Assembly (NCBI RefSeq): GCF_017873855.1
Contig: NZ_JAGGKR010000001.1
Coordinates: 620,001 to 684,000 of the forward strand
Length of the DNA: 64,000 bases
Direction: 5' to 3'
Source of the DNA: Methanolinea mesophila
GTDB lineage: Archaea; Halobacteriota; Methanomicrobia; Methanomicrobiales; Methanospirillaceae
A program made the position numbers and the translations under genes. Positions 1-64,000 of this stretch are shown here, in pieces (position 1 is the first letter of the stretch; every line of letters begins with the position of its first letter). The notes below the pieces were generated by a model. The model was not told the origin of the DNA. It ran no database searches and was given only the letters and a program-made list of their open reading frames with translations.

Positions 1-1137
1 GAGTACGTCCGCAGGGTTCTTCGGGGGGTGGACCTCCTCGACCTCCCCCGACTTCGCCCTCCGGGTGATGACCAGGGACTCCAGCAGGTCGTCGAACCCG
101 GTGGCGAGGATGGTCCCCCGGGAGACGGCGTTCAGCTGGTGACCGGCCCTCCCCACCCTCTGTACGAGCCTCGCGACCTCGCGCGGCGAGCCGAACTGGA
201 TCACGTGTTCGATGTGCCCGATATCTATCCCCAGTTCCATCGACGACGTACAGATAAGGGCCCGGACCTTTCCGGACTTGAAACGCTCTTCCGCATCTAT
301 GCGTACGTCCCGTGAAAGCGACCCGTGGTGGACTTCCACGTCGCCCCTGGAGAAAAGGTGGTGGCCGAGCGCTTCCGCGGTCACCCGGGTATTGACGAAG
401 ATCAGGGTCGAGCCATACCTGTCGATCGCTTTTGCAACCCAATCCGCCTGCTTCTCGAAGGAATCTCCCGCAAAATCGACCGAAACATCGAGATTTTTTG
501 CCACGGGGACCTCAACCACGGAGAACGGTCGTTTCCCGCACATGAACCGCCCCATCTCGTCCGGGTTCCCCACGGTCGCGGAGAGCCCTATACGCTGGAA
601 CTCCCCTGCATACGGGACGATCCGCTCGAGCGCTACCGCCAGCTGCGATCCCCTCTTTCCCCCGGCGAGCTCGTGGATCTCGTCGATCACCACGCACCTT
701 ACATTTTGCAGGTGTTTCCGGAGGACCTTCCCCATGAAGATCGCCTGGAGCGTCTCAGGAGTGGTGATCAGGAGGTCGGGAGGGGAAAGGGCCTGCTTTC
801 TTCGCTCGGCAGCCGGCGTATCTCCGTGGCGCACGCCAACCGTGATGCCCAGCTCTTTGCACCACCATTCCAGCCGCTGGAGCATGTCCCGGTTCAACGC
901 CCTGAGGGGTGTGATGTAGAGCGTACGAAACCCTCCGGCCGGCTGGGCGAGCATGGCATCGAAGACCGGGAGCATCGCACTCTCTGTCTTCCCCGTCCCC
1001 GTGGGTGCGATCAGGATGAGGTTCCTTCCTTCCCGGACCATGGGGATTGCCTGCTGCTGCACATCAGAGAGGCTTGAAAATCCCCGTTTGCGGATACACG
1101 CCTGTACCCTGGGATCAAGGGTCTTCGCGATCTCCAT
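1..1137 (-). CDS. Lhr-like DEAD/DEAH-box helicase, 3' part missing
   Basis: ATP-dependent superfamily 2 helicase of the Lhr type, expected to unwind DNA or RNA:DNA during repair. The 379 visible codons begin MEIAKTLDPRVQ and show Walker A APTGTGKTES (about residue 44), a DEIHE Walker B, the SATVGN motif III and QRVGRAGH motif VI, so both RecA-like lobes are nearly complete. The gene runs off the window start, so its C-terminal domains are unseen. The ATG has GGAGG very close upstream and overlaps the end of the phosphoesterase gene by 23 bases, implying one transcript. Lhr helicases paired with a phosphoesterase are known in bacterial repair clusters. Whether this is aLhr1, aLhr2 or another clade cannot be decided here. 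Confidence 0.85.
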   Translation of the reverse strand, partial: MEIAKTLDPRVQACIRKRGFSSLSDVQQQAIPMVREGRNLILIAPTGTGKTESAMLPVFDAMLAQPAGGFRTLYITPLRALNRDMLQRLEWWCKELGITVGVRHGDTPAAERRKQALSPPDLLITTPETLQAIFMGKVLRKHLQNVRCVVIDEIHELAGGKRGSQLAVALERIVPYAGEFQRIGLSATVGNPDEMGRFMCGKRPFSVVEVPVAKNLDVSVDFAGDSFEKQADWVAKAIDRYGSTLIFVNTRVTAEALGHHLFSRGDVEVHHGSLSRDVRIDAEERFKSGKVRALICTSSMELGIDIGHIEHVIQFGSPREVARLVQRVGRAGHQLNAVSRGTILATGFDDLLESLVITRRAKSGEVEEVHPPKNPADVL

Positions 1138-1879
1138 GGTCCTCCAGCGACCCGGCCGAGCCCACGTAGGTCCCGTCGGCGAGAAATATCTCGGATTGTT
1201 CTTTGTCCAGGCACCGGGAGAGAGGGCTGAACGGGTCTTTCACGATCTTCCGGATATCATAGCCCGAGAGCTCGTTGAACGCCGGCATGAGCAGGACCCG
1301 CGTTGGCGTCGAGGGTTCCTCCCGCTTCGGAAAATTCAGGCAGGATTCGTCGACCAGCGAGAGCAGGTATGCCGGAGCCCTGAGCGCACATCCCACCTCG
1401 TCCATCAGCGATGCGGTCGGATGGTGGTGCCCGGCGATGATCAGTCTTCCCGACAGGTTCGGGGAAGGATAGGTATGCCCGTGCAGGTAGCCCGTTCCAT
1501 CGATGACCACCCCGTCCCTCGCCAGGAGCTCCCCTTCCTCGAGAAAACGCTCTATTCCGGGATCGTGGTTTCCCGGGACCACCCCGAAGGCGACGTATTT
1601 CCGGAACTCTTCCAGCACCCGGGGGAGCTCCCGGTACTCCTGCCGGGAGATGTACGGGACGCTGTGTTTCACGTCCCCGAGCAGGATCATGTAATCGGGT
1701 TCGGCTTCCCCGATGCACCCGATAACCCGTTTCGCCCGTTCCCGGCTCCGGGTGGAGAAATGGATCCCGTGTCGCGCCATCTCGCTCTCGATCCCCAGAT
1801 GGAGATCCGCCACGACGAGGATCCGCTCTTTTCCCTCGACCAGGAGTGCCGGACCCTGTGAAAGGAATTCGATATTCAT
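1115..1879 (-). CDS. Metallophosphoesterase, RPA-associated phosphoesterase (Rpe)/SbcD-related
   Basis: Calcineurin-like phosphoesterase of about 254 residues, related to the small archaeal SbcD/Mre11-like family. Visible metal-binding motifs are DLHLG, LLGD, GNHD and AGHHHP in the usual order. The start MNIEFLSQGP is chosen because its ATG overlaps the stop of the upstream OB-fold gene as ATGA; a longer in-frame start lies 36 bases upstream but would overlap that gene more. In Haloferax an orthologous arrangement (rpa-rpap-rpe) places such an enzyme with replication protein A, which suggests single-strand DNA metabolism or repair. Substrate is unknown. The coupled downstream helicase supports a nucleic-acid role. 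Confidence 0.85.
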   Translation of the reverse strand: MNIEFLSQGPALLVEGKERILVVADLHLGIESEMARHGIHFSTRSRERAKRVIGCIGEAEPDYMILLGDVKHSVPYISRQEYRELPRVLEEFRKYVAFGVVPGNHDPGIERFLEEGELLARDGVVIDGTGYLHGHTYPSPNLSGRLIIAGHHHPTASLMDEVGCALRAPAYLLSLVDESCLNFPKREEPSTPTRVLLMPAFNELSGYDIRKIVKDPFSPLSRCLDKEQSEIFLADGTYVGSAGSLEDHGDREDP

Positions 1880-2649
1880 AGAAGCCTGATGGTTCCCTTC
1901 ACGGGCTGGTAGCACTCGTCCTCGGCAAGGAGCGACTCCACGGCTTTTCTGACCTCACCGGGGGAGAGACCTTCCCCGGTTCCCGCCCGGATGATCTCCT
2001 CGAGGGTTATTCCCTTCTCGCCGCCGTTATCCCGGATCAGGGTAAGCACGACCTGGACGATATCGGTCTCCCTGCAACCCGGAGATAGTTCCATTCCTGC
2101 AAGAATTTCCCTGATCTCTGTTGCGGTATCCTTCAGGTACCCGGGCATGGTCCGGTAGTGCAGGATGGCTTCCCCGATTGTTCCGGTTCTATCCCCGCTC
2201 TCCATCGCACGGGCCAGCGCCTCGATCCGGAAGAGTGTAGCGCGTGCGGTGGTGATCACCCAGCCGTCGCGGATGTCCCGGGTCACCTCCCTGATATCCT
2301 GCAGCACACATCTGAAGGCCGCATCTCCGGTCCCCCACGGGCAGCGGATCTCCGCCACGGCGGTGACAAAGACCGGAGGCTGTATCGAGGAAAGGATCCC
2401 GGCTGTATCGCGCTCCTGCCGGCCGGTCTCGAGCGTGAATGCACCGGTCGGGTCCGCGACCCTGGCCTGCATGCGGTCATTCACCCTCCCGTCCACCTCA
2501 AGGAGTGCGCCCGCTATGAATACCGCGCTGCACAGCGCGCCCGTGGGGGTGATAACCCTGCAGGTGCCGTCTTTTTGCCGGTCCTTCACCAGTCCCGTAC
2601 CGGCCAGCTCGCGGGCGAACACCCGGGTGAATGAATCCATTCCGTTCAT
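1876..2649 (-). CDS. RPA-associated OB-fold protein (COG3390/Rpap-like)
   Basis: Protein of 257 residues beginning MNGMDSFTRVFARELAG. The N-terminal half has the beta-rich pattern of an OB-fold (TGALCSAVFIAGALLEV, then RMQARVADPTGAFTLETG), as in archaeal RPA-related COG3390 proteins. The C-terminal 90 residues look like a winged helix. No zinc finger is seen. It is first in a coupled set with the phosphoesterase and Lhr helicase. In haloarchaea Rpap proteins are encoded with RPA and assist DNA repair; here no RPA gene lies immediately upstream. A second ATG nine bases in is an alternative start. The family call comes from fold pattern and neighbourhood, so it is moderately sure. Confidence 0.7.
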   Translation of the reverse strand: MNGMDSFTRVFARELAGTGLVKDRQKDGTCRVITPTGALCSAVFIAGALLEVDGRVNDRMQARVADPTGAFTLETGRQERDTAGILSSIQPPVFVTAVAEIRCPWGTGDAAFRCVLQDIREVTRDIRDGWVITTARATLFRIEALARAMESGDRTGTIGEAILHYRTMPGYLKDTATEIREILAGMELSPGCRETDIVQVVLTLIRDNGGEKGITLEEIIRAGTGEGLSPGEVRKAVESLLAEDECYQPVKGTIRLL

Positions 2650-2679
2650 GAAATCTTCCGGAATCCTCCGTTCTGTGGA

Positions 2680-2700
2680 TAACCGGTTAAACTATAGTAG
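2680..2700 (-). promoter_or_regulatory. Likely promoter of the rpap-rpe-lhr operon
   Basis: Read on the minus strand, an AT-rich CTATAGTTTAACC stretch lies 35-50 bases upstream of the rpap ATG and fits a TATA element. It abuts the palindrome AACCGGTT (2681-2688). GGAAGA just before the ATG could be the ribosome-binding site. Inferred from composition only. Confidence 0.35.
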
Positions 2701-2910
2701 TGTTGCCCCCGGGGCATTAGGGATTTTGCTTCGGGCAAGTGTTCCCGGACAGGCAGCAAGATTACTTCAGGTGGAGCAGTATCCGGTGAAGTGTCGGTGG
2801 GTTTATCGGTCCAGAAATCAAAAAAATGCATGGTAAATAGGATACTATAGAGAGAAATAACCGTTAAGTTTATCATGAGTTATTCACACAACAATTTTAA
2901 AGAGGTTTTT

Positions 2911-5900
2911 ATGCGATTCACCGCACGAATAGTGTTTATTGTGCTGATGGGCCTTCTGATAGGCTGCATTTCCGGGGGTGCAGCTGCAGAAGATATCCCA
3001 CCGGCCGACGTCCCCGTCACGCTCCTTGCAGGGGGTGACGAACAGGGGGTCCCGCAACCGGCCACGGCAACCGGAACTGATGAAGAGTATATCGACGAGG
3101 GCTGGCTCGATGCAATGCCCCTCCAGTTCATCCGGAACCAGGGCCAGTACGATCCCGAAGTACAGTATACGGTCATCACCGACGGGGGTTCGGTATACTT
3201 CACCGGACAGGGGGTGATCTTCGAACTCCTGAACGTGACCGAAGAACAGGTCGATTCGGCCTTCGTATGGTACATGTTCCTCAATGCCACGGGCCCGGCG
3301 GGCGTGGAAGGTGAAGACCTCCTGCCCTGCAGGACCAATTTCCTGGTCGGGAACGATTCCGCGGACTGGCACACCTCCGTGGAGACCTACGGGAAGATAC
3401 GGTACGTGGACCTTTATCCCGGGATTGACCTGGTCTATCACGGGGTCCCCGGCGGACTCAAGAGCGAGTTCATCCTCGCACCCGGCGCCAGGCCGGAAAA
3501 TATCCAGCTGATCTACGAGGGCCAGGACAACATCTCCATAAACGACGACGGGTCCCTCATCATATCGACTCCGGTCGGCGATCTCATCGAATGCGCCCCG
3601 GTGTGCTACCAGAATATTTCCGGAGAGATTACCGATATTCCCTGTTTTTTCACGATCGAGGACAATAATATCGTTGGATTCTTGCCGGGAGAATACCGGG
3701 ACGACCTCCCCCTGGTCATCGACCCGGTCATGAAATACGGGATTTACCTCAGGGGGGTCGGGATCGCGAGGGGTGCGGGGATCGCGGTCGACGACCAGCA
3801 GAGTGCGTACGTTATCGGCACCTCATATCCTTCGCCTTATACCCCCGCACCAGGAGCCCTGGACGGCGATTCGGGGGGGACGGATATCGTGGTCGTGAAG
3901 ATAAACCCCGACGGGACTGCACCCCTGTACGTGACCTATATCGGGGGGAGCGGCGACGACACGGGAGCCGGGATCCAGGCCGACTCGGGGTATGCATATA
4001 TTACCGGAACGACGCTTTCCGGGGATTTCCCCACTGCCAGCGCGGTCCAGCCTGACTTGGCGGGAGGTTCGGACGCGGTTGCGGCCAAGATAAACCGGGA
4101 CGGGACAGGTCTGGTGTATTCCACGTATCTCGGAGGGAGCGGTGAAGATTCCGGGGCAGGAATTGCCCTGTTCCAGGGAGATGCGTACATCACCGGGACC
4201 ACCAATTCCCCGGTCTTCCCGGTAATAAGTCGCTACCAGAGGACATTCCTTGCCGGCCAGCAGGATGCGTATCTGCTCCGGCTTTCCGCGAACGGGTCAG
4301 AACTCATATTCTCGAATTATATCGGCGGAACCATGGTCGATTACGGGAAAGGGGTTGCGACGGACGGCGAGGGGTTCGGATACGTCACCGGGGAGACATA
4401 CTCAAGGGACTTCCCCCTGAAGAATCCCTATCGGGCTTCATTTTCCGGTTACAGCGACGTATTCCTCACCAAGGTCACACCTTCCGGTGATTCGTTCACC
4501 TACTCGACCTACCTTGGCGGGTCTTCGATGGATACCGGAAACGCGATCGGGGTGGATGCCTCCGGCTCGGCCTGGATCGCCGGGATGACGCTTTCCAAGG
4601 ACTTCCCCACACAGTCACCCTGGCAGGACAAGAGTAAGGGGTTGTATGACGGATTCCTGACCAGGTTCTCCCCTGACGGAAGATCTTTGCTTTATTCTAC
4701 GTTTATCACCGGATCGGGAGTCGACCAGGCGACGGGAGTCGCCCCTGACAGCGAGGGAAGCGTGTATATTACCGGGAGCACCGGTTCCCGCGACCTCCCC
4801 ACTGTCGCGGCATACCAGGACACCTACGGGGGAGGGCAGTATGATGCGTTCGCGGCAAAATTCTTCCCCGGCCAGTCCGTCCCGGTGTACATGACCTACC
4901 TCGGGGGGAGCGGACTCGATATGGGAGACGGGATCGCGACGGACGACCAGGGTGGGGCGTACCTCACCGGGCTGACCAGTTCCGTCAACTTCCCCACCGT
5001 GGACCCGTATCCGGTCGCGTTCGGGACCAGGGGACAGGGGGGATTCGTTGCAGTGCTCCTCGACCAGTCTCATCCGCCACGGGTCCCGACCGCCGATTTC
5101 GTGGTGAATGGGACCTCAGGTTTTGCTCCCCTTGCGGTGAGTTTCTCCGATCGCTCCACCGGGTATCCCACGACATGGCAGTGGAGCTTCGGGGACGGCG
5201 CGACATCTGCCGAAAGGAACCCGGTCCATGTGTATACCGGCCCAGGCAACTATACCGTTAACCTTACCGTCTCCAATCTCGTGGGGAGTGATACTGACTC
5301 CCGGGTCGATCTTATCTCGGTTCTCGGTATCCCGACCACCACTCCGACCACGGAACCAACTACCACTGTTACCACTGCAGAGCCCACTACCACCGTTACC
5401 ACCGCTGAACCTACTACCACGGTCACTACTGCAGAGCCCACCACCACCGTCACCACTGCCGAACCTACTACCACGGTCACTACTGCAGAGCCCACTACCA
5501 CCGTCACCACCGCTGAACCTACTACCACGGTCACTACTGCAGAGCCCACTACCACCGTCACCACCGCTGAACCTACCACCACGGTCACTACTGCAGAGCC
5601 CACTACCACCGTCACCACCGCTGAACCTACGCCGACAATGACAGGGCAGGCCCAGCTCCCCCAGAGCTTCTATGGTGCGGTGACAATAGGCGACAGTCCC
5701 GCCCCGGTTGGGAGCAACGTGACTGCGGGTGTAACGGGTGGGATTTCACAAGGGGCCACGGTGATCACCTCTGAGGAGGGACGCTACGGTGGGGCCGGAG
5801 CAGTCGACGACAAAGTCCTGGTCCAGGGTGATATCGAACAGGGAGCCCCGATCACCTTTTTAGTGAACGGTGTGCAGGCGGAATGCTACGACGCGGCGGC

Positions 5901-7971
5901 AGGAGGGAACTGGACCATGACCTATCCCTTCACCTCGGGTGAGGTCACCGAGCTCGACCTCCGGGTCGTGCAGGAACCGGTCGCCCCGCTGGCGAACTTC
6001 ACCGCGAATATCACCCTTGGGCCAAGCCCGCTGACCGTCAGCTTCACCGACCTTTCGTCGGGAAACCCGGATACATGGTCCTGGGAGTTCGGTGACGACG
6101 GGTCTTCCATGCTCCAGAACCCCATGCATACCTACGTGAACCCGGGGACGTACAACGTGTCCCTCACGGTGGGCAACGACCAGGGGAGCAATATCCTGGT
6201 CCGGCCGGCATACATTACCGTAAACCCGGTCGTGGGCGGAGACAAGGGGTATTTCCTGGTCCATTCGAACGTCGATTCCGCGAGTGTCTTCTTTGACCAG
6301 GACTTCATGGGAACGACCGAGAACGGGACGCTCCTGGTGGAGGTGTTCGTTACCGGTACGCCCTACCAGACTTTCACCGTAGAGAAAACCGGATATCTCA
6401 CCCTCACCCAGGACATCCCCGCCTATCCTGCAAAGAACGAGACCATTGACCTCTACGCAGACCTGACGCCTCTCCCCCCGGTCGTATTCATCACCGCCAC
6501 CGCGGGACCGGGCGGCTCGATAGAACCGAACGGGACGGTTGAAGTGGCCACCGGCGGCAACCTGGTCTTCGCCATTATTCCGGATCCAGGGAATAAAGTA
6601 GGGAATGTGGACGTAGACGGTACCGGCTTCGGGGCGTTGAGCGTGTATATGTTCCAGTCCGTACAGGAGAACCACACCATCGCCGCCACCTTCGTTCCCA
6701 ATGAGTCGGTGCTCTTTACCATCACCGCCAGTGCCGGGACACACGGAGAGATCGTTCCCTCTGGGGTCCTCAATGTTCCCGAAGGCACCAACCAGTCGTT
6801 CTCCATTGTGCCCGGCACGGGATACCTGATCGCTGACGTGACAGTGGACGGCACCTCTGCCGGTTCTGTGGCCGAGTACACCTTCGAGAACATATCCGGG
6901 GATCATACGATTGCGGCGTCATTCTCACCCGAGACGTTCGTCATCAATGCGACCGCGGGCGAACATGGGCAGATCTCGCCCTCGGGCGAGGTGCAGGCCG
7001 GTTACGGGAGCACCTATATCTTCTCAATCACCCCGGCGGGCGGCTACCGCGTCGCGGACGTGCTCGTGGATGGAACTTCGGTCGGAGCGGTAACCTCGTA
7101 TACGTTCGGCACTATTACCGCGGACCACACCATCATTGCATCGTTCGAACCCCAGGTCTTTACCATCGTTGCATCGGCGGGCGATAACGGTCAGATCACG
7201 CCATCAGGCCAGATCACGGTCCCATTCCAGGAGAACCGGGAGTTCATCATCACCCCGGATGCGAATTACTTTACCTATTCCACGGAGATTGACGGAGTCT
7301 CCATCGCTCCGGTCGGGAACTACACCTTCTGGAATGTGTCCGCGAACCATACCATCTCGGCCTCGTTCCTGCCCGAAGGAACGAAGATCTACACCATATC
7401 CGCGGATTTCAGCGGGCCGGGGACGCTCGAGCCGTTAGGCGAAGTTAAGGTCATCGAAGGGCATGACCAGACCTTCACCATGACTCCCACGCCGGGATGC
7501 TACATTGCGCTGGTGCTCGTCGACAGCAGAGCCGCCCCGCTCCTCCCCACCTACACGTTCCAGAACGTAACCGCCGACCATACGTTCTATGTGCAGTTCA
7601 AAGCCGTCAGCGGCGGGGGCGGCGGCGGGGGCGGGGGTGGCGGAGGCTACACCAGCTCGGTCACCACGACCGAGACTACCACGACGCCTACCCCCACACC
7701 CACCGAGACGTCCGATACCGGTGATACCGGGACGGGAACCGGGACAGTAACCCCCACGCCCACCACCGTACCCCCGACCCTGGAGACTACCGTGCCGACC
7801 GCCGTGCCAACCACCAGTGCTCCGCCGGCACCCTTCTGGACGAGGTTCCCGGGGATAGTTGCGCTGGTAGTGGTGATCACCGTCATCGCTGCGGCAGCGG
7901 GAGGATACTACTATTACCGGACCTACTACCGGAAGGGAGAGCCCGGGGACCAGCTCTACGAAGAGAAATAG
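2911..7971 (+). CDS. Giant surface protein: SBBP propeller, PKD, Thr-rich linker, InlB-like repeats, C-terminal anchor
   Basis: Exported protein of 1686 residues. The start at MRFTARIVF is preferred over an ATG 36 bases upstream because GAGG precedes it and a signal peptide follows directly; LIGC inside it resembles a lipobox, but AAA-E also offers an ordinary cleavage site. Order of parts: an N-terminal domain to about 260; beta-propeller SBBP repeats (YLGGSG, DFPT) about 270-716; PKD about 725-797; ten copies of a nine-residue Thr/Glu/Pro repeat about 807-910; a FYG-type module about 915-1025; a second PKD; a PEGA-like segment; five InlB-B-like repeats about 1190-1560; a poly-Gly run; a Thr/Pro stalk; one membrane helix near 1648-1667; and a short charged tail. 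Probably a cell-surface adhesin or envelope component; ligand unknown. Confidence 0.85.
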   Translation: MRFTARIVFIVLMGLLIGCISGGAAAEDIPPADVPVTLLAGGDEQGVPQPATATGTDEEYIDEGWLDAMPLQFIRNQGQYDPEVQYTVITDGGSVYFTGQGVIFELLNVTEEQVDSAFVWYMFLNATGPAGVEGEDLLPCRTNFLVGNDSADWHTSVETYGKIRYVDLYPGIDLVYHGVPGGLKSEFILAPGARPENIQLIYEGQDNISINDDGSLIISTPVGDLIECAPVCYQNISGEITDIPCFFTIEDNNIVGFLPGEYRDDLPLVIDPVMKYGIYLRGVGIARGAGIAVDDQQSAYVIGTSYPSPYTPAPGALDGDSGGTDIVVVKINPDGTAPLYVTYIGGSGDDTGAGIQADSGYAYITGTTLSGDFPTASAVQPDLAGGSDAVAAKINRDGTGLVYSTYLGGSGEDSGAGIALFQGDAYITGTTNSPVFPVISRYQRTFLAGQQDAYLLRLSANGSELIFSNYIGGTMVDYGKGVATDGEGFGYVTGETYSRDFPLKNPYRASFSGYSDVFLTKVTPSGDSFTYSTYLGGSSMDTGNAIGVDASGSAWIAGMTLSKDFPTQSPWQDKSKGLYDGFLTRFSPDGRSLLYSTFITGSGVDQATGVAPDSEGSVYITGSTGSRDLPTVAAYQDTYGGGQYDAFAAKFFPGQSVPVYMTYLGGSGLDMGDGIATDDQGGAYLTGLTSSVNFPTVDPYPVAFGTRGQGGFVAVLLDQSHPPRVPTADFVVNGTSGFAPLAVSFSDRSTGYPTTWQWSFGDGATSAERNPVHVYTGPGNYTVNLTVSNLVGSDTDSRVDLISVLGIPTTTPTTEPTTTVTTAEPTTTVTTAEPTTTVTTAEPTTTVTTAEPTTTVTTAEPTTTVTTAEPTTTVTTAEPTTTVTTAEPTTTVTTAEPTTTVTTAEPTPTMTGQAQLPQSFYGAVTIGDSPAPVGSNVTAGVTGGISQGATVITSEEGRYGGAGAVDDKVLVQGDIEQGAPITFLVNGVQAECYDAAAGGNWTMTYPFTSGEVTELDLRVVQEPVAPLANFTANITLGPSPLTVSFTDLSSGNPDTWSWEFGDDGSSMLQNPMHTYVNPGTYNVSLTVGNDQGSNILVRPAYITVNPVVGGDKGYFLVHSNVDSASVFFDQDFMGTTENGTLLVEVFVTGTPYQTFTVEKTGYLTLTQDIPAYPAKNETIDLYADLTPLPPVVFITATAGPGGSIEPNGTVEVATGGNLVFAIIPDPGNKVGNVDVDGTGFGALSVYMFQSVQENHTIAATFVPNESVLFTITASAGTHGEIVPSGVLNVPEGTNQSFSIVPGTGYLIADVTVDGTSAGSVAEYTFENISGDHTIAASFSPETFVINATAGEHGQISPSGEVQAGYGSTYIFSITPAGGYRVADVLVDGTSVGAVTSYTFGTITADHTIIASFEPQVFTIVASAGDNGQITPSGQITVPFQENREFIITPDANYFTYSTEIDGVSIAPVGNYTFWNVSANHTISASFLPEGTKIYTISADFSGPGTLEPLGEVKVIEGHDQTFTMTPTPGCYIALVLVDSRAAPLLPTYTFQNVTADHTFYVQFKAVSGGGGGGGGGGGGYTSSVTTTETTTTPTPTPTETSDTGDTGTGTGTVTPTPTTVPPTLETTVPTAVPTTSAPPAPFWTRFPGIVALVVVITVIAAAAGGYYYYRTYYRKGEPGDQLYEEK
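5338..5640 (+). repeat. Tandem repeat coding the Thr-rich linker
   Basis: About ten units of 27 bases encode EPTTTVTTA. Neighbouring units use two alternating codon sets (GCAGAGCCC versus GCTGAACCT), giving a 54-base higher-order period. Such arrays change length by slippage or recombination, so copy number may vary between strains. Confidence 0.9.
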
Positions 7972-8406
7972 TCAAAATCTTTTTTCCTAAATTTCCCGCA
8001 AACCTGCGGGATCGTGTTTGAATTCAATAAACAGAGGCGGTTTGACGGCTCCAGACGATACTCCCCCATTTTTCTCCCTGATGCCATGTAGCCGGCATTT
8101 CCCAAGGTAAATTTCCAGGCTCCCGCGATACTCTGCAGATGCGGGAGACGCCCCACAATTTTCCTTCGAAAAGAATTCCTGTAGGGGGATATCTTTCGTA
8201 ACAGTTTGTGACGATTCCAGGCCGTATCCCCTTAATCCGGATTTACAACTCTACAGGCAGCATTACTGAAACAATGCATACCACTTACAATTTTTTAGTT
8301 TCACACCACAGCGCCAAATCATTTTGTGATCAAAAAAGCAACAAAAATACCATACGAGGGCTATCCACTGATGACCGGATCGTCCCGCCCCGAGGAGCGC
8401 CAAGGA
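7972..8406. other. Intergenic region with two GC-rich hairpins
   Basis: No convincing gene. A T-rich run (about 7979-7985) right after the surface-protein stop can terminate transcription. Two inverted repeats follow: CCCGCA/TGCGGG at 7995-8010 with a 4-base loop, and CTCCCGC/GCGGGAG at 8120-8147 with a 14-base loop. The right part, up to rfcS, is AT-richer and should hold its promoter, though no clear TATA box is seen. An in-frame ATG at 8371 could extend rfcS upstream. Confidence 0.5.
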
Positions 8407-9378
8407 ATGGATGAGAACCACGCCATATGGATCGAGAAGTACCGCCCGACAAAACTGTCGGAGATCGTGGGGCAGGACGAGATCATCACCCGTCTGCAAT
8501 CCTATGTGAAGACCGGAAACCTCCCCCACCTCCTCTTTACCGGAAGTGCAGGGGTAGGGAAAACCACGGCGGCCGTCGCCCTGGCAAGGGAGTTCTTCGG
8601 GGAGACCTGGCACATGAACTTCCGGGAGATGAACGCCTCGGACGAGCGCGGTATCGAGGTCGTGCGGAACCAGATCAAGCAGTTCGCCCGCACGTCACCC
8701 CTGGGCGGGTCCTCCTTCAAGATCCTGTTCCTCGACGAGGCGGATGCCCTCACCCCGGATGCGCAGGCCGCGCTCCGCCGGACCATGGAGAGTTATGCAC
8801 TGACCTGCAGGTTCATCCTCTCCTGCAATTACTCCTCAAAGATCATCGACCCCATCCAGAGCAGGTGCGCAATATACCGGTTCCGCCCCCTCTCCCGCGA
8901 CGCGATCGCGGAAGAGATCCACCGCATCGCGGGAAAGGAGAAGATTAAAATCTCCCCCGGGGCGATCGATGCGATCGTCTACGTCGCCCAGGGAGACATG
9001 CGGAAGGCGATCAATGCCCTCCAGGGCGCGGCAATCATCAGCAACGAGATCGACGGGAAGATGGTCTATGCGATCACTGCGACAGCCCGTCCGGAAGAGA
9101 TAGAAGACCTCCTCTCCCTCTCCCTCCAGGGCGATTTCGAGGGTGCAGAGGCGGTGCTGAACAATCTTTTGTACGAGCGGGGTATCGCGCCGAACGAGTT
9201 GATCAACCAGTGTTACCGGGCCCTCGTGAAACGGGATATGGACCCGGGCCAGAGGGTCGCGCTTATCGATACCCTCGGGGAAGCCGACTTCCGCCTCTCG
9301 GAAGGGGCCAGCAGCGACATCCAGCTCGAAGCGCTCATCGCAAGGTTCGTGCTGCTATCAGGTAATCCGAGGAGCTAG
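8407..9378 (+). CDS. rfcS: Replication factor C small subunit
   Basis: AAA+ clamp-loader subunit that, with the RFC large subunit, loads PCNA at primer-template junctions. The 323-residue protein from [14 protein letters not shown] has the RFC box IEKYRP, Walker [10 protein letters not shown], Walker B FLDEAD, and the SRC arginine-finger motif in QSRCAIYRF; the C-terminal collar domain is complete. Upstream in-frame ATGs would add up to 27 residues not expected for the family; the chosen start has GAGGAG nearby. The stop is eight bases before the mcm start, so the two replication genes are probably co-transcribed. A divergent second copy lies at 17826-18839. Confidence 0.95.
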
Positions 9379-9386
9379 ACCCGCAC

Positions 9387-11501
9387 ATGGAAGAAGAACC
9401 CGAGACCGAGATCATCGACAGGGATGCCGACTGGAGCAGGTTCCTCAAGTCGCGGTACAAAAAGCAGATGAGCGAGATCTCCAGGGAATTTCCCTACAAG
9501 AGGTCCCTGATGATCGATTACCGGGAGGTGGAGAGTTACGGGAGGACCGGGGTCAGGATGGCCGACGAGCTGCTGGAGAACCCTGGAAAGGTCATTGAGG
9601 ACGTGAAGAATGCCATCAGGAACCACCAGCTGATCAAGGCAAAAGACGGCAAGACCCCGCGGGGGGTCAATATCAGGTTCATCAACCTCCCTAAAAAACT
9701 CCAGGTCCGGGATATCAGGTCGGACCATATCAACACCTTCCTCAGTGTCGAAGGGATCCTCCGGAAGACCACCGAAGTCCGGCCCCGCGTGGTGGAGGCG
9801 CATTTCCGCTGCCCTGGGGGGCATATCACCATAAAAGACCAGGGGTACGGCAAGTTCAAGGAACCCGACGGCTGCGCTACCGACGGGTGCACCTTCAAGA
9901 AACTGGAGATGATCCCCCGGAGGTCCAGGTTCGTGGACTCCCAGAAGCTGCGTATCCAGGAGTCCCCCGAAGGACTTCGGGGCGGGGAACAGCCCCAGAC
10001 CCTCGACGTCGACGTCACGGACGACCTCACCGGGAAGGTCGCACCAGGGGACCGGGTAATCATCAACGGGATACTCCGGTCCATGCAGCGGATAACCCAT
10101 GGGGAGAAGAGCACCATCTTCGATATCTACCTTGAGTGCAACTCTATCGAGGTCGCGGAGAAGGAGTTCGAGGAGGTCTCCATCGATGACAAGGACGAGG
10201 AGGAGATCCTCGCCCTCTCCAGGGATCCCAATGTCTACCGGAAGATCACCCACTCCATCGCTCCCACCATCTACGGAAATGTCGACGTAAAAGAGGCCAT
10301 CGCACTCCAGCTCTTCGGAGGGATCCCGAAAGAGATGCCGGATGGAAGCCATCTCCGGGGAGACATCCATGTCCTGCTGATTGGCGATCCGGGGATTGCA
10401 AAGAGCCAGCTCCTGCGGTACGTGGTGAAGCTCTCACCCCGGGCCATCTACACCAGCGGGCAGTCTGCGACCTCTGCAGGTCTGACCGCGACCGCGGTCA
10501 AGGACGAGTTCGGGGACGGGCGGTGGACGCTTGAGGCCGGAGCACTGGTGCTCGCGGATATGGGTGTCGCCGCGGTGGACGAGATGGATAAAATGCAGAA
10601 GGAGGACCGGAGCGCCCTGCACGAAGCCATGGAACAGCAGTCAATCAGCGTGGCCAAGGCAGGGATCACGGCCACCCTGAAATCGCGGTGTGCGCTTCTC
10701 GGGGCTGCAAATCCCAAATACGGGCGGTTCGATGATTACGCACCGATCGGCGAGCAGATCAACATGCCTGCATCGCTCCTCTCCCGTTTTGACCTGATCT
10801 TCATCATGAGCGACAAGCCGGATCACAAGCTGGACAATGCCATAGCGGAGCATATCCTCAAGGCACACTCCATCGGTGAGATCATCGCCCAGCACCAGAA
10901 AAATCCCATCCCCGGCGTCGACGACGAGTACATCAGGGAGCAGCTCAAGCCGGTGACCCCGGACATCGAACCGAGCCTGTTCCGGAAATACGTCGCCTAC
11001 GCAAAACGCACCTGTTTCCCCCGGTTAAGCGATGCCGCGAGGGAGTCGCTCATCAGTTATTACATGAAACTCCGCGACCTGGCATCGGGCTCGAACAAGC
11101 CGGTACCGGTCACCGCCCGACAGCTCGAGGCCCTGGTCCGTCTTGCCGAAGCAAGCGCCCGCATACGGCTCTCGTCCTGCATCGAGCTCGACGATGCCGA
11201 ACGCGTGGTGAAGATCGTAGACACCTGCCTCCGGCAGGTCGCCTACGATGCGAAAACAGGGAGTTTCGACATCGATAAGGTAGTGACCGGCTATTCCAAA
11301 GGGAAGCGCGACCTCATCCGGATGATCAAGGAGGTAGTCAGGGAGCTGGAGGACGAGAAGGGCCGGGCGAGGATCGACGACGTCATCAAGGCCCTCACGG
11401 AGAAAGGCCATTCGAGGGATGAGATCCGGGCACAGATCGATATGTTCCTCCGCCAGGGCGAGGCGATGGAGCCCAAACCGGGAATCATCAAGCTGATATA
11501 A
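9387..11501 (+). CDS. mcm: Minichromosome maintenance replicative helicase MCM
   Basis: Replicative DNA helicase of 704 residues, expected to act as a hexamer at the fork. The N-terminal OB region carries a zinc-binding cluster (CPGGH, later CATDGC) near residues 139-170. The AAA+ core has Walker A GDPGIAKSQ, Walker B with AAVDEMDKM, and the arginine-finger motif SRFDLIF. A winged helix ends the protein (IDDVIKALTEKGHSRDEI). No intein interrupts the ATPase motifs, unlike some archaeal MCMs. It sits eight bases after rfcS, pairing fork helicase and clamp loader. Confidence 0.96.
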   Translation: MEEEPETEIIDRDADWSRFLKSRYKKQMSEISREFPYKRSLMIDYREVESYGRTGVRMADELLENPGKVIEDVKNAIRNHQLIKAKDGKTPRGVNIRFINLPKKLQVRDIRSDHINTFLSVEGILRKTTEVRPRVVEAHFRCPGGHITIKDQGYGKFKEPDGCATDGCTFKKLEMIPRRSRFVDSQKLRIQESPEGLRGGEQPQTLDVDVTDDLTGKVAPGDRVIINGILRSMQRITHGEKSTIFDIYLECNSIEVAEKEFEEVSIDDKDEEEILALSRDPNVYRKITHSIAPTIYGNVDVKEAIALQLFGGIPKEMPDGSHLRGDIHVLLIGDPGIAKSQLLRYVVKLSPRAIYTSGQSATSAGLTATAVKDEFGDGRWTLEAGALVLADMGVAAVDEMDKMQKEDRSALHEAMEQQSISVAKAGITATLKSRCALLGAANPKYGRFDDYAPIGEQINMPASLLSRFDLIFIMSDKPDHKLDNAIAEHILKAHSIGEIIAQHQKNPIPGVDDEYIREQLKPVTPDIEPSLFRKYVAYAKRTCFPRLSDAARESLISYYMKLRDLASGSNKPVPVTARQLEALVRLAEASARIRLSSCIELDDAERVVKIVDTCLRQVAYDAKTGSFDIDKVVTGYSKGKRDLIRMIKEVVRELEDEKGRARIDDVIKALTEKGHSRDEIRAQIDMFLRQGEAMEPKPGIIKLI

Positions 11502-11516
11502 CCCCGTGGGTGTAAG

Positions 11517-11545
11517 GTCCGGACCATACCGCGGACATTTTTTTT
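11517..11545 (+). terminator. Hairpin plus T8 after mcm
   Basis: GTCCG at 11517-11521 pairs with CGGAC at 11532-11536, and eight T follow at 11538-11545. This intrinsic-type terminator lies between mcm and mptD, and suggests that the downstream cofactor genes have their own promoter. Confidence 0.6.
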
Positions 11546-11563
11546 ACCCGGCCCGCCAACCGG

Positions 11564-11899
11564 ATGGGTATGATATCCGAACGGGAACAGGCCGCATTCG
11601 AGGCGGGGATCAAGCTCGGAGCCCTTTACCACCAGTGGGTGGGTACCCCTATCTCACCGGAGACTGCAGATCTGGTGGAAAGGACGATTGAAAAGAGCGT
11701 CCGGCTTCAGCCATTCGTGGAAGAGGTGCAGGTCAGGCTCGACCGGGGCATTATGAAACCTCACTCGAAAGGGTATTCTGAACTCTCGGGGATGATGTTT
11801 TCGGTTCAGATCGCCACCACCGTAGGAACCGCAACCTGCAGGGCGGTATTAAAACCCCGGGGAGATTACCCGTTAATGGAGATACTGGAGCTGGAATGA
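11564..11899 (+). CDS. mptD: Archaeal dihydroneopterin aldolase MptD (DUF381)
   Basis: Small enzyme of 109-111 residues that cleaves 7,8-dihydroneopterin to 6-hydroxymethyl-dihydropterin and glycolaldehyde, a step in methanopterin biosynthesis. The family signature FEAGIKLGALYHQWVGTP is visible near the N-terminus, and the length matches archaeal DHNA. Either of two ATGs six bases apart (11564, 11570) may start translation. The stop overlaps the ATG of the next gene as ATGA. The role is consistent with a methanogen. The call rests on the remembered family signature, not on a search. Confidence 0.75.
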   Translation: MGMISEREQAAFEAGIKLGALYHQWVGTPISPETADLVERTIEKSVRLQPFVEEVQVRLDRGIMKPHSKGYSELSGMMFSVQIATTVGTATCRAVLKPRGDYPLMEILELE

Positions 11900-12723
11900 A
11901 GATCCCGTCCTTCCCGGTGACCGATGACCATATCCATATCGACCCGGTCAACGGCAGGGGCCTGGAAGCGGCAAAAGATTTTCTCCGGGCCGGGGGGAGC
12001 CACCTGTTCCTGGTCTGCAAACCCACCTCGTCCTTCGGCATCACCCCCGCAAAGGGGACGGATTTTACGGGGGTCTTTGATGAGACTCTTGCAATTGCAG
12101 AACAGGTCAGGGAGCTCGGGCTCACCGTCGGGGTGGTCCTCGGGGTCCATCCCGCGGAGATTACGAGGCTCTCCGGATCATACCCCCTTTCACGGGTGGA
12201 GGAGATCATGAAGGAAGGGATCTCCCTCGCCGCGACCTACGTCGCCGACGGCCGGGCGGTCGCGTTGAAGAGCGGGCGACCTCATTACGAGGTCCCGGGA
12301 GAGATCCTGGACGCGTCCAACCGGGTACTGGCTCACGCATTCTCCTGTGCGGCCCGGAACGACTGCGCCATCCAGGTGCATGCGGAAAGCGGCCCCTGTG
12401 CCGATATGGTCCCAATGGCCGAATCCGCGGGTCTCCCGTCCTGGAAAGTGGTGAAACACTATGCGACACCGGATACCCCGCTCACCCCCTCGTTCATCGC
12501 CACCCACCCGGATATTCCCGAATTGTGCAGGGAAAAGAGAGAATTCACCATGGAGAGCGATTATATGGACGAGAACTCCCGCCCCGGAGCGGTCATCGGG
12601 CCGAAATCCGTGCCGAGGGCGACGTTCCGTCTTCTCGAGCAGGGGATTATCGAAGAGGAGGACGCGTTCCGCATCCACGCAGAAACCCCGGCAAAGGTCT
12701 ACGGCATGGAGATATCGCGTTAG
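11896..12723 (+). CDS. TatD-like metal-dependent hydrolase
   Basis: TIM-barrel hydrolase of 275 residues. The metal-binding signature DDHIHID opens the protein; further candidate ligands are in VHPAE, IQVHAES, VKHYA and IATHPDI. Overall it resembles the archaeal branch of TatD-related hydrolases (COG1099-type). Substrate is unknown. Its ATGA overlap with mptD suggests joint translation, so a role connected to pterin or nucleotide metabolism is possible but unproven. A nuclease role, as for bacterial TatD, is the main alternative. Confidence 0.7.
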   Translation: MKIPSFPVTDDHIHIDPVNGRGLEAAKDFLRAGGSHLFLVCKPTSSFGITPAKGTDFTGVFDETLAIAEQVRELGLTVGVVLGVHPAEITRLSGSYPLSRVEEIMKEGISLAATYVADGRAVALKSGRPHYEVPGEILDASNRVLAHAFSCAARNDCAIQVHAESGPCADMVPMAESAGLPSWKVVKHYATPDTPLTPSFIATHPDIPELCREKREFTMESDYMDENSRPGAVIGPKSVPRATFRLLEQGIIEEEDAFRIHAETPAKVYGMEISR

Positions 12724-12777
12724 GCCGTGTGGCACGGATGCCACTTTTATGTCCGTGGCGCTCCAATAACTAAATCG

Positions 12778-13068
12778 ATGTATTTAAAGATTCACCGCAG
12801 CCCCGACGGTGTGGTGGTGGCGGTCTGCGACCGTGAACTCCTGAATACCACGGTATGCCACGGAGATGTCGAGATCTGCATCAGCGAGAAATTTTACGGG
12901 AATTCCCCTGCACGCGAGGAAGAGATCAGGGCCGCATTAAAGACCGCGGAGAACGCGAACCTGATGGGGGCACGAGCCGTTCGTCTTGCGGTGGAGATGG
13001 GCCTGATCGATCCTTCTTCATGCATGATGCTCGGGAATGTTCCCCACGCACAGATCTTCAGGATTTGA
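12778..13068 (+). CDS. DUF424 protein upstream of nmd3
   Basis: Conserved archaeal protein of 96 residues starting MYLKIHRSPDGVVVAVCD. The sequence fits DUF424 (COG2412): an N-terminal beta-strand pair, an ICISEKFYG segment and a C-terminal half containing GARAVRLAVEMG. Biochemical function is not established. The gene ends two bases before the NMD3 start, so the two are almost certainly co-translated and a ribosome-related role is plausible. The upstream spacer contains a TATA-like ACTTTTATG about 20 bases before the ATG, allowing a nearly leaderless transcript. Confidence 0.75.
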   Translation: MYLKIHRSPDGVVVAVCDRELLNTTVCHGDVEICISEKFYGNSPAREEEIRAALKTAENANLMGARAVRLAVEMGLIDPSSCMMLGNVPHAQIFRI

Positions 13069-13070
13069 GA

Positions 13071-14117
13071 ATGGACATCAAGGAGAGCATCTGCCCCTCC
13101 TGCGGCAGGCCCTCCCCGGGAGGGAAACCCTGCGGGGCATGCCGGGCGGAACGGACGGTCTGGCTGGAATGCGACCCGAGGGTAAAGATTGTCTTCTGCC
13201 CTTCCTGCGAAGCACGGAAAGACCAGGGAGTCTGGACGGACATGCCTGCGTCGAGGGAAGAGGTTGCGACGGAGCGGGTATACCAGGCGATCAAAGTAAG
13301 CCCGGATCTTCGGGAGCAGCGGATCGAGGTCATCCTCACCGACCTGAGCCCCAACAGGACGTATGCCGACTGCACGGTGACCGGGACACTCTACGGCGTC
13401 GGGGTGGAGGGGCAGTGCCGGATCGAGATCGCCTGGAACAAGGAGCAGTGCGACCGTTGCAACCGGCTTTCCGGAAGTTATTACGAGGGGATTGTCCAGG
13501 TCAGGGCCGCCGGCAGGAAGCCGTACCCGTTCGAGATCGCCGCTGCCGCCCGCATCGCCGAGGAGATGGAGGAGACCCTCCAGGAGGGGGGCGAACGTCT
13601 CTCGTTCATATCGAAGATGACCGACAGCAGGGACGGGCTGGACATCACCGTGGGCTCCCAGAAGATAGGCCAGGAGATCTCCAACGCCATTGTGGCCAGG
13701 CTTGGCGGGAAATGGTCGACGCACCCGAAACTGGTCGGGGAGAAAGCCGGTCGCCAGATCTTCCGGATCACCTACTCGGTGCGCCTTCCGCGGTTTGTGC
13801 GGGGGGACGTGATCGGGCTTTCGAAACGCTATGGCGAGGTGCAACAGACCGAAGGGCATAATATACGGTATTTCGACCTTTCCTCGGGATCAATGAAGAC
13901 CACGAAAGACGACGCGGACCTCCGCCTGGTGGGCAATGCCAGGGATGCGGAATCGCACATGGTGGTGTACCGCGAGTCCGACCTGATCGGGGTCCTCGAC
14001 CCGGTATCGGGGGTCACCCGGGAATGTCTCGTCGGCCCTTTCATGGACCTTGCCCCCGGGGATACGGTAAAACTGTTACACGACGCTGAAGAGATCGTTC
14101 TGCTGGGAAAAGCATGA
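13071..14117 (+). CDS. nmd3: NMD3 homologue, 60S/50S-associated zinc protein
   Basis: Archaeal counterpart of the eukaryotic ribosomal export adaptor NMD3, 348 residues. The N-terminal part contains paired zinc clusters: CPSCGRP with CGAC, FCPSC, and CDRC, typical of the family. The remainder matches the eL22-/eIF5A-like part of NMD3 (for example PRFVRGDVIGL and GPFMDLAPGDTV). In archaea it is thought to bind the large ribosomal subunit. DUF424 lies directly upstream and a tRNA-modifying enzyme overlaps its stop as ATGA, giving a translation-themed operon. Confidence 0.9.
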   Translation: MDIKESICPSCGRPSPGGKPCGACRAERTVWLECDPRVKIVFCPSCEARKDQGVWTDMPASREEVATERVYQAIKVSPDLREQRIEVILTDLSPNRTYADCTVTGTLYGVGVEGQCRIEIAWNKEQCDRCNRLSGSYYEGIVQVRAAGRKPYPFEIAAAARIAEEMEETLQEGGERLSFISKMTDSRDGLDITVGSQKIGQEISNAIVARLGGKWSTHPKLVGEKAGRQIFRITYSVRLPRFVRGDVIGLSKRYGEVQQTEGHNIRYFDLSSGSMKTTKDDADLRLVGNARDAESHMVVYRESDLIGVLDPVSGVTRECLVGPFMDLAPGDTVKLLHDAEEIVLLGKA

Positions 14118-14983
14118 GAGTACGCGAGGTCGGGGTGAAGGAACTCGGAAAAATCCGGGGCGCGGTCTGGCGGGATGAGGAACGCAGGGTCTGGGTGGAA
14201 GGCAACACTGCGTATGTTCCGGTCAGGGAAGGTTATTCTTTCACCCGCGATCTCTCTCCGAGGACTCCGTACTCCGGGCGGGGTTACTATCTCATGGGAA
14301 ACGTGGCGGTCCTTCACGGAAAAGACCCCTCGGAGAAGGAGATCCGTGAAATCGTGGAATGGACCGGCGCGGAGGGGGTACTCCTGGTGCACTCCTGCGA
14401 CGGATGCGAAAGGATCCCCCGGGCTGAGGTGGTCTACGGCACCGTGGGAGAAGTCTGCCATCACGAGGCCGGAATACGTTATCACCTCGACCCACGCCAC
14501 CTTATGTTCTCTATGGGAAACCGTGAAGAGAAAGCCCGGCTGTGCGCGAATCTCCGGCAGGGCGAACGGGTGGCAGACATGTTCGCCGGGATAGGCTATT
14601 TTACCCTCCCGATCGCCCGCAGAGGTGCAAAAGTCCATGCGATGGAAATAAATCCCCTGGCCTACCGCTACCTGGTGAGAAATGTCGGGGAAAACGCGGT
14701 CACTGGCCGCGTAAAGCCGGAACAGGGCGATTGCCGGGATCTCCTCCGCGGGACGTACGACCGGATCCTCATGGGACACTTCGAGAGCGTGCAGTTCCTG
14801 GATTCGGCGCTGCACCACGCGGGTCCGGGGACTGTACTCCACGTGCACAGTGCAGGAAGTACTCCCCCCGACCTCGGTGAAGCGCTCATCCAGGCCGGCT
14901 TTACCGGGACTATCACCCCCCGGAAGGTAAAGAAATATGCACCGCACCGTTGGCATTATGTACAGGACGTGATACTCGCATGA
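14114..14983 (+). CDS. Trm5/TYW2-family tRNA-Phe wyosine enzyme (probably Taw2)
   Basis: SAM-dependent class I enzyme of 289 residues acting at position 37 of tRNA. Motif I ADMFAGIGYFTLPIA, the acidic loop AMEINP and the family segment MGHFESVQFLDSAL are visible. Where m1G methyltransferases carry NLP or NPPY-like catalytic motifs, this protein has MGHFES, which favours the Tyw2/Taw2 subgroup that transfers a 3-amino-3-carboxypropyl group during wyosine synthesis. The N-terminal domain is short. Distinguishing Taw2 from Trm5 needs a tree. Overlaps both nmd3 and coaBC by ATGA. Confidence 0.75.
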   Translation: MRVREVGVKELGKIRGAVWRDEERRVWVEGNTAYVPVREGYSFTRDLSPRTPYSGRGYYLMGNVAVLHGKDPSEKEIREIVEWTGAEGVLLVHSCDGCERIPRAEVVYGTVGEVCHHEAGIRYHLDPRHLMFSMGNREEKARLCANLRQGERVADMFAGIGYFTLPIARRGAKVHAMEINPLAYRYLVRNVGENAVTGRVKPEQGDCRDLLRGTYDRILMGHFESVQFLDSALHHAGPGTVLHVHSAGSTPPDLGEALIQAGFTGTITPRKVKKYAPHRWHYVQDVILA

Positions 14984-16149
14984 ACCCGGGCAGCCCACTG
15001 GAAGGACATACGATCGTCCTGGCCGTGACCGGCAGCATCGCGGCGGTCGAGACTATCCGCCTCGCCCATGCCCTGCGCAGAAGGGGCGTAACGGTTGCGG
15101 GGGTCATGAGCCCTGCGGCCACGGGGATCATTCATCCCGACGCGCTCACGTACGCTACCGGAAACGAGACCGTAACCCGGATTTCGGGAAAGGTGGAGCA
15201 CGTTGACTACTGCGGCGAAGGGGGAACGGCAGATCTCCTTCTGGTCGCACCATGCACCGCCAATACGCTGTGCAAGATCTCCGCAGGCATAGACGATACC
15301 CCGGTGACCACCTTCGCAACAACCGCGATCGGCCGGGGGATGCCCGTCGTGATTGCCCCGGCGATGCACCAGAGCATGTACCGCCACCCTGCGGTCCTGG
15401 ACGCCCTCGAAAAACTGCGCTCGTGGGGGATCGTGGTGATTTCTCCCAGGATGGAGGAAGGCCGGGCTAAGATCGCCTCGATCGAGGAGATAGTGCTCCG
15501 GTGCGAACGCGAGCTGCTCGGAAAACCTCTCGCAGGGAAGAAGGTGCTCATTACCAGCGGAGCGTGCCAGGAACCGGTTGATGACGTGCGGGTTCTTACC
15601 ACCCGGTCATCCGGAAAAATGGGCAGGGCACTCGCCCTCCAGGCCTGGAGGCTGGGCGCGGAGGTTACGGTGGTCCACCGGGATTTGTTCCCGTGCGTGG
15701 AGAACGTCGGCTGCAGCAGCGCCGTTGAGATGCGGGAGGCGATCAACTCTCTCTGCGAATCACGGGATTTCCATTATTACATCAGTGCCGCCGCGGTATC
15801 GGATTTTGCTCCTGCGAGAGTACACGGTAAAATCCCGAGCGGTACTCCGGTCAGTATCGCGCTCGACCCCCTGCCGAAGATCCTCGATGAAGTGATCGCA
15901 CGGTACGGGATACCCTCCATAGGATTCAAACTCGGGTGGGACGAGGAGGAGCGTGCCCGCGAAATGGTCGAACAAGGAACGCTCCTCGTGGCAGTGAACT
16001 CGCCTGAGGCCCTGGGTTCCGAGAACTCGAGCATAATCCTGTTCTCCCGGGAAGACCGCGAGTTTCTCTGCGGGACCAAAGAAGAGGTCGCGGCCGGGAT
16101 CTGGGATGCAGTCATCAGGCTGCGGGAGCGCGGGGACAGGCATTCCTGA
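14980..16149 (+). CDS. coaBC: Bifunctional phosphopantothenoylcysteine decarboxylase/phosphopantothenate-cysteine ligase
   Basis: Fusion enzyme of 389 residues making 4'-phosphopantetheine from phosphopantothenate and cysteine. The N-terminal flavoprotein decarboxylase shows VTGSIAAVETIRLAHALR and APAMHQSMY (the usual PAMN position carries His). The C-terminal ligase shows ITSGACQEPVDDVR and RSSGKMG. The ATG overlapping the previous stop is chosen over one 30 bases earlier. Together with the downstream pantoate kinase and phosphopantothenate synthetase it covers three consecutive steps of the archaeal CoA pathway. Confidence 0.93.
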   Translation: MNPGSPLEGHTIVLAVTGSIAAVETIRLAHALRRRGVTVAGVMSPAATGIIHPDALTYATGNETVTRISGKVEHVDYCGEGGTADLLLVAPCTANTLCKISAGIDDTPVTTFATTAIGRGMPVVIAPAMHQSMYRHPAVLDALEKLRSWGIVVISPRMEEGRAKIASIEEIVLRCERELLGKPLAGKKVLITSGACQEPVDDVRVLTTRSSGKMGRALALQAWRLGAEVTVVHRDLFPCVENVGCSSAVEMREAINSLCESRDFHYYISAAAVSDFAPARVHGKIPSGTPVSIALDPLPKILDEVIARYGIPSIGFKLGWDEEERAREMVEQGTLLVAVNSPEALGSENSSIILFSREDREFLCGTKEEVAAGIWDAVIRLRERGDRHS

Positions 16150-16184
16150 TACCCTGCCCTCCGACGGGGACATATTAATCTGAT

Positions 16185-16197
16185 TTCTTTAAAAAAG
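16185..16197 (+). promoter_or_regulatory. TATA-like element before pantoate kinase
   Basis: The CTTTAAAAAAGTA stretch lies about 55 bases upstream of the pantoate kinase ATG in the only sizeable gap (98 bases) of the CoA gene set. It could start a second transcript covering pok, pps, rfcS2 and the methyltransferase. Confidence 0.4.
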
Positions 16198-16247
16198 TAA
16201 GAACATGCACGGGAGACCCGCTGTTTCCCGTACGAAGGTGCGTTACC

Positions 16248-17111
16248 ATGCCAGGGAAAGTACGGGCGTTCTGCCCGGGTCATATATCCGGGTATTTCAA
16301 ACCGGTATTCACCGGGGACCCGGCCACAACCGGAAGCCTAGGCGCCGGAGTGGTGATCGACGAGGGGGTCACGGTGGTCGCGACTCCTGATCGTTCCCCG
16401 GCGGTCCGGATAGTGCGAAAAGACCTTCACGGGACAATTCTCGAATCGAGGGACGGTTCGGCACCGGTGGAGTCGCTGATGGAAAAGATGGGGGTAGGGT
16501 CGAGGATCGTCACCGAATGTCATCTTCCCATCGGGGCGGGGTTCGGCCTCTCCGCCGCTGCACTCATGGCCTCGGCGCTCGCCCTCAACGCCCTCCACGA
16601 CCTCGGCCTCTCCCGGAGAGAATGTGCAGGACTCGCACACGAGACTGAGGTGCTGCACCGGACGGGGCTTGGCGACGTGGCCGCCTGCCAGGCCGGGGGG
16701 AGGGACTGCCGCACCGGGCCGGGTATCCCGGGAGAGATCCACAGGGACCGGGACGCGGACCTGCACCTCGTTGCGGTCACCTTCAGTGCCCTTCCCTCGC
16801 CCACTGTCCTCACCTCCGCCGAGTCACTGGAGAGGATAACCCGGGCGTTCCCGGGGAGGTGTCCCGGGTCTCCGGAAGAATTCTTCACACTGTCCCGGCA
16901 GTTTGCCGAGGCGAGCGGGCTGATCACCCCTCCGGTCCGGAAGGCGCTCTCCCTTTGCGATGCGAAGGAAATACCGGCGAGCATGACCATGCTCGGGAAC
17001 GGGGTGTTTGCAATGGGAGACCGGGCGGGAAAAGTACTCTCCGGTCTCGGCGAAGCATTTTCTCTCGGTGTCGCGGGCGAGGGGGTCCGTATCCTGGAGG
17101 TGCAGGAATGA
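16248..17111 (+). CDS. Pantoate kinase (GHMP family)
   Basis: Archaeal pantoate kinase of 287 residues, converting pantoate to 4-phosphopantoate before beta-alanine condensation. It begins MPGKVRAFCPGHISGYF, the characteristic start of this GHMP branch. The phosphate-binding loop is PIGAGFGLSAAALMASAL; the third GHMP motif is near MLGNGVFAMG. The stop overlaps the ATG of phosphopantothenate synthetase, its pathway partner. Length matches the family (COG1829). Confidence 0.9.
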   Translation: MPGKVRAFCPGHISGYFKPVFTGDPATTGSLGAGVVIDEGVTVVATPDRSPAVRIVRKDLHGTILESRDGSAPVESLMEKMGVGSRIVTECHLPIGAGFGLSAAALMASALALNALHDLGLSRRECAGLAHETEVLHRTGLGDVAACQAGGRDCRTGPGIPGEIHRDRDADLHLVAVTFSALPSPTVLTSAESLERITRAFPGRCPGSPEEFFTLSRQFAEASGLITPPVRKALSLCDAKEIPASMTMLGNGVFAMGDRAGKVLSGLGEAFSLGVAGEGVRILEVQE

Positions 17112-17839
17112 TCCCCCCCGACCATCCCCGGTACAGGTCGCTCGTCGCGCGGGAGCGGATCGCCCGTTGCGCACGGGAAGGTATCGTAAGCCTTGAAGGA
17201 ATCGCGGCACACGGGAGAGGCGAGGCATTCGACTACCTGCTCGGCGAGAGAACCTCAGAAAGTGCCCTCCTCGCGGAGAAAACCGCTGCGGCTTTTCTCA
17301 TAACTGCAAAGAACCCGGTTATATCGGTCAATGGCAACACGGCCGCACTCGCTGCCGGATTGATCCGCGACCTGCAGCAGGCCTCCAGTGCCAGCGTGGA
17401 GGTGAACCTCTTCCACCGCACGGAGGAAAGGATGACCCTGATCACGGGACTCCTCGAAGATCACGGGGTCAGGGTCCTGTCCGGGACGTTCGAGCGGCTG
17501 CTTCCCCTTTCGCACGATCGCGCCTGGTGTCTCCGCCAGGGGATCTATGAATCCGATGTCATCCTCGTCCCGCTCGAGGACGGAGACCGGTGCGAGGCGC
17601 TCCGATCGATGGGAAAAACGGTTATAACGATCGACCTGAACCCTCTTTCGAGGACCTCCCGTACCGCGAGCCTCACCATCGTTGACGAACTCACCCGGGC
17701 ACTCCCGCAGATCACCCGGGCCTGCGGTGAAATCCCTGGAGAACAGGCGACAAAATTTATCCGTGAGTGCGACAACACCCGGTTCCTGAAATCTGCACTG
17801 CGGGTGATGGAGGGGAATCTTGCCCATGCTCTGGATTGA
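17108..17839 (+). CDS. 4-phosphopantoate-beta-alanine ligase (phosphopantothenate synthetase)
   Basis: Archaeal enzyme of 243 residues that joins 4-phosphopantoate to beta-alanine using ATP. It starts MIPPDHPRYRSL, with the family's RERIARCAREGIVSLEGIAAHGRGEAF-type opening (residues 12-38), NPVISVNGN, and VEVNLFHRTEER, as in COG1701. The ATG overlaps the pantoate kinase stop. Its last 14 bases overlap the start of the second RFC subunit, so a replication gene is embedded in a cofactor operon. Confidence 0.92.
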   Translation: MIPPDHPRYRSLVARERIARCAREGIVSLEGIAAHGRGEAFDYLLGERTSESALLAEKTAAAFLITAKNPVISVNGNTAALAAGLIRDLQQASSASVEVNLFHRTEERMTLITGLLEDHGVRVLSGTFERLLPLSHDRAWCLRQGIYESDVILVPLEDGDRCEALRSMGKTVITIDLNPLSRTSRTASLTIVDELTRALPQITRACGEIPGEQATKFIRECDNTRFLKSALRVMEGNLAHALD

Positions 17840-18839
17840 AAAATACCGCCCCGGGTCATTTGGGGAGATAATCGGGCAGGAAAAAGCGGTGGACCTGTTG
17901 GGCACCTTCGCCGCGACCGGGAACCTCCCGCATCTCCTCATCACCGGCCCCCATGGAACCGGCAAAACGGCAGGCGTCGAGTGTCTGGCCCGGGCACTCT
18001 ACGGCGATCGCTACCCGGAGAACCTCACGGTCATCCAGGCAGGGGACCTCTTCGAGCAGGGGAAGAAGTATCTCGAGGAGAACGAGCGCTACGCGCATAT
18101 TTACCGTAAGGATCAAAGCCTGCTGAACAATTTCAAAAATATCATCAGGTGGTACGCCTCGCTCCGGCCGCTTGACAGCGAATTCCGGATGATGGTCTTC
18201 GAGGGGGCCTCGGCGCTTACCCGCGAATCCCAGCAGGGGCTCCGCAGGATAATGGAACGGTACAGCGGGACCTGCAGATTCGTGTACATCACAGGCCAGC
18301 CCTCGGGGATCATTCCCGCCATCAGGTCGAGATGTCTCCCCGTGTTCTTCGCACCGCTCGCGGATGATCTCATTCTTGCGAAGCTTCGGACCATCGGATC
18401 CGCCGAAGGGCTTGCACCGGAGCGCTGCCCCGACGACACCCTGGACCTCATTGCACAGGCCGCACGGGGCGACCTGCGGAAAGCAATCATGCTCCTCCAG
18501 ATCTCGGTGGAATCGAACGAACCCCCGGACCTCGTCCGCTGGTCCCAGAGTGAGACCGGCCAGGTTGCGGGAGCGATCTTTTCCGCGGTGGAAAGCGGGG
18601 ATATGCAGGCGGCCGTGCGCCGGATCGAGACGCTCATGATCGAATACGGGCTCTCTGCCCGGGAAGTGATCATGGAGCTCCGCAACGTGACGAAACGGGT
18701 GTATAACGATCCCAGGATCTCCCGCGCCCTCGGCGAAACGGACTATATTCTCGGTCATTGCAACAACGAATACCTGCAACTCAACGCCCTGGTGATGAAG
18801 ATACGGCAGGAGGTATTTTCCCGTGAAAGCGGTCAGTAA
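17826..18839 (+). CDS. Second, divergent RFC small subunit (RfcS2-like) with altered Walker B
   Basis: AAA+ clamp-loader paralogue of 337 residues. It opens MLWIEKYRPGSFGEIIGQE, has an intact Walker A GPHGTGKTA and retains the SRC motif (AIRSRCLPVF). The Walker B position reads MVFEGASAL where the first copy has LFLDEADAL, so the catalytic Asp-Glu pair is lost and ATP hydrolysis by this subunit is doubtful. Haloarchaea and Methanosarcinales also have two small subunits assembling with one large subunit. The ATG has GGAGGGG about ten bases upstream and overlaps the CoA gene. Confidence 0.88.
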   Translation: MLWIEKYRPGSFGEIIGQEKAVDLLGTFAATGNLPHLLITGPHGTGKTAGVECLARALYGDRYPENLTVIQAGDLFEQGKKYLEENERYAHIYRKDQSLLNNFKNIIRWYASLRPLDSEFRMMVFEGASALTRESQQGLRRIMERYSGTCRFVYITGQPSGIIPAIRSRCLPVFFAPLADDLILAKLRTIGSAEGLAPERCPDDTLDLIAQAARGDLRKAIMLLQISVESNEPPDLVRWSQSETGQVAGAIFSAVESGDMQAAVRRIETLMIEYGLSAREVIMELRNVTKRVYNDPRISRALGETDYILGHCNNEYLQLNALVMKIRQEVFSRESGQ

Positions 18840-19545
18840 GGTCCAGCGCCATTACGACGAAGTCGCGCACATCTATGACCGGAGGTACGACCGTTCCGGC
18901 GGGAGAGCATATTACAGCCACATCAGCCGGCACGTCATGGAGGGATTACCCGGGGATAAAAGGCTCCTCGACCTCGGATGCGGTACAGGCCTCTTCCTGT
19001 CCAGGTACCGGTCCACGGGCGGTGATGGCGTCGGGCTCGACATCAGCCGGATGATGCTGAACAGGGCACAGGAGAGATCGCCTTCTTCGAGTCTCTGCAT
19101 GGGAAATGCCGAACACCTGCCCTTCAGGGACGGAAGTTTCGACGTCGTCGCGAGCCTCCTTGCGTTCAGTTATCTCCGAAACCCTGACCGGGTGCTGGAA
19201 GAGTCGTTTCGGATCCTCTCCCCGGGAGGGACCATCGCAATATGCACGCTGGGGAAAAACCTCTTTACCACGGGCCTGCCCGCAGTCTACCAGATTGGCG
19301 AGGTGATGGGGGTGACCCACGTCGGGATGGGGAATTTCGGGGAACGCTATTACTCCGGGAATGAGATGGGGTCTCTCCTCCGGGAGGCGGGATTCCGTCA
19401 GATCACGGTGAAACGGATCTCGTTCGCACACGTCAGCCTTGCAAGGCCGTTGTTCCATCTCGCGAAAAAATTCGAGCCCTTCGTAGAGACCCATATTCCC
19501 TACCTGGCCTACAACCTGGTGGCATTCGCACGAAAGCCCGAATGA
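18823..19545 (+). CDS. Class I SAM-dependent methyltransferase (UbiE-like)
   Basis: Protein of 240 residues starting at a GTG that overlaps the RFC gene by 17 bases. Motif I is LLDLGCGTGLFL, the acidic residue follows in GVGLDISRMML, and FDVVASLLAFSYL marks motif II. Fold class is certain; substrate is not. Last gene of the plus-strand run, which then meets a convergent minus-strand gene after 152 bases of featureless sequence. Confidence 0.8.
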   Translation: MKAVSKVQRHYDEVAHIYDRRYDRSGGRAYYSHISRHVMEGLPGDKRLLDLGCGTGLFLSRYRSTGGDGVGLDISRMMLNRAQERSPSSSLCMGNAEHLPFRDGSFDVVASLLAFSYLRNPDRVLEESFRILSPGGTIAICTLGKNLFTTGLPAVYQIGEVMGVTHVGMGNFGERYYSGNEMGSLLREAGFRQITVKRISFAHVSLARPLFHLAKKFEPFVETHIPYLAYNLVAFARKPE

Positions 19546-19697
19546 GATATTCAGGGTTCAAAAGGACCCGGTTTCTTCCCGTGAACAGGAACATCCGGGA
19601 AAGGCACCGGACACCCGTGCAGACGCTGAAAAAGGCGGGTTGCCAACCGGGGGCATATTCCCGGCTGCATACCCGGATTGACCAGATATCGTTCGGT

Positions 19698-21068
19698 TTA
19701 TTCGCCAGATGGTGTTATCCTTTTCAGTACGGATTCTTTCTTCCGGATTGCCGCCAGGGCAGCCGCTTCCACCAGGTTCTTCATCTCGTCGAAATCCCGG
19801 GCGGTCCGGTCGACCACCTTCTTGACCGGGGTATACGCCGCTTCCCGGAACCGGGGGGAAAAGTCCCTTCTCCCGTCATCTGTCTCGAGAAGCGCCTCCG
19901 GAACCCCTTTTTCGACACAACCGATCTCCTCGATGCGGACCCCGGCGGATGAGATTACCGTGCTGATTGCGGGAGCGGCCTCCCGGGGGGCGACGATGAG
20001 CAGCGCATCGAGGGATACCCCAAGGTAATCGATGGAGAGCCTCTCCAGGAGTTCTCTCACCCGGGGCTGGACAAGCCCCGCCACACGATCCTCCCGGACC
20101 ACGATCCTGCACCCTGCCGTCTGGGCCATCTCGTGCACATCTCCCCGGAGCCCCCCGTTAGTCACGTCGGTCATGGCGTGGATCCGGTGCAGTACCGGGT
20201 CCTTGAGCAGCGTCTCGCACGCGGTAAGAAAATGGAGGTTGATGGTCTCCTCGACCACTTCGGGAAACCCGGAGTACAGGGCGGCAGTGGCAATGGTGCC
20301 TCCTCCCGCGCCCTCGGTCATGAGCAGTACATCACCGGGAGCAGTGCCCCTTCGTGCGGTGAGATGGCCTGCGATCCCTACCGTCCCTACGCACCCCGTC
20401 ATACGGTTCCCGAGCACCATGTCCCCGCCGATGCGGAGCGTCGATCCGCTCACAAGGGGGACACCCATCGCCTCTCCCACCGTGGTTATTCCCGCAGTAT
20501 AGTCGAATATCTTTGCCACGTCGCCATCGTCGGCGACGTGGATATCTGAGAACAGCATGATCGGTCTTGCACCCATCACGTACGCGTCACGGAGCGTGGC
20601 CCTCGTGGCATGGAATCCGGCGAGGAAGGGAAAATCCGAGAGCCGGGAGTGCATCCCGTCGACCGTGCACACGACGTACCGGGCATTTCCCTGTTCTTTG
20701 CCGGGGACTTCCCCCGGGACGCGGGCAAGCGGGACGACCCCCGCATCGTCCATCTCGTCGACCCCCACCACCGCCCCTGTCTTACCGATGATCCTGGCAA
20801 TCTGGCGGTGGGCAAAAAAGTCGCCCGTGCCGCGTGAACCCACCCCGAATTCACCCATCTTCACCCCTGCAGGGGAGAACGAGAACAGGTCCCCGGAAAG
20901 CCCTGTGGTATTCCTGACCTCCTCGATGACCGCATCCGAAAATTCCCGCGCATAGGAGGACTGCACACCGGGTTTGTACTCCTTTATAAGGCTCACGAGA
21001 TCTTCACGTACCGAAGACACGTCCTCTCCCCGCGCGATCCTCCGGCGAACGAATTCCTCCACGTCCAT
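19698..21068 (-). CDS. AIR synthase-related protein (PurM/HypE/SelD superfamily)
   Basis: Protein of 456 residues. The N-terminal 60 residues are helical; the PurM-like core follows with GVDEMDDAGV, an NGGLRGDV motif in DVTNGGLRGDVHEMA and GGGTIATAALYS. These fit the ATP-binding AIR-synthase fold used by PurM, HypE, SelD and ThiL. No Cys/Sec signature of SelD is seen near the N-terminus. The length and helical extension suggest an archaeal paralogue of unassigned role, perhaps hydrogenase or cofactor maturation. Monocistronic; a T-rich TTTTTTATC box 25-35 bases upstream may be its TATA element. Confidence 0.7.
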   Translation of the reverse strand: MDVEEFVRRRIARGEDVSSVREDLVSLIKEYKPGVQSSYAREFSDAVIEEVRNTTGLSGDLFSFSPAGVKMGEFGVGSRGTGDFFAHRQIARIIGKTGAVVGVDEMDDAGVVPLARVPGEVPGKEQGNARYVVCTVDGMHSRLSDFPFLAGFHATRATLRDAYVMGARPIMLFSDIHVADDGDVAKIFDYTAGITTVGEAMGVPLVSGSTLRIGGDMVLGNRMTGCVGTVGIAGHLTARRGTAPGDVLLMTEGAGGGTIATAALYSGFPEVVEETINLHFLTACETLLKDPVLHRIHAMTDVTNGGLRGDVHEMAQTAGCRIVVREDRVAGLVQPRVRELLERLSIDYLGVSLDALLIVAPREAAPAISTVISSAGVRIEEIGCVEKGVPEALLETDDGRRDFSPRFREAAYTPVKKVVDRTARDFDEMKNLVEAAALAAIRKKESVLKRITPSGE

Positions 21069-21253
21069 GTCTAGCTCTTGTGCTCCGTGTGATAAAAAAC
21101 AAGGGATCTTCGGATTGGATCACGGAGAACGGAAGGAAGAAGGGATCCCCCCGCCGTGTTCAGGTCTGGCCCGGTGCGGTATGCCAGGCCGCCTGTTGGA
21201 ACGAAACCGCTTTCTGCCCGGGCCGGGAAGGGGCCCGTCACGAGAGCGCGAGG

Positions 21254-22399
21254 TCAGTACCGTTCGCTGTGTTTGAGGGTAACGGCAAATGATTCACGCC
21301 CCTCGTGAATCGTCCGCGAGAGTCGTGCAGTCACCCTTTTCATTCCTTCGGGTGCGCACATCACATATTCGGAGATAAGACCTATCGGGACCTTTTCAAG
21401 CGTTTTGAGATCGCTCTCGAGCGCGGGGTGACTTTGGGCATGCAGGATCTCCCGTATATTTTTCACCTCTTTTCCTTCCGTGCCCGATAATACCCGTGCA
21501 GAGTGTGTGATCGAAAGAATTGTCCCCTCCGAATCGATCACAATCCTCGGCGAAGTACGCACAGACTCCGCCTGTTTCCGTGATACCTGGGAATCCTCCG
21601 TGCTTCCTTTCACCCTGACGACCTCCACGATTCCGGTCAGGGTGTTTCTATCGTCCAGGTAGACCCGGACATGCTCTTCACAACGTGCTCCGAGGGAGCC
21701 CGGTGGTGCTTCGGCCCGGGCCGTCATTCCCCCGTCCGGTTCGGTTCTGATATCGGAATAATACCGCGATTGCAGTTCACCTGGCGCGAGGACCAGGTCG
21801 GCGAGAATGGGCCGCGCCGATCCGAAGAGCACCTCTGCGAGACGATGGTCCGCGCGACCGCGCATTGATTCCGCAGGGAGGCCGGTCAACTTCTGCATGT
21901 GTACGTTCCATTCGGCGATCCGCCCGTCGCGATCGAAAAGGCATGCAGGGTCCGGGATCGCCTGCACAATTCTCACAAGATCTGTCAGGCTGTGCCCACT
22001 TGTTCTCGCCTTGACCGCATGTTCGATGCGTTCGCGAAGGACCGCAAGCTGGGTGCGCGGGTGCCTGCCTTTCTTCAGGTAATAGTCGGCTCCGAGGTTC
22101 AGGGCTTCGATCGCCACTTTCTGGCTGCCTTTTCCGGTAAAAATAATGAACGGGATCTCGTTTCCTTTCTCCCGGACTTTTTTCAGGAGATCGATCCCCG
22201 TTGTCCCGGGCATGAAGTAATCCGCTACGACGACGTCGAAATTCTCGTTCGCCAGCGCATTCAGGGCATCGCCGGCGTTCCCCGTAGCCCTGACCCGAAA
22301 GTCTCCCGATGCCTCGAGGTATTCTTTTGCGAGATCACACAATCCGGGTTCGTCATCTACAAACAGCACTAACGTCAGTCCAAACCCCCCCCGGGCCAT
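21254..22399 (-). CDS. Response regulator with REC domain and two PAS-like domains
   Basis: Signal protein of 381 residues. The receiver domain opens VLFVDDEPGL, has the phospho-acceptor Asp in VVVADYFMPG, the conserved Thr in IIFTGKGS and Lys in YYLKKG. A PAS domain (about 150-260) and a second PAS-like domain (about 305-375) follow; no histidine kinase or DNA-binding domain is present, so output must be through partners. The ATG before ARGGFGLT is the best standard start, but a run of eight C on the plus strand near 22384-22392 just inside it makes start or frame uncertain. Confidence 0.75.
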   Translation of the reverse strand: MARGGFGLTLVLFVDDEPGLCDLAKEYLEASGDFRVRATGNAGDALNALANENFDVVVADYFMPGTTGIDLLKKVREKGNEIPFIIFTGKGSQKVAIEALNLGADYYLKKGRHPRTQLAVLRERIEHAVKARTSGHSLTDLVRIVQAIPDPACLFDRDGRIAEWNVHMQKLTGLPAESMRGRADHRLAEVLFGSARPILADLVLAPGELQSRYYSDIRTEPDGGMTARAEAPPGSLGARCEEHVRVYLDDRNTLTGIVEVVRVKGSTEDSQVSRKQAESVRTSPRIVIDSEGTILSITHSARVLSGTEGKEVKNIREILHAQSHPALESDLKTLEKVPIGLISEYVMCAPEGMKRVTARLSRTIHEGRESFAVTLKHSERY

Positions 22400-22513
22400 T
22401 GGTCTGAATCCCTGTTGACTTCCTTGGTGCAGGAGTTGATAAATCTCCCGATGTGGCCGCGCGGATGTTTTTTTTTCCAAAAATCCTGCCTCACGGGTGA
22501 GGAGGAGGGTGCT

Positions 22514-22539
22514 GAAAATTAATTCAGGTAATTTTATTT
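22514..22539. promoter_or_regulatory. Divergent control region with AT-rich inverted repeat
   Basis: AAAATTA at 22514-22520 is repeated inverted as TAATTTT at 22528-22534, and overlaps a TATA-like TTTTATTTA (22531-22539) before the PEGA protein gene. It lies between the divergent response-regulator and PEGA genes and could be an operator. Confidence 0.4.
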
Positions 22540-22576
22540 ATCTCACAAACGCTAGGATTATTTGGTTGATACTAGT

Positions 22577-23833
22577 ATGAACCGGTTGATATTAGTCTGG
22601 GGGGTTTTAATACTCATTCTTGCCGTTCCGGCCTGCGCTGCCGTTTCGGTCACGGTCGATCCGCACCAGATCGGCCAGTCGGGAACAGTGAGCGTACATT
22701 ATTCGGGACTACCTGATGGAACGAACTGTTCCCTCCGGGTCCAGGCATTCATGGACGTGGACCCCGGGTCCGACTTCCTTTTCAGGGCGGGAAACGTGAG
22801 CCTGCCCTTCGACCTCGGGATCGTGACCTTTACCGTGAAGAACCAGAATACCGCGTATAACCGGATCGTAATCCGTGAATGGGAGAACGAGCCGGGTGAG
22901 GAGGGCTATGACGAGATCACGTTCGAAGGGCCCTCGGTTGACGGGACCTATTCGAAATCGGCGGTTTCGAGCAACGCCGAGGAGGGAGGAGATATCTGGC
23001 AGGTGGAGGACTCGTCCACCGCACTCTCTGCCGCGCGCAACGTGGTATTCAGCGGAGAGATAGCAGGCCAGAAGACCGGCGGTCCGTCGGAGGGGACGTT
23101 CGAGGTGCCCATCCTTGCCTCCAACCCGGGGACCCTTCGCTTTACCCTCGTCGCCGACGGGGAAGTAGCGGATTCGGATGAGATCGTGATCGGCTCTCCC
23201 GTTTCAAGGAGCGGAAGGATCTACATAACCTCGAACCCGTCCGGTGCCGGGGTATTCATCGACGGGGTGCTCTACGGCATGACCCCGGCAATGATCGTCG
23301 ATGTCCCGCCGGGACAGCGGATCGTGACCCTCACCAAGGACGGGTATGTGCCGTGGAAAAAGACGGTGAATGTCCAGGCACAGCGGATCACCATGCTCAC
23401 CGGAATAAAGCTCACGAAAGAGGGGCCGGAAACGGGGGCAATTTCCGTAATATCCATTCCATGGAGCGCTGCGGTATACCTGGACGACCAGTACAAAGGG
23501 CTCACACCCCTGACTATCCAGGGAGTAACCGCGGGCACCCACACACTGAAAGTAACAAAAGACGGGTACCGGGACTACAGCACGACGGTGACCGTATCTA
23601 GTGGCAGGACGACGAGAGTCCCCACGATACGGCTCGTTCGCGAGAGCATTCCCGTAACGGGTACCAGTGGGAGCGTATTCAATAACATCGGTCTCCTTAA
23701 CGAATACGAGGAGAGTACGACAGTCACCGATGCAGGAGCCCTTCTCCAGGAGATCGGGGCACGCGATTCTTCGAGCCGGGGTGAGCTTATCCAGAACGCG
23801 CTTTCGCGGTTCCGGGCCCAACAAACCACCTGA
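22577..23833 (+). CDS. Secreted protein with two PEGA domains
   Basis: Exported protein of 418 residues. A signal peptide MNRLILVWGVLILILAVPAC is followed by a beta-sandwich domain (about 27-215) resembling that of the gene at 32496-33425. Two PEGA domains follow: GRIYITSNPSGAGVFIDG and GAISVISIPWSAAVYLDD, each ending with a GYxxW or GYRDY turn. The C-terminal 70 residues lack a membrane helix, so it may be released or held by the envelope. An upstream TTG is less likely than the ATG chosen. PEGA proteins are common at methanogen surfaces; ligand unknown. Confidence 0.8.
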   Translation: MNRLILVWGVLILILAVPACAAVSVTVDPHQIGQSGTVSVHYSGLPDGTNCSLRVQAFMDVDPGSDFLFRAGNVSLPFDLGIVTFTVKNQNTAYNRIVIREWENEPGEEGYDEITFEGPSVDGTYSKSAVSSNAEEGGDIWQVEDSSTALSAARNVVFSGEIAGQKTGGPSEGTFEVPILASNPGTLRFTLVADGEVADSDEIVIGSPVSRSGRIYITSNPSGAGVFIDGVLYGMTPAMIVDVPPGQRIVTLTKDGYVPWKKTVNVQAQRITMLTGIKLTKEGPETGAISVISIPWSAAVYLDDQYKGLTPLTIQGVTAGTHTLKVTKDGYRDYSTTVTVSSGRTTRVPTIRLVRESIPVTGTSGSVFNNIGLLNEYEESTTVTDAGALLQEIGARDSSSRGELIQNALSRFRAQQTT

Positions 23834-23980
23834 TTTTTTGCTGAAATCCCACTTTTTTAAATTCCTCCGCGCTCTTGTTTACACGGATTATTTACGAATT
23901 GTTTTGCTCTGTTGCATCCTCGATCTCCTTCATTTATGAGTGTATTTTCAAGGCTTGCCAGGGATAGATCAAATCTCTCG

Positions 23981-24030
23981 CATATGACGCTCCAGGGGCT
24001 CTGCCCCACCGCTGCGGCGCCCCAACGGGA
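23981..24030 (-). repeat. Dispersed GC-rich repeat, copy A
   Basis: On the minus strand it reads GGGGCGCCGCAGCGG, then a GGGGC/GCCCC hairpin, then GGAGCGTCAT. The first 15 bases and the last 10 are identical to copy D at 49888. Confidence 0.7.
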
Positions 24031-24114
24031 TATGCCTGGACTGTCGCAGGCCCAGAATCTTTTTCTATTTGAAATTAAGCGACTTCAGCACAGGGTAGTG
24101 TTTTGCCAGGAATG

Positions 24115-24179
24115 TCGCGCCGGGGGCTGCCACAGTGGCGGGGGCGAAGCCCCCAAGAACGTCACGTAATAAGGATGTC
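24115..24179 (+). repeat. Dispersed GC-rich repeat, copy B
   Basis: Reads CGCCGGGGGCTGCCACAGTG, then a GGGGGC/GCCCCC hairpin with a GAA loop, then AAGAACGTCACG. It aligns with copies A and D over the GCCGCAGCGG core and the trailing CGTCA. It is followed 85 bases on by copy C. Confidence 0.65.
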
Positions 24180-24199
24180 AATAAAGTCAATTGTTGATA

Positions 24200-24264
24200 T
24201 CGCGCCCGGGGGCTGCCCAAGAGGCGGAGACAGAGCCTCAAAGAACGTCTCAATGCGAGGACGT
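24200..24264 (+). repeat. Dispersed GC-rich repeat, copy C
   Basis: Degenerate tandem partner of copy B with 85-base spacing. It shares TCGCGCC, GGGGGCTGCC, AAGAACGTC and the trailing GGAYGTCAA, while the central hairpin has decayed to GAGGCGGAGACAGAGCCTC. Confidence 0.6.
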
Positions 24265-24459
24265 CAACCAGGTCCCGAATCTTTTTTCCCTGCTCCGTGA
24301 GTTCCCGGCCGAACCATTCATTATGACAGCCGGCGGCTTCGATATTCCTTTAAAAAAATTTAATCCTGAAGAGTATCGCTCACTCAATACCTGCAAATCG
24401 CCGGGACACACCATCGGATACCCCCGGAACGAACCCTGCGGGAGTGTCTCCAAAAAAAT

Positions 24460-24957
24460 TCAGGGGAGTGCCCTCGAAAGGGGCGGAATTCCTGTGGAGT
24501 CGTAAAATACTTCCTGGTATCCGTCAGGGAACCGGACAATTGTCCGGTCGGGGGAAAAGTCCGGTCTGACCAGCGGCGCAAACCAGTACCCATTCAGGGC
24601 CTGCTCGGCAGACGCAAATGAGAGCCCGGGAGTGTTCATGATCACCTCTCCATTCTCCTCCCTCACGGTTGCAAATTGTTCCACCGTGAATTCGGCCCGG
24701 GTATTCCCCACGTTCTGTATCTCCACGTTTTTATGGAGATTCGATTCCAGTGCGGACTTCAACTCCTTTCCCGGGTCCGCTATTCGCAGGAATATGGCAA
24801 CATTTTCCAGGAACGAGAGGGAATAGTCGAACTGTATCTCTGCGTCCCCCTGATCGTCCAGGGAGATTGTCAACTCTCGTGCAACGAATGCCTGACCGGG
24901 GGCGACCAGAAGGATCGCCACCATGATCAGCACGAGCGCACCACTTCGCGTCTCCAT
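24460..24957 (-). CDS. Small exported protein of unknown function
   Basis: Protein of 165 residues with an N-terminal hydrophobic segment (ALVLIMVAILLVAPGQAF) ending in a plausible signal-peptidase site, then a soluble domain rich in beta-strand pattern (LTISLDDQGDAEIQFDYSL) without a further membrane helix. No family recognised. It is divergent from the MoxR operon across 124 bases and could belong to the same envelope system. Confidence 0.65.
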   Translation of the reverse strand: METRSGALVLIMVAILLVAPGQAFVARELTISLDDQGDAEIQFDYSLSFLENVAIFLRIADPGKELKSALESNLHKNVEIQNVGNTRAEFTVEQFATVREENGEVIMNTPGLSFASAEQALNGYWFAPLVRPDFSPDRTIVRFPDGYQEVFYDSTGIPPLSRALP

Positions 24958-25081
24958 ACTGATATCGCCAGTGCAGGGGTTGGCCTGAACCGCATTAACC
25001 TTTTCCTACCCCGGATGAAGGGCAGACTTTTCAAAACCTCCGATACCCTCATCTGGAGAAAAGTCATATCTCCTAAAAAGG

Positions 25082-25342
25082 ATGCATAAAAAGAGGATCG
25101 CCCTCCTGGCACTCACGCTCTGGTTAATTTTGATAATTGCGTTCATGCTCCTTGCCAGGACGCTCGATCTGGAAATATTCTTCGTACTCTGGCTGATAGG
25201 TATTCTCGTGATAGTGGAGCTGGTATCCGGTGCCTCGGCCACCCCACGGTACCTGAAATATCTCAGGTTCGTAATTGCTGCCGGCGTGATCATCTTCGGG
25301 GCAATCGTCGCCCAGAAAGTACTGGAGATATTGAGTCGATGA
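25082..25342 (+). CDS. Small membrane protein, first gene of the MoxR/DUF58 operon
   Basis: 86 residues with three hydrophobic segments (LALTLWLILIIAFMLLA, IFFVLWLIGILVIVEL and FVIAAGVIIFGAIVA). AAAAAGG lies directly before the ATG. No family recognised. Its stop overlaps the next start as ATGA, tying it to the membrane operon. Confidence 0.65.
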   Translation: MHKKRIALLALTLWLILIIAFMLLARTLDLEIFFVLWLIGILVIVELVSGASATPRYLKYLRFVIAAGVIIFGAIVAQKVLEILSR

Positions 25343-27102
25343 CCCGGGCACTCGCTGGAATAGTCGTTATTTCGGTGCTCACGGCATTCGCACTGGTTTT
25401 CGTCGGCATGCACGCGGCCTCCCCGCTCCTTTATAACCCCTCGTTCGACGGCTCCACGCCGTCGCATACCAACCCTGCGGGGCTGGACAAGACCGGCAAC
25501 AACGAGGCCGAACGTCTTCTGCCCCTCATGAGCGATCTGCTCGACTCACCCGGGACGGTAATGGTGAACATCAGGTATGGGGACCTGGACCTGGCGCAAC
25601 GGGACTTCGAGGAATTTTCCGAGATGGCCAGGTCGCTCGACACGCTTGTGGTGAACCTGGAGATGTCGGAGAGCGAGATCGAGGAGTTCCGACGCATGAA
25701 CCGAAAAAACCTGGAAATCATGAACGAGCTCCTCAACAGCACCTCCAGGCTGGACGAACTCCGTACACTCGAGGTCCGGTTCAGGGATTCCAACGATCCT
25801 CAGGCGATGACCAGCATCACGTATGAAGGGGAGGCACTAAGGAAAAAAGTCCGCGGACTGCTCACGGATTACGAGTCACAGCGCGAACCGATGACCCGGA
25901 CCGGGGAAGACCTGGAACTCGATACCACGGAGTACCAGGAAAGTCATCAGATCTTCGAGGAGATAGTGAGGAGCATCGAGGAAGAACAGGATACCAGGAG
26001 CAGGGATCTCCCGGTTCCCGTTGATGACCCTTACCGGATCACCCTAAGGACCTCGCCCCCGGTGGTATTCTATCACGATACCCTGGTGATCTCGGGATTC
26101 CTTTCCGGGCCACAGACCACGGGGGTCGAGATCGCCATATTCATCGACTCCCGTCAGGAGGCGAGCGTGTTTACAGATTCTTCCGGGATGTTCTTCCACC
26201 GGGTGTATATCGATTCCATGAGCGCGGGAGGACATACCGTGTTCGTCACATTCAGGGATAGTACGTTCTCGGATATCCATTCCTTCACCGTTGAGACGCT
26301 CCCCACGACCCTGACCCTTGCCTCCCCCTCGCCGGGGAAAGGGGGCTATTCGGCGTACGGGGTCCTTTCCGCACCGGACCGTCCGGTGACAGGAGCAGGG
26401 GTGAGCATACTTGTCGATGGAAAGGTGACCCGAAAAGTCGTCACAGGGAACGACGGTAGTTATCAGGCGGTGATTCCTCTCGCGGCCGGGGAACACGATA
26501 TTAAGGCTGTTTTTACGCCACTGGGCCTTCCGCTCGGCCCGTCGGAGAGCGGGAGCCGTCACATTGTAGTCAGGCCTGAAGATGCCCCTGTGACCATTCC
26601 CGGCCTTTATTCCATCCTTTTTGGCGCCATCGTCATCGCGGCGTCCTCGGGCGGGGCTTATTATTATCTCAGGCGAAGGCCCGGGATCCCGTACAGGTCC
26701 CTGCCAGGTGAATTCCCGCCGGGTGAAATCACGGTCTCCCCGCTCCCGGGGACTCCGGGGGCCGCCCCGGAAACCTCCGCGGTCCCGTTTGCAATCCGGG
26801 CGGACGAGACTCTGGAATACTACAGGAGGGAAGAAAATTCCCGGGAAGCTGCGCGGTTGCTGTTCCTGTTCCTGCGGACGGAGATAACCGCCCGCCTCGG
26901 GCTGCGGCACGAAAGGTCGATCACCGCCCGGGAGATGGTAAAATCTTCGGAAGGGAGAGCATTCTTCTCACCTCTCCGGATATTTACCCAGATATACGAG
27001 AAGGTCCGGTACGATCGGGCGATCGCGGGACAGGATGAGAAAGACCGTATCGGCGCGGCATTCTCCGCAACCGCGGGGGTTCTGGAAGGTGATGAGCATT
27101 AG
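25339..27102 (+). CDS. Membrane protein with coiled-coil and Ig-like regions, DUF4129-like tail
   Basis: 587 residues: an N-terminal membrane helix; an acidic, helical extracellular region (about 50-215) rich in Glu and Arg; two Ig-like beta domains (about 230-340 and 345-415, the latter with VLVDGKVTRKVVTGNDGSY-like carboxypeptidase-regulatory pattern); a second membrane helix (about 420-445); and a cytoplasmic tail whose last 90 residues (YYRREENSREAARLLF, SITAREMV) resemble DUF4129. DUF4129 domains commonly accompany MoxR and DUF58 genes. The role in archaea is unknown. Confidence 0.7.
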   Translation: MTRALAGIVVISVLTAFALVFVGMHAASPLLYNPSFDGSTPSHTNPAGLDKTGNNEAERLLPLMSDLLDSPGTVMVNIRYGDLDLAQRDFEEFSEMARSLDTLVVNLEMSESEIEEFRRMNRKNLEIMNELLNSTSRLDELRTLEVRFRDSNDPQAMTSITYEGEALRKKVRGLLTDYESQREPMTRTGEDLELDTTEYQESHQIFEEIVRSIEEEQDTRSRDLPVPVDDPYRITLRTSPPVVFYHDTLVISGFLSGPQTTGVEIAIFIDSRQEASVFTDSSGMFFHRVYIDSMSAGGHTVFVTFRDSTFSDIHSFTVETLPTTLTLASPSPGKGGYSAYGVLSAPDRPVTGAGVSILVDGKVTRKVVTGNDGSYQAVIPLAAGEHDIKAVFTPLGLPLGPSESGSRHIVVRPEDAPVTIPGLYSILFGAIVIAASSGGAYYYLRRRPGIPYRSLPGEFPPGEITVSPLPGTPGAAPETSAVPFAIRADETLEYYRREENSREAARLLFLFLRTEITARLGLRHERSITAREMVKSSEGRAFFSPLRIFTQIYEKVRYDRAIAGQDEKDRIGAAFSATAGVLEGDEH

Positions 27103-27988
27103 GTCATACTGGTGGATTGCAGGGGCGGTACTTGCCGGAGCGGTGATCCTGGTGGCGTTCCAGTTCTCGACTACCAATCTGGAATACAGCAGGTATAACC
27201 CGGGCTGGAACGGGACTTCCGCATTCGCCGGAATGATTGAGGCACACGGAGGCACGGATCTGTATTCCGCATCGGAACTTTCCGGGAAACAGGGGTCGAT
27301 GCTCCTGATCATCGCCCCCCGCGGTGACCTTACCCAGGATGAACGGACGAAATACCGGGAATATTTGAACCGGGGGAATCTGCTGCTCCTTGCCGACGAC
27401 CGCGGCGAAAGCAACGGCATCCTTTCCGCTCTCGGGAGCACGCTCCGCGTCTCCGCGGTAAACGTGTCCAGTGCCGACAGGGAGTACAATGATCCTTCGT
27501 CGGTGGATGCATATCCTGCGGGCGAAGATCCCCTCGTGAAAGGGCTGCAGACGATATGTCTTAACAGGCCGGCCGTCGTCAGGGGCGGGTCCCCGATGCT
27601 CGAGACTTCGCTCCTGACCTGGGTCGATGAAAACGGCAACGGCAGGCTGGACGGGGGAGAAGCGCTCTCGCGCTCCACGATCATGAGCTCGGAGACACTC
27701 GGGAATGGCACAATCTATGTACTGGCGGACCCAAGTATCTTCATCAACGGGATGCTTGACCCCCCCGCATGTGAAGGAAACCACGCGCTGGTGGAGCGGA
27801 TCCTCACCGCAGCACCGGGAGGCGTGATGATCGACCAGGTGCATGGGATGACGGGATCCGAGGACGGAGCGATCGGACTGATAAACATCATGAAAAGCAC
27901 GACCCTTATCAGGGCCGTTGCGCTTCTTCTCACTGTTCTGGGGGTAATGGCAATCTATCGGACGATAAAGAAGCGGGGTGGTTCATGA
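27092..27988 (+). CDS. DUF4350-like membrane-anchored protein
   Basis: 298 residues with a membrane helix at each end (AGAVLAGAVILVAFQF and IRAVALLLTVLGVMAIY). The lumenal or external domain between them has the order expected for DUF4350/GldG-like folds: LIIAPRGDLTQDE, LLLLADDRG, GTIYVLADPSIF. The chosen ATG overlaps the previous gene by 11 bases and has GGAAGGTG immediately upstream; a longer reading is open but unlikely. Its stop overlaps the MoxR start. Confidence 0.75.
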   Translation: MSIRSYWWIAGAVLAGAVILVAFQFSTTNLEYSRYNPGWNGTSAFAGMIEAHGGTDLYSASELSGKQGSMLLIIAPRGDLTQDERTKYREYLNRGNLLLLADDRGESNGILSALGSTLRVSAVNVSSADREYNDPSSVDAYPAGEDPLVKGLQTICLNRPAVVRGGSPMLETSLLTWVDENGNGRLDGGEALSRSTIMSSETLGNGTIYVLADPSIFINGMLDPPACEGNHALVERILTAAPGGVMIDQVHGMTGSEDGAIGLINIMKSTTLIRAVALLLTVLGVMAIYRTIKKRGGS

Positions 27989-28953
27989 CTGATTTAAAAG
28001 ACGAACTCGCCAGGATCCCTGATATTTATTCCGAGATCCTTGACCGAATGGGAAAATTCGTTGTGGGAAACGAAGACCTTATCCTCCTTTGCATGGTAGG
28101 AATGCTTTCGGGGGGGCACCTCCTTGTCGAAGGGACACCCGGTACCGGCAAGACCTCCATCGTCAAAGCACTCGCGAAAATTTCGGGATGCGGATTTTCG
28201 CGGTTCCAGTGTGCGGTGGACAGCCAGCCCGCGGATATTATCGGGGTACGGATCTTCGAACCCGATTCCCAGGAATTTTCGTTGAGAAGAGGACCCATCT
28301 TTACCAATTTCCTGCTGATCGACGAGATAAACCGGCTCGCACCGAAGACCCAGAGCGGATTTATCGAGGCGATGAGCGAACGGCAGGCGACGATCGACGG
28401 GATAACGATCCCCATCGACGCCCCGTTCATGGTCATCGCCACCCAGAATCCCTTCGAGTTCGAAGGGACCTTTCCCCTGATCGAGGCACAGAAAGACCGG
28501 TTCATGTTCAGCATGGTCCTTTCCCACCTGGACGAAAACGGGGAGATGGAGATCATCCGGCGCGAACATCAGGGAAACCTGGACTGGATAACGTATTACG
28601 ATCAGCTGGAACCGGTAATGGATGCTGATCTGATCAACCGCTACGTCGATGCGACCCGCGAGGTATTCATCGAAGAGCACCTGCTGGAGTACATCCGGGA
28701 CCTTGTGATGGCCACCAGGAAACACAGCGATATCCACCTGGGGGCGAGTTCCAGGGCGTCAATCGCGCTGGTCAGGGGGAGCAAAGCGCTCGCCGCCCTG
28801 AATAACAGGACCTACGTAATTCCAGACGATGTCAAGTGGCTCGCACCGAGGGTGCTCGAACACAGGATAATCCTCGAGAGAGAGGCAGAGATCTCCGAAT
28901 TGACCGTCTCCCAGATCATCGGGGAGATCGTCGGGAACGTAGAGGTGCCATAG
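27985..28953 (+). CDS. MoxR-family AAA+ ATPase
   Basis: Cytoplasmic AAA+ chaperone-like ATPase, 322 residues. Walker A is EGTPGTGKTS, Walker B LLIDEINR, sensor 1 IATQNPFEFEGTFPL, arginine finger region EAQKDRFMF, and a C-terminal lid with GASSRASIALVRG. MoxR proteins are thought to remodel or insert cofactors into partner proteins, commonly vWA-containing proteins. The DUF58 gene follows after three bases, the classical pairing. Substrate here is unknown but presumably among the membrane proteins of this operon. Confidence 0.92.
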   Translation: MTDLKDELARIPDIYSEILDRMGKFVVGNEDLILLCMVGMLSGGHLLVEGTPGTGKTSIVKALAKISGCGFSRFQCAVDSQPADIIGVRIFEPDSQEFSLRRGPIFTNFLLIDEINRLAPKTQSGFIEAMSERQATIDGITIPIDAPFMVIATQNPFEFEGTFPLIEAQKDRFMFSMVLSHLDENGEMEIIRREHQGNLDWITYYDQLEPVMDADLINRYVDATREVFIEEHLLEYIRDLVMATRKHSDIHLGASSRASIALVRGSKALAALNNRTYVIPDDVKWLAPRVLEHRIILEREAEISELTVSQIIGEIVGNVEVP

Positions 28954-28956
28954 CCC

Positions 28957-30285
28957 GTGCGGCCCACCCCTGCCCTTTCGGCCCTGGCAGTCCTTGCCGT
29001 GACCATGGAGATTTACGCATGGATCTTTGACGACCCTGCAGCCGTGATGGCAGGAGCAATGATCCTCATCGTTGCGGGTGCAAGAGCAGTCGCGTTCCAG
29101 CACGCACTCGCTTCGACCGCCGCATCAGCCACCTGCAGCCGGCGGACAGAAAATCTCATTCTCCGGCAGGGGGGCAGTACCTCGGTGGAAACCACCGTTT
29201 CTCTCGTTGCGCCGAAAGGGGCATGCATCGAGCTCACCGACCTTACACCCCCCGGGGGATCGGTAATCCAGGGGGATACCACCTGGAGGACCACGGGTAC
29301 CGGTTACCCGGACCGCTCTACACTCCGGTACAGGCTGGCCTATTTTGCCACAGGCGAGCTCCTCTTCGGCGGGATCACAATCGCAGTGAAAGACCCTTTT
29401 TTTTCGGCCCGCGTGCACCTGTCGGGAGATTCATTCAGGAGACCTGCGGTATTTGTCGAACCGCTCAACCAGTTTTCAGGGAAATCAGGCCTGGAAGGCA
29501 CGGGGGAGCGGGAGCTCGAGAGGATTACCCCGCTCAAGGGGTATGGAATCCGGGCGTTCCGGCTGTACAGGGATGGGGACGACCCACGGGCCATCGACTG
29601 GAAACTCACTGCCAAACATGGAAAAACATATGTCAGGGAATATGCGGGGCTGGCGGGCGCCCCTCCCCTCCTGGTTATCGACCTTCCCGGTCCCGGACAG
29701 GAGGGGAATCCGGCGGCGTTCGACCAGATCCTGGGTGCGGTCAACGATGCGATCATCCGCGGGGGAGTGTACGATAATTCCTGCGGGCTGCTTCTCATCT
29801 CGGGCCCGAACCTGATAAAATTCGTTCCTGCCGAAAGGTCAACGCTCCATGCCCGGCGGCTGATCGATGAAGCAGGCCGGATGCCACGGGTGTATTCCTC
29901 TTTTCGGAGCCTTGAACCCTCGTCCGCACGGGGGATGCAGGTAAAGATCGCGCAGGAACGCACGGAATTAACGGGCGGAAACGGACCTGGCGGGGTGGAT
30001 GACCATCTCCTCCGCCTTTCGGAGGTCTACCGGGGATTCCTTCCCGGCATGCGCACCCCGACCTTCGACCTGCAGGTCAGGAACGTGATGAGAGCGAGGA
30101 AAAATTCTGCCGTCTATGTGTTCAGCCTGTACCAGGGCGATCTCAGCCATCTTCGATCGCTGGTCCTCCAATCACGGCAAGCAGGGTGCGAGACGGTGCT
30201 CCAGGTACCGTCTGCGCTGCCGGACGGAGGGGGGAGCGGGGAACTCACCATGATTCGCGGGGTCGACACCGTGGTGATAAAATGA
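28957..30285 (+). CDS. DUF58 protein with degenerate vWA-like domain
   Basis: 442 residues starting at GTG. Two membrane helices at the N-terminus (residues 5-45) precede a beta domain and the DUF58 signature in RAFRLYRDGDDPRAIDWKLTA and YVREYAG. The vWA-like strand reads LLVIDLPGPG, so the metal-binding DxSxS of a MIDAS site is not conserved. DUF58 proteins are the usual partners of MoxR ATPases. It overlaps the following membrane gene as ATGA. Confidence 0.85.
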   Translation: MRPTPALSALAVLAVTMEIYAWIFDDPAAVMAGAMILIVAGARAVAFQHALASTAASATCSRRTENLILRQGGSTSVETTVSLVAPKGACIELTDLTPPGGSVIQGDTTWRTTGTGYPDRSTLRYRLAYFATGELLFGGITIAVKDPFFSARVHLSGDSFRRPAVFVEPLNQFSGKSGLEGTGERELERITPLKGYGIRAFRLYRDGDDPRAIDWKLTAKHGKTYVREYAGLAGAPPLLVIDLPGPGQEGNPAAFDQILGAVNDAIIRGGVYDNSCGLLLISGPNLIKFVPAERSTLHARRLIDEAGRMPRVYSSFRSLEPSSARGMQVKIAQERTELTGGNGPGGVDDHLLRLSEVYRGFLPGMRTPTFDLQVRNVMRARKNSAVYVFSLYQGDLSHLRSLVLQSRQAGCETVLQVPSALPDGGGSGELTMIRGVDTVVIK

Positions 30286-30761
30286 TCTCCCGATGGAGAC
30301 TTGGGGTCACGGTCGTGGCGGGCCTGGCATTCGTCGCCTCGGGTGTGGCCGTATCATGGAACAACCAGGCATTTCTGCTGATCGCCGGGCTGCTGGTCCT
30401 TTATCTTGCAGTCCTTCTGGCATCGGTGAGAAAGGATCTCGGAGGAGTGTATCCGGTGTGCGCGGGCCAGCCCCCTGTTATCCTGCTCGCGGCGATCAGC
30501 CCCATTTTTTCGCTCGCAGGAGAACTCCTGGTTATCGGTCTCGGGGTGGGGATCGAACTCCGCGCCTGGTCGGCCCGGGAAGGCTATCTTCTGCTTGGAT
30601 CGCTGGTTGCAGCAGGAATTGCCGGGATGGTGCTCATGATCCCGGTCCATGCGGGTCTCCTCCCCCTGCTCGTGCTGGTGCTCGCAGGGGCGGGCACCGG
30701 ACTCCTGCTGCTGAACGAACAGCGTATCAATCTCGTGTTCAGAGGGAAGCATGAAGGTTAA
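30282..30761 (+). CDS. Polytopic membrane protein of the MoxR operon
   Basis: 159 residues with about five to six hydrophobic helices covering nearly the whole chain. The ATG overlapping the DUF58 stop is preferred over an open upstream reading. No family recognised. Its stop lies inside the next gene (11-base overlap). Confidence 0.7.
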   Translation: MISRWRLGVTVVAGLAFVASGVAVSWNNQAFLLIAGLLVLYLAVLLASVRKDLGGVYPVCAGQPPVILLAAISPIFSLAGELLVIGLGVGIELRAWSAREGYLLLGSLVAAGIAGMVLMIPVHAGLLPLLVLVLAGAGTGLLLLNEQRINLVFRGKHEG

Positions 30762-31527
30762 AGGATTTTCTGATTATACGCTTGCCGGGGGGATCATCCT
30801 CGGGGCGGCGGCACTGCTCCTGGGAGTGGCATGGTTCACCAACCGGTCTGACATCACCACGGCAACTCTTTTCCTGGCGGGGGTGGGCTGTTTCCTCGGG
30901 GGGATATTCATGCTTACCTTCATGAAAGAAGAAAATCCCCACCCGGGCGCGGTTGCGCTCCTTGGCCGTGCCGAGAGCCTCAATATCTCCCGGATGTGTT
31001 CGGACCTGGGGGTCAGGGGTGATGCCTGGATACTCCCGGGCGCTCATCATGGGGACCTGTGGCAGTTTATACCGGTTGCCGACGGGATCCCCCCCGAACC
31101 GGTCAGGGATTTTTCTTACATGGTCCAGGGCGGGACCCCCGGCGTGGTACTCGTCCCGGCAGGGAAGCCGCTTCTGGAGATGCTCTTTCGCGACCATTCC
31201 CTGATCCTCCCGGAAAACGAGTCGGAACTGCCCTCTACCATCAGGGAAGTTTTCGAGGATGTTCTCGAGATCGCCTCCGGGGCACACGCCGCCCTTGAAG
31301 GGGACCAGTGGGTGGTTACCCTGACAGGCTACCGGTTGTTCGAGGGGTGCAGGTATATCAACGCGGCATCCCCGAAGTGCTGCACCATGAATCCCTGCGG
31401 GGCATGCTCCCTGGCGGGGTGCATGTTCACCGCGGCGCTCGGGCGTCCCCACCAAATCTCAAGGGTCGAACTTATGGAGAGAGAACAGGGTATCCGGATA
31501 TTCTGCATCACCGGGGCCGTACCGTGA
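30751..31527 (+). CDS. Membrane protein with cysteine-rich C-terminal domain
   Basis: 258 residues: two N-terminal membrane helices (about 10-30 and 38-58), then a soluble domain of about 190 residues. The C-terminal part holds the motif CCTMNPCGACSLAGC, which could bind metal or form disulfides. It closes the seven-gene coupled operon; its last 20 bases overlap the 3' end of the convergent DUF1616 gene. No function assigned. Confidence 0.7.
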   Translation: MKVKGFSDYTLAGGIILGAAALLLGVAWFTNRSDITTATLFLAGVGCFLGGIFMLTFMKEENPHPGAVALLGRAESLNISRMCSDLGVRGDAWILPGAHHGDLWQFIPVADGIPPEPVRDFSYMVQGGTPGVVLVPAGKPLLEMLFRDHSLILPENESELPSTIREVFEDVLEIASGAHAALEGDQWVVTLTGYRLFEGCRYINAASPKCCTMNPCGACSLAGCMFTAALGRPHQISRVELMEREQGIRIFCITGAVP

Positions 31528-32488
31528 TCCAGAGGTGAAGGTCCCGGTAACTCGCGTTGATCCTGTCCTGTCCCCGGACCTCTGCCCCGGGGGCCTGGTC
31601 GATGAACAGGAGGAACTGGATCTGATTATACCCGGTCTCGTTGACCCTGAACGGTAACTTCTCCTGGTAGGTCTGGTTATCGGGAAGATCGACCCTCTGC
31701 TGCGACATCTCATCCATTTTAATGATGGACGAGGCACCCGAAGCCGGATCCGATTCCCTGTCGAGGAGCCATACCTCGACGAAATAGCTCGCATTCCGGT
31801 ACTCGTGGTTCCCGATCCCCACGATCACCTCCTGCGGATCCCCTGTCCTGATCATGGTGGGGTAATCCGAGGCCTTACCCTCGCTGCCCAGGATATAAAA
31901 TTCGGTGAATTTTTCCCCTTCCTTTGGCACCGCGATCACGTACGCGGTAGCGACCAGGGCGCCCGCGATGGCGATCAGGAGCAGGACCGAGAGTGCCCGG
32001 TCGGTCTTTCCTGCCGAAGGATCGAAAAACTCGGCTTTGAACGCAACGGACAAGCCCCTGAAAGGGACCGAAAACCGCGCTTCAGGAGCAATCTGCGCCC
32101 TCCTGAACTGGGCCACGATCGCCATAGCCAGTGTAAATATGGCCAGGCTGATCACCAGGGGGTCGAGACGGATTCCCCAGGGAGTATAATTCAACACCAG
32201 GCCGATGAGGGGAACCACTGCAATGGAGAGCCCGAATGAGAGCGCCAGCCGTTCGATACCGTCGATCTCCGTCTTCCCGGGGAATAACGCACATATAAGG
32301 GAATACCCGGGAAAGAAGAGGATCATGGGGAGCGCGATGATAACCCGGAGGAACGTCCCGTTCACTATCGGGATGTAAATGACCGCCGCGCTCGCGATGG
32401 TCCAAAGATACACCAAAGCCAGGTCCGGGGGGGTATTCCGGGGGGAGAACGCGTCCAGGACGCCGGCCCCCGCATTATGCTCGTCCAT
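31508..32488 (-). CDS. DUF1616 membrane protein
   Basis: 326 residues. Four membrane helices lie in the first 125 residues (LVYLWTIASAAVIYIP; ALPMILFFPGYSLICALFPG; FGLSIAVVPLIGLVL; LVISLAIFTLAMAIV) and another near 180-200. An external beta domain follows with EFYILGSEGKASDYP, as in DUF1616 proteins. These are frequent in archaeal and actinobacterial envelope gene sets. It lies seven bases after the anchored protein at 32496-33425 and converges on the MoxR operon. Confidence 0.8.
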   Translation of the reverse strand: MDEHNAGAGVLDAFSPRNTPPDLALVYLWTIASAAVIYIPIVNGTFLRVIIALPMILFFPGYSLICALFPGKTEIDGIERLALSFGLSIAVVPLIGLVLNYTPWGIRLDPLVISLAIFTLAMAIVAQFRRAQIAPEARFSVPFRGLSVAFKAEFFDPSAGKTDRALSVLLLIAIAGALVATAYVIAVPKEGEKFTEFYILGSEGKASDYPTMIRTGDPQEVIVGIGNHEYRNASYFVEVWLLDRESDPASGASSIIKMDEMSQQRVDLPDNQTYQEKLPFRVNETGYNQIQFLLFIDQAPGAEVRGQDRINASYRDLHLWITVRPR

Positions 32489-32495
32489 GTGTGTA

Positions 32496-33425
32496 TCAGC
32501 GTCTCATGAAGAACAAAAGTCCGGACAGGCAGAGTGCACCAAGAATTGTCAGGAACCCGAGGGGTATTTTTCCTGCAGGCTGGGGAGTGGTTACGGCGGT
32601 ATGCATCGGGGTCCCGTCGGCCGGGGGCACAGTGGTAGAAATTCCGCTCGCGACCGTCGTCACGGGTTCATCTCCGGGAATTGTCGGAACTGTCCCGGTC
32701 GTTTGCACCGAGGTCGGCGACACGGTATCAGTGATGACTGCTGCGCTCCCACCTGAGGTACCTCCTCCCGAGGACGGAGCGGAGGTACTGGTCGGGGATA
32801 CGGTCGGGAACGCGGTGCCTGACGGCACTCCGTTTCCAATGGTGATGGTCCTGTCGAGGACGAGGTTCCCGTCAATCGTTACCTTCACCCGGATGCTCCC
32901 ATCCGAGATACCGTCCGGGATGAACGATATTTCGGAATTATCGGGCCCCCGTTTCACGCCCGCGAGGGAAATGCCCGAGGATACGATACCCGCACCGGCG
33001 GAGGGGGTTCCCGAGAGCCTCAGATAATCGTAGGTTCCTGCGGGGATCGTCCCGGATTCCGAGGCTGAAAAGACCCCGTTCACAGAATTTCCTACTTTTT
33101 TCACCGTGGTATCATTCTTTTTTACCTCGAGCACGTTATAGTCCGTGTCATAGAGGGTTGCCTTGATCTGGCCTGATTCAAGCGTAAAAGGCATCACAAA
33201 CCGGGAGGTCTCGAAGGTGAAGTCCTGGCCTTGCTGGACCGCGAACCTTCCCTCGATCCCGATTGAAAATGTCTGATTGTCTCCCAGGTCCTGTATCGAG
33301 ATGAACACCGTATCCCCGCGATCCAGGGTCGCAGGAGAGAGGGTGACCACAGTGGCTGCCGCGCTCGCGGCCAGGGCCAGGAGCAGGACCAGGCAGACAC
33401 CGATTGATCGATTCCACATGTGCAT
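32496..33425 (-). CDS. C-terminally anchored surface protein with beta-sandwich domain
   Basis: 309 residues: signal peptide (SIGVCLVLLLALAASAAA), a beta domain to about 205, a Ser/Thr/Pro-rich stalk (about 206-280) and a C-terminal membrane helix LGFLTILGALCLSGLLFF followed by MRR. The beta domain shares pattern with residues 27-215 of the PEGA protein at 22577 (xDFxF followed by MPF or LPF, later YDYLRLSG). Co-oriented with and just upstream of DUF1616, so the two may work together at the envelope. Function unknown. Confidence 0.75.
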   Translation of the reverse strand: MHMWNRSIGVCLVLLLALAASAAATVVTLSPATLDRGDTVFISIQDLGDNQTFSIGIEGRFAVQQGQDFTFETSRFVMPFTLESGQIKATLYDTDYNVLEVKKNDTTVKKVGNSVNGVFSASESGTIPAGTYDYLRLSGTPSAGAGIVSSGISLAGVKRGPDNSEISFIPDGISDGSIRVKVTIDGNLVLDRTITIGNGVPSGTAFPTVSPTSTSAPSSGGGTSGGSAAVITDTVSPTSVQTTGTVPTIPGDEPVTTVASGISTTVPPADGTPMHTAVTTPQPAGKIPLGFLTILGALCLSGLLFFMRR

Positions 33426-33858
33426 CGTGCCTTTAGTGTAGTATATCGAAGCCGCCTGGCTTAAAATTGTGGTCGTCCGGGTTCAATCCGGGTGTGGTGA
33501 AACAGGACCGGAGCCGTTCTAAAAACCAGGGGGTTTGCGATCCCCCCATCGCAAAATGAGTACCAAGTACAATGCGGTTCGTAATGAGCCCAATCGCATC
33601 GTAGAGATATTTCCCCAAGCCCTCTCTGAGGGCATGAAATGTGTCGGGCACCCGGTACAATAAGCATATGCCATACACCGTTGCACGGCATAGTAAAAAC
33701 AGACAAATAATATTCCGTTATTTCGCAGACGGTGGTGAATGGCGGTCCGGATGGAATCGCGGCTCCACAGAATTTATTTAGAGATTATATGATTCTTTTC
33801 AAAAAACGCATGCATGTATAAATGAAAATGCCGGAGGCATTTTCAATAAAAATAGTCG
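33426..33858. other. Intergenic region with orphan ORFs and a terminator
   Basis: Two overlapping minus-strand ORFs of 81 codons (33433-33678 and 33461-33706) cover the left part in different frames. Neither resembles a known protein and neither has a clear start signal. The right part (33720-33820) is AT-rich and ends with the hairpin terminator of the first TPR gene. A decayed mobile element is possible but unsupported. Confidence 0.4.
33822..33844 (-). terminator. 10-bp hairpin after TPR copy 1
   Basis: TGAAAATGCC at 33822-33831 is perfectly complementary to GGCATTTTCA at 33835-33844 with a three-base loop, 14 bases past the stop of the first TPR gene. On the minus strand a T-rich TTTAT follows. 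Confidence 0.65.
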
Positions 33859-34221
33859 TTACCCTCCCATCGCGATTAGAACACCCTGATTGATGCAGGC
33901 GAGGCCCTCGTCCTCTCTTCCGACCTTCTTCAGGGTGATGCCTTTATTGAACAAGCATTCGGCGTTCTGGGGATCGCATTTGAGGGCATTGTCGTAACAC
34001 GCGATCGCCTCCTCGTGTCTCCCCACGGAATCGAGGGCATTGGCCTTGCTGTGCCATGCCGAGGCGAGCGTGTGTACCGAAGAACTTGCAAGCGCCTGAT
34101 CGTAGTACTCCATGGCCTTTGGAAGCTCTCCCTTATGCATCATCTCATCGCCGTATCGTATCCAGATCCCGGCGTCGTTCGTACTTTCGGTCGTGTGTTT
34201 TGTGCGGTCTGCAGTATTCAT
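33859..34221 (-). CDS. TPR protein, tandem copy 1
   Basis: 120 residues composed of about three tetratricopeptide repeats (GELPKAMEYYDQAL, GRHEEAIACYDNAL and GREDEGLACINQGV), a helical protein-binding scaffold with no enzymatic or membrane part. The most diverged of three tandem copies: seven differences from copy 3 (for example LFNKGI for WFNKGL). The ATG at MNTADRTKH is chosen because all three copies share it, although the frame here stays open upstream. Promoter and leader are duplicated with the gene. Partner unknown. Confidence 0.8.
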   Translation of the reverse strand: MNTADRTKHTTESTNDAGIWIRYGDEMMHKGELPKAMEYYDQALASSSVHTLASAWHSKANALDSVGRHEEAIACYDNALKCDPQNAECLFNKGITLKKVGREDEGLACINQGVLIAMGG

Positions 34222-34541
34222 TTTTTTTACCCCCCACCATCGGGTTTCATGTTCTCCCCCCGATGGCTGATTGATGAATAATATCGGTCTAAATATATTT
34301 TTATGCACTAATATGCTGCATGTCGACGGTGCATGCCCACAGCGCCGGGTTGATATGCCGGGCATTGATCCGGCGGTATTTTCACCGGAAATTATTCCTT
34401 TCATGTTTCAGGGGGTTATTTATTCTTCCCGTATCAGCAGACCTGCGTATCGCGGATTCTGCCACACTATCAATTCGATCTCCGGCGGCGGAGAGCAGGG
34501 TTGAGAGAAGCCGGGGCTGTAAATGGTCTGAAAAAAGGTTG
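34222..34541. other. Spacer between TPR copies 1 and 2
   Basis: Holds the leader hairpin and TATA element of copy 1, then a segment of about 110 bases (to about 34400) repeated upstream of copies 2 and 3, including the inverted repeat GCCGG/CCGGC around GCATTGAT. The last 100 bases are unique and end with a poly-T (minus strand) terminator of copy 2. Confidence 0.55.
34237..34266 (-). promoter_or_regulatory. 5' leader hairpin of TPR copy 1
   Basis: CCATCGGG and CCCGATGG form an 8-bp perfect stem with a 14-base loop that contains GGGAGAAC and an ATG. TATA-like AAATATATTT lies at 34291-34300, placing the expected transcript start at the base of the hairpin. A seven-codon frame (MKPDGGG) begins in the loop and stops five bases before the TPR ATG. 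Confidence 0.6.
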
Positions 34542-34904
34542 TTATCTTCCCATCGCGATCCGGACACCGTGGTTGATGCAGGCGAGGCCCTCGTCCTCTT
34601 TCCCGACCTTCTTCAGGGTCAGGCCCTTATTGAACCAGCACTCGGCGTTCTGGGGATCGCATTTCAGGGCATTGTCGTAACACGCGATCGCCTCATCATG
34701 TCTCCCCACGGAATCGAGGGCATTGGCCTTGCTGTGCCATGCCGAGGCGAGCGTGTGTACCGAAGAACTTGCGAGCGCCTGGTCGTAGTACTCCATGGCC
34801 TTTGGAAGTTCTCCCTTATGCATCATCTCATCGCCGTATCGTATCCAGATCTCGGCGTCGTTCGTACTTTCGGTCGCGTGTTTTGTGCGGTCTGCAGTAT
34901 TCAT
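34542..34904 (-). CDS. TPR protein, tandem copy 2
   Basis: 120 residues, differing from copy 3 at only two positions near the C-terminus (INHGVRIAMGR versus INQGVLIAMGR). Same three TPR units and same leader. Near identity in protein and upstream DNA points to recent duplication or gene conversion with copy 3. On the minus strand, CCTTTTTT follows the stop closely and can end transcription, so each copy is probably its own unit. Confidence 0.8.
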   Translation of the reverse strand: MNTADRTKHATESTNDAEIWIRYGDEMMHKGELPKAMEYYDQALASSSVHTLASAWHSKANALDSVGRHDEAIACYDNALKCDPQNAECWFNKGLTLKKVGKEDEGLACINHGVRIAMGR

Positions 34905-35229
34905 TTTTTTACCCCCCACCATCGGGTTTCATGTTCTCCCCCCGATGGCTGATTGATGAATAATATCGGTCTAAATATATTTTTATGCACTAATAGGCTG
35001 CATGTCGACGGTGCATGCCCACAGCGCCGGGTTGAAATGCCGGGCATTGATCCGGCAGTATTTTCCCCAGGTAATATTCCCCCTTTCTTGATTTCCGGCT
35101 GTCCGGTTATTCTTCCCGTAAGAGACCGGACTCCTGTATCATGAGGCAGTCCGATCATCAGGTCTATCGCAGGTGGCAGAGAGCGGAAGCCAGGATCAGG
35201 ATGGTCCCAAAATAGTTCGAAAAAAGGTG
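34905..35229. other. Spacer between TPR copies 2 and 3
   Basis: Same layout as the previous spacer: leader hairpin, TATA element and the repeated upstream segment (to about 35080, here with several substitutions), then about 130 unique bases without a gene. Confidence 0.55.
34919..34948 (-). promoter_or_regulatory. 5' leader hairpin of TPR copy 2
   Basis: Same 8-bp stem CCATCGGG/CCCGATGG and loop as copy 1, with AAATATATTT at 34973-34982. The MKPDGGG mini-frame is preserved and ends four bases before the gene ATG. Confidence 0.6.
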
Positions 35230-35592
35230 TTATCTTCCCATCGCGATCAGAACGCCCTGGTTGATGCAGGCGAGGCCCTCGTCCTCTTTCCCGACCTTCT
35301 TCAGGGTCAGGCCCTTATTGAACCAGCACTCGGCGTTCTGTGGATCACATTTAAGGGCATTATCGTAACACGCGATCGCCTCATCATGTCTTCCCACGGA
35401 ATCGAGGGCATTGGCCTTGCTGTGCCATGCTGAAGCGAGCGTGTGTACCGAAGAACTTGCAAGCGCCTGATCGTAGTACTCCATGGCCTTTGGAAGCTCT
35501 CCCTTATGCATCATCTCATCGCCGTATCGTATCCAGATCTCGGCGTCGTTCGTACTTTCGGTCGCGTGTTTTGTGCGGTCTGCAGTATTCAT
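35230..35592 (-). CDS. TPR protein, tandem copy 3
   Basis: 120 residues with three TPR units, the copy nearest the divergent HTH-PAS gene and possibly the parent of the array. Starts MNTADRTKHATES after GGTGGGGGGT, which can serve as the ribosome-binding site. The stop is followed on the minus strand by a CCTTTTTT tract. All three are small, soluble and lack other domains, suggesting dosage or partner diversification. Confidence 0.8.
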   Translation of the reverse strand: MNTADRTKHATESTNDAEIWIRYGDEMMHKGELPKAMEYYDQALASSSVHTLASAWHSKANALDSVGRHDEAIACYDNALKCDPQNAECWFNKGLTLKKVGKEDEGLACINQGVLIAMGR

Positions 35593-35606
35593 TTTTTTAC
35601 CCCCCA

Positions 35607-44587: not shown

Positions 44588-47500
44588 ATGAAGCTTCGAA
44601 AGTGCTTACTCTACTGTATCGTGGTCGTAATTGCTCTTATCTGGGCTATTGCGCCCGTTTCTGCGGTGACGAATGTCATTCCGCAGGGTGGTGACGTTTT
44701 TATCGGTGAACAAGGACTTGATGTAACCGCAGCAGTGGGTGGATATTCCCAGATCGCGTGGTTCATGCAGGGAACCAACCCGAACACCGATGTACCCAAT
44801 GCAATTTACTCGGTGGGCAATCCTTCCTCGTTCTATGTCGCACCGTCAAATTTTGCGGGAAAAACCGGTACATGGTACAGGTGGGACGGTTCAAACCAGG
44901 GCCAGGCATTCAACGTGGTTGACCCGTCCCTGACCCTCCGCGTGTGGGACCAGGATACCCAGACCGAAGTTTCCGGAGCAAAAGTCCCTGTCGGGAGCAC
45001 GGAAAACTTCAGGATCGAGACCAATATGTATTCGATTGCGAGCAGGCCGGGGTTCAACCCGGTGACCGACGGGATGTTCACCATCAAGGTGCAGACCCCC
45101 GACGGCGGGATCCTGACCAGCCTGATCGACATAACCCTCCTCTATGTCAACTACCAGATACCGTTGACCAACCAAAACGTCAATTCCAACCCCTATTACT
45201 GGGTATCCACCACACCGATCGCTCCCGACTGGTATGTCGGGTGGTACACGGCGGCCATGACCACCTATACAGGGATCTCGGGGACCAGGATATATCCTGA
45301 CGGGACGTATACCGCCTGGATCGAGTGTAATGTAAACCATATCAAGGAAAACTACAACATCGAGGGTAAAACCGTCTCGATCAAGAAGACGGTGACCATC
45401 GAGTCAAGGCCGGTGAGCGTTACGGTCAACAAGGGTTCGGTGAAGAGGGGAGAGACCTTCTCCGCGACCGTCTCGGGCGACCCGTTCACCCAGTACGTGA
45501 TCTGGGTCAAATCCGGAACCTGCAGCGGGACCATGTCAGGGTATCCCTGCGACCAGCCGCCCATGATCTCCTACAACCTCCAGGAGGGTGTGATGGTAGG
45601 GACGAACGGGGACAAGTACTTCGATTGTTCGGGATGTATCAAGCAGGTCGAAGAAAATGTGCCCTTCTATCCTGACGACGGCATATGGTATTATGCGACC
45701 GTCACCACCGATGTGAACGGGACCCGTACCATCGACTGGCAGACCAGCACCGATACCAAGCCGGGGACGTATTCCATTGCGGTGGTGCCGCTGTCGAGCG
45801 GAGATACCGTGATCCCGAAGTTCACCACCATCACCGTGACCAAAGGGACCGTGACCTTTGCGGCCTACGTCTTCGGACAGCAGACCAACCAGGCATACCT
45901 GGGCGAGACCATCCGGCTCTCCGGGACCAATACCGACAGCACTACCACGTACCTGTTCATCTCCGGCCCGTGCCAGTCCTGCGCAGGATCCGACCTTGTC
46001 TATAACGACCCTGTGGTGACCGGCGAACCCTATACGTTCACCCAGGTGCCGGTACAACCCGACGGAACGTGGGAATACCTCTGGGTCACCAGGGAGAACA
46101 TGATAGACCTGGGCCAGTACTACATCTACGCATCCAGCAAGCCTGACGACCGCCAGGCCCTGGAGAACATCCAGTGCATCAACTGCAGTCCGGTCACTCC
46201 GTCGTGCGCCGCATGGACCAAGATACCCTTCGAGTTCCTCCAGCCGAAGATCACCGCGGATATCAACCCCAAGGTCCTGAAGATCGTCTGCTGCAACCCG
46301 GTGTCCATCATCGTATCGGGCAATGCAACCGGGATATGGGACTATTACTACGACGAGGAATACGAGGAGTGGGTCAAGGACCCCATCCCGATCGCATTCT
46401 GGGTATTCGGTGAGAACAAGGTCGCGGGCTCCAAGTACATCTACGACCAGATCGACGTGAACTGCCCAGACGATACGTTCTCCTTCAACCTCGCCAGCTA
46501 CTTCAACACCCTGGCGCTGCAGCCCGGGACCTACAAGGTGGTCCTCCAGCACCCGATGTACAACCACCTCCTCGACGTCATCCCCGAGGACTGGGTGTAC
46601 TACCCCACCTGGGACACCGTGTGGTCAGGAGACCCGAACAAGGAGTACGTGATCACCTCGGACCCCGTGCGGTGGAGCAAGCTCTTCCTGATCGACGGCA
46701 CCGGCAGGCTCGTGGGAATGCAGGCCTTCCAGGCACTGATCAACGGAATCGACGCCCAGAATATCGATGATACCTACCAGGTGCTCGAGTTCAAGGTCGA
46801 GAGCAACACCGCGGTCATCGCGGACTTCTCGGGCACCCCGACCACGGGAGCCAAACCGCTCACCGTGCAGTTCACCGATATCTCCACCGGTACCCCCAAC
46901 ACCTGGCTCTGGAACTTCGGCGACGGAACGACCTCGGTCCAGCAGAACCCCCTCCACACCTACCAGCTGGAAGGGTCCTACGACGTCACCCTCAGTGTGA
47001 GCAACGCAATGGGGTCGTCTACCACGACCAAGACCGATTACGTCACGGTCACCTCCGTAGGCCCGACCCCCACCCCGACCGGGACCGTCACCCCGACCCC
47101 CGGTACCAACACCATCGACCTCTGGCCCGGGTGGAACTTCGTCTCCACGCCAAAGACCCTTGCTGACGGCTACAACACCGCCTCCGAGGTCTTTGGCGGG
47201 GTGAACACCGGCGGACACTCTATTTACCTCTACGACGCAAGTACTGGTATATGGACGCAGATGATGGCCGATTCACCCGTCAAACCCCTGGACGGTATCT
47301 GGATCTACTCTACGACCACTTACCAGGTGACTCTCCACTACAAGGACGACCCCCTGGCAACACCCCCGACCAAACAGATGTATACCGGGTGGAACGCAAT
47401 AGGGTTCTCGGACACGACACAGGCCTCTGCGAAGGATACCCTGACCTCTGTGGTGGACCAGTGGTCCCAGACGATGGGATTCAATGCCGCCCTGCAGTCC

Positions 47501-47623
47501 TACGAGACCTCGATCATCAACGGCGGATCCGGCAGCCACTCGGACACCAACCCCATGTATCCCTCGAAGGGATACTGGCTCTACATGAGGGGCCCTGGGA
47601 CTCTTGCAGCGATCAGCGCATGA
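44588..47623 (+). CDS. S-layer-like secreted protein (DUF3821 type) with PKD domain
   Basis: 1011 residues. A clear signal peptide (CIVVVIALIWAIAPVSA) precedes a long extracellular part with the DUF3821 pattern found in Methanomicrobiales S-layer candidates (VIPQGGDVFIGEQGLD, GTWYRWD), continuing to about 740 with Cys pairs (CSGC, CQSC, CINC). A PKD domain sits at about 745-825. The C-terminal 165 residues contain two related PGWNFVSTP/TGWNAIGFS units. No C-terminal membrane helix is present, so retention must be by lattice or partner contacts. Strong promoter and ribosome-binding site suit an abundant envelope protein. The S-layer role is inferred. Confidence 0.8.
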   Translation: MKLRKCLLYCIVVVIALIWAIAPVSAVTNVIPQGGDVFIGEQGLDVTAAVGGYSQIAWFMQGTNPNTDVPNAIYSVGNPSSFYVAPSNFAGKTGTWYRWDGSNQGQAFNVVDPSLTLRVWDQDTQTEVSGAKVPVGSTENFRIETNMYSIASRPGFNPVTDGMFTIKVQTPDGGILTSLIDITLLYVNYQIPLTNQNVNSNPYYWVSTTPIAPDWYVGWYTAAMTTYTGISGTRIYPDGTYTAWIECNVNHIKENYNIEGKTVSIKKTVTIESRPVSVTVNKGSVKRGETFSATVSGDPFTQYVIWVKSGTCSGTMSGYPCDQPPMISYNLQEGVMVGTNGDKYFDCSGCIKQVEENVPFYPDDGIWYYATVTTDVNGTRTIDWQTSTDTKPGTYSIAVVPLSSGDTVIPKFTTITVTKGTVTFAAYVFGQQTNQAYLGETIRLSGTNTDSTTTYLFISGPCQSCAGSDLVYNDPVVTGEPYTFTQVPVQPDGTWEYLWVTRENMIDLGQYYIYASSKPDDRQALENIQCINCSPVTPSCAAWTKIPFEFLQPKITADINPKVLKIVCCNPVSIIVSGNATGIWDYYYDEEYEEWVKDPIPIAFWVFGENKVAGSKYIYDQIDVNCPDDTFSFNLASYFNTLALQPGTYKVVLQHPMYNHLLDVIPEDWVYYPTWDTVWSGDPNKEYVITSDPVRWSKLFLIDGTGRLVGMQAFQALINGIDAQNIDDTYQVLEFKVESNTAVIADFSGTPTTGAKPLTVQFTDISTGTPNTWLWNFGDGTTSVQQNPLHTYQLEGSYDVTLSVSNAMGSSTTTKTDYVTVTSVGPTPTPTGTVTPTPGTNTIDLWPGWNFVSTPKTLADGYNTASEVFGGVNTGGHSIYLYDASTGIWTQMMADSPVKPLDGIWIYSTTTYQVTLHYKDDPLATPPTKQMYTGWNAIGFSDTTQASAKDTLTSVVDQWSQTMGFNAALQSYETSIINGGSGSHSDTNPMYPSKGYWLYMRGPGTLAAISA

Positions 47624-47645
47624 TCTTCCGGGTGTCGAGGTGAAG

Positions 47646-49682
47646 ATGAACCACAAGCTCCTCATTTTTTCACTGATGCTCTGTCTGCTGGTAGGAGCTG
47701 CAGCAGCAGTACCGCCCATCCCCTGCGAGTTCTATGGCACCGTGACCCAGGGTGGCCAGCAGGCCCCGGTCGGGAGCACCATCGTCGCATATTACCATGG
47801 TACTCCGCACGGCCAGCTGGTCACGACACAGCAGGGGTTCTACGGTGGGGCAGATGCATATGCCAACCGGCTGAAGGTCACGCTTTCCGAACAGGAGATC
47901 AACGATTGCTGTTCGTCCTGCGGATGCGTCCTCCTGATCGAATTCTACATCAACGGGTACAAGGCCGACCAGACTGCCATATTCCAGTCGGGCAGCACGA
48001 TGTACCTGCCCCTTACCGCATCGGGGGCCCCGACTCCCACGGTAACGCCAACCCCCACCGTGACCGTTACCACCACGACAACGACGGTTACCCCGACAAC
48101 TACCGTTACCACCGCAACGCCTACACCCACGACGGCCACTCCCACGCCCACCACTACTACGACTACCCCGACGCCGACCACGTCTACCCCGACACCAACG
48201 ACTGCAACGCCGACACCTACCACGACTACCCAGACACCGACACCCGTCCCGTCGACGATCCCGGTCCGGCCCCACGAATTCTATGGCACGGCCGTTCTCG
48301 CGGGCGGTGAGCAGGTGCCGGCAGGGACCGAGATAGAGGCGTTCGTCGCGGGTGGCCTGACCAACGTGCAGGGGAACCCTGTCGTTGTGAGCGTACCGGG
48401 ACAGTACGGCGGCAGCAGTTCCTTCTCGCAGAGACTTGACGTGATGGGGAGCATCCAGGAGAACGCCCCGATCTCGTTCTTCATCGGAGGCGTCCGGGCC
48501 GAGGTTTACGACGTGAATGCGAGCAGCGGGTGGGTTTCAACCTACCCGTTCCACAGCGGCAGCCTCACGGAACTGAACCTGCGTACCAACATGTCCCTCC
48601 CCCAGGCCGACTTCTCCGCCACGCCGCTTGCGGGATACGAACCCCTGAAGGTCTACTTCTATGACATGTCGACCGGGATTCCGACCCACTGGGAGTGGAA
48701 CTTTGGTGACAATTCCGCGAACTCCACCCTCCAGAACCCGATGCATTCCTACTTCAACGGGGCCTACACGGTGACCCTCACAGTGAGCAATGCCGCAGGG
48801 ACCTCCACCACTACGAAGACAGGGTATATCGTGGTCTCCAAGTCGAGCAGCCCTGCCGCAGGCGGCGGTGGCGGTGGCGGCGGCGGAGGGTTCTACGCAC
48901 CCGCATCCACGGAGACCGCAACGCCGACACCCACGGTCAGCGCCACGGCGACGACCACCCCGGTCGGCCCCGCGGGAGGGACGCTGCCCCTGAACGTGGA
49001 CTACCGGCTCTCCCAGTCGGTGGTGATCGTTGCGGAGGACAATGCCGCCCAGCTCTATCTCCCCGAAGGGATGAAACCGGTCAACGCAACGGGAAGCCCG
49101 ATCTTCTCCATAACCATCGTGAGGGTGCCGGGATCGGATGTCCCGCCGGTGGCCCCCGGGGCTCCCTATACCTTTGCGGGATATGCGTACGACATCGAGC
49201 CGAGCGGTGCGAGTTTCGATCCCTACATCACCCTCTCGATCACCCTTCCGGAACAGGAATGGGCCGCATTACAGGGCGGGGACCTCTCGATAAAGTGGTA
49301 TAATACCGCGACCGGCCAGTGGGAAGACCTTCCCACCACGGTGAATGCCAACAGCCGCACGGTGAGCGCGACCATCACCCACTCCACCACCTTCGCGCTC
49401 TTCGTCCAGGGCGGGCAGACCCCGGTCCCCACCACTGTCGCAACCACCGTGATCCCCACCACTGCTGCGGTAACCGGTGACTTCACCGACCTGCTGATCA
49501 AGGTGATCATCGTCGTGATCATCATCGTCGCGGTGGCGTTCATGGCGATCTACCTCCTCCGGAGGAAAGGTAAAGAGGGCGAAGAACCGGAACCAAAGAA
49601 GGAAAAGAAGAAATTTGAGTGGAGAAAGAAGAAAGAAGAGGAAGAGCCGGACGAGGACTGGGAGATCAAGGGACTCCAGTAA
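47646..49682 (+). CDS. Anchored surface protein with two FYG modules, PKD and ZU5-like domain
   Basis: 678 residues, 22 bases after the S-layer-like gene. GAGGTG before the ATG and the signal peptide (LLIFSLMLCLLVGAAAA) support this start over a longer reading. Order: FYG-type module 1 (about 23-128, with CCSSCGC), Thr/Pro stalk, FYG-type module 2 (about 210-315), PKD (about 318-398), poly-Gly, Thr-rich linker, ZU5-like domain (about 448-590), a membrane helix (about 615-637) and a Glu/Lys-rich cytoplasmic tail of about 40 residues. Being co-transcribed and anchored, it may hold the non-anchored S-layer-like protein; that is inference. Confidence 0.82.
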   Translation: MNHKLLIFSLMLCLLVGAAAAVPPIPCEFYGTVTQGGQQAPVGSTIVAYYHGTPHGQLVTTQQGFYGGADAYANRLKVTLSEQEINDCCSSCGCVLLIEFYINGYKADQTAIFQSGSTMYLPLTASGAPTPTVTPTPTVTVTTTTTTVTPTTTVTTATPTPTTATPTPTTTTTTPTPTTSTPTPTTATPTPTTTTQTPTPVPSTIPVRPHEFYGTAVLAGGEQVPAGTEIEAFVAGGLTNVQGNPVVVSVPGQYGGSSSFSQRLDVMGSIQENAPISFFIGGVRAEVYDVNASSGWVSTYPFHSGSLTELNLRTNMSLPQADFSATPLAGYEPLKVYFYDMSTGIPTHWEWNFGDNSANSTLQNPMHSYFNGAYTVTLTVSNAAGTSTTTKTGYIVVSKSSSPAAGGGGGGGGGGFYAPASTETATPTPTVSATATTTPVGPAGGTLPLNVDYRLSQSVVIVAEDNAAQLYLPEGMKPVNATGSPIFSITIVRVPGSDVPPVAPGAPYTFAGYAYDIEPSGASFDPYITLSITLPEQEWAALQGGDLSIKWYNTATGQWEDLPTTVNANSRTVSATITHSTTFALFVQGGQTPVPTTVATTVIPTTAAVTGDFTDLLIKVIIVVIIIVAVAFMAIYLLRRKGKEGEEPEPKKEKKKFEWRKKKEEEEPDEDWEIKGLQ

Positions 49683-49692
49683 TCTTCTCGTC

Positions 49693-49724
49693 CGAAAATG
49701 GCTTTGCCATTTTCGTCTTTTTTT
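49693..49724 (+). terminator. Intrinsic terminator after surface-protein operon
   Basis: CGAAAATGGC (49693-49702) pairs perfectly with GCCATTTTCG (49706-49715) across a three-base loop and is followed by TCTTTTTTT. It lies 10 bases beyond the stop, closing the S-layer-like operon. Confidence 0.8.
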
Positions 49725-49887
49725 GAACTGCTGTGAATCACTCCACTCTATGATTTAATTGTCCGATCAATCTCATGCGTATCCTTTTTCGCGGACCATG
49801 TAGCAGGAAATATCTCTGGTAAAATTTTAATCCTGGCTGACATCGCTCGATAAAAAATCCAAAGATACGATATTCAGGTATTTCCTT

Positions 49888-49930
49888 TCGGGGCGCCGCA
49901 GCGGCGGGGCGCAGCCCGGAGCGTCATGAA
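49888..49930 (+). repeat. Dispersed GC-rich repeat, copy D
   Basis: Reads GGGGCGCCGCAGCGG, then GGGGC...GCCC, then GGAGCGTCAT, matching copy A at 23981-24030 (opposite strand) 25 kb away. Lies in an intergenic region, as do the other copies. Confidence 0.7.
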
Positions 49931-49982
49931 ACGCACATTCTATTCAAAAATCGAGGTTTAGAGAAAATAACGGGGAGTTGTC

Positions 49983-51752
49983 TTACTCCTCATCGGTGTA
50001 GTAATAGTATTCGCCGCTCGCCTTCTGTTCCCGGTCGAGGTACGACTCCGGCTTGTTGATACGGGGCCTGCCGGTCTTGTCCCTCCGGAAGGTTACCCCG
50101 AGCTCGGAGAGGAACCGGTTCATCCCTTCCCGCATATCGAACGGTCCGGTGGCCTCGCCGCTGATCCCGGGGGACCCCTCGAAGACCAGGATGCGCTCGC
50201 TGATCATGTCGATCAGGTAGATGTCGTGGTCTATCACCAGTACGGCGGCATCCTTGCCCTCGACGTGCCGTTTCAGGACCCTGGTCACCTTGACCCGCTG
50301 CTCTACGTCCAGGTGGGCGCTCGGCTCGTCGAGGATGTAGAGGTCCGCTTTCCGGGAGAGGCACGCGGCGATGGCTACCCGCTGGAGCTCGCCGCCGGAG
50401 AGGGTGTCGACCGACATCTGTAAAAGGGGCCCTATCGAGAGCGGTTCGATGATCTCGTGCTGGTAGCCCGAGGAATCGAACGACTTCGTGATGCTCCGGA
50501 GTATGAACTCGACGGTGTCCGAGCCCTGGGGCTTGATGTACTGGGGCTTGTAAGAGATGGTGACCTGCGACTCGAGCGGCCCTCCCTCGGGCTCCTCCTC
50601 CCCGGCGAGCAGCCGGGCGAAGGTGCTCTTCCCGATCCCGTTCGCGCCCACCACGCCGAGTACCTCTCCGGCCCGGATCTCGCCGCCCGACACCTCGAGC
50701 CTGAACCGGTCGTACGACTTCGCCATGCGGGGGAACTCGTAGAGCACCTGACGCTCGGAGCCCTTCTCGTGGGCCCGCTTCTCGAAGACCACCGGGTAGG
50801 GCCGGAACCTCACGTTCTCCTCGGGAAGGTACCCCTCGAGGTACTGGTTGATCCCCACCCTGACCCCCTTCGGCTGGGTGATCACCCCGAAGACCGCCGG
50901 TTTACCGTATGCCACGTGCACCGTGTCGGCGAGCATGTCGAGGATCGCGAGGTCGTGCTCGACGATCACGATGGGGCGGTGCAGGGCGAGGTCCCGGATC
51001 AGTTCCGCTGCCGCCATTCTCTGGTAGATATCGAGGAACGGGGTGATCTCGTCGAGGAAATAGAAGTCCGCCTCGCGGGAAAGACATGCGGCGATGGCAA
51101 CCCGCTGGAGCTCGCCGCCGGAGAGGGTGGTGATATCATGGTCGAGGATCGGGTCCAGGCGGAGCGCCTCGATGTACCCCTGCAGCGCACCCCGTTCGTC
51201 GGTCCCCTTAAGGAGCTCCCGGGACGAGCCGGAGAAGACCTTGGGGATAAAGTCGATATACTGAGGCTTGACGGCCACTTTGAGTTTCTTCTGGGAGACG
51301 GTCTGGAGGTAATCGAAGAGTTCCGTCCCGGTATAACGGCGGAGGATCTCCTCCCAGGCTGCCTCCCGTTCGAACTCTCCTAGGTTCGGCTTGAGCTGCC
51401 CGGACAGGATCTTCATCGCCGTGCTCTTCCCAATCCCGTTCTCCCCGAGGATCCCGGTGACCTTCCCTTCCACCGGGATGGGAAGACCGTAGAGTGCGAA
51501 TCCGTTTACCCCGTAGCGGTGTGTGGGGTGCTCGAGCTCTTCGGGAAGGCTCACGATGTCGATCGCCTCGAAGGGGCACTTTTTCACGCATATCCCGCAC
51601 CCCACGCACAACTCCTCGGAGATCACCGCCTTGCCCTCCTCGGAAAGGACGACCGTCTCGTCTCCGGTACGGACCCGGGGACAGTACGAGATGCACTCGG
51701 TCCCGCATTTCCGGGAGTGGCATCGGTCACGATGAACTACTGCAATACGCAT
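49983..51752 (-). CDS. Ribosome recycling ATPase ABCE1 (Rli1)
   Basis: 589-residue ABC protein that splits ribosomes after termination or Pelota-mediated rescue. Two [4Fe-4S] clusters are coordinated by Cys 11, 16, 20, 24 and 49, 52, 55, 59. Two nucleotide domains follow: Walker A GENGIGKST and GANGIGKST, and the signature LSGGELQRVAIAACLS in both. The Walker B region is canonical in the second (LYILDEPSAHLD), while the first reads FYFLDEITPFLD. Six bases separate it from the upstream EMC6-like gene, so they form an operon, divergent from RqcH and Pelota. Confidence 0.95.
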   Translation of the reverse strand: MRIAVVHRDRCHSRKCGTECISYCPRVRTGDETVVLSEEGKAVISEELCVGCGICVKKCPFEAIDIVSLPEELEHPTHRYGVNGFALYGLPIPVEGKVTGILGENGIGKSTAMKILSGQLKPNLGEFEREAAWEEILRRYTGTELFDYLQTVSQKKLKVAVKPQYIDFIPKVFSGSSRELLKGTDERGALQGYIEALRLDPILDHDITTLSGGELQRVAIAACLSREADFYFLDEITPFLDIYQRMAAAELIRDLALHRPIVIVEHDLAILDMLADTVHVAYGKPAVFGVITQPKGVRVGINQYLEGYLPEENVRFRPYPVVFEKRAHEKGSERQVLYEFPRMAKSYDRFRLEVSGGEIRAGEVLGVVGANGIGKSTFARLLAGEEEPEGGPLESQVTISYKPQYIKPQGSDTVEFILRSITKSFDSSGYQHEIIEPLSIGPLLQMSVDTLSGGELQRVAIAACLSRKADLYILDEPSAHLDVEQRVKVTRVLKRHVEGKDAAVLVIDHDIYLIDMISERILVFEGSPGISGEATGPFDMREGMNRFLSELGVTFRRDKTGRPRINKPESYLDREQKASGEYYYYTDEE

Positions 51753-51758
51753 ATGCGA

Positions 51759-52130
51759 TCAGATTGAGCCGGATAGCAGGAATGTCCAGATAATGAACCA
51801 GAAGGCGAACGTCATGAACCCCTGATAGAGCCAGTCCTTCTTCCCGAGCCCGGAGGTGTTCATCCGGAGCGCCATGAAGATGTGTCGCTGGACGACTATC
51901 CCGGCGAACATTATCAGCAGGCCGAGGAATGTGTAGCTGTTGAACCCGGCGATATTCTCCGGTCCTACCACGAGGTAGGAGATTATGCCGGTCACTATCC
52001 CCATCACGCAGGCGATGACGGTCCTCTGGATCCGCTCGTGCTGTTCCTTCTGCTTCTCCTGCGGAGTAAGCTTCTTTTGTCCGCTCTCTTTCTGCGGACT
52101 CTCATTTTCTTCCGGCATTTCGGCGCTCAT
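51759..52130 (-). CDS. EMC6-like membrane protein
   Basis: 123 residues: a charged Glu/Lys-rich N-terminal tail (about 45 residues), then helices at about 50-70 (VIACVMGIVTGIISYLVV), 77-95 (YTFLGLLIMFAGIVVQ) and 104-122. Size and spacing fit archaeal homologues of EMC6, a subunit of the eukaryotic ER membrane insertase complex. Start chosen at MSAEMPEEN; an upstream reading would cross into the RqcH promoter. Co-operonic with ABCE1, which hints at a link between membrane insertion and ribosome recycling. Confidence 0.75.
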   Translation of the reverse strand: MSAEMPEENESPQKESGQKKLTPQEKQKEQHERIQRTVIACVMGIVTGIISYLVVGPENIAGFNSYTFLGLLIMFAGIVVQRHIFMALRMNTSGLGKKDWLYQGFMTFAFWFIIWTFLLSGSI

Positions 52131-52186
52131 CGTGACACCAGTAGTCCTATTTTTAGGTGCTCGGGCCATATCTAATTTGGTATTAT

Positions 52187-54076
52187 ATGGCAACCATCCA
52201 GGGCATGAGCGGGATAGATATCCGCGCGGTGGTAGCGGAGCTCTCGGACCTTCTCCCGCTGTGGGTGGACAAGGCCTACCAGTTCGAGCCGAATTTTCTC
52301 GCGATCCGGTTGAACGGGCTAGAACACGCACGGTATCACCTGTTGATCGAACCCGCAAAAAGGGTGCACCTCGTCCGGTCGCTGCCCCCGCCGCCGAAGA
52401 TGCCCCCCCATTTCGCGATGCTCCTCCGGAAATATCTCTCCGGGGGGAAACTCCTCTCCGTCCGGCAGCACGGCCTCCAGAGGATCGTAATCTTCGAGAT
52501 AGGAAAAAAGGACCTCTCCTTTTTCCTTATCCTCGAACTCTTCGACCCCGGCAACGTGGTCCTCTGCGACGGGGACTTTACCATCATCAATTCGTTCTCC
52601 CACCACCGGTTCAGGGAGCGGGCGGTGGTCCCGGGGGTCCGTTACGAGCTCCCGGGCCAGGACCCTTTCACTTCGGGAGAGGAAAAGTTCTCGGAATTCC
52701 TGCGAAACGACGACCGGGACATTGTCCGGGCCCTCGCGGTGGGGGCGATGCTCGGGGGAAAATATGCGGAGTATGTCTGCGAAACGGCAGGGGTCGACAA
52801 GACTGCTCCGGCCGGGAGCGTCGATGCCGGGCCGATATATTCGGCGGTGAGCCGTCTCCTTGCCCGTGCCGAGACGGAGATATCGCCGGTGATCACCCGC
52901 GATTCGTGTCTCCCCTTCCCCCTGACCGGCATGGGCGGGCCGGGCGGACCTCGTGCGTTCAACGAGGCGCTCGAGTCGTTCTTCCCCCTGATACAAAAGC
53001 CGGAGAAGGAGACTAAGAAAGCCGAAAAGGTCTCGCGTGAAGAGCGGATCCGTCGCCAGCAGGTAGCGGCGGTAAAGAAGTTCGAGGAGAAGATCGCCAG
53101 GACCGAGCGGATCGTAGCACTGATTTACGAGAACTACCCCCTGGTGCAGGAGGTCCTCGAAAGCCTCGACCAGGCGAGTAAGAGCCGTTCCTGGCAGGAG
53201 ATCGAAGCGATATTAAAGAGCCAGACCGGGGGGCCTGCGACCAGGATCACTGCCGTTCACCCCGAGGACGCCTCGGTCGACCTTGACCTCGGTGAGCAGG
53301 TGAACCTCCGGGTCCACGAGAGCCTCGAGGCGAACGTGGGCGCCTACTACGACACTATCAAGAAATTCCGGAAGAAGATCGAGGGCGCCCGGGGGGCCAT
53401 GGCAAAGGTCCCCGAGAGGCGGGAAAAGAAATCTTCATCCTCGCCGGTGCGGAAAAAACGCTGGTTCCACAGGTTCCGGTGGTTCTATACCAGCGACGGT
53501 GTGCTGGTGCTCGGGGGAAAAGACGCCGGGCAGAACGAGGAACTGGTAAAGAAGTACATGGAGGGTGGGGACCGGTTTGTCCACGCCGACGTGCACGGGG
53601 CGAGTGTAGTGATCGTGAAGGGCAGGACGGTACGGATGGACGAGGTGGCCCAGTTCGCGGCGTCGTACTCCGGGGCCTGGAGGAGCGGGCATTTCAGCGC
53701 TGATGTCTACTCGGTCGCCCCGGACCAGGTGAGCAAAACTCCCGAATCCGGGGAGTATGTGGCAAGGGGGTCCTTTATCGTCCGGGGGGAACGGGTGTAC
53801 TACCATAACGTCCCCCTCGAAGTGGCCATAGGGCTAGAGACCAGCCCCGAACTCGGGGTCATCGGCGGGCCGCCCTCTGCGGTGAAGGAGCGGGCCTCGA
53901 ACGTGGCCGGCCTCCGCCCGGGGCAGTACGAGCCGAACGATATCGCGAAGAAAGTACTCAGGATAATCCGGGAAAGACTATCACCCCAGGAGCAGAAAGG
54001 GTTGAAAGGGGTGCTTAACACGGAGACTGTCGCGGCGTTCGTCCCCCCCGGTGGGTCGGACCTGGTGGAGCCATGA
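52187..54076 (+). CDS. rqcH: RqcH/NEMF/Rqc2 homologue (NFACT protein)
   Basis: About 630 residues. It binds split large subunits carrying stuck peptidyl-tRNA and recruits charged tRNA for C-terminal tailing in ribosome-associated quality control. Parts: NFACT-N (from SGIDIRAVVAEL), helix-hairpin-helix linker, a long coiled coil (about 285-420, ERIRRQQVAAVKKFEEKI), then NFACT-R with FRWFYTSDGVLVLGGKDAGQNE and ADVHGAS. The usual Asp-Arg pair in NFACT-N appears as Gln-Arg in RQHGLQRIV. A second ATG at 52205 (MSGIDIR) matches the family start better and may be the true one. The stop overlaps the Pelota ATG. Confidence 0.9.
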   Translation: MATIQGMSGIDIRAVVAELSDLLPLWVDKAYQFEPNFLAIRLNGLEHARYHLLIEPAKRVHLVRSLPPPPKMPPHFAMLLRKYLSGGKLLSVRQHGLQRIVIFEIGKKDLSFFLILELFDPGNVVLCDGDFTIINSFSHHRFRERAVVPGVRYELPGQDPFTSGEEKFSEFLRNDDRDIVRALAVGAMLGGKYAEYVCETAGVDKTAPAGSVDAGPIYSAVSRLLARAETEISPVITRDSCLPFPLTGMGGPGGPRAFNEALESFFPLIQKPEKETKKAEKVSREERIRRQQVAAVKKFEEKIARTERIVALIYENYPLVQEVLESLDQASKSRSWQEIEAILKSQTGGPATRITAVHPEDASVDLDLGEQVNLRVHESLEANVGAYYDTIKKFRKKIEGARGAMAKVPERREKKSSSSPVRKKRWFHRFRWFYTSDGVLVLGGKDAGQNEELVKKYMEGGDRFVHADVHGASVVIVKGRTVRMDEVAQFAASYSGAWRSGHFSADVYSVAPDQVSKTPESGEYVARGSFIVRGERVYYHNVPLEVAIGLETSPELGVIGGPPSAVKERASNVAGLRPGQYEPNDIAKKVLRIIRERLSPQEQKGLKGVLNTETVAAFVPPGGSDLVEP

Positions 54077-55098
54077 AAGCGGAACGGGGTGAACTGCAAA
54101 GATCATGCGGGGAGATCCGGATCTTCCCGGAGAGTATCGACGATCTTTGGCATCTGGAGCACCTGGTCGGCCCGGGCGACCTTGTCTTTGCCACCACCCT
54201 TCGCACCGTCGAGGGGGAGACCGACAAGCTCCGTCCTGAAAAGCTCGAAAAGAAGCCGGTCAGGCTCGGGATCAGGATAGAGCGGGTAGAGTTCCACAAG
54301 TACGCCCTCCGCCTCCGGCTCACCGGGATAATCGAACACGGGATCGAAACCGGCTCCTACCATACCCTGAACATCGAGCCCGGTTACGAGCTCTCGGTGA
54401 TAAAGTGCTGGCGACCGGTCGACCTGGAACGGATAGAGCGGGCGATACGGGCCTCGGTCCAGGAAGTGCCCCATATCCTCACCATCGAGGAGGGGGAAGC
54501 AGAGCTCTTTCGCATCCGCCAGTTCGGGCCCGAAGGGGTGGTCACCATCACCTCGGGGAGCGGGAAAGAGGACGATTCGGGCGGGAGAACGGATTTCTTC
54601 TCCCGGGTGGCTGATCACCTGAAGGACGTCAGGGGGCCCCTGATCATCGCAGGTCCGGGATTTGTCAAGGAAGACCTGATGAAATACCTCCGCGGATCTC
54701 ATCCGGACCTTGCCGCGAGGGTGATGATCATCGATACGCGGAGGATCGGACGGGGTGCAGTACAGGAGGCGATCGGGCAGGGGGTTCTTGAACGGGTGTA
54801 CCAGGATCTCCAGCTCGGGAGGGAGGTCCGGTGCATGGATGACCTCCTTAAAAGGATCGCCTGCGGCGAGCCCGCGGCTTATGGAAAGGCCGAGGTATCG
54901 AGGGCAGTGGAATACGGGGCCGTGGAGGAGCTGTTCGTTGCCGACTCCCTCCTCCGCGATCCCGAGACGCAGCACCTTATCGAGCGTGCAGAACTCCTCG
55001 GATCCGGCATCGTGGTCTTTTCCACCGAGTTCGAACCCGGCGCTCAGCTCGAGTCCCTCGGGGGCGTGGCTGCGCTCCTGCGATACAGAATAGAATAA
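54073..55098 (+). CDS. pelA: Pelota/Dom34, stalled-ribosome rescue factor
   Basis: 341 residues, archaeal Pelota. It enters the A site of stalled ribosomes, with aEF1A as delivery factor, and promotes splitting by ABCE1. Domain A (1-130) includes DDLWHLEHLVGPGDLV and the RIERVEFHKY strand; the central domain contains GPGFVKEDLMKYL; the C-terminal eL30-like domain contains AVEYGAVEELFVADSLLRD. The ATGA overlap with rqcH means tightly coupled expression, and ABCE1 lies just across the divergent promoter. Confidence 0.95.
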   Translation: MKAERGELQRSCGEIRIFPESIDDLWHLEHLVGPGDLVFATTLRTVEGETDKLRPEKLEKKPVRLGIRIERVEFHKYALRLRLTGIIEHGIETGSYHTLNIEPGYELSVIKCWRPVDLERIERAIRASVQEVPHILTIEEGEAELFRIRQFGPEGVVTITSGSGKEDDSGGRTDFFSRVADHLKDVRGPLIIAGPGFVKEDLMKYLRGSHPDLAARVMIIDTRRIGRGAVQEAIGQGVLERVYQDLQLGREVRCMDDLLKRIACGEPAAYGKAEVSRAVEYGAVEELFVADSLLRDPETQHLIERAELLGSGIVVFSTEFEPGAQLESLGGVAALLRYRIE

Positions 55099-55318
55099 AG
55101 GTCACCGCGAAAAACCTGGACGGGTCACGTAGGACTCCGGTCAATTTCGGACATAACTGGACACCGGAGCGCCACATTTCCCGGGCGCCGTCCCGCGGGG
55201 AGCGTCCCGGCTGTACAGGGAGAAAACCGGGGACCGGGGCGGAGATGGACTCCCGGATCCCGGACTATGCAGCGGTTTCACAGAAAGCCTCATTACCCCG
55301 TATCGGAATATCCCTGAT

Positions 55319-55468
55319 ATGCTTCGGCACGAGTGCGGATACGAGCAGGATATCATCTGCCGGCGGTGCGGCAACTCCATGATCTACAATAAAAGACTGG
55401 GCCTCTACTGCCCGAAGTGCGGGCATGAAACGACCCTTCTCTGTCCGGGCTGCGGCAAGAAGTGGTAA
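55319..55468 (+). CDS. 49-residue zinc-ribbon protein
   Basis: Small gene starting MLRHECGYEQ and ending CGKKW. It has three CxxC knuckles (C14/C17, C31/C34, C42/C45) plus His4/Cys6, enough for one or two zinc sites. It stops three bases before the end of the convergent DUF1922 gene. No family recognised; the density and order of the Cys pairs make chance unlikely. Transcript start and ribosome-binding site are unclear. It could serve the neighbouring ribosome-rescue genes. Confidence 0.6.
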   Translation: MLRHECGYEQDIICRRCGNSMIYNKRLGLYCPKCGHETTLLCPGCGKKW

Positions 55469-55471
55469 CGG

Positions 55472-55738
55472 CTATGCGCCGCTTCGCAGCCACTGCGCGT
55501 ACTGTTTTCGCAGGGAATCGAGCTCTTCCCTGGTCAGGTCCTTCTTTTTCGTGCGGTGGAGGTGTTCCTCGAGCTGCGCCACCACGCTCTCGGCGACGCG
55601 ATAGTCCTCCACCTCGAGATATACCGTGGCCCTGCGGACATCGATGGTCTCCCCGCAGTTCGCGCAGAGCTTCCACTGCTGGAAACGGTCCACATACGTG
55701 AATGTCCTGCACCCTCCGCAGCGGATAACCAGGTACAT
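55472..55738 (-). CDS. DUF1922 zinc-ribbon protein
   Basis: 88 residues starting MYLVIRCGGCRTFTYV. The N-terminal zinc ribbon uses CGGC and CANC; the C-terminal half is a basic helix (LHRTKKKDLTREELDSLRKQYAQWL). It matches the archaeal DUF1922 family (MTH1184 type), whose function is unknown. The start is supported by a strong TATA box placing transcription close to the ATG. Longer in-frame readings upstream overlap cofE and are not expected. Confidence 0.8.
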   Translation of the reverse strand: MYLVIRCGGCRTFTYVDRFQQWKLCANCGETIDVRRATVYLEVEDYRVAESVVAQLEEHLHRTKKKDLTREELDSLRKQYAQWLRSGA

Positions 55739-55757
55739 GAATATTTTGTGTTTTGAA

Positions 55758-55777
55758 CCCCCGGGGGTATATATATT
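55758..55777 (-). promoter_or_regulatory. TATA box with adjacent CCCCCGGGGG palindrome
   Basis: On the minus strand AATATATATA (55768-55777) is followed at once by the 10-base palindrome CCCCCGGGGG (55758-55767), 20-29 bases before the DUF1922 ATG. A palindrome just downstream of TATA is a typical repressor position. Confidence 0.55.
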
Positions 55778-55850
55778 CCGCAGTCGTGGATAATAGTGCC
55801 CTGCCGCTGTTCCGCGCATTTTTTCCCGTTCCCAAACCAGATCTATCGGT

Positions 55851-56618
55851 ATGAAACGTGCGCCGGAAAGCATCCGGGTCACAGGGGTCCCGGGACTGCC
55901 CCTCATCCGGGAAGGAGACGACCTCCCCGGCCTGATCCTCGCCCGGATCGACCTGGAAGACGGGGACATCATCTGCATCGCGTCGTCGGTCTACTCGAAG
56001 GCCAGGGGATATACCCGGAACCTCTCGGATATCGCGGTTTCGGGGAGGGCGTCAAGAATCGCGGGACGGACCGGCGAAGACCCCCGGTTCATCCAGGCGG
56101 TGCTCGATGCATCGCAGGAGGTGCTTCTCGAGTATCCGTTCGTCCTCTCGGAAGTATCCTGCGGGCATATCGGGGTCCGTGCCGGTGTCGACCAGAGCAA
56201 TGTAGAGGACGACACGGTCATTCTCCTGCCCCCCGATCCGATGGCTGCGGCGCAGGATGTCCGGGACCGGGTGAAAGAACTCTCCGGGAAAGAGGTCCGC
56301 GTGATCATCACCGATACCTGCGGGAGGTCGTTTCGCAGGGGCCAGACCGGGCATGCCATCGGGTGGAGCGGGATGACCGCAATCCGGGACTTCCGGGGCG
56401 ATACCGATCTCTTCGGCCATGTGCTGAAGATCACCGAGGAGGCGGTGGTCGACGAACTCGCGGGGATGGCCAATTTCGTAATGGGAGAGAGCCACGCGGG
56501 AATTCCGGTCGTAGTTATCCATGGATGCCCGGAATGGAAGGGCCATGACAACCTGTATTTCAATCCCGATGAGGACCTCTTTCGGAAGATGCTGACCGGG
56601 CAGGGAAGCGGGAAGTAG
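55851..56618 (+). CDS. cofE: Coenzyme F420-0:L-glutamate ligase
   Basis: Adds gamma-linked glutamates to F420-0 using GTP, finishing the deazaflavin cofactor of methanogenesis. 255 residues starting MKRAPESIRVTGVPGLPLI. Family motifs visible: IREGDDLPGLI, CGHIGVRAGVDQSNVE, VIITDTCGRSFRRGQTGHAIG and the C-terminal ELAGMANFVMGESHAGIP. Length matches archaeal CofE. Monocistronic, divergent from the DUF1922 gene. Confidence 0.95.
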   Translation: MKRAPESIRVTGVPGLPLIREGDDLPGLILARIDLEDGDIICIASSVYSKARGYTRNLSDIAVSGRASRIAGRTGEDPRFIQAVLDASQEVLLEYPFVLSEVSCGHIGVRAGVDQSNVEDDTVILLPPDPMAAAQDVRDRVKELSGKEVRVIITDTCGRSFRRGQTGHAIGWSGMTAIRDFRGDTDLFGHVLKITEEAVVDELAGMANFVMGESHAGIPVVVIHGCPEWKGHDNLYFNPDEDLFRKMLTGQGSGK

Positions 56619-56968
56619 GCGGAGATAAAACTTCGCGCACTTTTTCACCTCGGTCAGGCGAAAAACCGTCGTTATCAAATCCGGAACGCCCAGACCGGAA
56701 TCATCGTGAGGTATCTTATTGCAGGACCCAACAGGCATCCTCGCATAGAACACTGATAAAATCCATTTAAACACTTAGTTCCGCTAAATATCTTCATTTA
56801 TTCCGGATAATTTTCCCATAGATACACCTATATAGAAATCCCCATATAGTAATTCCAATTACTCTTGGGCAGGAGAGAGGTCGTCCGGGATCCTGGTGCA
56901 CACACCCGAATATCGCGGGCATGCGATTATGCCGCTCTTTCCTTTCAAGAGTATAAGGTGGCATATAA
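56619..56968. other. Intergenic region with promoter of PKD protein gene
   Basis: No gene. AT-rich from 56755 to 56870 with two TATA-like CCTATATAG/CCATATAG boxes around 56828-56850, then a leader of about 100 bases. GGTGG lies about ten bases before the ATG. Confidence 0.5.
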
Positions 56969-58663
56969 ATGAGCAGAAATACTTACGGTTTTATCGCATT
57001 TCTGGCGATTCTCCTGTCATGTGCGGTGGCGCCCGCGATGGCAGCCGGCAGTTCTTCCACCCCGGTGCTCCCGCACGTCTTTTTCGGAACGGTTGCCGTC
57101 GATGGATTACCCGCTCCCGTGGGGACGGAGATCACTGCCGTGGTCCAGGGGGGCGGAGGTTCCATCGTGAGCGATGCAACAGGGTGGTACGGGTACAGGA
57201 GTCCGTTCGCGCAAAAACTAATCGTCCAGGGTGACATCCCGAGCGGTGCTCCTATCACGTTCTATGTCAACGGCGAACAGGCCGAATGTATCGCCGAGGG
57301 TACCGGGGGGAGCTGGCAGGGCACGTATCCCTTCACCCCGGGCGAGGTTACCGAGCTCGATCTCAGGGTAGGATGCGCCCCGCCGATCGCGGATTTTACT
57401 GCCGATCCGACCTCGGGCGATACACCCCTGACCGTACAATTCAATGACGCGTCCTTTGGAAACCCGACCGCGTGGTCGTGGACCTTCGGTGACGGCACCT
57501 CCTCGACGCTCCGGAACCCTGTCCATACCTACGCCGATGCGGGCAACTACGTGGTCAGCCTGAACGTCACGAATGACTGTGGATCGGACCCCATCACCAG
57601 GACAGGGTTTATCAGCGCCGTGTCGGACCCCCCGCCCGTTGCAGACTTTACTGCCAACACCACCTCGGGGACCGCCCCCCTGACCGTAGGATTCACCGAC
57701 ACCTCGCTCAACTTGCCTGCCGCCTGGTCCTGGACCTTCGGTGACGGGAGCTCCTCGACGCTCCGGAACCCCGTCCATACCTATGCCGCTCCCGGGAACT
57801 ACACCGTCAGCCTGGAAGTCTCCAACGGCGACGGGTCGGACCGTATCACCAGGACAGGGTTCATCGCCGTAGATTCCAACCCTCCCCCGGTTGCAGACTT
57901 CACGGCCAACGTAACATCCGGGGCTGTACCCCTGACTATCAGGTTCACCGACACCTCGCTCAATTCGCCCACCGCCTGGTCCTGGACCTTCGGTGACGGG
58001 AGCTCCTCGACGCTTCGGAACCCCGTCCATACCTATGCCGCTCCCGGGAACTACACCGTCAGCCTGACCGCGAGCAACTCAGTCGGCAGCGTGACGGTCT
58101 CCAGGCCGGGGTACATCGTTGTCGTACAACCCCTATCGGACGCTGATTTCTCGGTATCACCCGTATCGGGCATCGTACCGCTGACGGTCTACTTCACCGA
58201 TCTTTCGGGGGGACACCCTCTACGCTGGACATATAATTTCGGCGACGGGTTCACCTCGTCGTCAAAGAACCCCCGGCATACCTACCTCACGCCCGGAAAT
58301 TACACCGTCACTCTGACGATCCTGAAGATAGAGGGCGGGAAGTTGGTGAAGAGCACCATAGAAAAACAAGAGGTCGTCAAAGCCGGTGGCGGGCAGGACT
58401 CCGGGTTCATTGCAAATTTCACGGCCGTGCCGATATCCGGACCGGCACCGTTGTCGGTCGCATTCACCGACTGTTCGACCGGAAACCCCCGGTTCTGGAA
58501 ATACGACTTCGGTGACGGGTTGACCTCGACCTCACGCAATCCCGTGCACCGGTATAGAGCACCGGGCACCTATACCGTAACGCTCACCATCACGGAGATC
58601 CAGGGACGGAGTTTCCTGAAGAACTCCACCGTAATGAAAGACCTGATCACCGTTGGGCCCTGA
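56969..58663 (+). CDS. Secreted protein with FYG module and five PKD domains
   Basis: 564 residues. Signal peptide (GFIAFLAILLSCAVAPAMA), one FYG-type module (about 32-135), then five PKD domains starting near 138, 222, 309, 390 and 485. PKD 2 and 3 are nearly identical in DNA over about 95 bases, marking a recent internal duplication. The chain ends right after the fifth PKD with no membrane helix or Gly/Thr stalk, unlike the relatives at 2911, 40375 and 47646, so it is probably released or bound by other envelope proteins. Confidence 0.83.
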   Translation: MSRNTYGFIAFLAILLSCAVAPAMAAGSSSTPVLPHVFFGTVAVDGLPAPVGTEITAVVQGGGGSIVSDATGWYGYRSPFAQKLIVQGDIPSGAPITFYVNGEQAECIAEGTGGSWQGTYPFTPGEVTELDLRVGCAPPIADFTADPTSGDTPLTVQFNDASFGNPTAWSWTFGDGTSSTLRNPVHTYADAGNYVVSLNVTNDCGSDPITRTGFISAVSDPPPVADFTANTTSGTAPLTVGFTDTSLNLPAAWSWTFGDGSSSTLRNPVHTYAAPGNYTVSLEVSNGDGSDRITRTGFIAVDSNPPPVADFTANVTSGAVPLTIRFTDTSLNSPTAWSWTFGDGSSSTLRNPVHTYAAPGNYTVSLTASNSVGSVTVSRPGYIVVVQPLSDADFSVSPVSGIVPLTVYFTDLSGGHPLRWTYNFGDGFTSSSKNPRHTYLTPGNYTVTLTILKIEGGKLVKSTIEKQEVVKAGGGQDSGFIANFTAVPISGPAPLSVAFTDCSTGNPRFWKYDFGDGLTSTSRNPVHRYRAPGTYTVTLTITEIQGRSFLKNSTVMKDLITVGP

Positions 58664-58839
58664 CAGGCTCCCGGGGATCAACGTACCTTTTTTAACGGGG
58701 GGCCTCATGCCTCCCGGGTGTGACGCGTAGTGCCAAAAAATACCGCTGATTTCTTCCGGGAGGTAGCAAAGCTCAACGTGACGCCTTTGAAATGTGAGCC
58801 AGAGCCGGGGCTGATAAATCATGCATAACGAAAAAAAGT

Positions 58840-58998
58840 TCAGTAGATAAGGTCCAGCACCAGGATAAAAATACCAATCGCCGCGGTAACCGCCACCACC
58901 GCTACCGGGTTCAGATGGACCGCACGCCGGTCGTCGCTGTCGTAATAATTGACCAGCCCGGCGGATGATATTAATCTCCCACCCTGTTTCTTTGCCAT
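58840..58998 (-). CDS. Preprotein translocase Sec61-beta subunit (SecG)
   Basis: 52-residue archaeal Sec61-beta: a short cytoplasmic N-terminus (MAKKQGGRLISSAGLVNYYD), then the conserved HLNPVAVVA preceding a single membrane helix at the C-terminus. It associates with SecYE in the membrane. The ATG is chosen because a TATA element (59021-59030) lies about 25 bases upstream, which gives a leaderless transcript; another ATG 24 bases earlier is possible. It diverges from the amidohydrolase gene. Confidence 0.85.
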   Translation of the reverse strand: MAKKQGGRLISSAGLVNYYDSDDRRAVHLNPVAVVAVTAAIGIFILVLDLIY

Positions 58999-59019
58999 AC
59001 AATCATATTTCTCGTTCGC

Positions 59020-59031
59020 CATATATAAAAC
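59020..59031. promoter_or_regulatory. Shared TATA-like element between Sec61-beta and amidohydrolase
   Basis: CATATATAAAAC is the only TATA-like box in the 46 bases separating the two divergent starts. It sits well for leaderless Sec61-beta transcription on the minus strand; on the plus strand its distance to the ATG (15-25 bases) would also give a leaderless message. Confidence 0.45.
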
Positions 59032-59044
59032 GGTGTTCGTACTC

Positions 59045-60085
59045 ATGGGTGACGGAGAAGAACTGGTCAGCGGAATGGCGCTTCTCGGACCGGAACTGGA
59101 AGTGCGCAGCGTGACCCTGGTGATACGGGACGGGATCATCGCCGCGGTCGAGGAGGAGACCTCCGGCGGAGGCCCGTGGATCTGTCCCGCGTTCTTCAAT
59201 GCGCACACCCATCTGGGAGATACCGTCGCCATGGACCTCCCTTCCGGCGGGTCCCTCGAGGAACTCGTGACCCCCCCGGACGGCCTGAAGCACAGGATCC
59301 TTGCCGCAACTCCTCCCGGCCGTCTCGTCGAAGGAATGCGGGCGAGTATTTCCTACATGCAGGCATCGGGTACGGGAGGGTTCGCCGACTTCAGGGAGGG
59401 GGGGACTGCAGGGGTCGGGCAGCTTCGGACCGCCTCCGAAGGGTTCCCTGGCACGGTCTTCATCTTCGGAAGGGAGGGCGGGGAACGGGTCGCGGAAGGG
59501 CTCGGGATCTCGAGCGCCCGGGACGTCCCTGCACTCGAGGAGAAGGTGGCCGCCGCGAGGGCGGAAGGGAAAAAAGTTGCATTTCATGCCGGGGAGCGGG
59601 ACGCCCTCGACATCGATGCCGCACTTTCCTACGAACCCGATCTCCTGGTCCATTGCACCCATGCCACCCCCGCCCAGGTCAGGGCGTGTGCGGACAGGGG
59701 CATCCCGATCGCCATATGCGCCAGGTCCAACTGGAAACTCGGGGTCACGAGGTCCGGGAGGAACCCTCCGATCGACCTCATGGAGAAGACGGGGTGTACC
59801 CTGATGCTCGGGACTGACAACGTCATGTTCGTCCAGCCTGACATGTGGCGGGAGATGGAGTTCGTATCCAGGATCTACGACCTCCCGCCGGAGAGAATCC
59901 TGTCTGCGGCCGTGCGCGGTTCCGCGTATTTCGACACCCCCTGGTACCTTGAAAAAGGCAACAAAGCGAGGTTTTTCCTGATCGATCCGACCCATTCGAA
60001 TCTGCGCTTCTCCCGGGATATCTTTTCAACGCTCGTAAATCGGGCCGGTTTACATGATATTGTGAAAAAAGTTTTTTATTCGTAA
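59045..60085 (+). CDS. Amidohydrolase-superfamily protein
   Basis: 346 residues. Metal-binding NAHTHLGD, FHAGE, HCTHATP and the catalytic-Asp motif GTDNVMF follow the order of cytosine-deaminase/TRZ-type amidohydrolases. Substrate unknown; deaminase or chlorohydrolase-like chemistry on a nucleobase-like ring is plausible. The start at MGDGEELVSG keeps the usual short N-terminal beta domain; a longer reading would run through the divergent promoter. Confidence 0.78.
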   Translation: MGDGEELVSGMALLGPELEVRSVTLVIRDGIIAAVEEETSGGGPWICPAFFNAHTHLGDTVAMDLPSGGSLEELVTPPDGLKHRILAATPPGRLVEGMRASISYMQASGTGGFADFREGGTAGVGQLRTASEGFPGTVFIFGREGGERVAEGLGISSARDVPALEEKVAAARAEGKKVAFHAGERDALDIDAALSYEPDLLVHCTHATPAQVRACADRGIPIAICARSNWKLGVTRSGRNPPIDLMEKTGCTLMLGTDNVMFVQPDMWREMEFVSRIYDLPPERILSAAVRGSAYFDTPWYLEKGNKARFFLIDPTHSNLRFSRDIFSTLVNRAGLHDIVKKVFYS

Positions 60086-60123
60086 CTCAACATTATAAAG
60101 AAGACTGTTTTGGGAAGGTAAAA

Positions 60124-60552
60124 ATGTTCACTCAGATACTCGTGGCAATAGACGGATCGAAAATAAGTGACCGGGCCCTGAAGATCGCGCTGGATGAGGC
60201 GAAGGTCTGGAATGCGACTGTCAATGTGATCTACGTGGTGGAGACCGGCCTCTTTTCATCACTCCCCATGGACAACACCTGGGAGATCATGTACAGCATG
60301 CTTGAGAAAGAGGGACAGGATGCGCTCGATGCCGCAAAGAACGAGGCTGAAAAGAGGCACATCACGCTGAACGCGGTGATGAAGCAGGGTCATGCAGGAA
60401 ACGAGATCGTGAATGCTTCAGAGGAACTGGGTGCGGATCTGGTGATCGTCGGGTCACACGGGAGAAGCGAGGTCGATCGCATCCTCCTCGGCAGCGTGAG
60501 TTCTTTCGTGGTCTCCCATTGCGCGGTGAGCGTCATGGTGGTGAGATCATAA
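60124..60552 (+). CDS. Universal stress protein (UspA family)
   Basis: 142 residues, one Usp domain. The ATP-binding pattern G-2x-G-9x-GS is intact in GSHGRSEVDRILLGSVSS. GGAAGGT precedes the ATG and a TATA-like ATTATAAAG lies near 60093. The CBS-domain gene starts five bases after its stop, so the two nucleotide-binding sensors are co-expressed. Confidence 0.88.
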   Translation: MFTQILVAIDGSKISDRALKIALDEAKVWNATVNVIYVVETGLFSSLPMDNTWEIMYSMLEKEGQDALDAAKNEAEKRHITLNAVMKQGHAGNEIVNASEELGADLVIVGSHGRSEVDRILLGSVSSFVVSHCAVSVMVVRS

Positions 60553-60557
60553 CCGAA

Positions 60558-61409
60558 ATGAAAGTCGCCGATTTTATGACCTCGGACGTGGTTGCAGTGG
60601 AGATACCGGGCAACCGCGATGATGTACTGAAGATTCTGAAGAGGACCGGGATATCGGGGGTTCCCGTCCTTAAGGACAAGGTACTGGTGGGAATTATCAC
60701 CAGGAAAGATCTCCTCCGGAAGGCAGAAGAGACCCAGCTCGGCCTGCTCATGACAGTCGACCCGATCACCATCGAGGCCGACGCGACCATCTCCGATGCC
60801 GCCCGGTTAATGATAAAAAACAATATCAGGCGGCTTCCCGTCGTCGAGGACGATACTCTGATCGGCCTGGTCAGCGTGGCGGACCTCATCGCGGCCATCG
60901 CCCAGATGAAGATACGTGTGGAGATCAAGGGCCTGTACACCAGCCAGACCTTCGCGCTCTGGGAGGATACTCCGCTTCCCCTCGTGGGGAGGATCATGGA
61001 GATCTCGGGGTTCGAGGCGATACCGATCCTCGATGCGGACAGCAGGCTGCAGGGGATCATCTCGGAAGGCGACCTGATCCGGCACTCTTCCATAGAGGAC
61101 ACTGTCGAGGTCAGTGACTTCTCCAACGGCACCGACGACGACGAGTGGACCTGGGAGAGCATCAGGGATATGCATACCATCAGCTACGGCATCTCCAAGA
61201 TCCAGCTGCCCAACAGGGCGGTAAAGACGGCAATGGTGACCAACGTGGTGGCCGTGCCCCAGAATGCCGAAGTGAGCGAGTGCGCCCTCAAGATGAAGCG
61301 TGCAAGAGTGGACCAGCTCCCGGTGGTGAACGGGGACAAGCGGCTGGTGTCGATGCTGTTCGACCGGGAACTGATCAGGGTCCTCTGCAGTGAAGAGGCG
61401 CAACAATAA
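60558..61409 (+). CDS. Protein with four CBS domains
   Basis: 283 residues: CBS 1 (about 5-55), CBS 2 (about 65-120), CBS 3 (about 130-185) and CBS 4 (about 222-280), with no attached enzyme domain. The pattern GISGVPVL...GIITRKDLL and RRLPVVEDDTLIGLVS is typical. Stand-alone CBS proteins bind adenosine nucleotides and regulate partners. Pairing with a universal stress protein suggests energy-status sensing; partner unknown. Confidence 0.85.
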   Translation: MKVADFMTSDVVAVEIPGNRDDVLKILKRTGISGVPVLKDKVLVGIITRKDLLRKAEETQLGLLMTVDPITIEADATISDAARLMIKNNIRRLPVVEDDTLIGLVSVADLIAAIAQMKIRVEIKGLYTSQTFALWEDTPLPLVGRIMEISGFEAIPILDADSRLQGIISEGDLIRHSSIEDTVEVSDFSNGTDDDEWTWESIRDMHTISYGISKIQLPNRAVKTAMVTNVVAVPQNAEVSECALKMKRARVDQLPVVNGDKRLVSMLFDRELIRVLCSEEAQQ

Positions 61410-61421
61410 AATTTAAATTTT
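61410..61421 (+). promoter_or_regulatory. AT-rich promoter element before proteasome beta
   Basis: AATTTAAATTTT lies 75-86 bases before the psmB ATG; a second TATA-like CATTATATTTT lies at about 61475-61485. GGGGTG precedes the ATG. Which box is used is not decidable. Confidence 0.35.
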
Positions 61422-61495
61422 CAAACTACATTGTATACCGTGAAGCGCTTTTCCAGATTTTCACAGCGTTTTCCATTATATTTTGGGGTGATTAA

Positions 61496-62137
61496 ATGGA
61501 GGAACAGTATAAGGAACCCATGAAAGGGACCACCACTGTCGGGTTGATTTTCAAGGACGGTGTAGTCCTTGCTGCCGACAGGCGGGCTACCATGGGATAT
61601 TTCATCGCCAGCAAGAATGCAAAGAAGATATACCAGATCGCGGACCGTATCGGAATGACCACCGCTGGTGGAGTGGGGGATGCCCAGCAGCTGGTGCGGG
61701 TCATGACCGTGGAATGCAGCCTCTACAATATGAGGAGGGGAAAATCCATGACCGTGGGGGCGGTATCGACACTCCTCTCCAATATCCTGAATAACAACAG
61801 GTATTACCCCTTCTACGTGCAGCTCCTGGTAGGGGGAATGGACGAGAGCGGCCCGCACCTCTTCTCGGTGGACGCGATGGGCGGTGCCACCAGGGAGGAC
61901 GATGTCGTGGCGACCGGGTCGGGGTCCCCGACCGCGTACGGGATCCTCGAAGACCGGTACAAGCCGGGTATGAACGAAGAAGACGCGATAAGCCTGGGGG
62001 TACGTGCAGTCAGGGCGGCGATGAAGCGCGATGTCGCCACCGGGGAAGGTGTCCACGTGGCGGTCATCACAAAGGACTCCTACCGCGAGATCCCTGAAGA
62101 AGAACTGCAGAAAAAATTCGGCAAAATCCTCGCATAA
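61496..62137 (+). CDS. psmB: Proteasome beta subunit
   Basis: 213-residue precursor of the 20S proteasome catalytic subunit. The propeptide MEEQYKEPMKG is removed to expose the catalytic Thr of TTTVGL (residue 12 of the precursor). Other active-site residues are visible: Asp in ADRRAT, Lys in AKKIYQI, and the GSGSPTAYG segment. No alpha subunit is in the window. The aCPSF1 gene begins 21 bases downstream, so they may share a transcript. Confidence 0.95.
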   Translation: MEEQYKEPMKGTTTVGLIFKDGVVLAADRRATMGYFIASKNAKKIYQIADRIGMTTAGGVGDAQQLVRVMTVECSLYNMRRGKSMTVGAVSTLLSNILNNNRYYPFYVQLLVGGMDESGPHLFSVDAMGGATREDDVVATGSGSPTAYGILEDRYKPGMNEEDAISLGVRAVRAAMKRDVATGEGVHVAVITKDSYREIPEEELQKKFGKILA

Positions 62138-62158
62138 AACTTTTTTAGGACGATTTTA

Positions 62159-64000
62159 ATGCTCATTGAAGAACGACTGAAAGAACTAAAGGATAAGATC
62201 AACGATAAGATCCCTTCCGGGATCACCGTCTCGGACGTGGAGTTCGAGGGGCCTGAACTGGTCATCTATACCGACGACCCCAAGAGATTCGCCGACGAGG
62301 CGGACCTGATCAAGATCCTTGCCAGGGACCTCCGTAAAAGGATCGTCATACGCCCCAACGTCCTGGAGGACCCGGAAAAGGCAGTGAACGATATCCGGTC
62401 GGTAGTCGCGGAGAATGCAGGCATCACCGACATCTTTTTTGACCCCGACACGGGAGAGGTCCTGATCGAGGCCGAGAAGCCCGGAGTGGTCATCGGCAAG
62501 AACGGGACCACGCTCCGGGAGATTACCAAGCACATCGGGTGGACTCCCAAGGTGGTCCGCACCCCACCCATCGAGAGCGGGACGGTGAAACAGATCCGCC
62601 AGTACCTGCGGTCCGTAAACGAGGAACGAAAGACCTTCCTCCGGACCATAGGAAGGAGGATCCACCGTGACGTGATCTCCAAGGACCAGTGGGTCCGGGT
62701 CACCATGCTCGGTTGCTGCAGGGAGGTGGGAAGGGCGGCATTCCTCCTTTCCACGCCCGAGAGCAGGGTCCTGATAGACTGCGGGGAGAAGCCCGACAAT
62801 ACGAACAGCACTCCCTACCTCTACGTCCCTGAGATCCACCCCCTGACCCAGCTGGATGCGGTGGTGCTTACCCATGCCCACCTGGACCACTGTGCCCTCG
62901 TCCCCCTCCTCTACAAGTACGGGTACGACGGCCCGGTGTACAGCACACCTCCCACCCGCGACCTCTCGGCCATGCTCCAGCTTGACTACCTGGACGTAGT
63001 GAGCAAGGAAGACCGGAAGATCCCGTACAGCTCGAACGAGGTGAAGAATTACATCCGGCACTCCATCACCCTGAACTACGGGAGCGTCACCGATATCGCC
63101 CCGGACATCAAGCTCACCTTCCATAACGCCGGGCATATCCTGGGATCTGCGATCGCGCACTTCCACATAGGAGACGGGCTCTACAACATCGCGTTCACCG
63201 GCGATTTCAATTACAGCAGGAGCAGGCTGTTCAACCCGGCGACCAACAATTTCCCCCGCCTCGAGGCCCTTTTCATGGAGAGCACCTATGGGGGGAGCAA
63301 CGACGTGCAGCCCGCCAGGGGCGACGCAGAGGAGAAACTCTACGAGACGGTCCAGAACGTGGTGAGCCGCGGCGGGAAGGTCATTATCCCGGCGTTTGCG
63401 GTGGGCCGTTCCCAGGAGGTCATGCTCGCCCTCGAAGAGGGGATGCGCAGGGAAAAGATCCCCAGGATGAAGATCTATCTCGACGGGATGATCCGGGAGG
63501 CCACGGCGATCCACACCACCTACCCGGAGTACCTGAACTCTGACCTGCGAAACCAGATCTTCAAGGAGGGCTTAAACCCGTTCCTGGCGGAATGTTTCGT
63601 CCCGGTCGATTCCTCGGACCTGAGGGGAAGGGTCATCGCAGGGGACCCCTGCGTGATCATCACCACCAGCGGGATGCTCAACGGCGGACCGGTCATGGAA
63701 TACCTGAGCAACCTCGCGGCCGACGAAAGGAATGCGCTGGTATTCGTCGGATACCAGGCGGACGGGACGCTCGGGAGGAGGATCCAGAAAGGATGGCGCG
63801 AAGTGCCCCTCGGCCGTAGGGAGAGCATCGTGATCAACCTCGAGATCGTGACCATCGACGGGTTCTCGGGGCATTCGGACCGGAGACAGCTGATGAATTA
63901 CGTGTCCCATATGCAGCCGAAACCCGAGAAGATCTTCACCATTCACGGCGACGAGAACAATACCATCGATCTCGCGAGCTCGATCTATAAACGCCACCAT
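62159..64000 (+). CDS. aCPSF1/FttA beta-CASP ribonuclease, 3' end missing
   Basis: Archaeal transcription-termination nuclease: cleaves nascent RNA after U-rich sites. The 614 visible codons include two N-terminal KH domains ([10 protein letters not shown] near residue 103), the metallo-beta-lactamase motif [27 protein letters not shown], and the beta-CASP part with [19 protein letters not shown] and GFSGHSDR. The gene runs off the window end close to its expected C-terminus (family about 630-640 residues). Located directly after the proteasome beta subunit. Confidence 0.93.

Follow-up and report, generated by a model that had tools for sequence, protein, structure and literature searches.

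A conserved EMC6-ABCE1 gene pair facing RqcH and Pelota in Methanolinea mesophila and related archaea

ABCE1 recycles all ribosomes, and the DR motif of B. subtilis RqcH contacts G35 of tRNA-Ala. At the membrane, according to excerpts of two papers, eukaryotic relatives of EMC6 pair with Oxa1-family insertases, and TMCO1 and OPTI together co-purify with ribosomes (PMC8675477, PMC9630114). The archaeal EMC6-like protein MJ0606 has been named an EMC6 homologue and proposed as the partner of archaeal YidC; the excerpt places the gene away from the SecY/YidC/ribosomal cluster and does not mention ABCE1 or RqcH (PMC8675477). Members of the EMC6-like family are also present in Haloferax volcanii and Methanosarcina acetivorans. 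In the literature searched, we found neither a functional test of an archaeal EMC6-like protein nor a report of the gene linkages described here. We analyzed a 64-kb stretch of the genome of M. mesophila (hereafter the window), a member of the order Methanomicrobiales, and compared its EMC6 locus with loci from the same order, the rest of the phylum Halobacteriota and other archaeal lineages.

Gene content of the locus

The locus consists of two gene pairs (Table 1). EMC6 and ABCE1 form a same-strand pair, with EMC6 first and 6 nt between the genes, and a gap of 56 bp between two divergent start codons separates EMC6 from the RqcH-Pelota pair, whose ORFs overlap by ATGA. The first-pass annotation had correctly reported this overlap as well as the identities of the four genes, each of which scored above its family cut-off. 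It had also proposed a 56-base shared promoter; these 56 bases do lie between divergent starts but are flanked by EMC6 and RqcH rather than by EMC6 and ABCE1. The divergent ABCE1/EMC6 arrangement that it described is ruled out by the sequence, both genes being on the minus strand.

Table 1. Features of the locus, with positions counted from the first letter of the window
Feature	Position	Strand	Basis
ABCE1/Rli1, ribosome-splitting ATPase, 589 aa	49983..51752	-	NF009945, 917 bits (cut-off 469); follows EMC6 in the pair
Archaeal EMC6-like membrane protein, 123 aa	51759..52130	-	PF19094 (EMC6_arch), 101.4 bits (cut-off 26.7); first gene of the pair
Divergent regulatory region, 56 bp, common to the EMC6 and RqcH start codons	52131..52186	.	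Sequence; kept in most of Methanomicrobiales
Presumed TATA box (TATTTTTA) in the promoter for RqcH-Pelota	52148..52155	+	T/A run at rigid spacing in the alignment of the order
Conserved 18-mer (CCATATCTAATTTGGTAT on the plus strand, ATACCAAATTAGATATGG on the minus strand), presumed BRE/TATA in the promoter for EMC6-ABCE1	52166..52183	-	Order consensus
RqcH/NEMF-family ribosome quality-control factor, 629 aa	52187..54076	+	NF041120, 668 bits (cut-off 400)
Gln98 codon of RqcH, at the Asp position of the DR motif (QR for DR)	52478..52480	+	Alignments including NEMF, Rqc2 and B. subtilis RqcH
Pelota/aDom34, 341 aa	54073..55098	+	TIGR00111, 281 bits (cut-off 177.65)
Zinc-ribbon protein, 49 aa, probably outside the module	55319..55468	+	In 4/81 loci

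Domain searches agreed with these assignments. ABCE1 has the domains of ABCE1/Rli1, namely PF04068 (Fer4_RLI, 43 bits, cut-off 23) and two ABC_tran stretches, and among solved structures archaeal and eukaryotic ABCE1 come nearest to it. RqcH, for which an alternative ATG exists at 52205, exceeded the cut-offs of NFACT_N (PF05833) and NFACT-R_1 (PF05670) besides that of NF041120, the equivalog model for archaeal RqcH. Pelota matched its family model, with eRF1_1 and eRF1_3 above the cut-off and eRF1_2 below it (19.9 vs 27.1).

The EMC6-like protein fits the archaeal EMC6 model and stays below the eukaryotic-type model PF07019 (11.8 bits, cut-off 23.3). Its AlphaFold2 model (pLDDT 82) contains three predicted helices (residues 23-55, 66-87 and 97-122). 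When this model was compared with VIA, the top eight rows were EMC or multipass-translocon chains, with Z scores of 8.3-10.0 (Z <13 is weak for helical bundles) and an rmsd of 2.7-3.1 in seven of them and 9.3 in one; the next row had a Z of 6.6. The best row of Foldseek alone was an EMC chain at a non-significant E of 1.8, and the EMC6 alignment found no relative among solved structures (its single row was a NADH dehydrogenase chain at E 2.3). The same genome carries elsewhere a gene for an EMC3/TMCO1-type partner (PF01956, 149.5 bits), a result that concerns gene presence alone.

The zinc-ribbon protein, counted in the first-pass annotation as a member of the island, did not hold up as one. 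The only Pfam model above its cut-off was the weak A2L (23.3 bits vs 22.9). A profile search located the protein in just 4 of 81 loci, each time beside a DUF1922-like gene, and in L048 it lies beyond ABCE1, not beside Pelota. It is probably a lineage-specific neighbour and not part of the module.

Linkage of EMC6 to ABCE1 and to RqcH

The adjacency of EMC6 and ABCE1, whose restriction to this genome would have refuted the first-pass annotation, extends well beyond it. The two genes are adjacent and co-directional in all 33 Methanomicrobiales loci and in 41 of the 47 loci from the rest of Halobacteriota, two Haloferax loci being among those with the pair, at a median gap of 6 nt in the order and 14 nt in the rest of the phylum. 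In the other six of the 47, EMC6 stands apart and ABCE1 is found elsewhere in the genome. The link is almost confined to Halobacteriota: outside it, one case is clear (L160, 19 nt) and another is doubtful (L146, where a small ORF lies 3 nt upstream of the start of ABCE1 and resembles the EMC6 C-terminus at 6.6 bits only). A phylum sample centred on Ca. Methanofastidiosum says little on the linkage, because PF19094 matched in only 4 of 61 cases, one of them above the cut-off.

The second adjacency, that of RqcH and Pelota, is likewise widespread. These genes are co-directional in 33/33 order loci, no more than 3 kb apart by coordinates in 30/47 other loci of the phylum, and adjacent in L280, L282 and L283 from other lineages. 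All four genes are joined in every sampled order locus: EMC6 and RqcH stand head to head in 31 of the 33 loci, and the other two are co-directional; in the rest of the phylum the head-to-head arrangement occurs in 7/47 loci, and RqcH is not near EMC6 in 40/47. On 77 tips the arrangement requires 6 Fitch changes, compared with 26 on average when labels are shuffled, which demonstrates clustering but, the root being uncertain, not direction (ancestral state or repeated origin).

A wider set, drawn mostly from other phyla, includes 27 loci with space beside RqcH; in 10 of them RqcH is adjoined by a small divergent ORF with two or three predicted helices, and in 17 by no small membrane ORF. Such ORFs lie beside 20 of 213 long ORFs and beside ABCE1 in 1 of 31 cases; the excess at RqcH over the former background gives a Fisher p of 4e-4, with ORFs that are not independent. 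Eight of the ten look EMC6-like (8/27 testable loci), two by exceeding a Pfam cut-off and the rest by profile similarity. The RqcH-linked protein of Methanomethylicus (L294) reaches the eukaryotic-type model PF07019 (33.9 vs 23.3) and that of L217 reaches PF19094 (31.2 vs 26.7). Moreover, five ORFs unrecognised by Pfam match the EMC6 profile at an E of 7.6e-7, compared with 0.011 or worse for reversed and column-shuffled controls. The small membrane ORFs divergent from RqcH in L296, which has no EMC6 match in Pfam, and in L278, which looks like antisense noise, were for those reasons left out of the count. The reading that EMC6 follows ABCE1 only was dropped, as EMC6 and RqcH adjoin in G290, G291 and further cases. 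The tie of EMC6 to the ribosome splitter concerns a single phylum, and that to RqcH has a wider spread.

These counts bear on the narrower model of the first-pass annotation, in which EMC6 serves specifically in quality control of stalled membrane-protein synthesis with RqcH and Pelota. The joining of all four genes throughout the order speaks for it, and so does the link of EMC6-type genes to RqcH, which reaches beyond one phylum and is broader in range than the link to ABCE1. An exclusive role is disfavoured: of the 41 loci outside the order that have EMC6 next to ABCE1, 34 show no RqcH in the fetched region, and EMC6 in Halobacteriota therefore mostly follows the general recycling factor. 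We consider this narrower model quite unlikely.

Chance adjacency, or slow and unselected loss of an ancestral gene order, appears very improbable. Related genomes do share gene order, and small membrane ORFs beside genes are not rare, as the background above indicates. However, the EMC6-ABCE1 pair persists in most of the 47 loci while the surrounding order has largely changed, and small membrane ORFs are in excess at RqcH.

Housekeeping co-expression deserves more weight, though we judge it on the unlikely side. Here the need for EMC6, ABCE1 and RqcH would be proportional to ribosome number, so that the neighbourhood would be kept for dosage, with no mechanistic contact. ABCE1 does serve all ribosomes, no domain fusion was noticed among these proteins even though the tight operon is conserved, and the EMC6-ABCE1 linkage is unseen in 38 of 80 named loci (both genes are apart in, for example, G281, G291 and G314). 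On the other hand, many other genes scale with ribosome number too, the second most widespread neighbour family obtained by clustering occurs in only 12 of the 47 loci, and in distant lineages EMC6 repeatedly lies next to two factors that belong to one and the same step of the pathway.

The intergenic region and the RqcH motif

The non-coding DNA between the two gene pairs is conserved at fixed spacing in the order alignment, a further point against chance adjacency. The 56-bp region may comprise two overlapping core promoters; both assignments follow what we take to be the usual archaeal TATA spacing, the presumed TATA box of RqcH-Pelota being centred ~35 nt upstream of the RqcH ATG. A sigma-70-type promoter scan is uninformative for archaea. 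The 18-mer on the EMC6 side agrees with the order consensus at 17/18 positions, is the sole site in the window at up to two mismatches and in its own genome at up to one, and remains on the EMC6 side where the EMC6-RqcH junction is split. With a consensus picked by eye from the same loci as were scored, the element matches at ≥14/18 upstream of RqcH in 30/46 order loci (0.09% of shuffles) and upstream of Pelota or ABCE1 in 0/46. In the other 16/46 the copy before RqcH is weak or missing; five of these loci (L055, L060, L073, L078 and L080) are head to head yet lack a good copy throughout the gap. Among 31 sites in 41 genomes, 25 fall at the EMC6-RqcH junction. A role as a regulon motif was rejected, since 6 one-mismatch sites lie off the junction in 41 genomes, compared with 5 for a reversed control pattern. 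The element was absent from the sampled loci outside Methanomicrobiales.

RqcH shares the NFACT-N and NFACT-R architecture of bacterial RqcH and eukaryotic NEMF/Rqc2, and all 76 order sequences keep the N-terminal Asp, which we take to correspond to Asp9 of yeast Rqc2. It differs from them in the canonical tRNA-selecting DR motif, which is replaced by ER, QR or SR in 76/76 order sequences (Gln-Arg in the window); DR is found in all 47 sequences from the rest of the phylum. With the motif replaced, natural variants exist in which archaeal tailing can be tested.

Proposed explanation and comparison with known systems

The best explanation, for which we see about an even chance, is that one compact promoter region serves, in opposite directions, two gene pairs whose products act at the end of translation, and that an insertase and the ribosome-clearing factors work on the same particle. 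The first pair would supply the ribosome-splitting ATPase and the small membrane partner of an archaeal YidC/EMC3-type insertase, located, by analogy, at the exit tunnel of the large subunit; the second would recognise stalled ribosomes and then process peptidyl-tRNA on the large subunit. On such a membrane-docked particle, ABCE1, joined by Pelota if the ribosome is stalled, would remove the small subunit. The large subunit, whether or not it still carries a chain, would then be released or passed to RqcH at the insertase. Within the 56 bp, each TATA element may lie at the start site of the other promoter; initiation in one direction would therefore compete with the other and set the balance of recycling and rescue factors. 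That an EMC6 gene stands beside either factor across distant archaea is a hint that ribosome clearance and membrane insertion are coupled, and a functional tie of EMC6 to clearance is what gene order suggests.

A bolder claim, unlikely when all its parts are taken together, is that an EMC6-YidC insertase serves archaea-wide as a ribosome-clearance dock that holds large subunits at the membrane, where ABCE1 and Pelota split ribosomes and RqcH finishes the stranded chain. The link between insertion and quality control would then be ancestral and older than the eukaryotic EMC. In Methanomicrobiales, the mutually exclusive promoters of the 56-bp region would set recycling against rescue, and the tRNA choice of RqcH would have shifted with the change from DR to ER/QR; if so, the tails may not be alanine.

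The phylum-wide operon with a ribosome-splitting ATPase, together with the divergent pairing with RqcH in distant lineages, gives the EMC6-like protein a concrete context, testable in tractable species such as Haloferax volcanii and Methanosarcina acetivorans, and bears on the origin of the eukaryotic EMC, GET and TMCO1 systems beside the translating ribosome. Both proteins of the ABCE1/Rli1-Pelota splitting system are present in the window above their family cut-offs, but their genes lie in two divergent operons that share a short intergenic region. As in the account of MJ0606 and archaeal YidC, the genome also has the proposed partner gene. The EMC6/EMC3 and OPTI/TMCO1 (GEL) pairs are resembled in the presence of an EMC3/TMCO1-type gene and may be resembled in the predicted three-helix fold, whose best VIA rows are EMC chains and one multipass-translocon chain; in contrast to them, the window protein fits the archaeal and not the eukaryotic EMC6 model, and its gene is linked to ABCE1 and RqcH.

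The gene island and the EMC6-ABCE1 pair

The main content of this analysis is a phylum-wide EMC6-ABCE1 operon in Halobacteriota, a wider EMC6-RqcH pairing, and a putative, locus-specific shared promoter element. No earlier report of the operon, the pairing or the element was found in the literature searched (largely without subscription papers): titles on EMC6 together with ABCE1 included none on archaea, no paper on an ABCE1 operon in Haloferax was found, searches on EMC6, RqcH, and Pelota in archaea and on NEMF/Pelota gene order showed none of the linkages, and the term EMC6 is absent from the main text of PMC6514570, PMC6393860, and PMC5898192.

The five genes that the first-pass annotation had assembled into a ribosome rescue and quality-control island are all present in the 2.66 Mb genome (see table). 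ABCE1 had been described as divergent from EMC6, which is wrong, as both lie on the minus strand with 6 nt between them; RqcH and Pelota do share the plus strand and an ATGA overlap. The shared gap, previously placed between EMC6 and ABCE1, is real and lies instead between the EMC6 and RqcH starts. The individual genes are ordinary, and their arrangement is not random. Among the best 80 named loci of an ABCE1-alignment scan, the closest ABCE1 sequences belong to two Methanomicrobiales archaeon MAGs (84.6 and 82.8% identity), followed by a Methanoregulaceae MAG.

Features of the island and its flanks in the window
Feature	Position	Strand	Remark
PKD-like-repeat large protein(s), flank	44588-49682		by eye; apparently secreted
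ABCE1	49983-51752	-	
EMC6-like	51759-52130	-	
Intergenic gap, EMC6/RqcH start codons	52131-52186		56 bp
18-mer element	52166-52183		
RqcH	52187-54076	+	
RqcH DR motif, Asp position	52478-52480	+	codon 98; QR
Pelota	54073-55098	+	
Zinc ribbon	55319-55468	+	49 aa
Zinc ribbon and convergent DUF1922-like zinc protein	55319-55738		co-occur in few genomes
PKD-like-repeat large protein(s), other flank	56969-58663		by eye; apparently secreted

EMC6_arch (PF19094) is present in 114/120 genomes of the order Methanomicrobiales (30/30 genera) and in 193/196 genomes of the phylum (84/85 genera). Regions of up to 18 kb around EMC6 were fetched from 80 genomes with a PF19094 match, sampled at about one per genus with few-contig assemblies preferred (33 in the order and 47 elsewhere in the phylum). 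The adjacency proposed for survey holds: ABCE1 lies downstream of EMC6, co-directional and in the same locus, in 33/33 order loci and 41/47 others. The distance between the two genes falls between -30 and 100 nt in 32 of the former and 37 of the latter pairs (2.2 kb in L113). ABCE1 is absent from the EMC6 locus in six of the 47 (L084, L090, L096, L109, L110, and L116), all of whose genomes encode it elsewhere, the copy in one (G221) having an in-frame TGA.

Both genes occur in 42 of the best 80 named loci, including Methanoregula, Methanoculleus, Methanoperedens, Methanohalophilus, Geoglobus, Haloferax, and Halorubrum. Ca. Methanofastidiosum (19 nt apart; PF19094 30.4 bits) is presumably the sole such pair among them from outside the phylum as drawn by GTDB. 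The pair was not detected in the other 38, of which 18 have Thermococcus/Thermococcales, Thermoplasmata/Thermoplasmatota, Thermoprotei/Thermoproteota, or Bathyarchaeota/Bathycorpusculum titles, seven are merely titled Euryarchaeota archaeon, and four belong to the phylum by title (L141, L190, L194, and L206). Since L141 and L181 begin within 15 bases of ABCE1, the upstream gene is cut off there. PF19094 matches 16 of the 38 genomes at E up to 0.01 and exceeds its cut-off in 10; because it is recognised in only part of them, some may hold a linked, unrecognised EMC6. In L146, a small membrane ORF (8578-8979) with a weakly EMC6-like C-terminus (6.6 bits) lies 3 nt upstream of ABCE1; a divergent RqcH follows on the far side of another gene, CBS-like on visual inspection.

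When the ORFs of 81 loci were clustered into families, 43 of the 47 loci outside the order contained EMC6 and 42 contained ABCE1. The commonest family besides the four genes appeared in 17/34 order loci, window included, and 12/47 others, the latter a lower bound because clustering misses diverged families (it recovered RqcH in 24/34 order loci, versus 34 by profile). The zinc ribbon was found in 4/81 loci and occurs independently of Pelota.

Linkage of EMC6 to RqcH and Pelota

RqcH and Pelota are co-directional in 33/33 order loci and overlap in 28. Both are encoded in 47/47 genomes outside the order; judged by their coordinates, Pelota lies downstream of RqcH in the same orientation and no more than 3 kb away in 30 of these genomes, and no more than 500 nt away in 19. 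Pelota also directly follows RqcH in three loci of other lineages (L280, L282, and L283; flanks only 1.5 kb).

The two pairs are joined in all 33 order loci, 31 of them head to head; they are co-directional in L064 and L065, and EMC6 and RqcH are 4.8 kb apart in L050. In the full order sample, 113/113 genomes matching EMC6 and RqcH carry them on the same contig within ~5 kb (coordinates). Elsewhere in the phylum, EMC6 and RqcH are head to head in 7/47 loci (L081, L085, L088, L091, L094, L097, and L105). In a tree built from concatenated ABCE1 and RqcH, these loci branch at three positions outside the order. Pelota accompanies six of the seven, at 1.5-1.9 kb in L091 and L105.

A wider set included 30 loci with an RqcH N-terminus, 27 of them with room upstream, mostly from other phyla (L278 is ANME-1). 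A small ORF of 2-3 helices lies divergently beside RqcH in 10/27, and no small membrane ORF was seen there in 17/27. The same ORF type accompanies 20/213 long ORFs (wider and named loci) and 1/31 ABCE1 genes (Fisher p for the RqcH-side excess 4e-4 and 0.0016, not independent). Eight of the ten are counted as EMC6-like: L273, L274, and L285 (Bathyarchaeota titles), L284 (Thermoprotei), L291 (Desulfurococcales), L294 (Methanomethylicus), L298, and L217. L294 passes the eukaryotic-type EMC6 profile PF07019 (33.9 versus cut-off 23.3), L217 passes PF19094 (31.2 versus 26.7), and L284 comes close (23.0); neither cut-off is reached by the remaining five. Against the window-family profile, these five jointly give E 7.6e-7 (probability 92) and four of them alone 2.6e-6 (reversed form 0.011); all eight reversed give 0.021, and five rounds of column shuffling gave 0.05-0.5. 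Compared with the three recognised ORFs, the five score E 3e-12, and 0.0016 when reversed. With EMC6-like genes beside RqcH in mostly other phyla, the RqcH link therefore outreaches the ABCE1 link: EMC6 adjoins ABCE1 in one phylum and RqcH more widely.

The element between EMC6 and RqcH

Upstream of RqcH in most of the order lies an ungapped composite of an A/T run, TATTTTTTA, centred ~36 nt upstream of the RqcH ATG, and, at a constant distance from it, an 18-mer with the consensus CCATATGTAATTTGGTAT in the order alignment. Of 46 order loci, 30 have an 18-mer scoring at least 14/18 upstream of RqcH, four score 12-13, and 12 score below 12, counts that are partly circular because the consensus was picked by eye from the same loci. 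Scores of at least 14/18 arise in 0.09% of base shuffles, in 0/46 regions upstream of Pelota and in 0/46 upstream of ABCE1; eight non-order loci score only 7-11.

A degenerate 18-mer allowing one mismatch gave 31 sites in 26 of the 41 genomes searched, 25 of them at the EMC6-RqcH junction (23 by coordinates, two by loci L335 and L336). The six elsewhere each have one mismatch, compared with five sites for a reversed control pattern, and a regulon motif was rejected on this comparison. With most sites at the junction and the others close to control, the 18-mer is therefore taken as a locus-specific cis element. Where an insert parts it from RqcH (L052 and L139) or RqcH is distant (L050), it remains beside EMC6 at 16-17/18. 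It is degraded (9-13) in the co-directional loci L064, L065, L133, L135, L137, and L138, and the gaps of head-to-head L055, L060, L073, L078, and L080 contain no good copy (best 10-12/18).

On the EMC6 strand, the 18-mer reads ATACCAAATTACATATGG, plausibly a candidate BRE and TATA box. Archaeal TATA boxes lie ~25 nt before the transcription start, a spacing at which each TATA would sit at the start site of the opposite promoter. Because of such overlap, competition between the two operons is predicted.

The EMC6-like protein, RqcH and a proposed function

An AlphaFold2 model of the EMC6-like protein (40 aligned sequences) has three helices, with mean pLDDT 82 and pTM 0.68. Foldseek alone gave no significant match, its top row being an EMC chain at E 1.8. 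In a VIA second look, the top eight were seven EMC chains (yeast, human) and one multipass-translocon chain at Z 8.3-10.0, ahead of an unrelated row at 6.6, although such Z values can be common for helical bundles. Ten EMC6-type matches lie in frames of 229-407 aa (L216, L218, L220-L226, and L229, titled Thermoplasmata, Thermoplasmatota, Methanomassiliicoccales or Euryarchaeota), and the six inspected continue into a non-membrane C-terminal part. The EMC6-like frames of L136, L172, and L274 have C-terminal extensions with an extracellular-domain look, weakly SpaA-like in L274.

An EMC3/TMCO1-type gene lies ~460 kb away in the same genome, and the family occurs in 25/26 genomes, this one included; its product is the likely partner of the EMC6-like protein. 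An earlier partner proposal is that of Lewis and Hegde. In that paper, archaeal EMC6-like proteins are proposed to pair with YidC, and the location of their genes away from the ribosomal cluster is remarked on (PMC8675477).

According to PMC8373112, the DR motif of B. subtilis RqcH touches tRNA G35, and its double mutation abolishes tRNA-Ala specificity. At the Asp position, the alignment has E in 49, Q in 26, and S in one of 76 order sequences (four being second copies from genomes already counted), and D in 47/47 sequences from elsewhere in the phylum sample. Among 31 further rows (L146 and L275 being the same genome), 20 have D, 10 have E, and one lacks the region, so glutamate is not confined to the order. 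Gln/Ser is found in this order only among the sequences aligned, and the Arg is retained in every sequence having the region.

ABCE1 works on all ribosomes, and Pelota and RqcH on stalled ones. The ABCE1 and RqcH links of EMC6 both point to the post-splitting large subunit. As the simplest mechanistic reading, we propose that the insertase would be the place where this subunit stays after splitting; hence, the ribosome splitter and the factor that processes the chain would be made together with the membrane partner of the insertase. Among known systems, TMCO1 and OPTI were purified with translating ribosomes, as described in PMC9630114.
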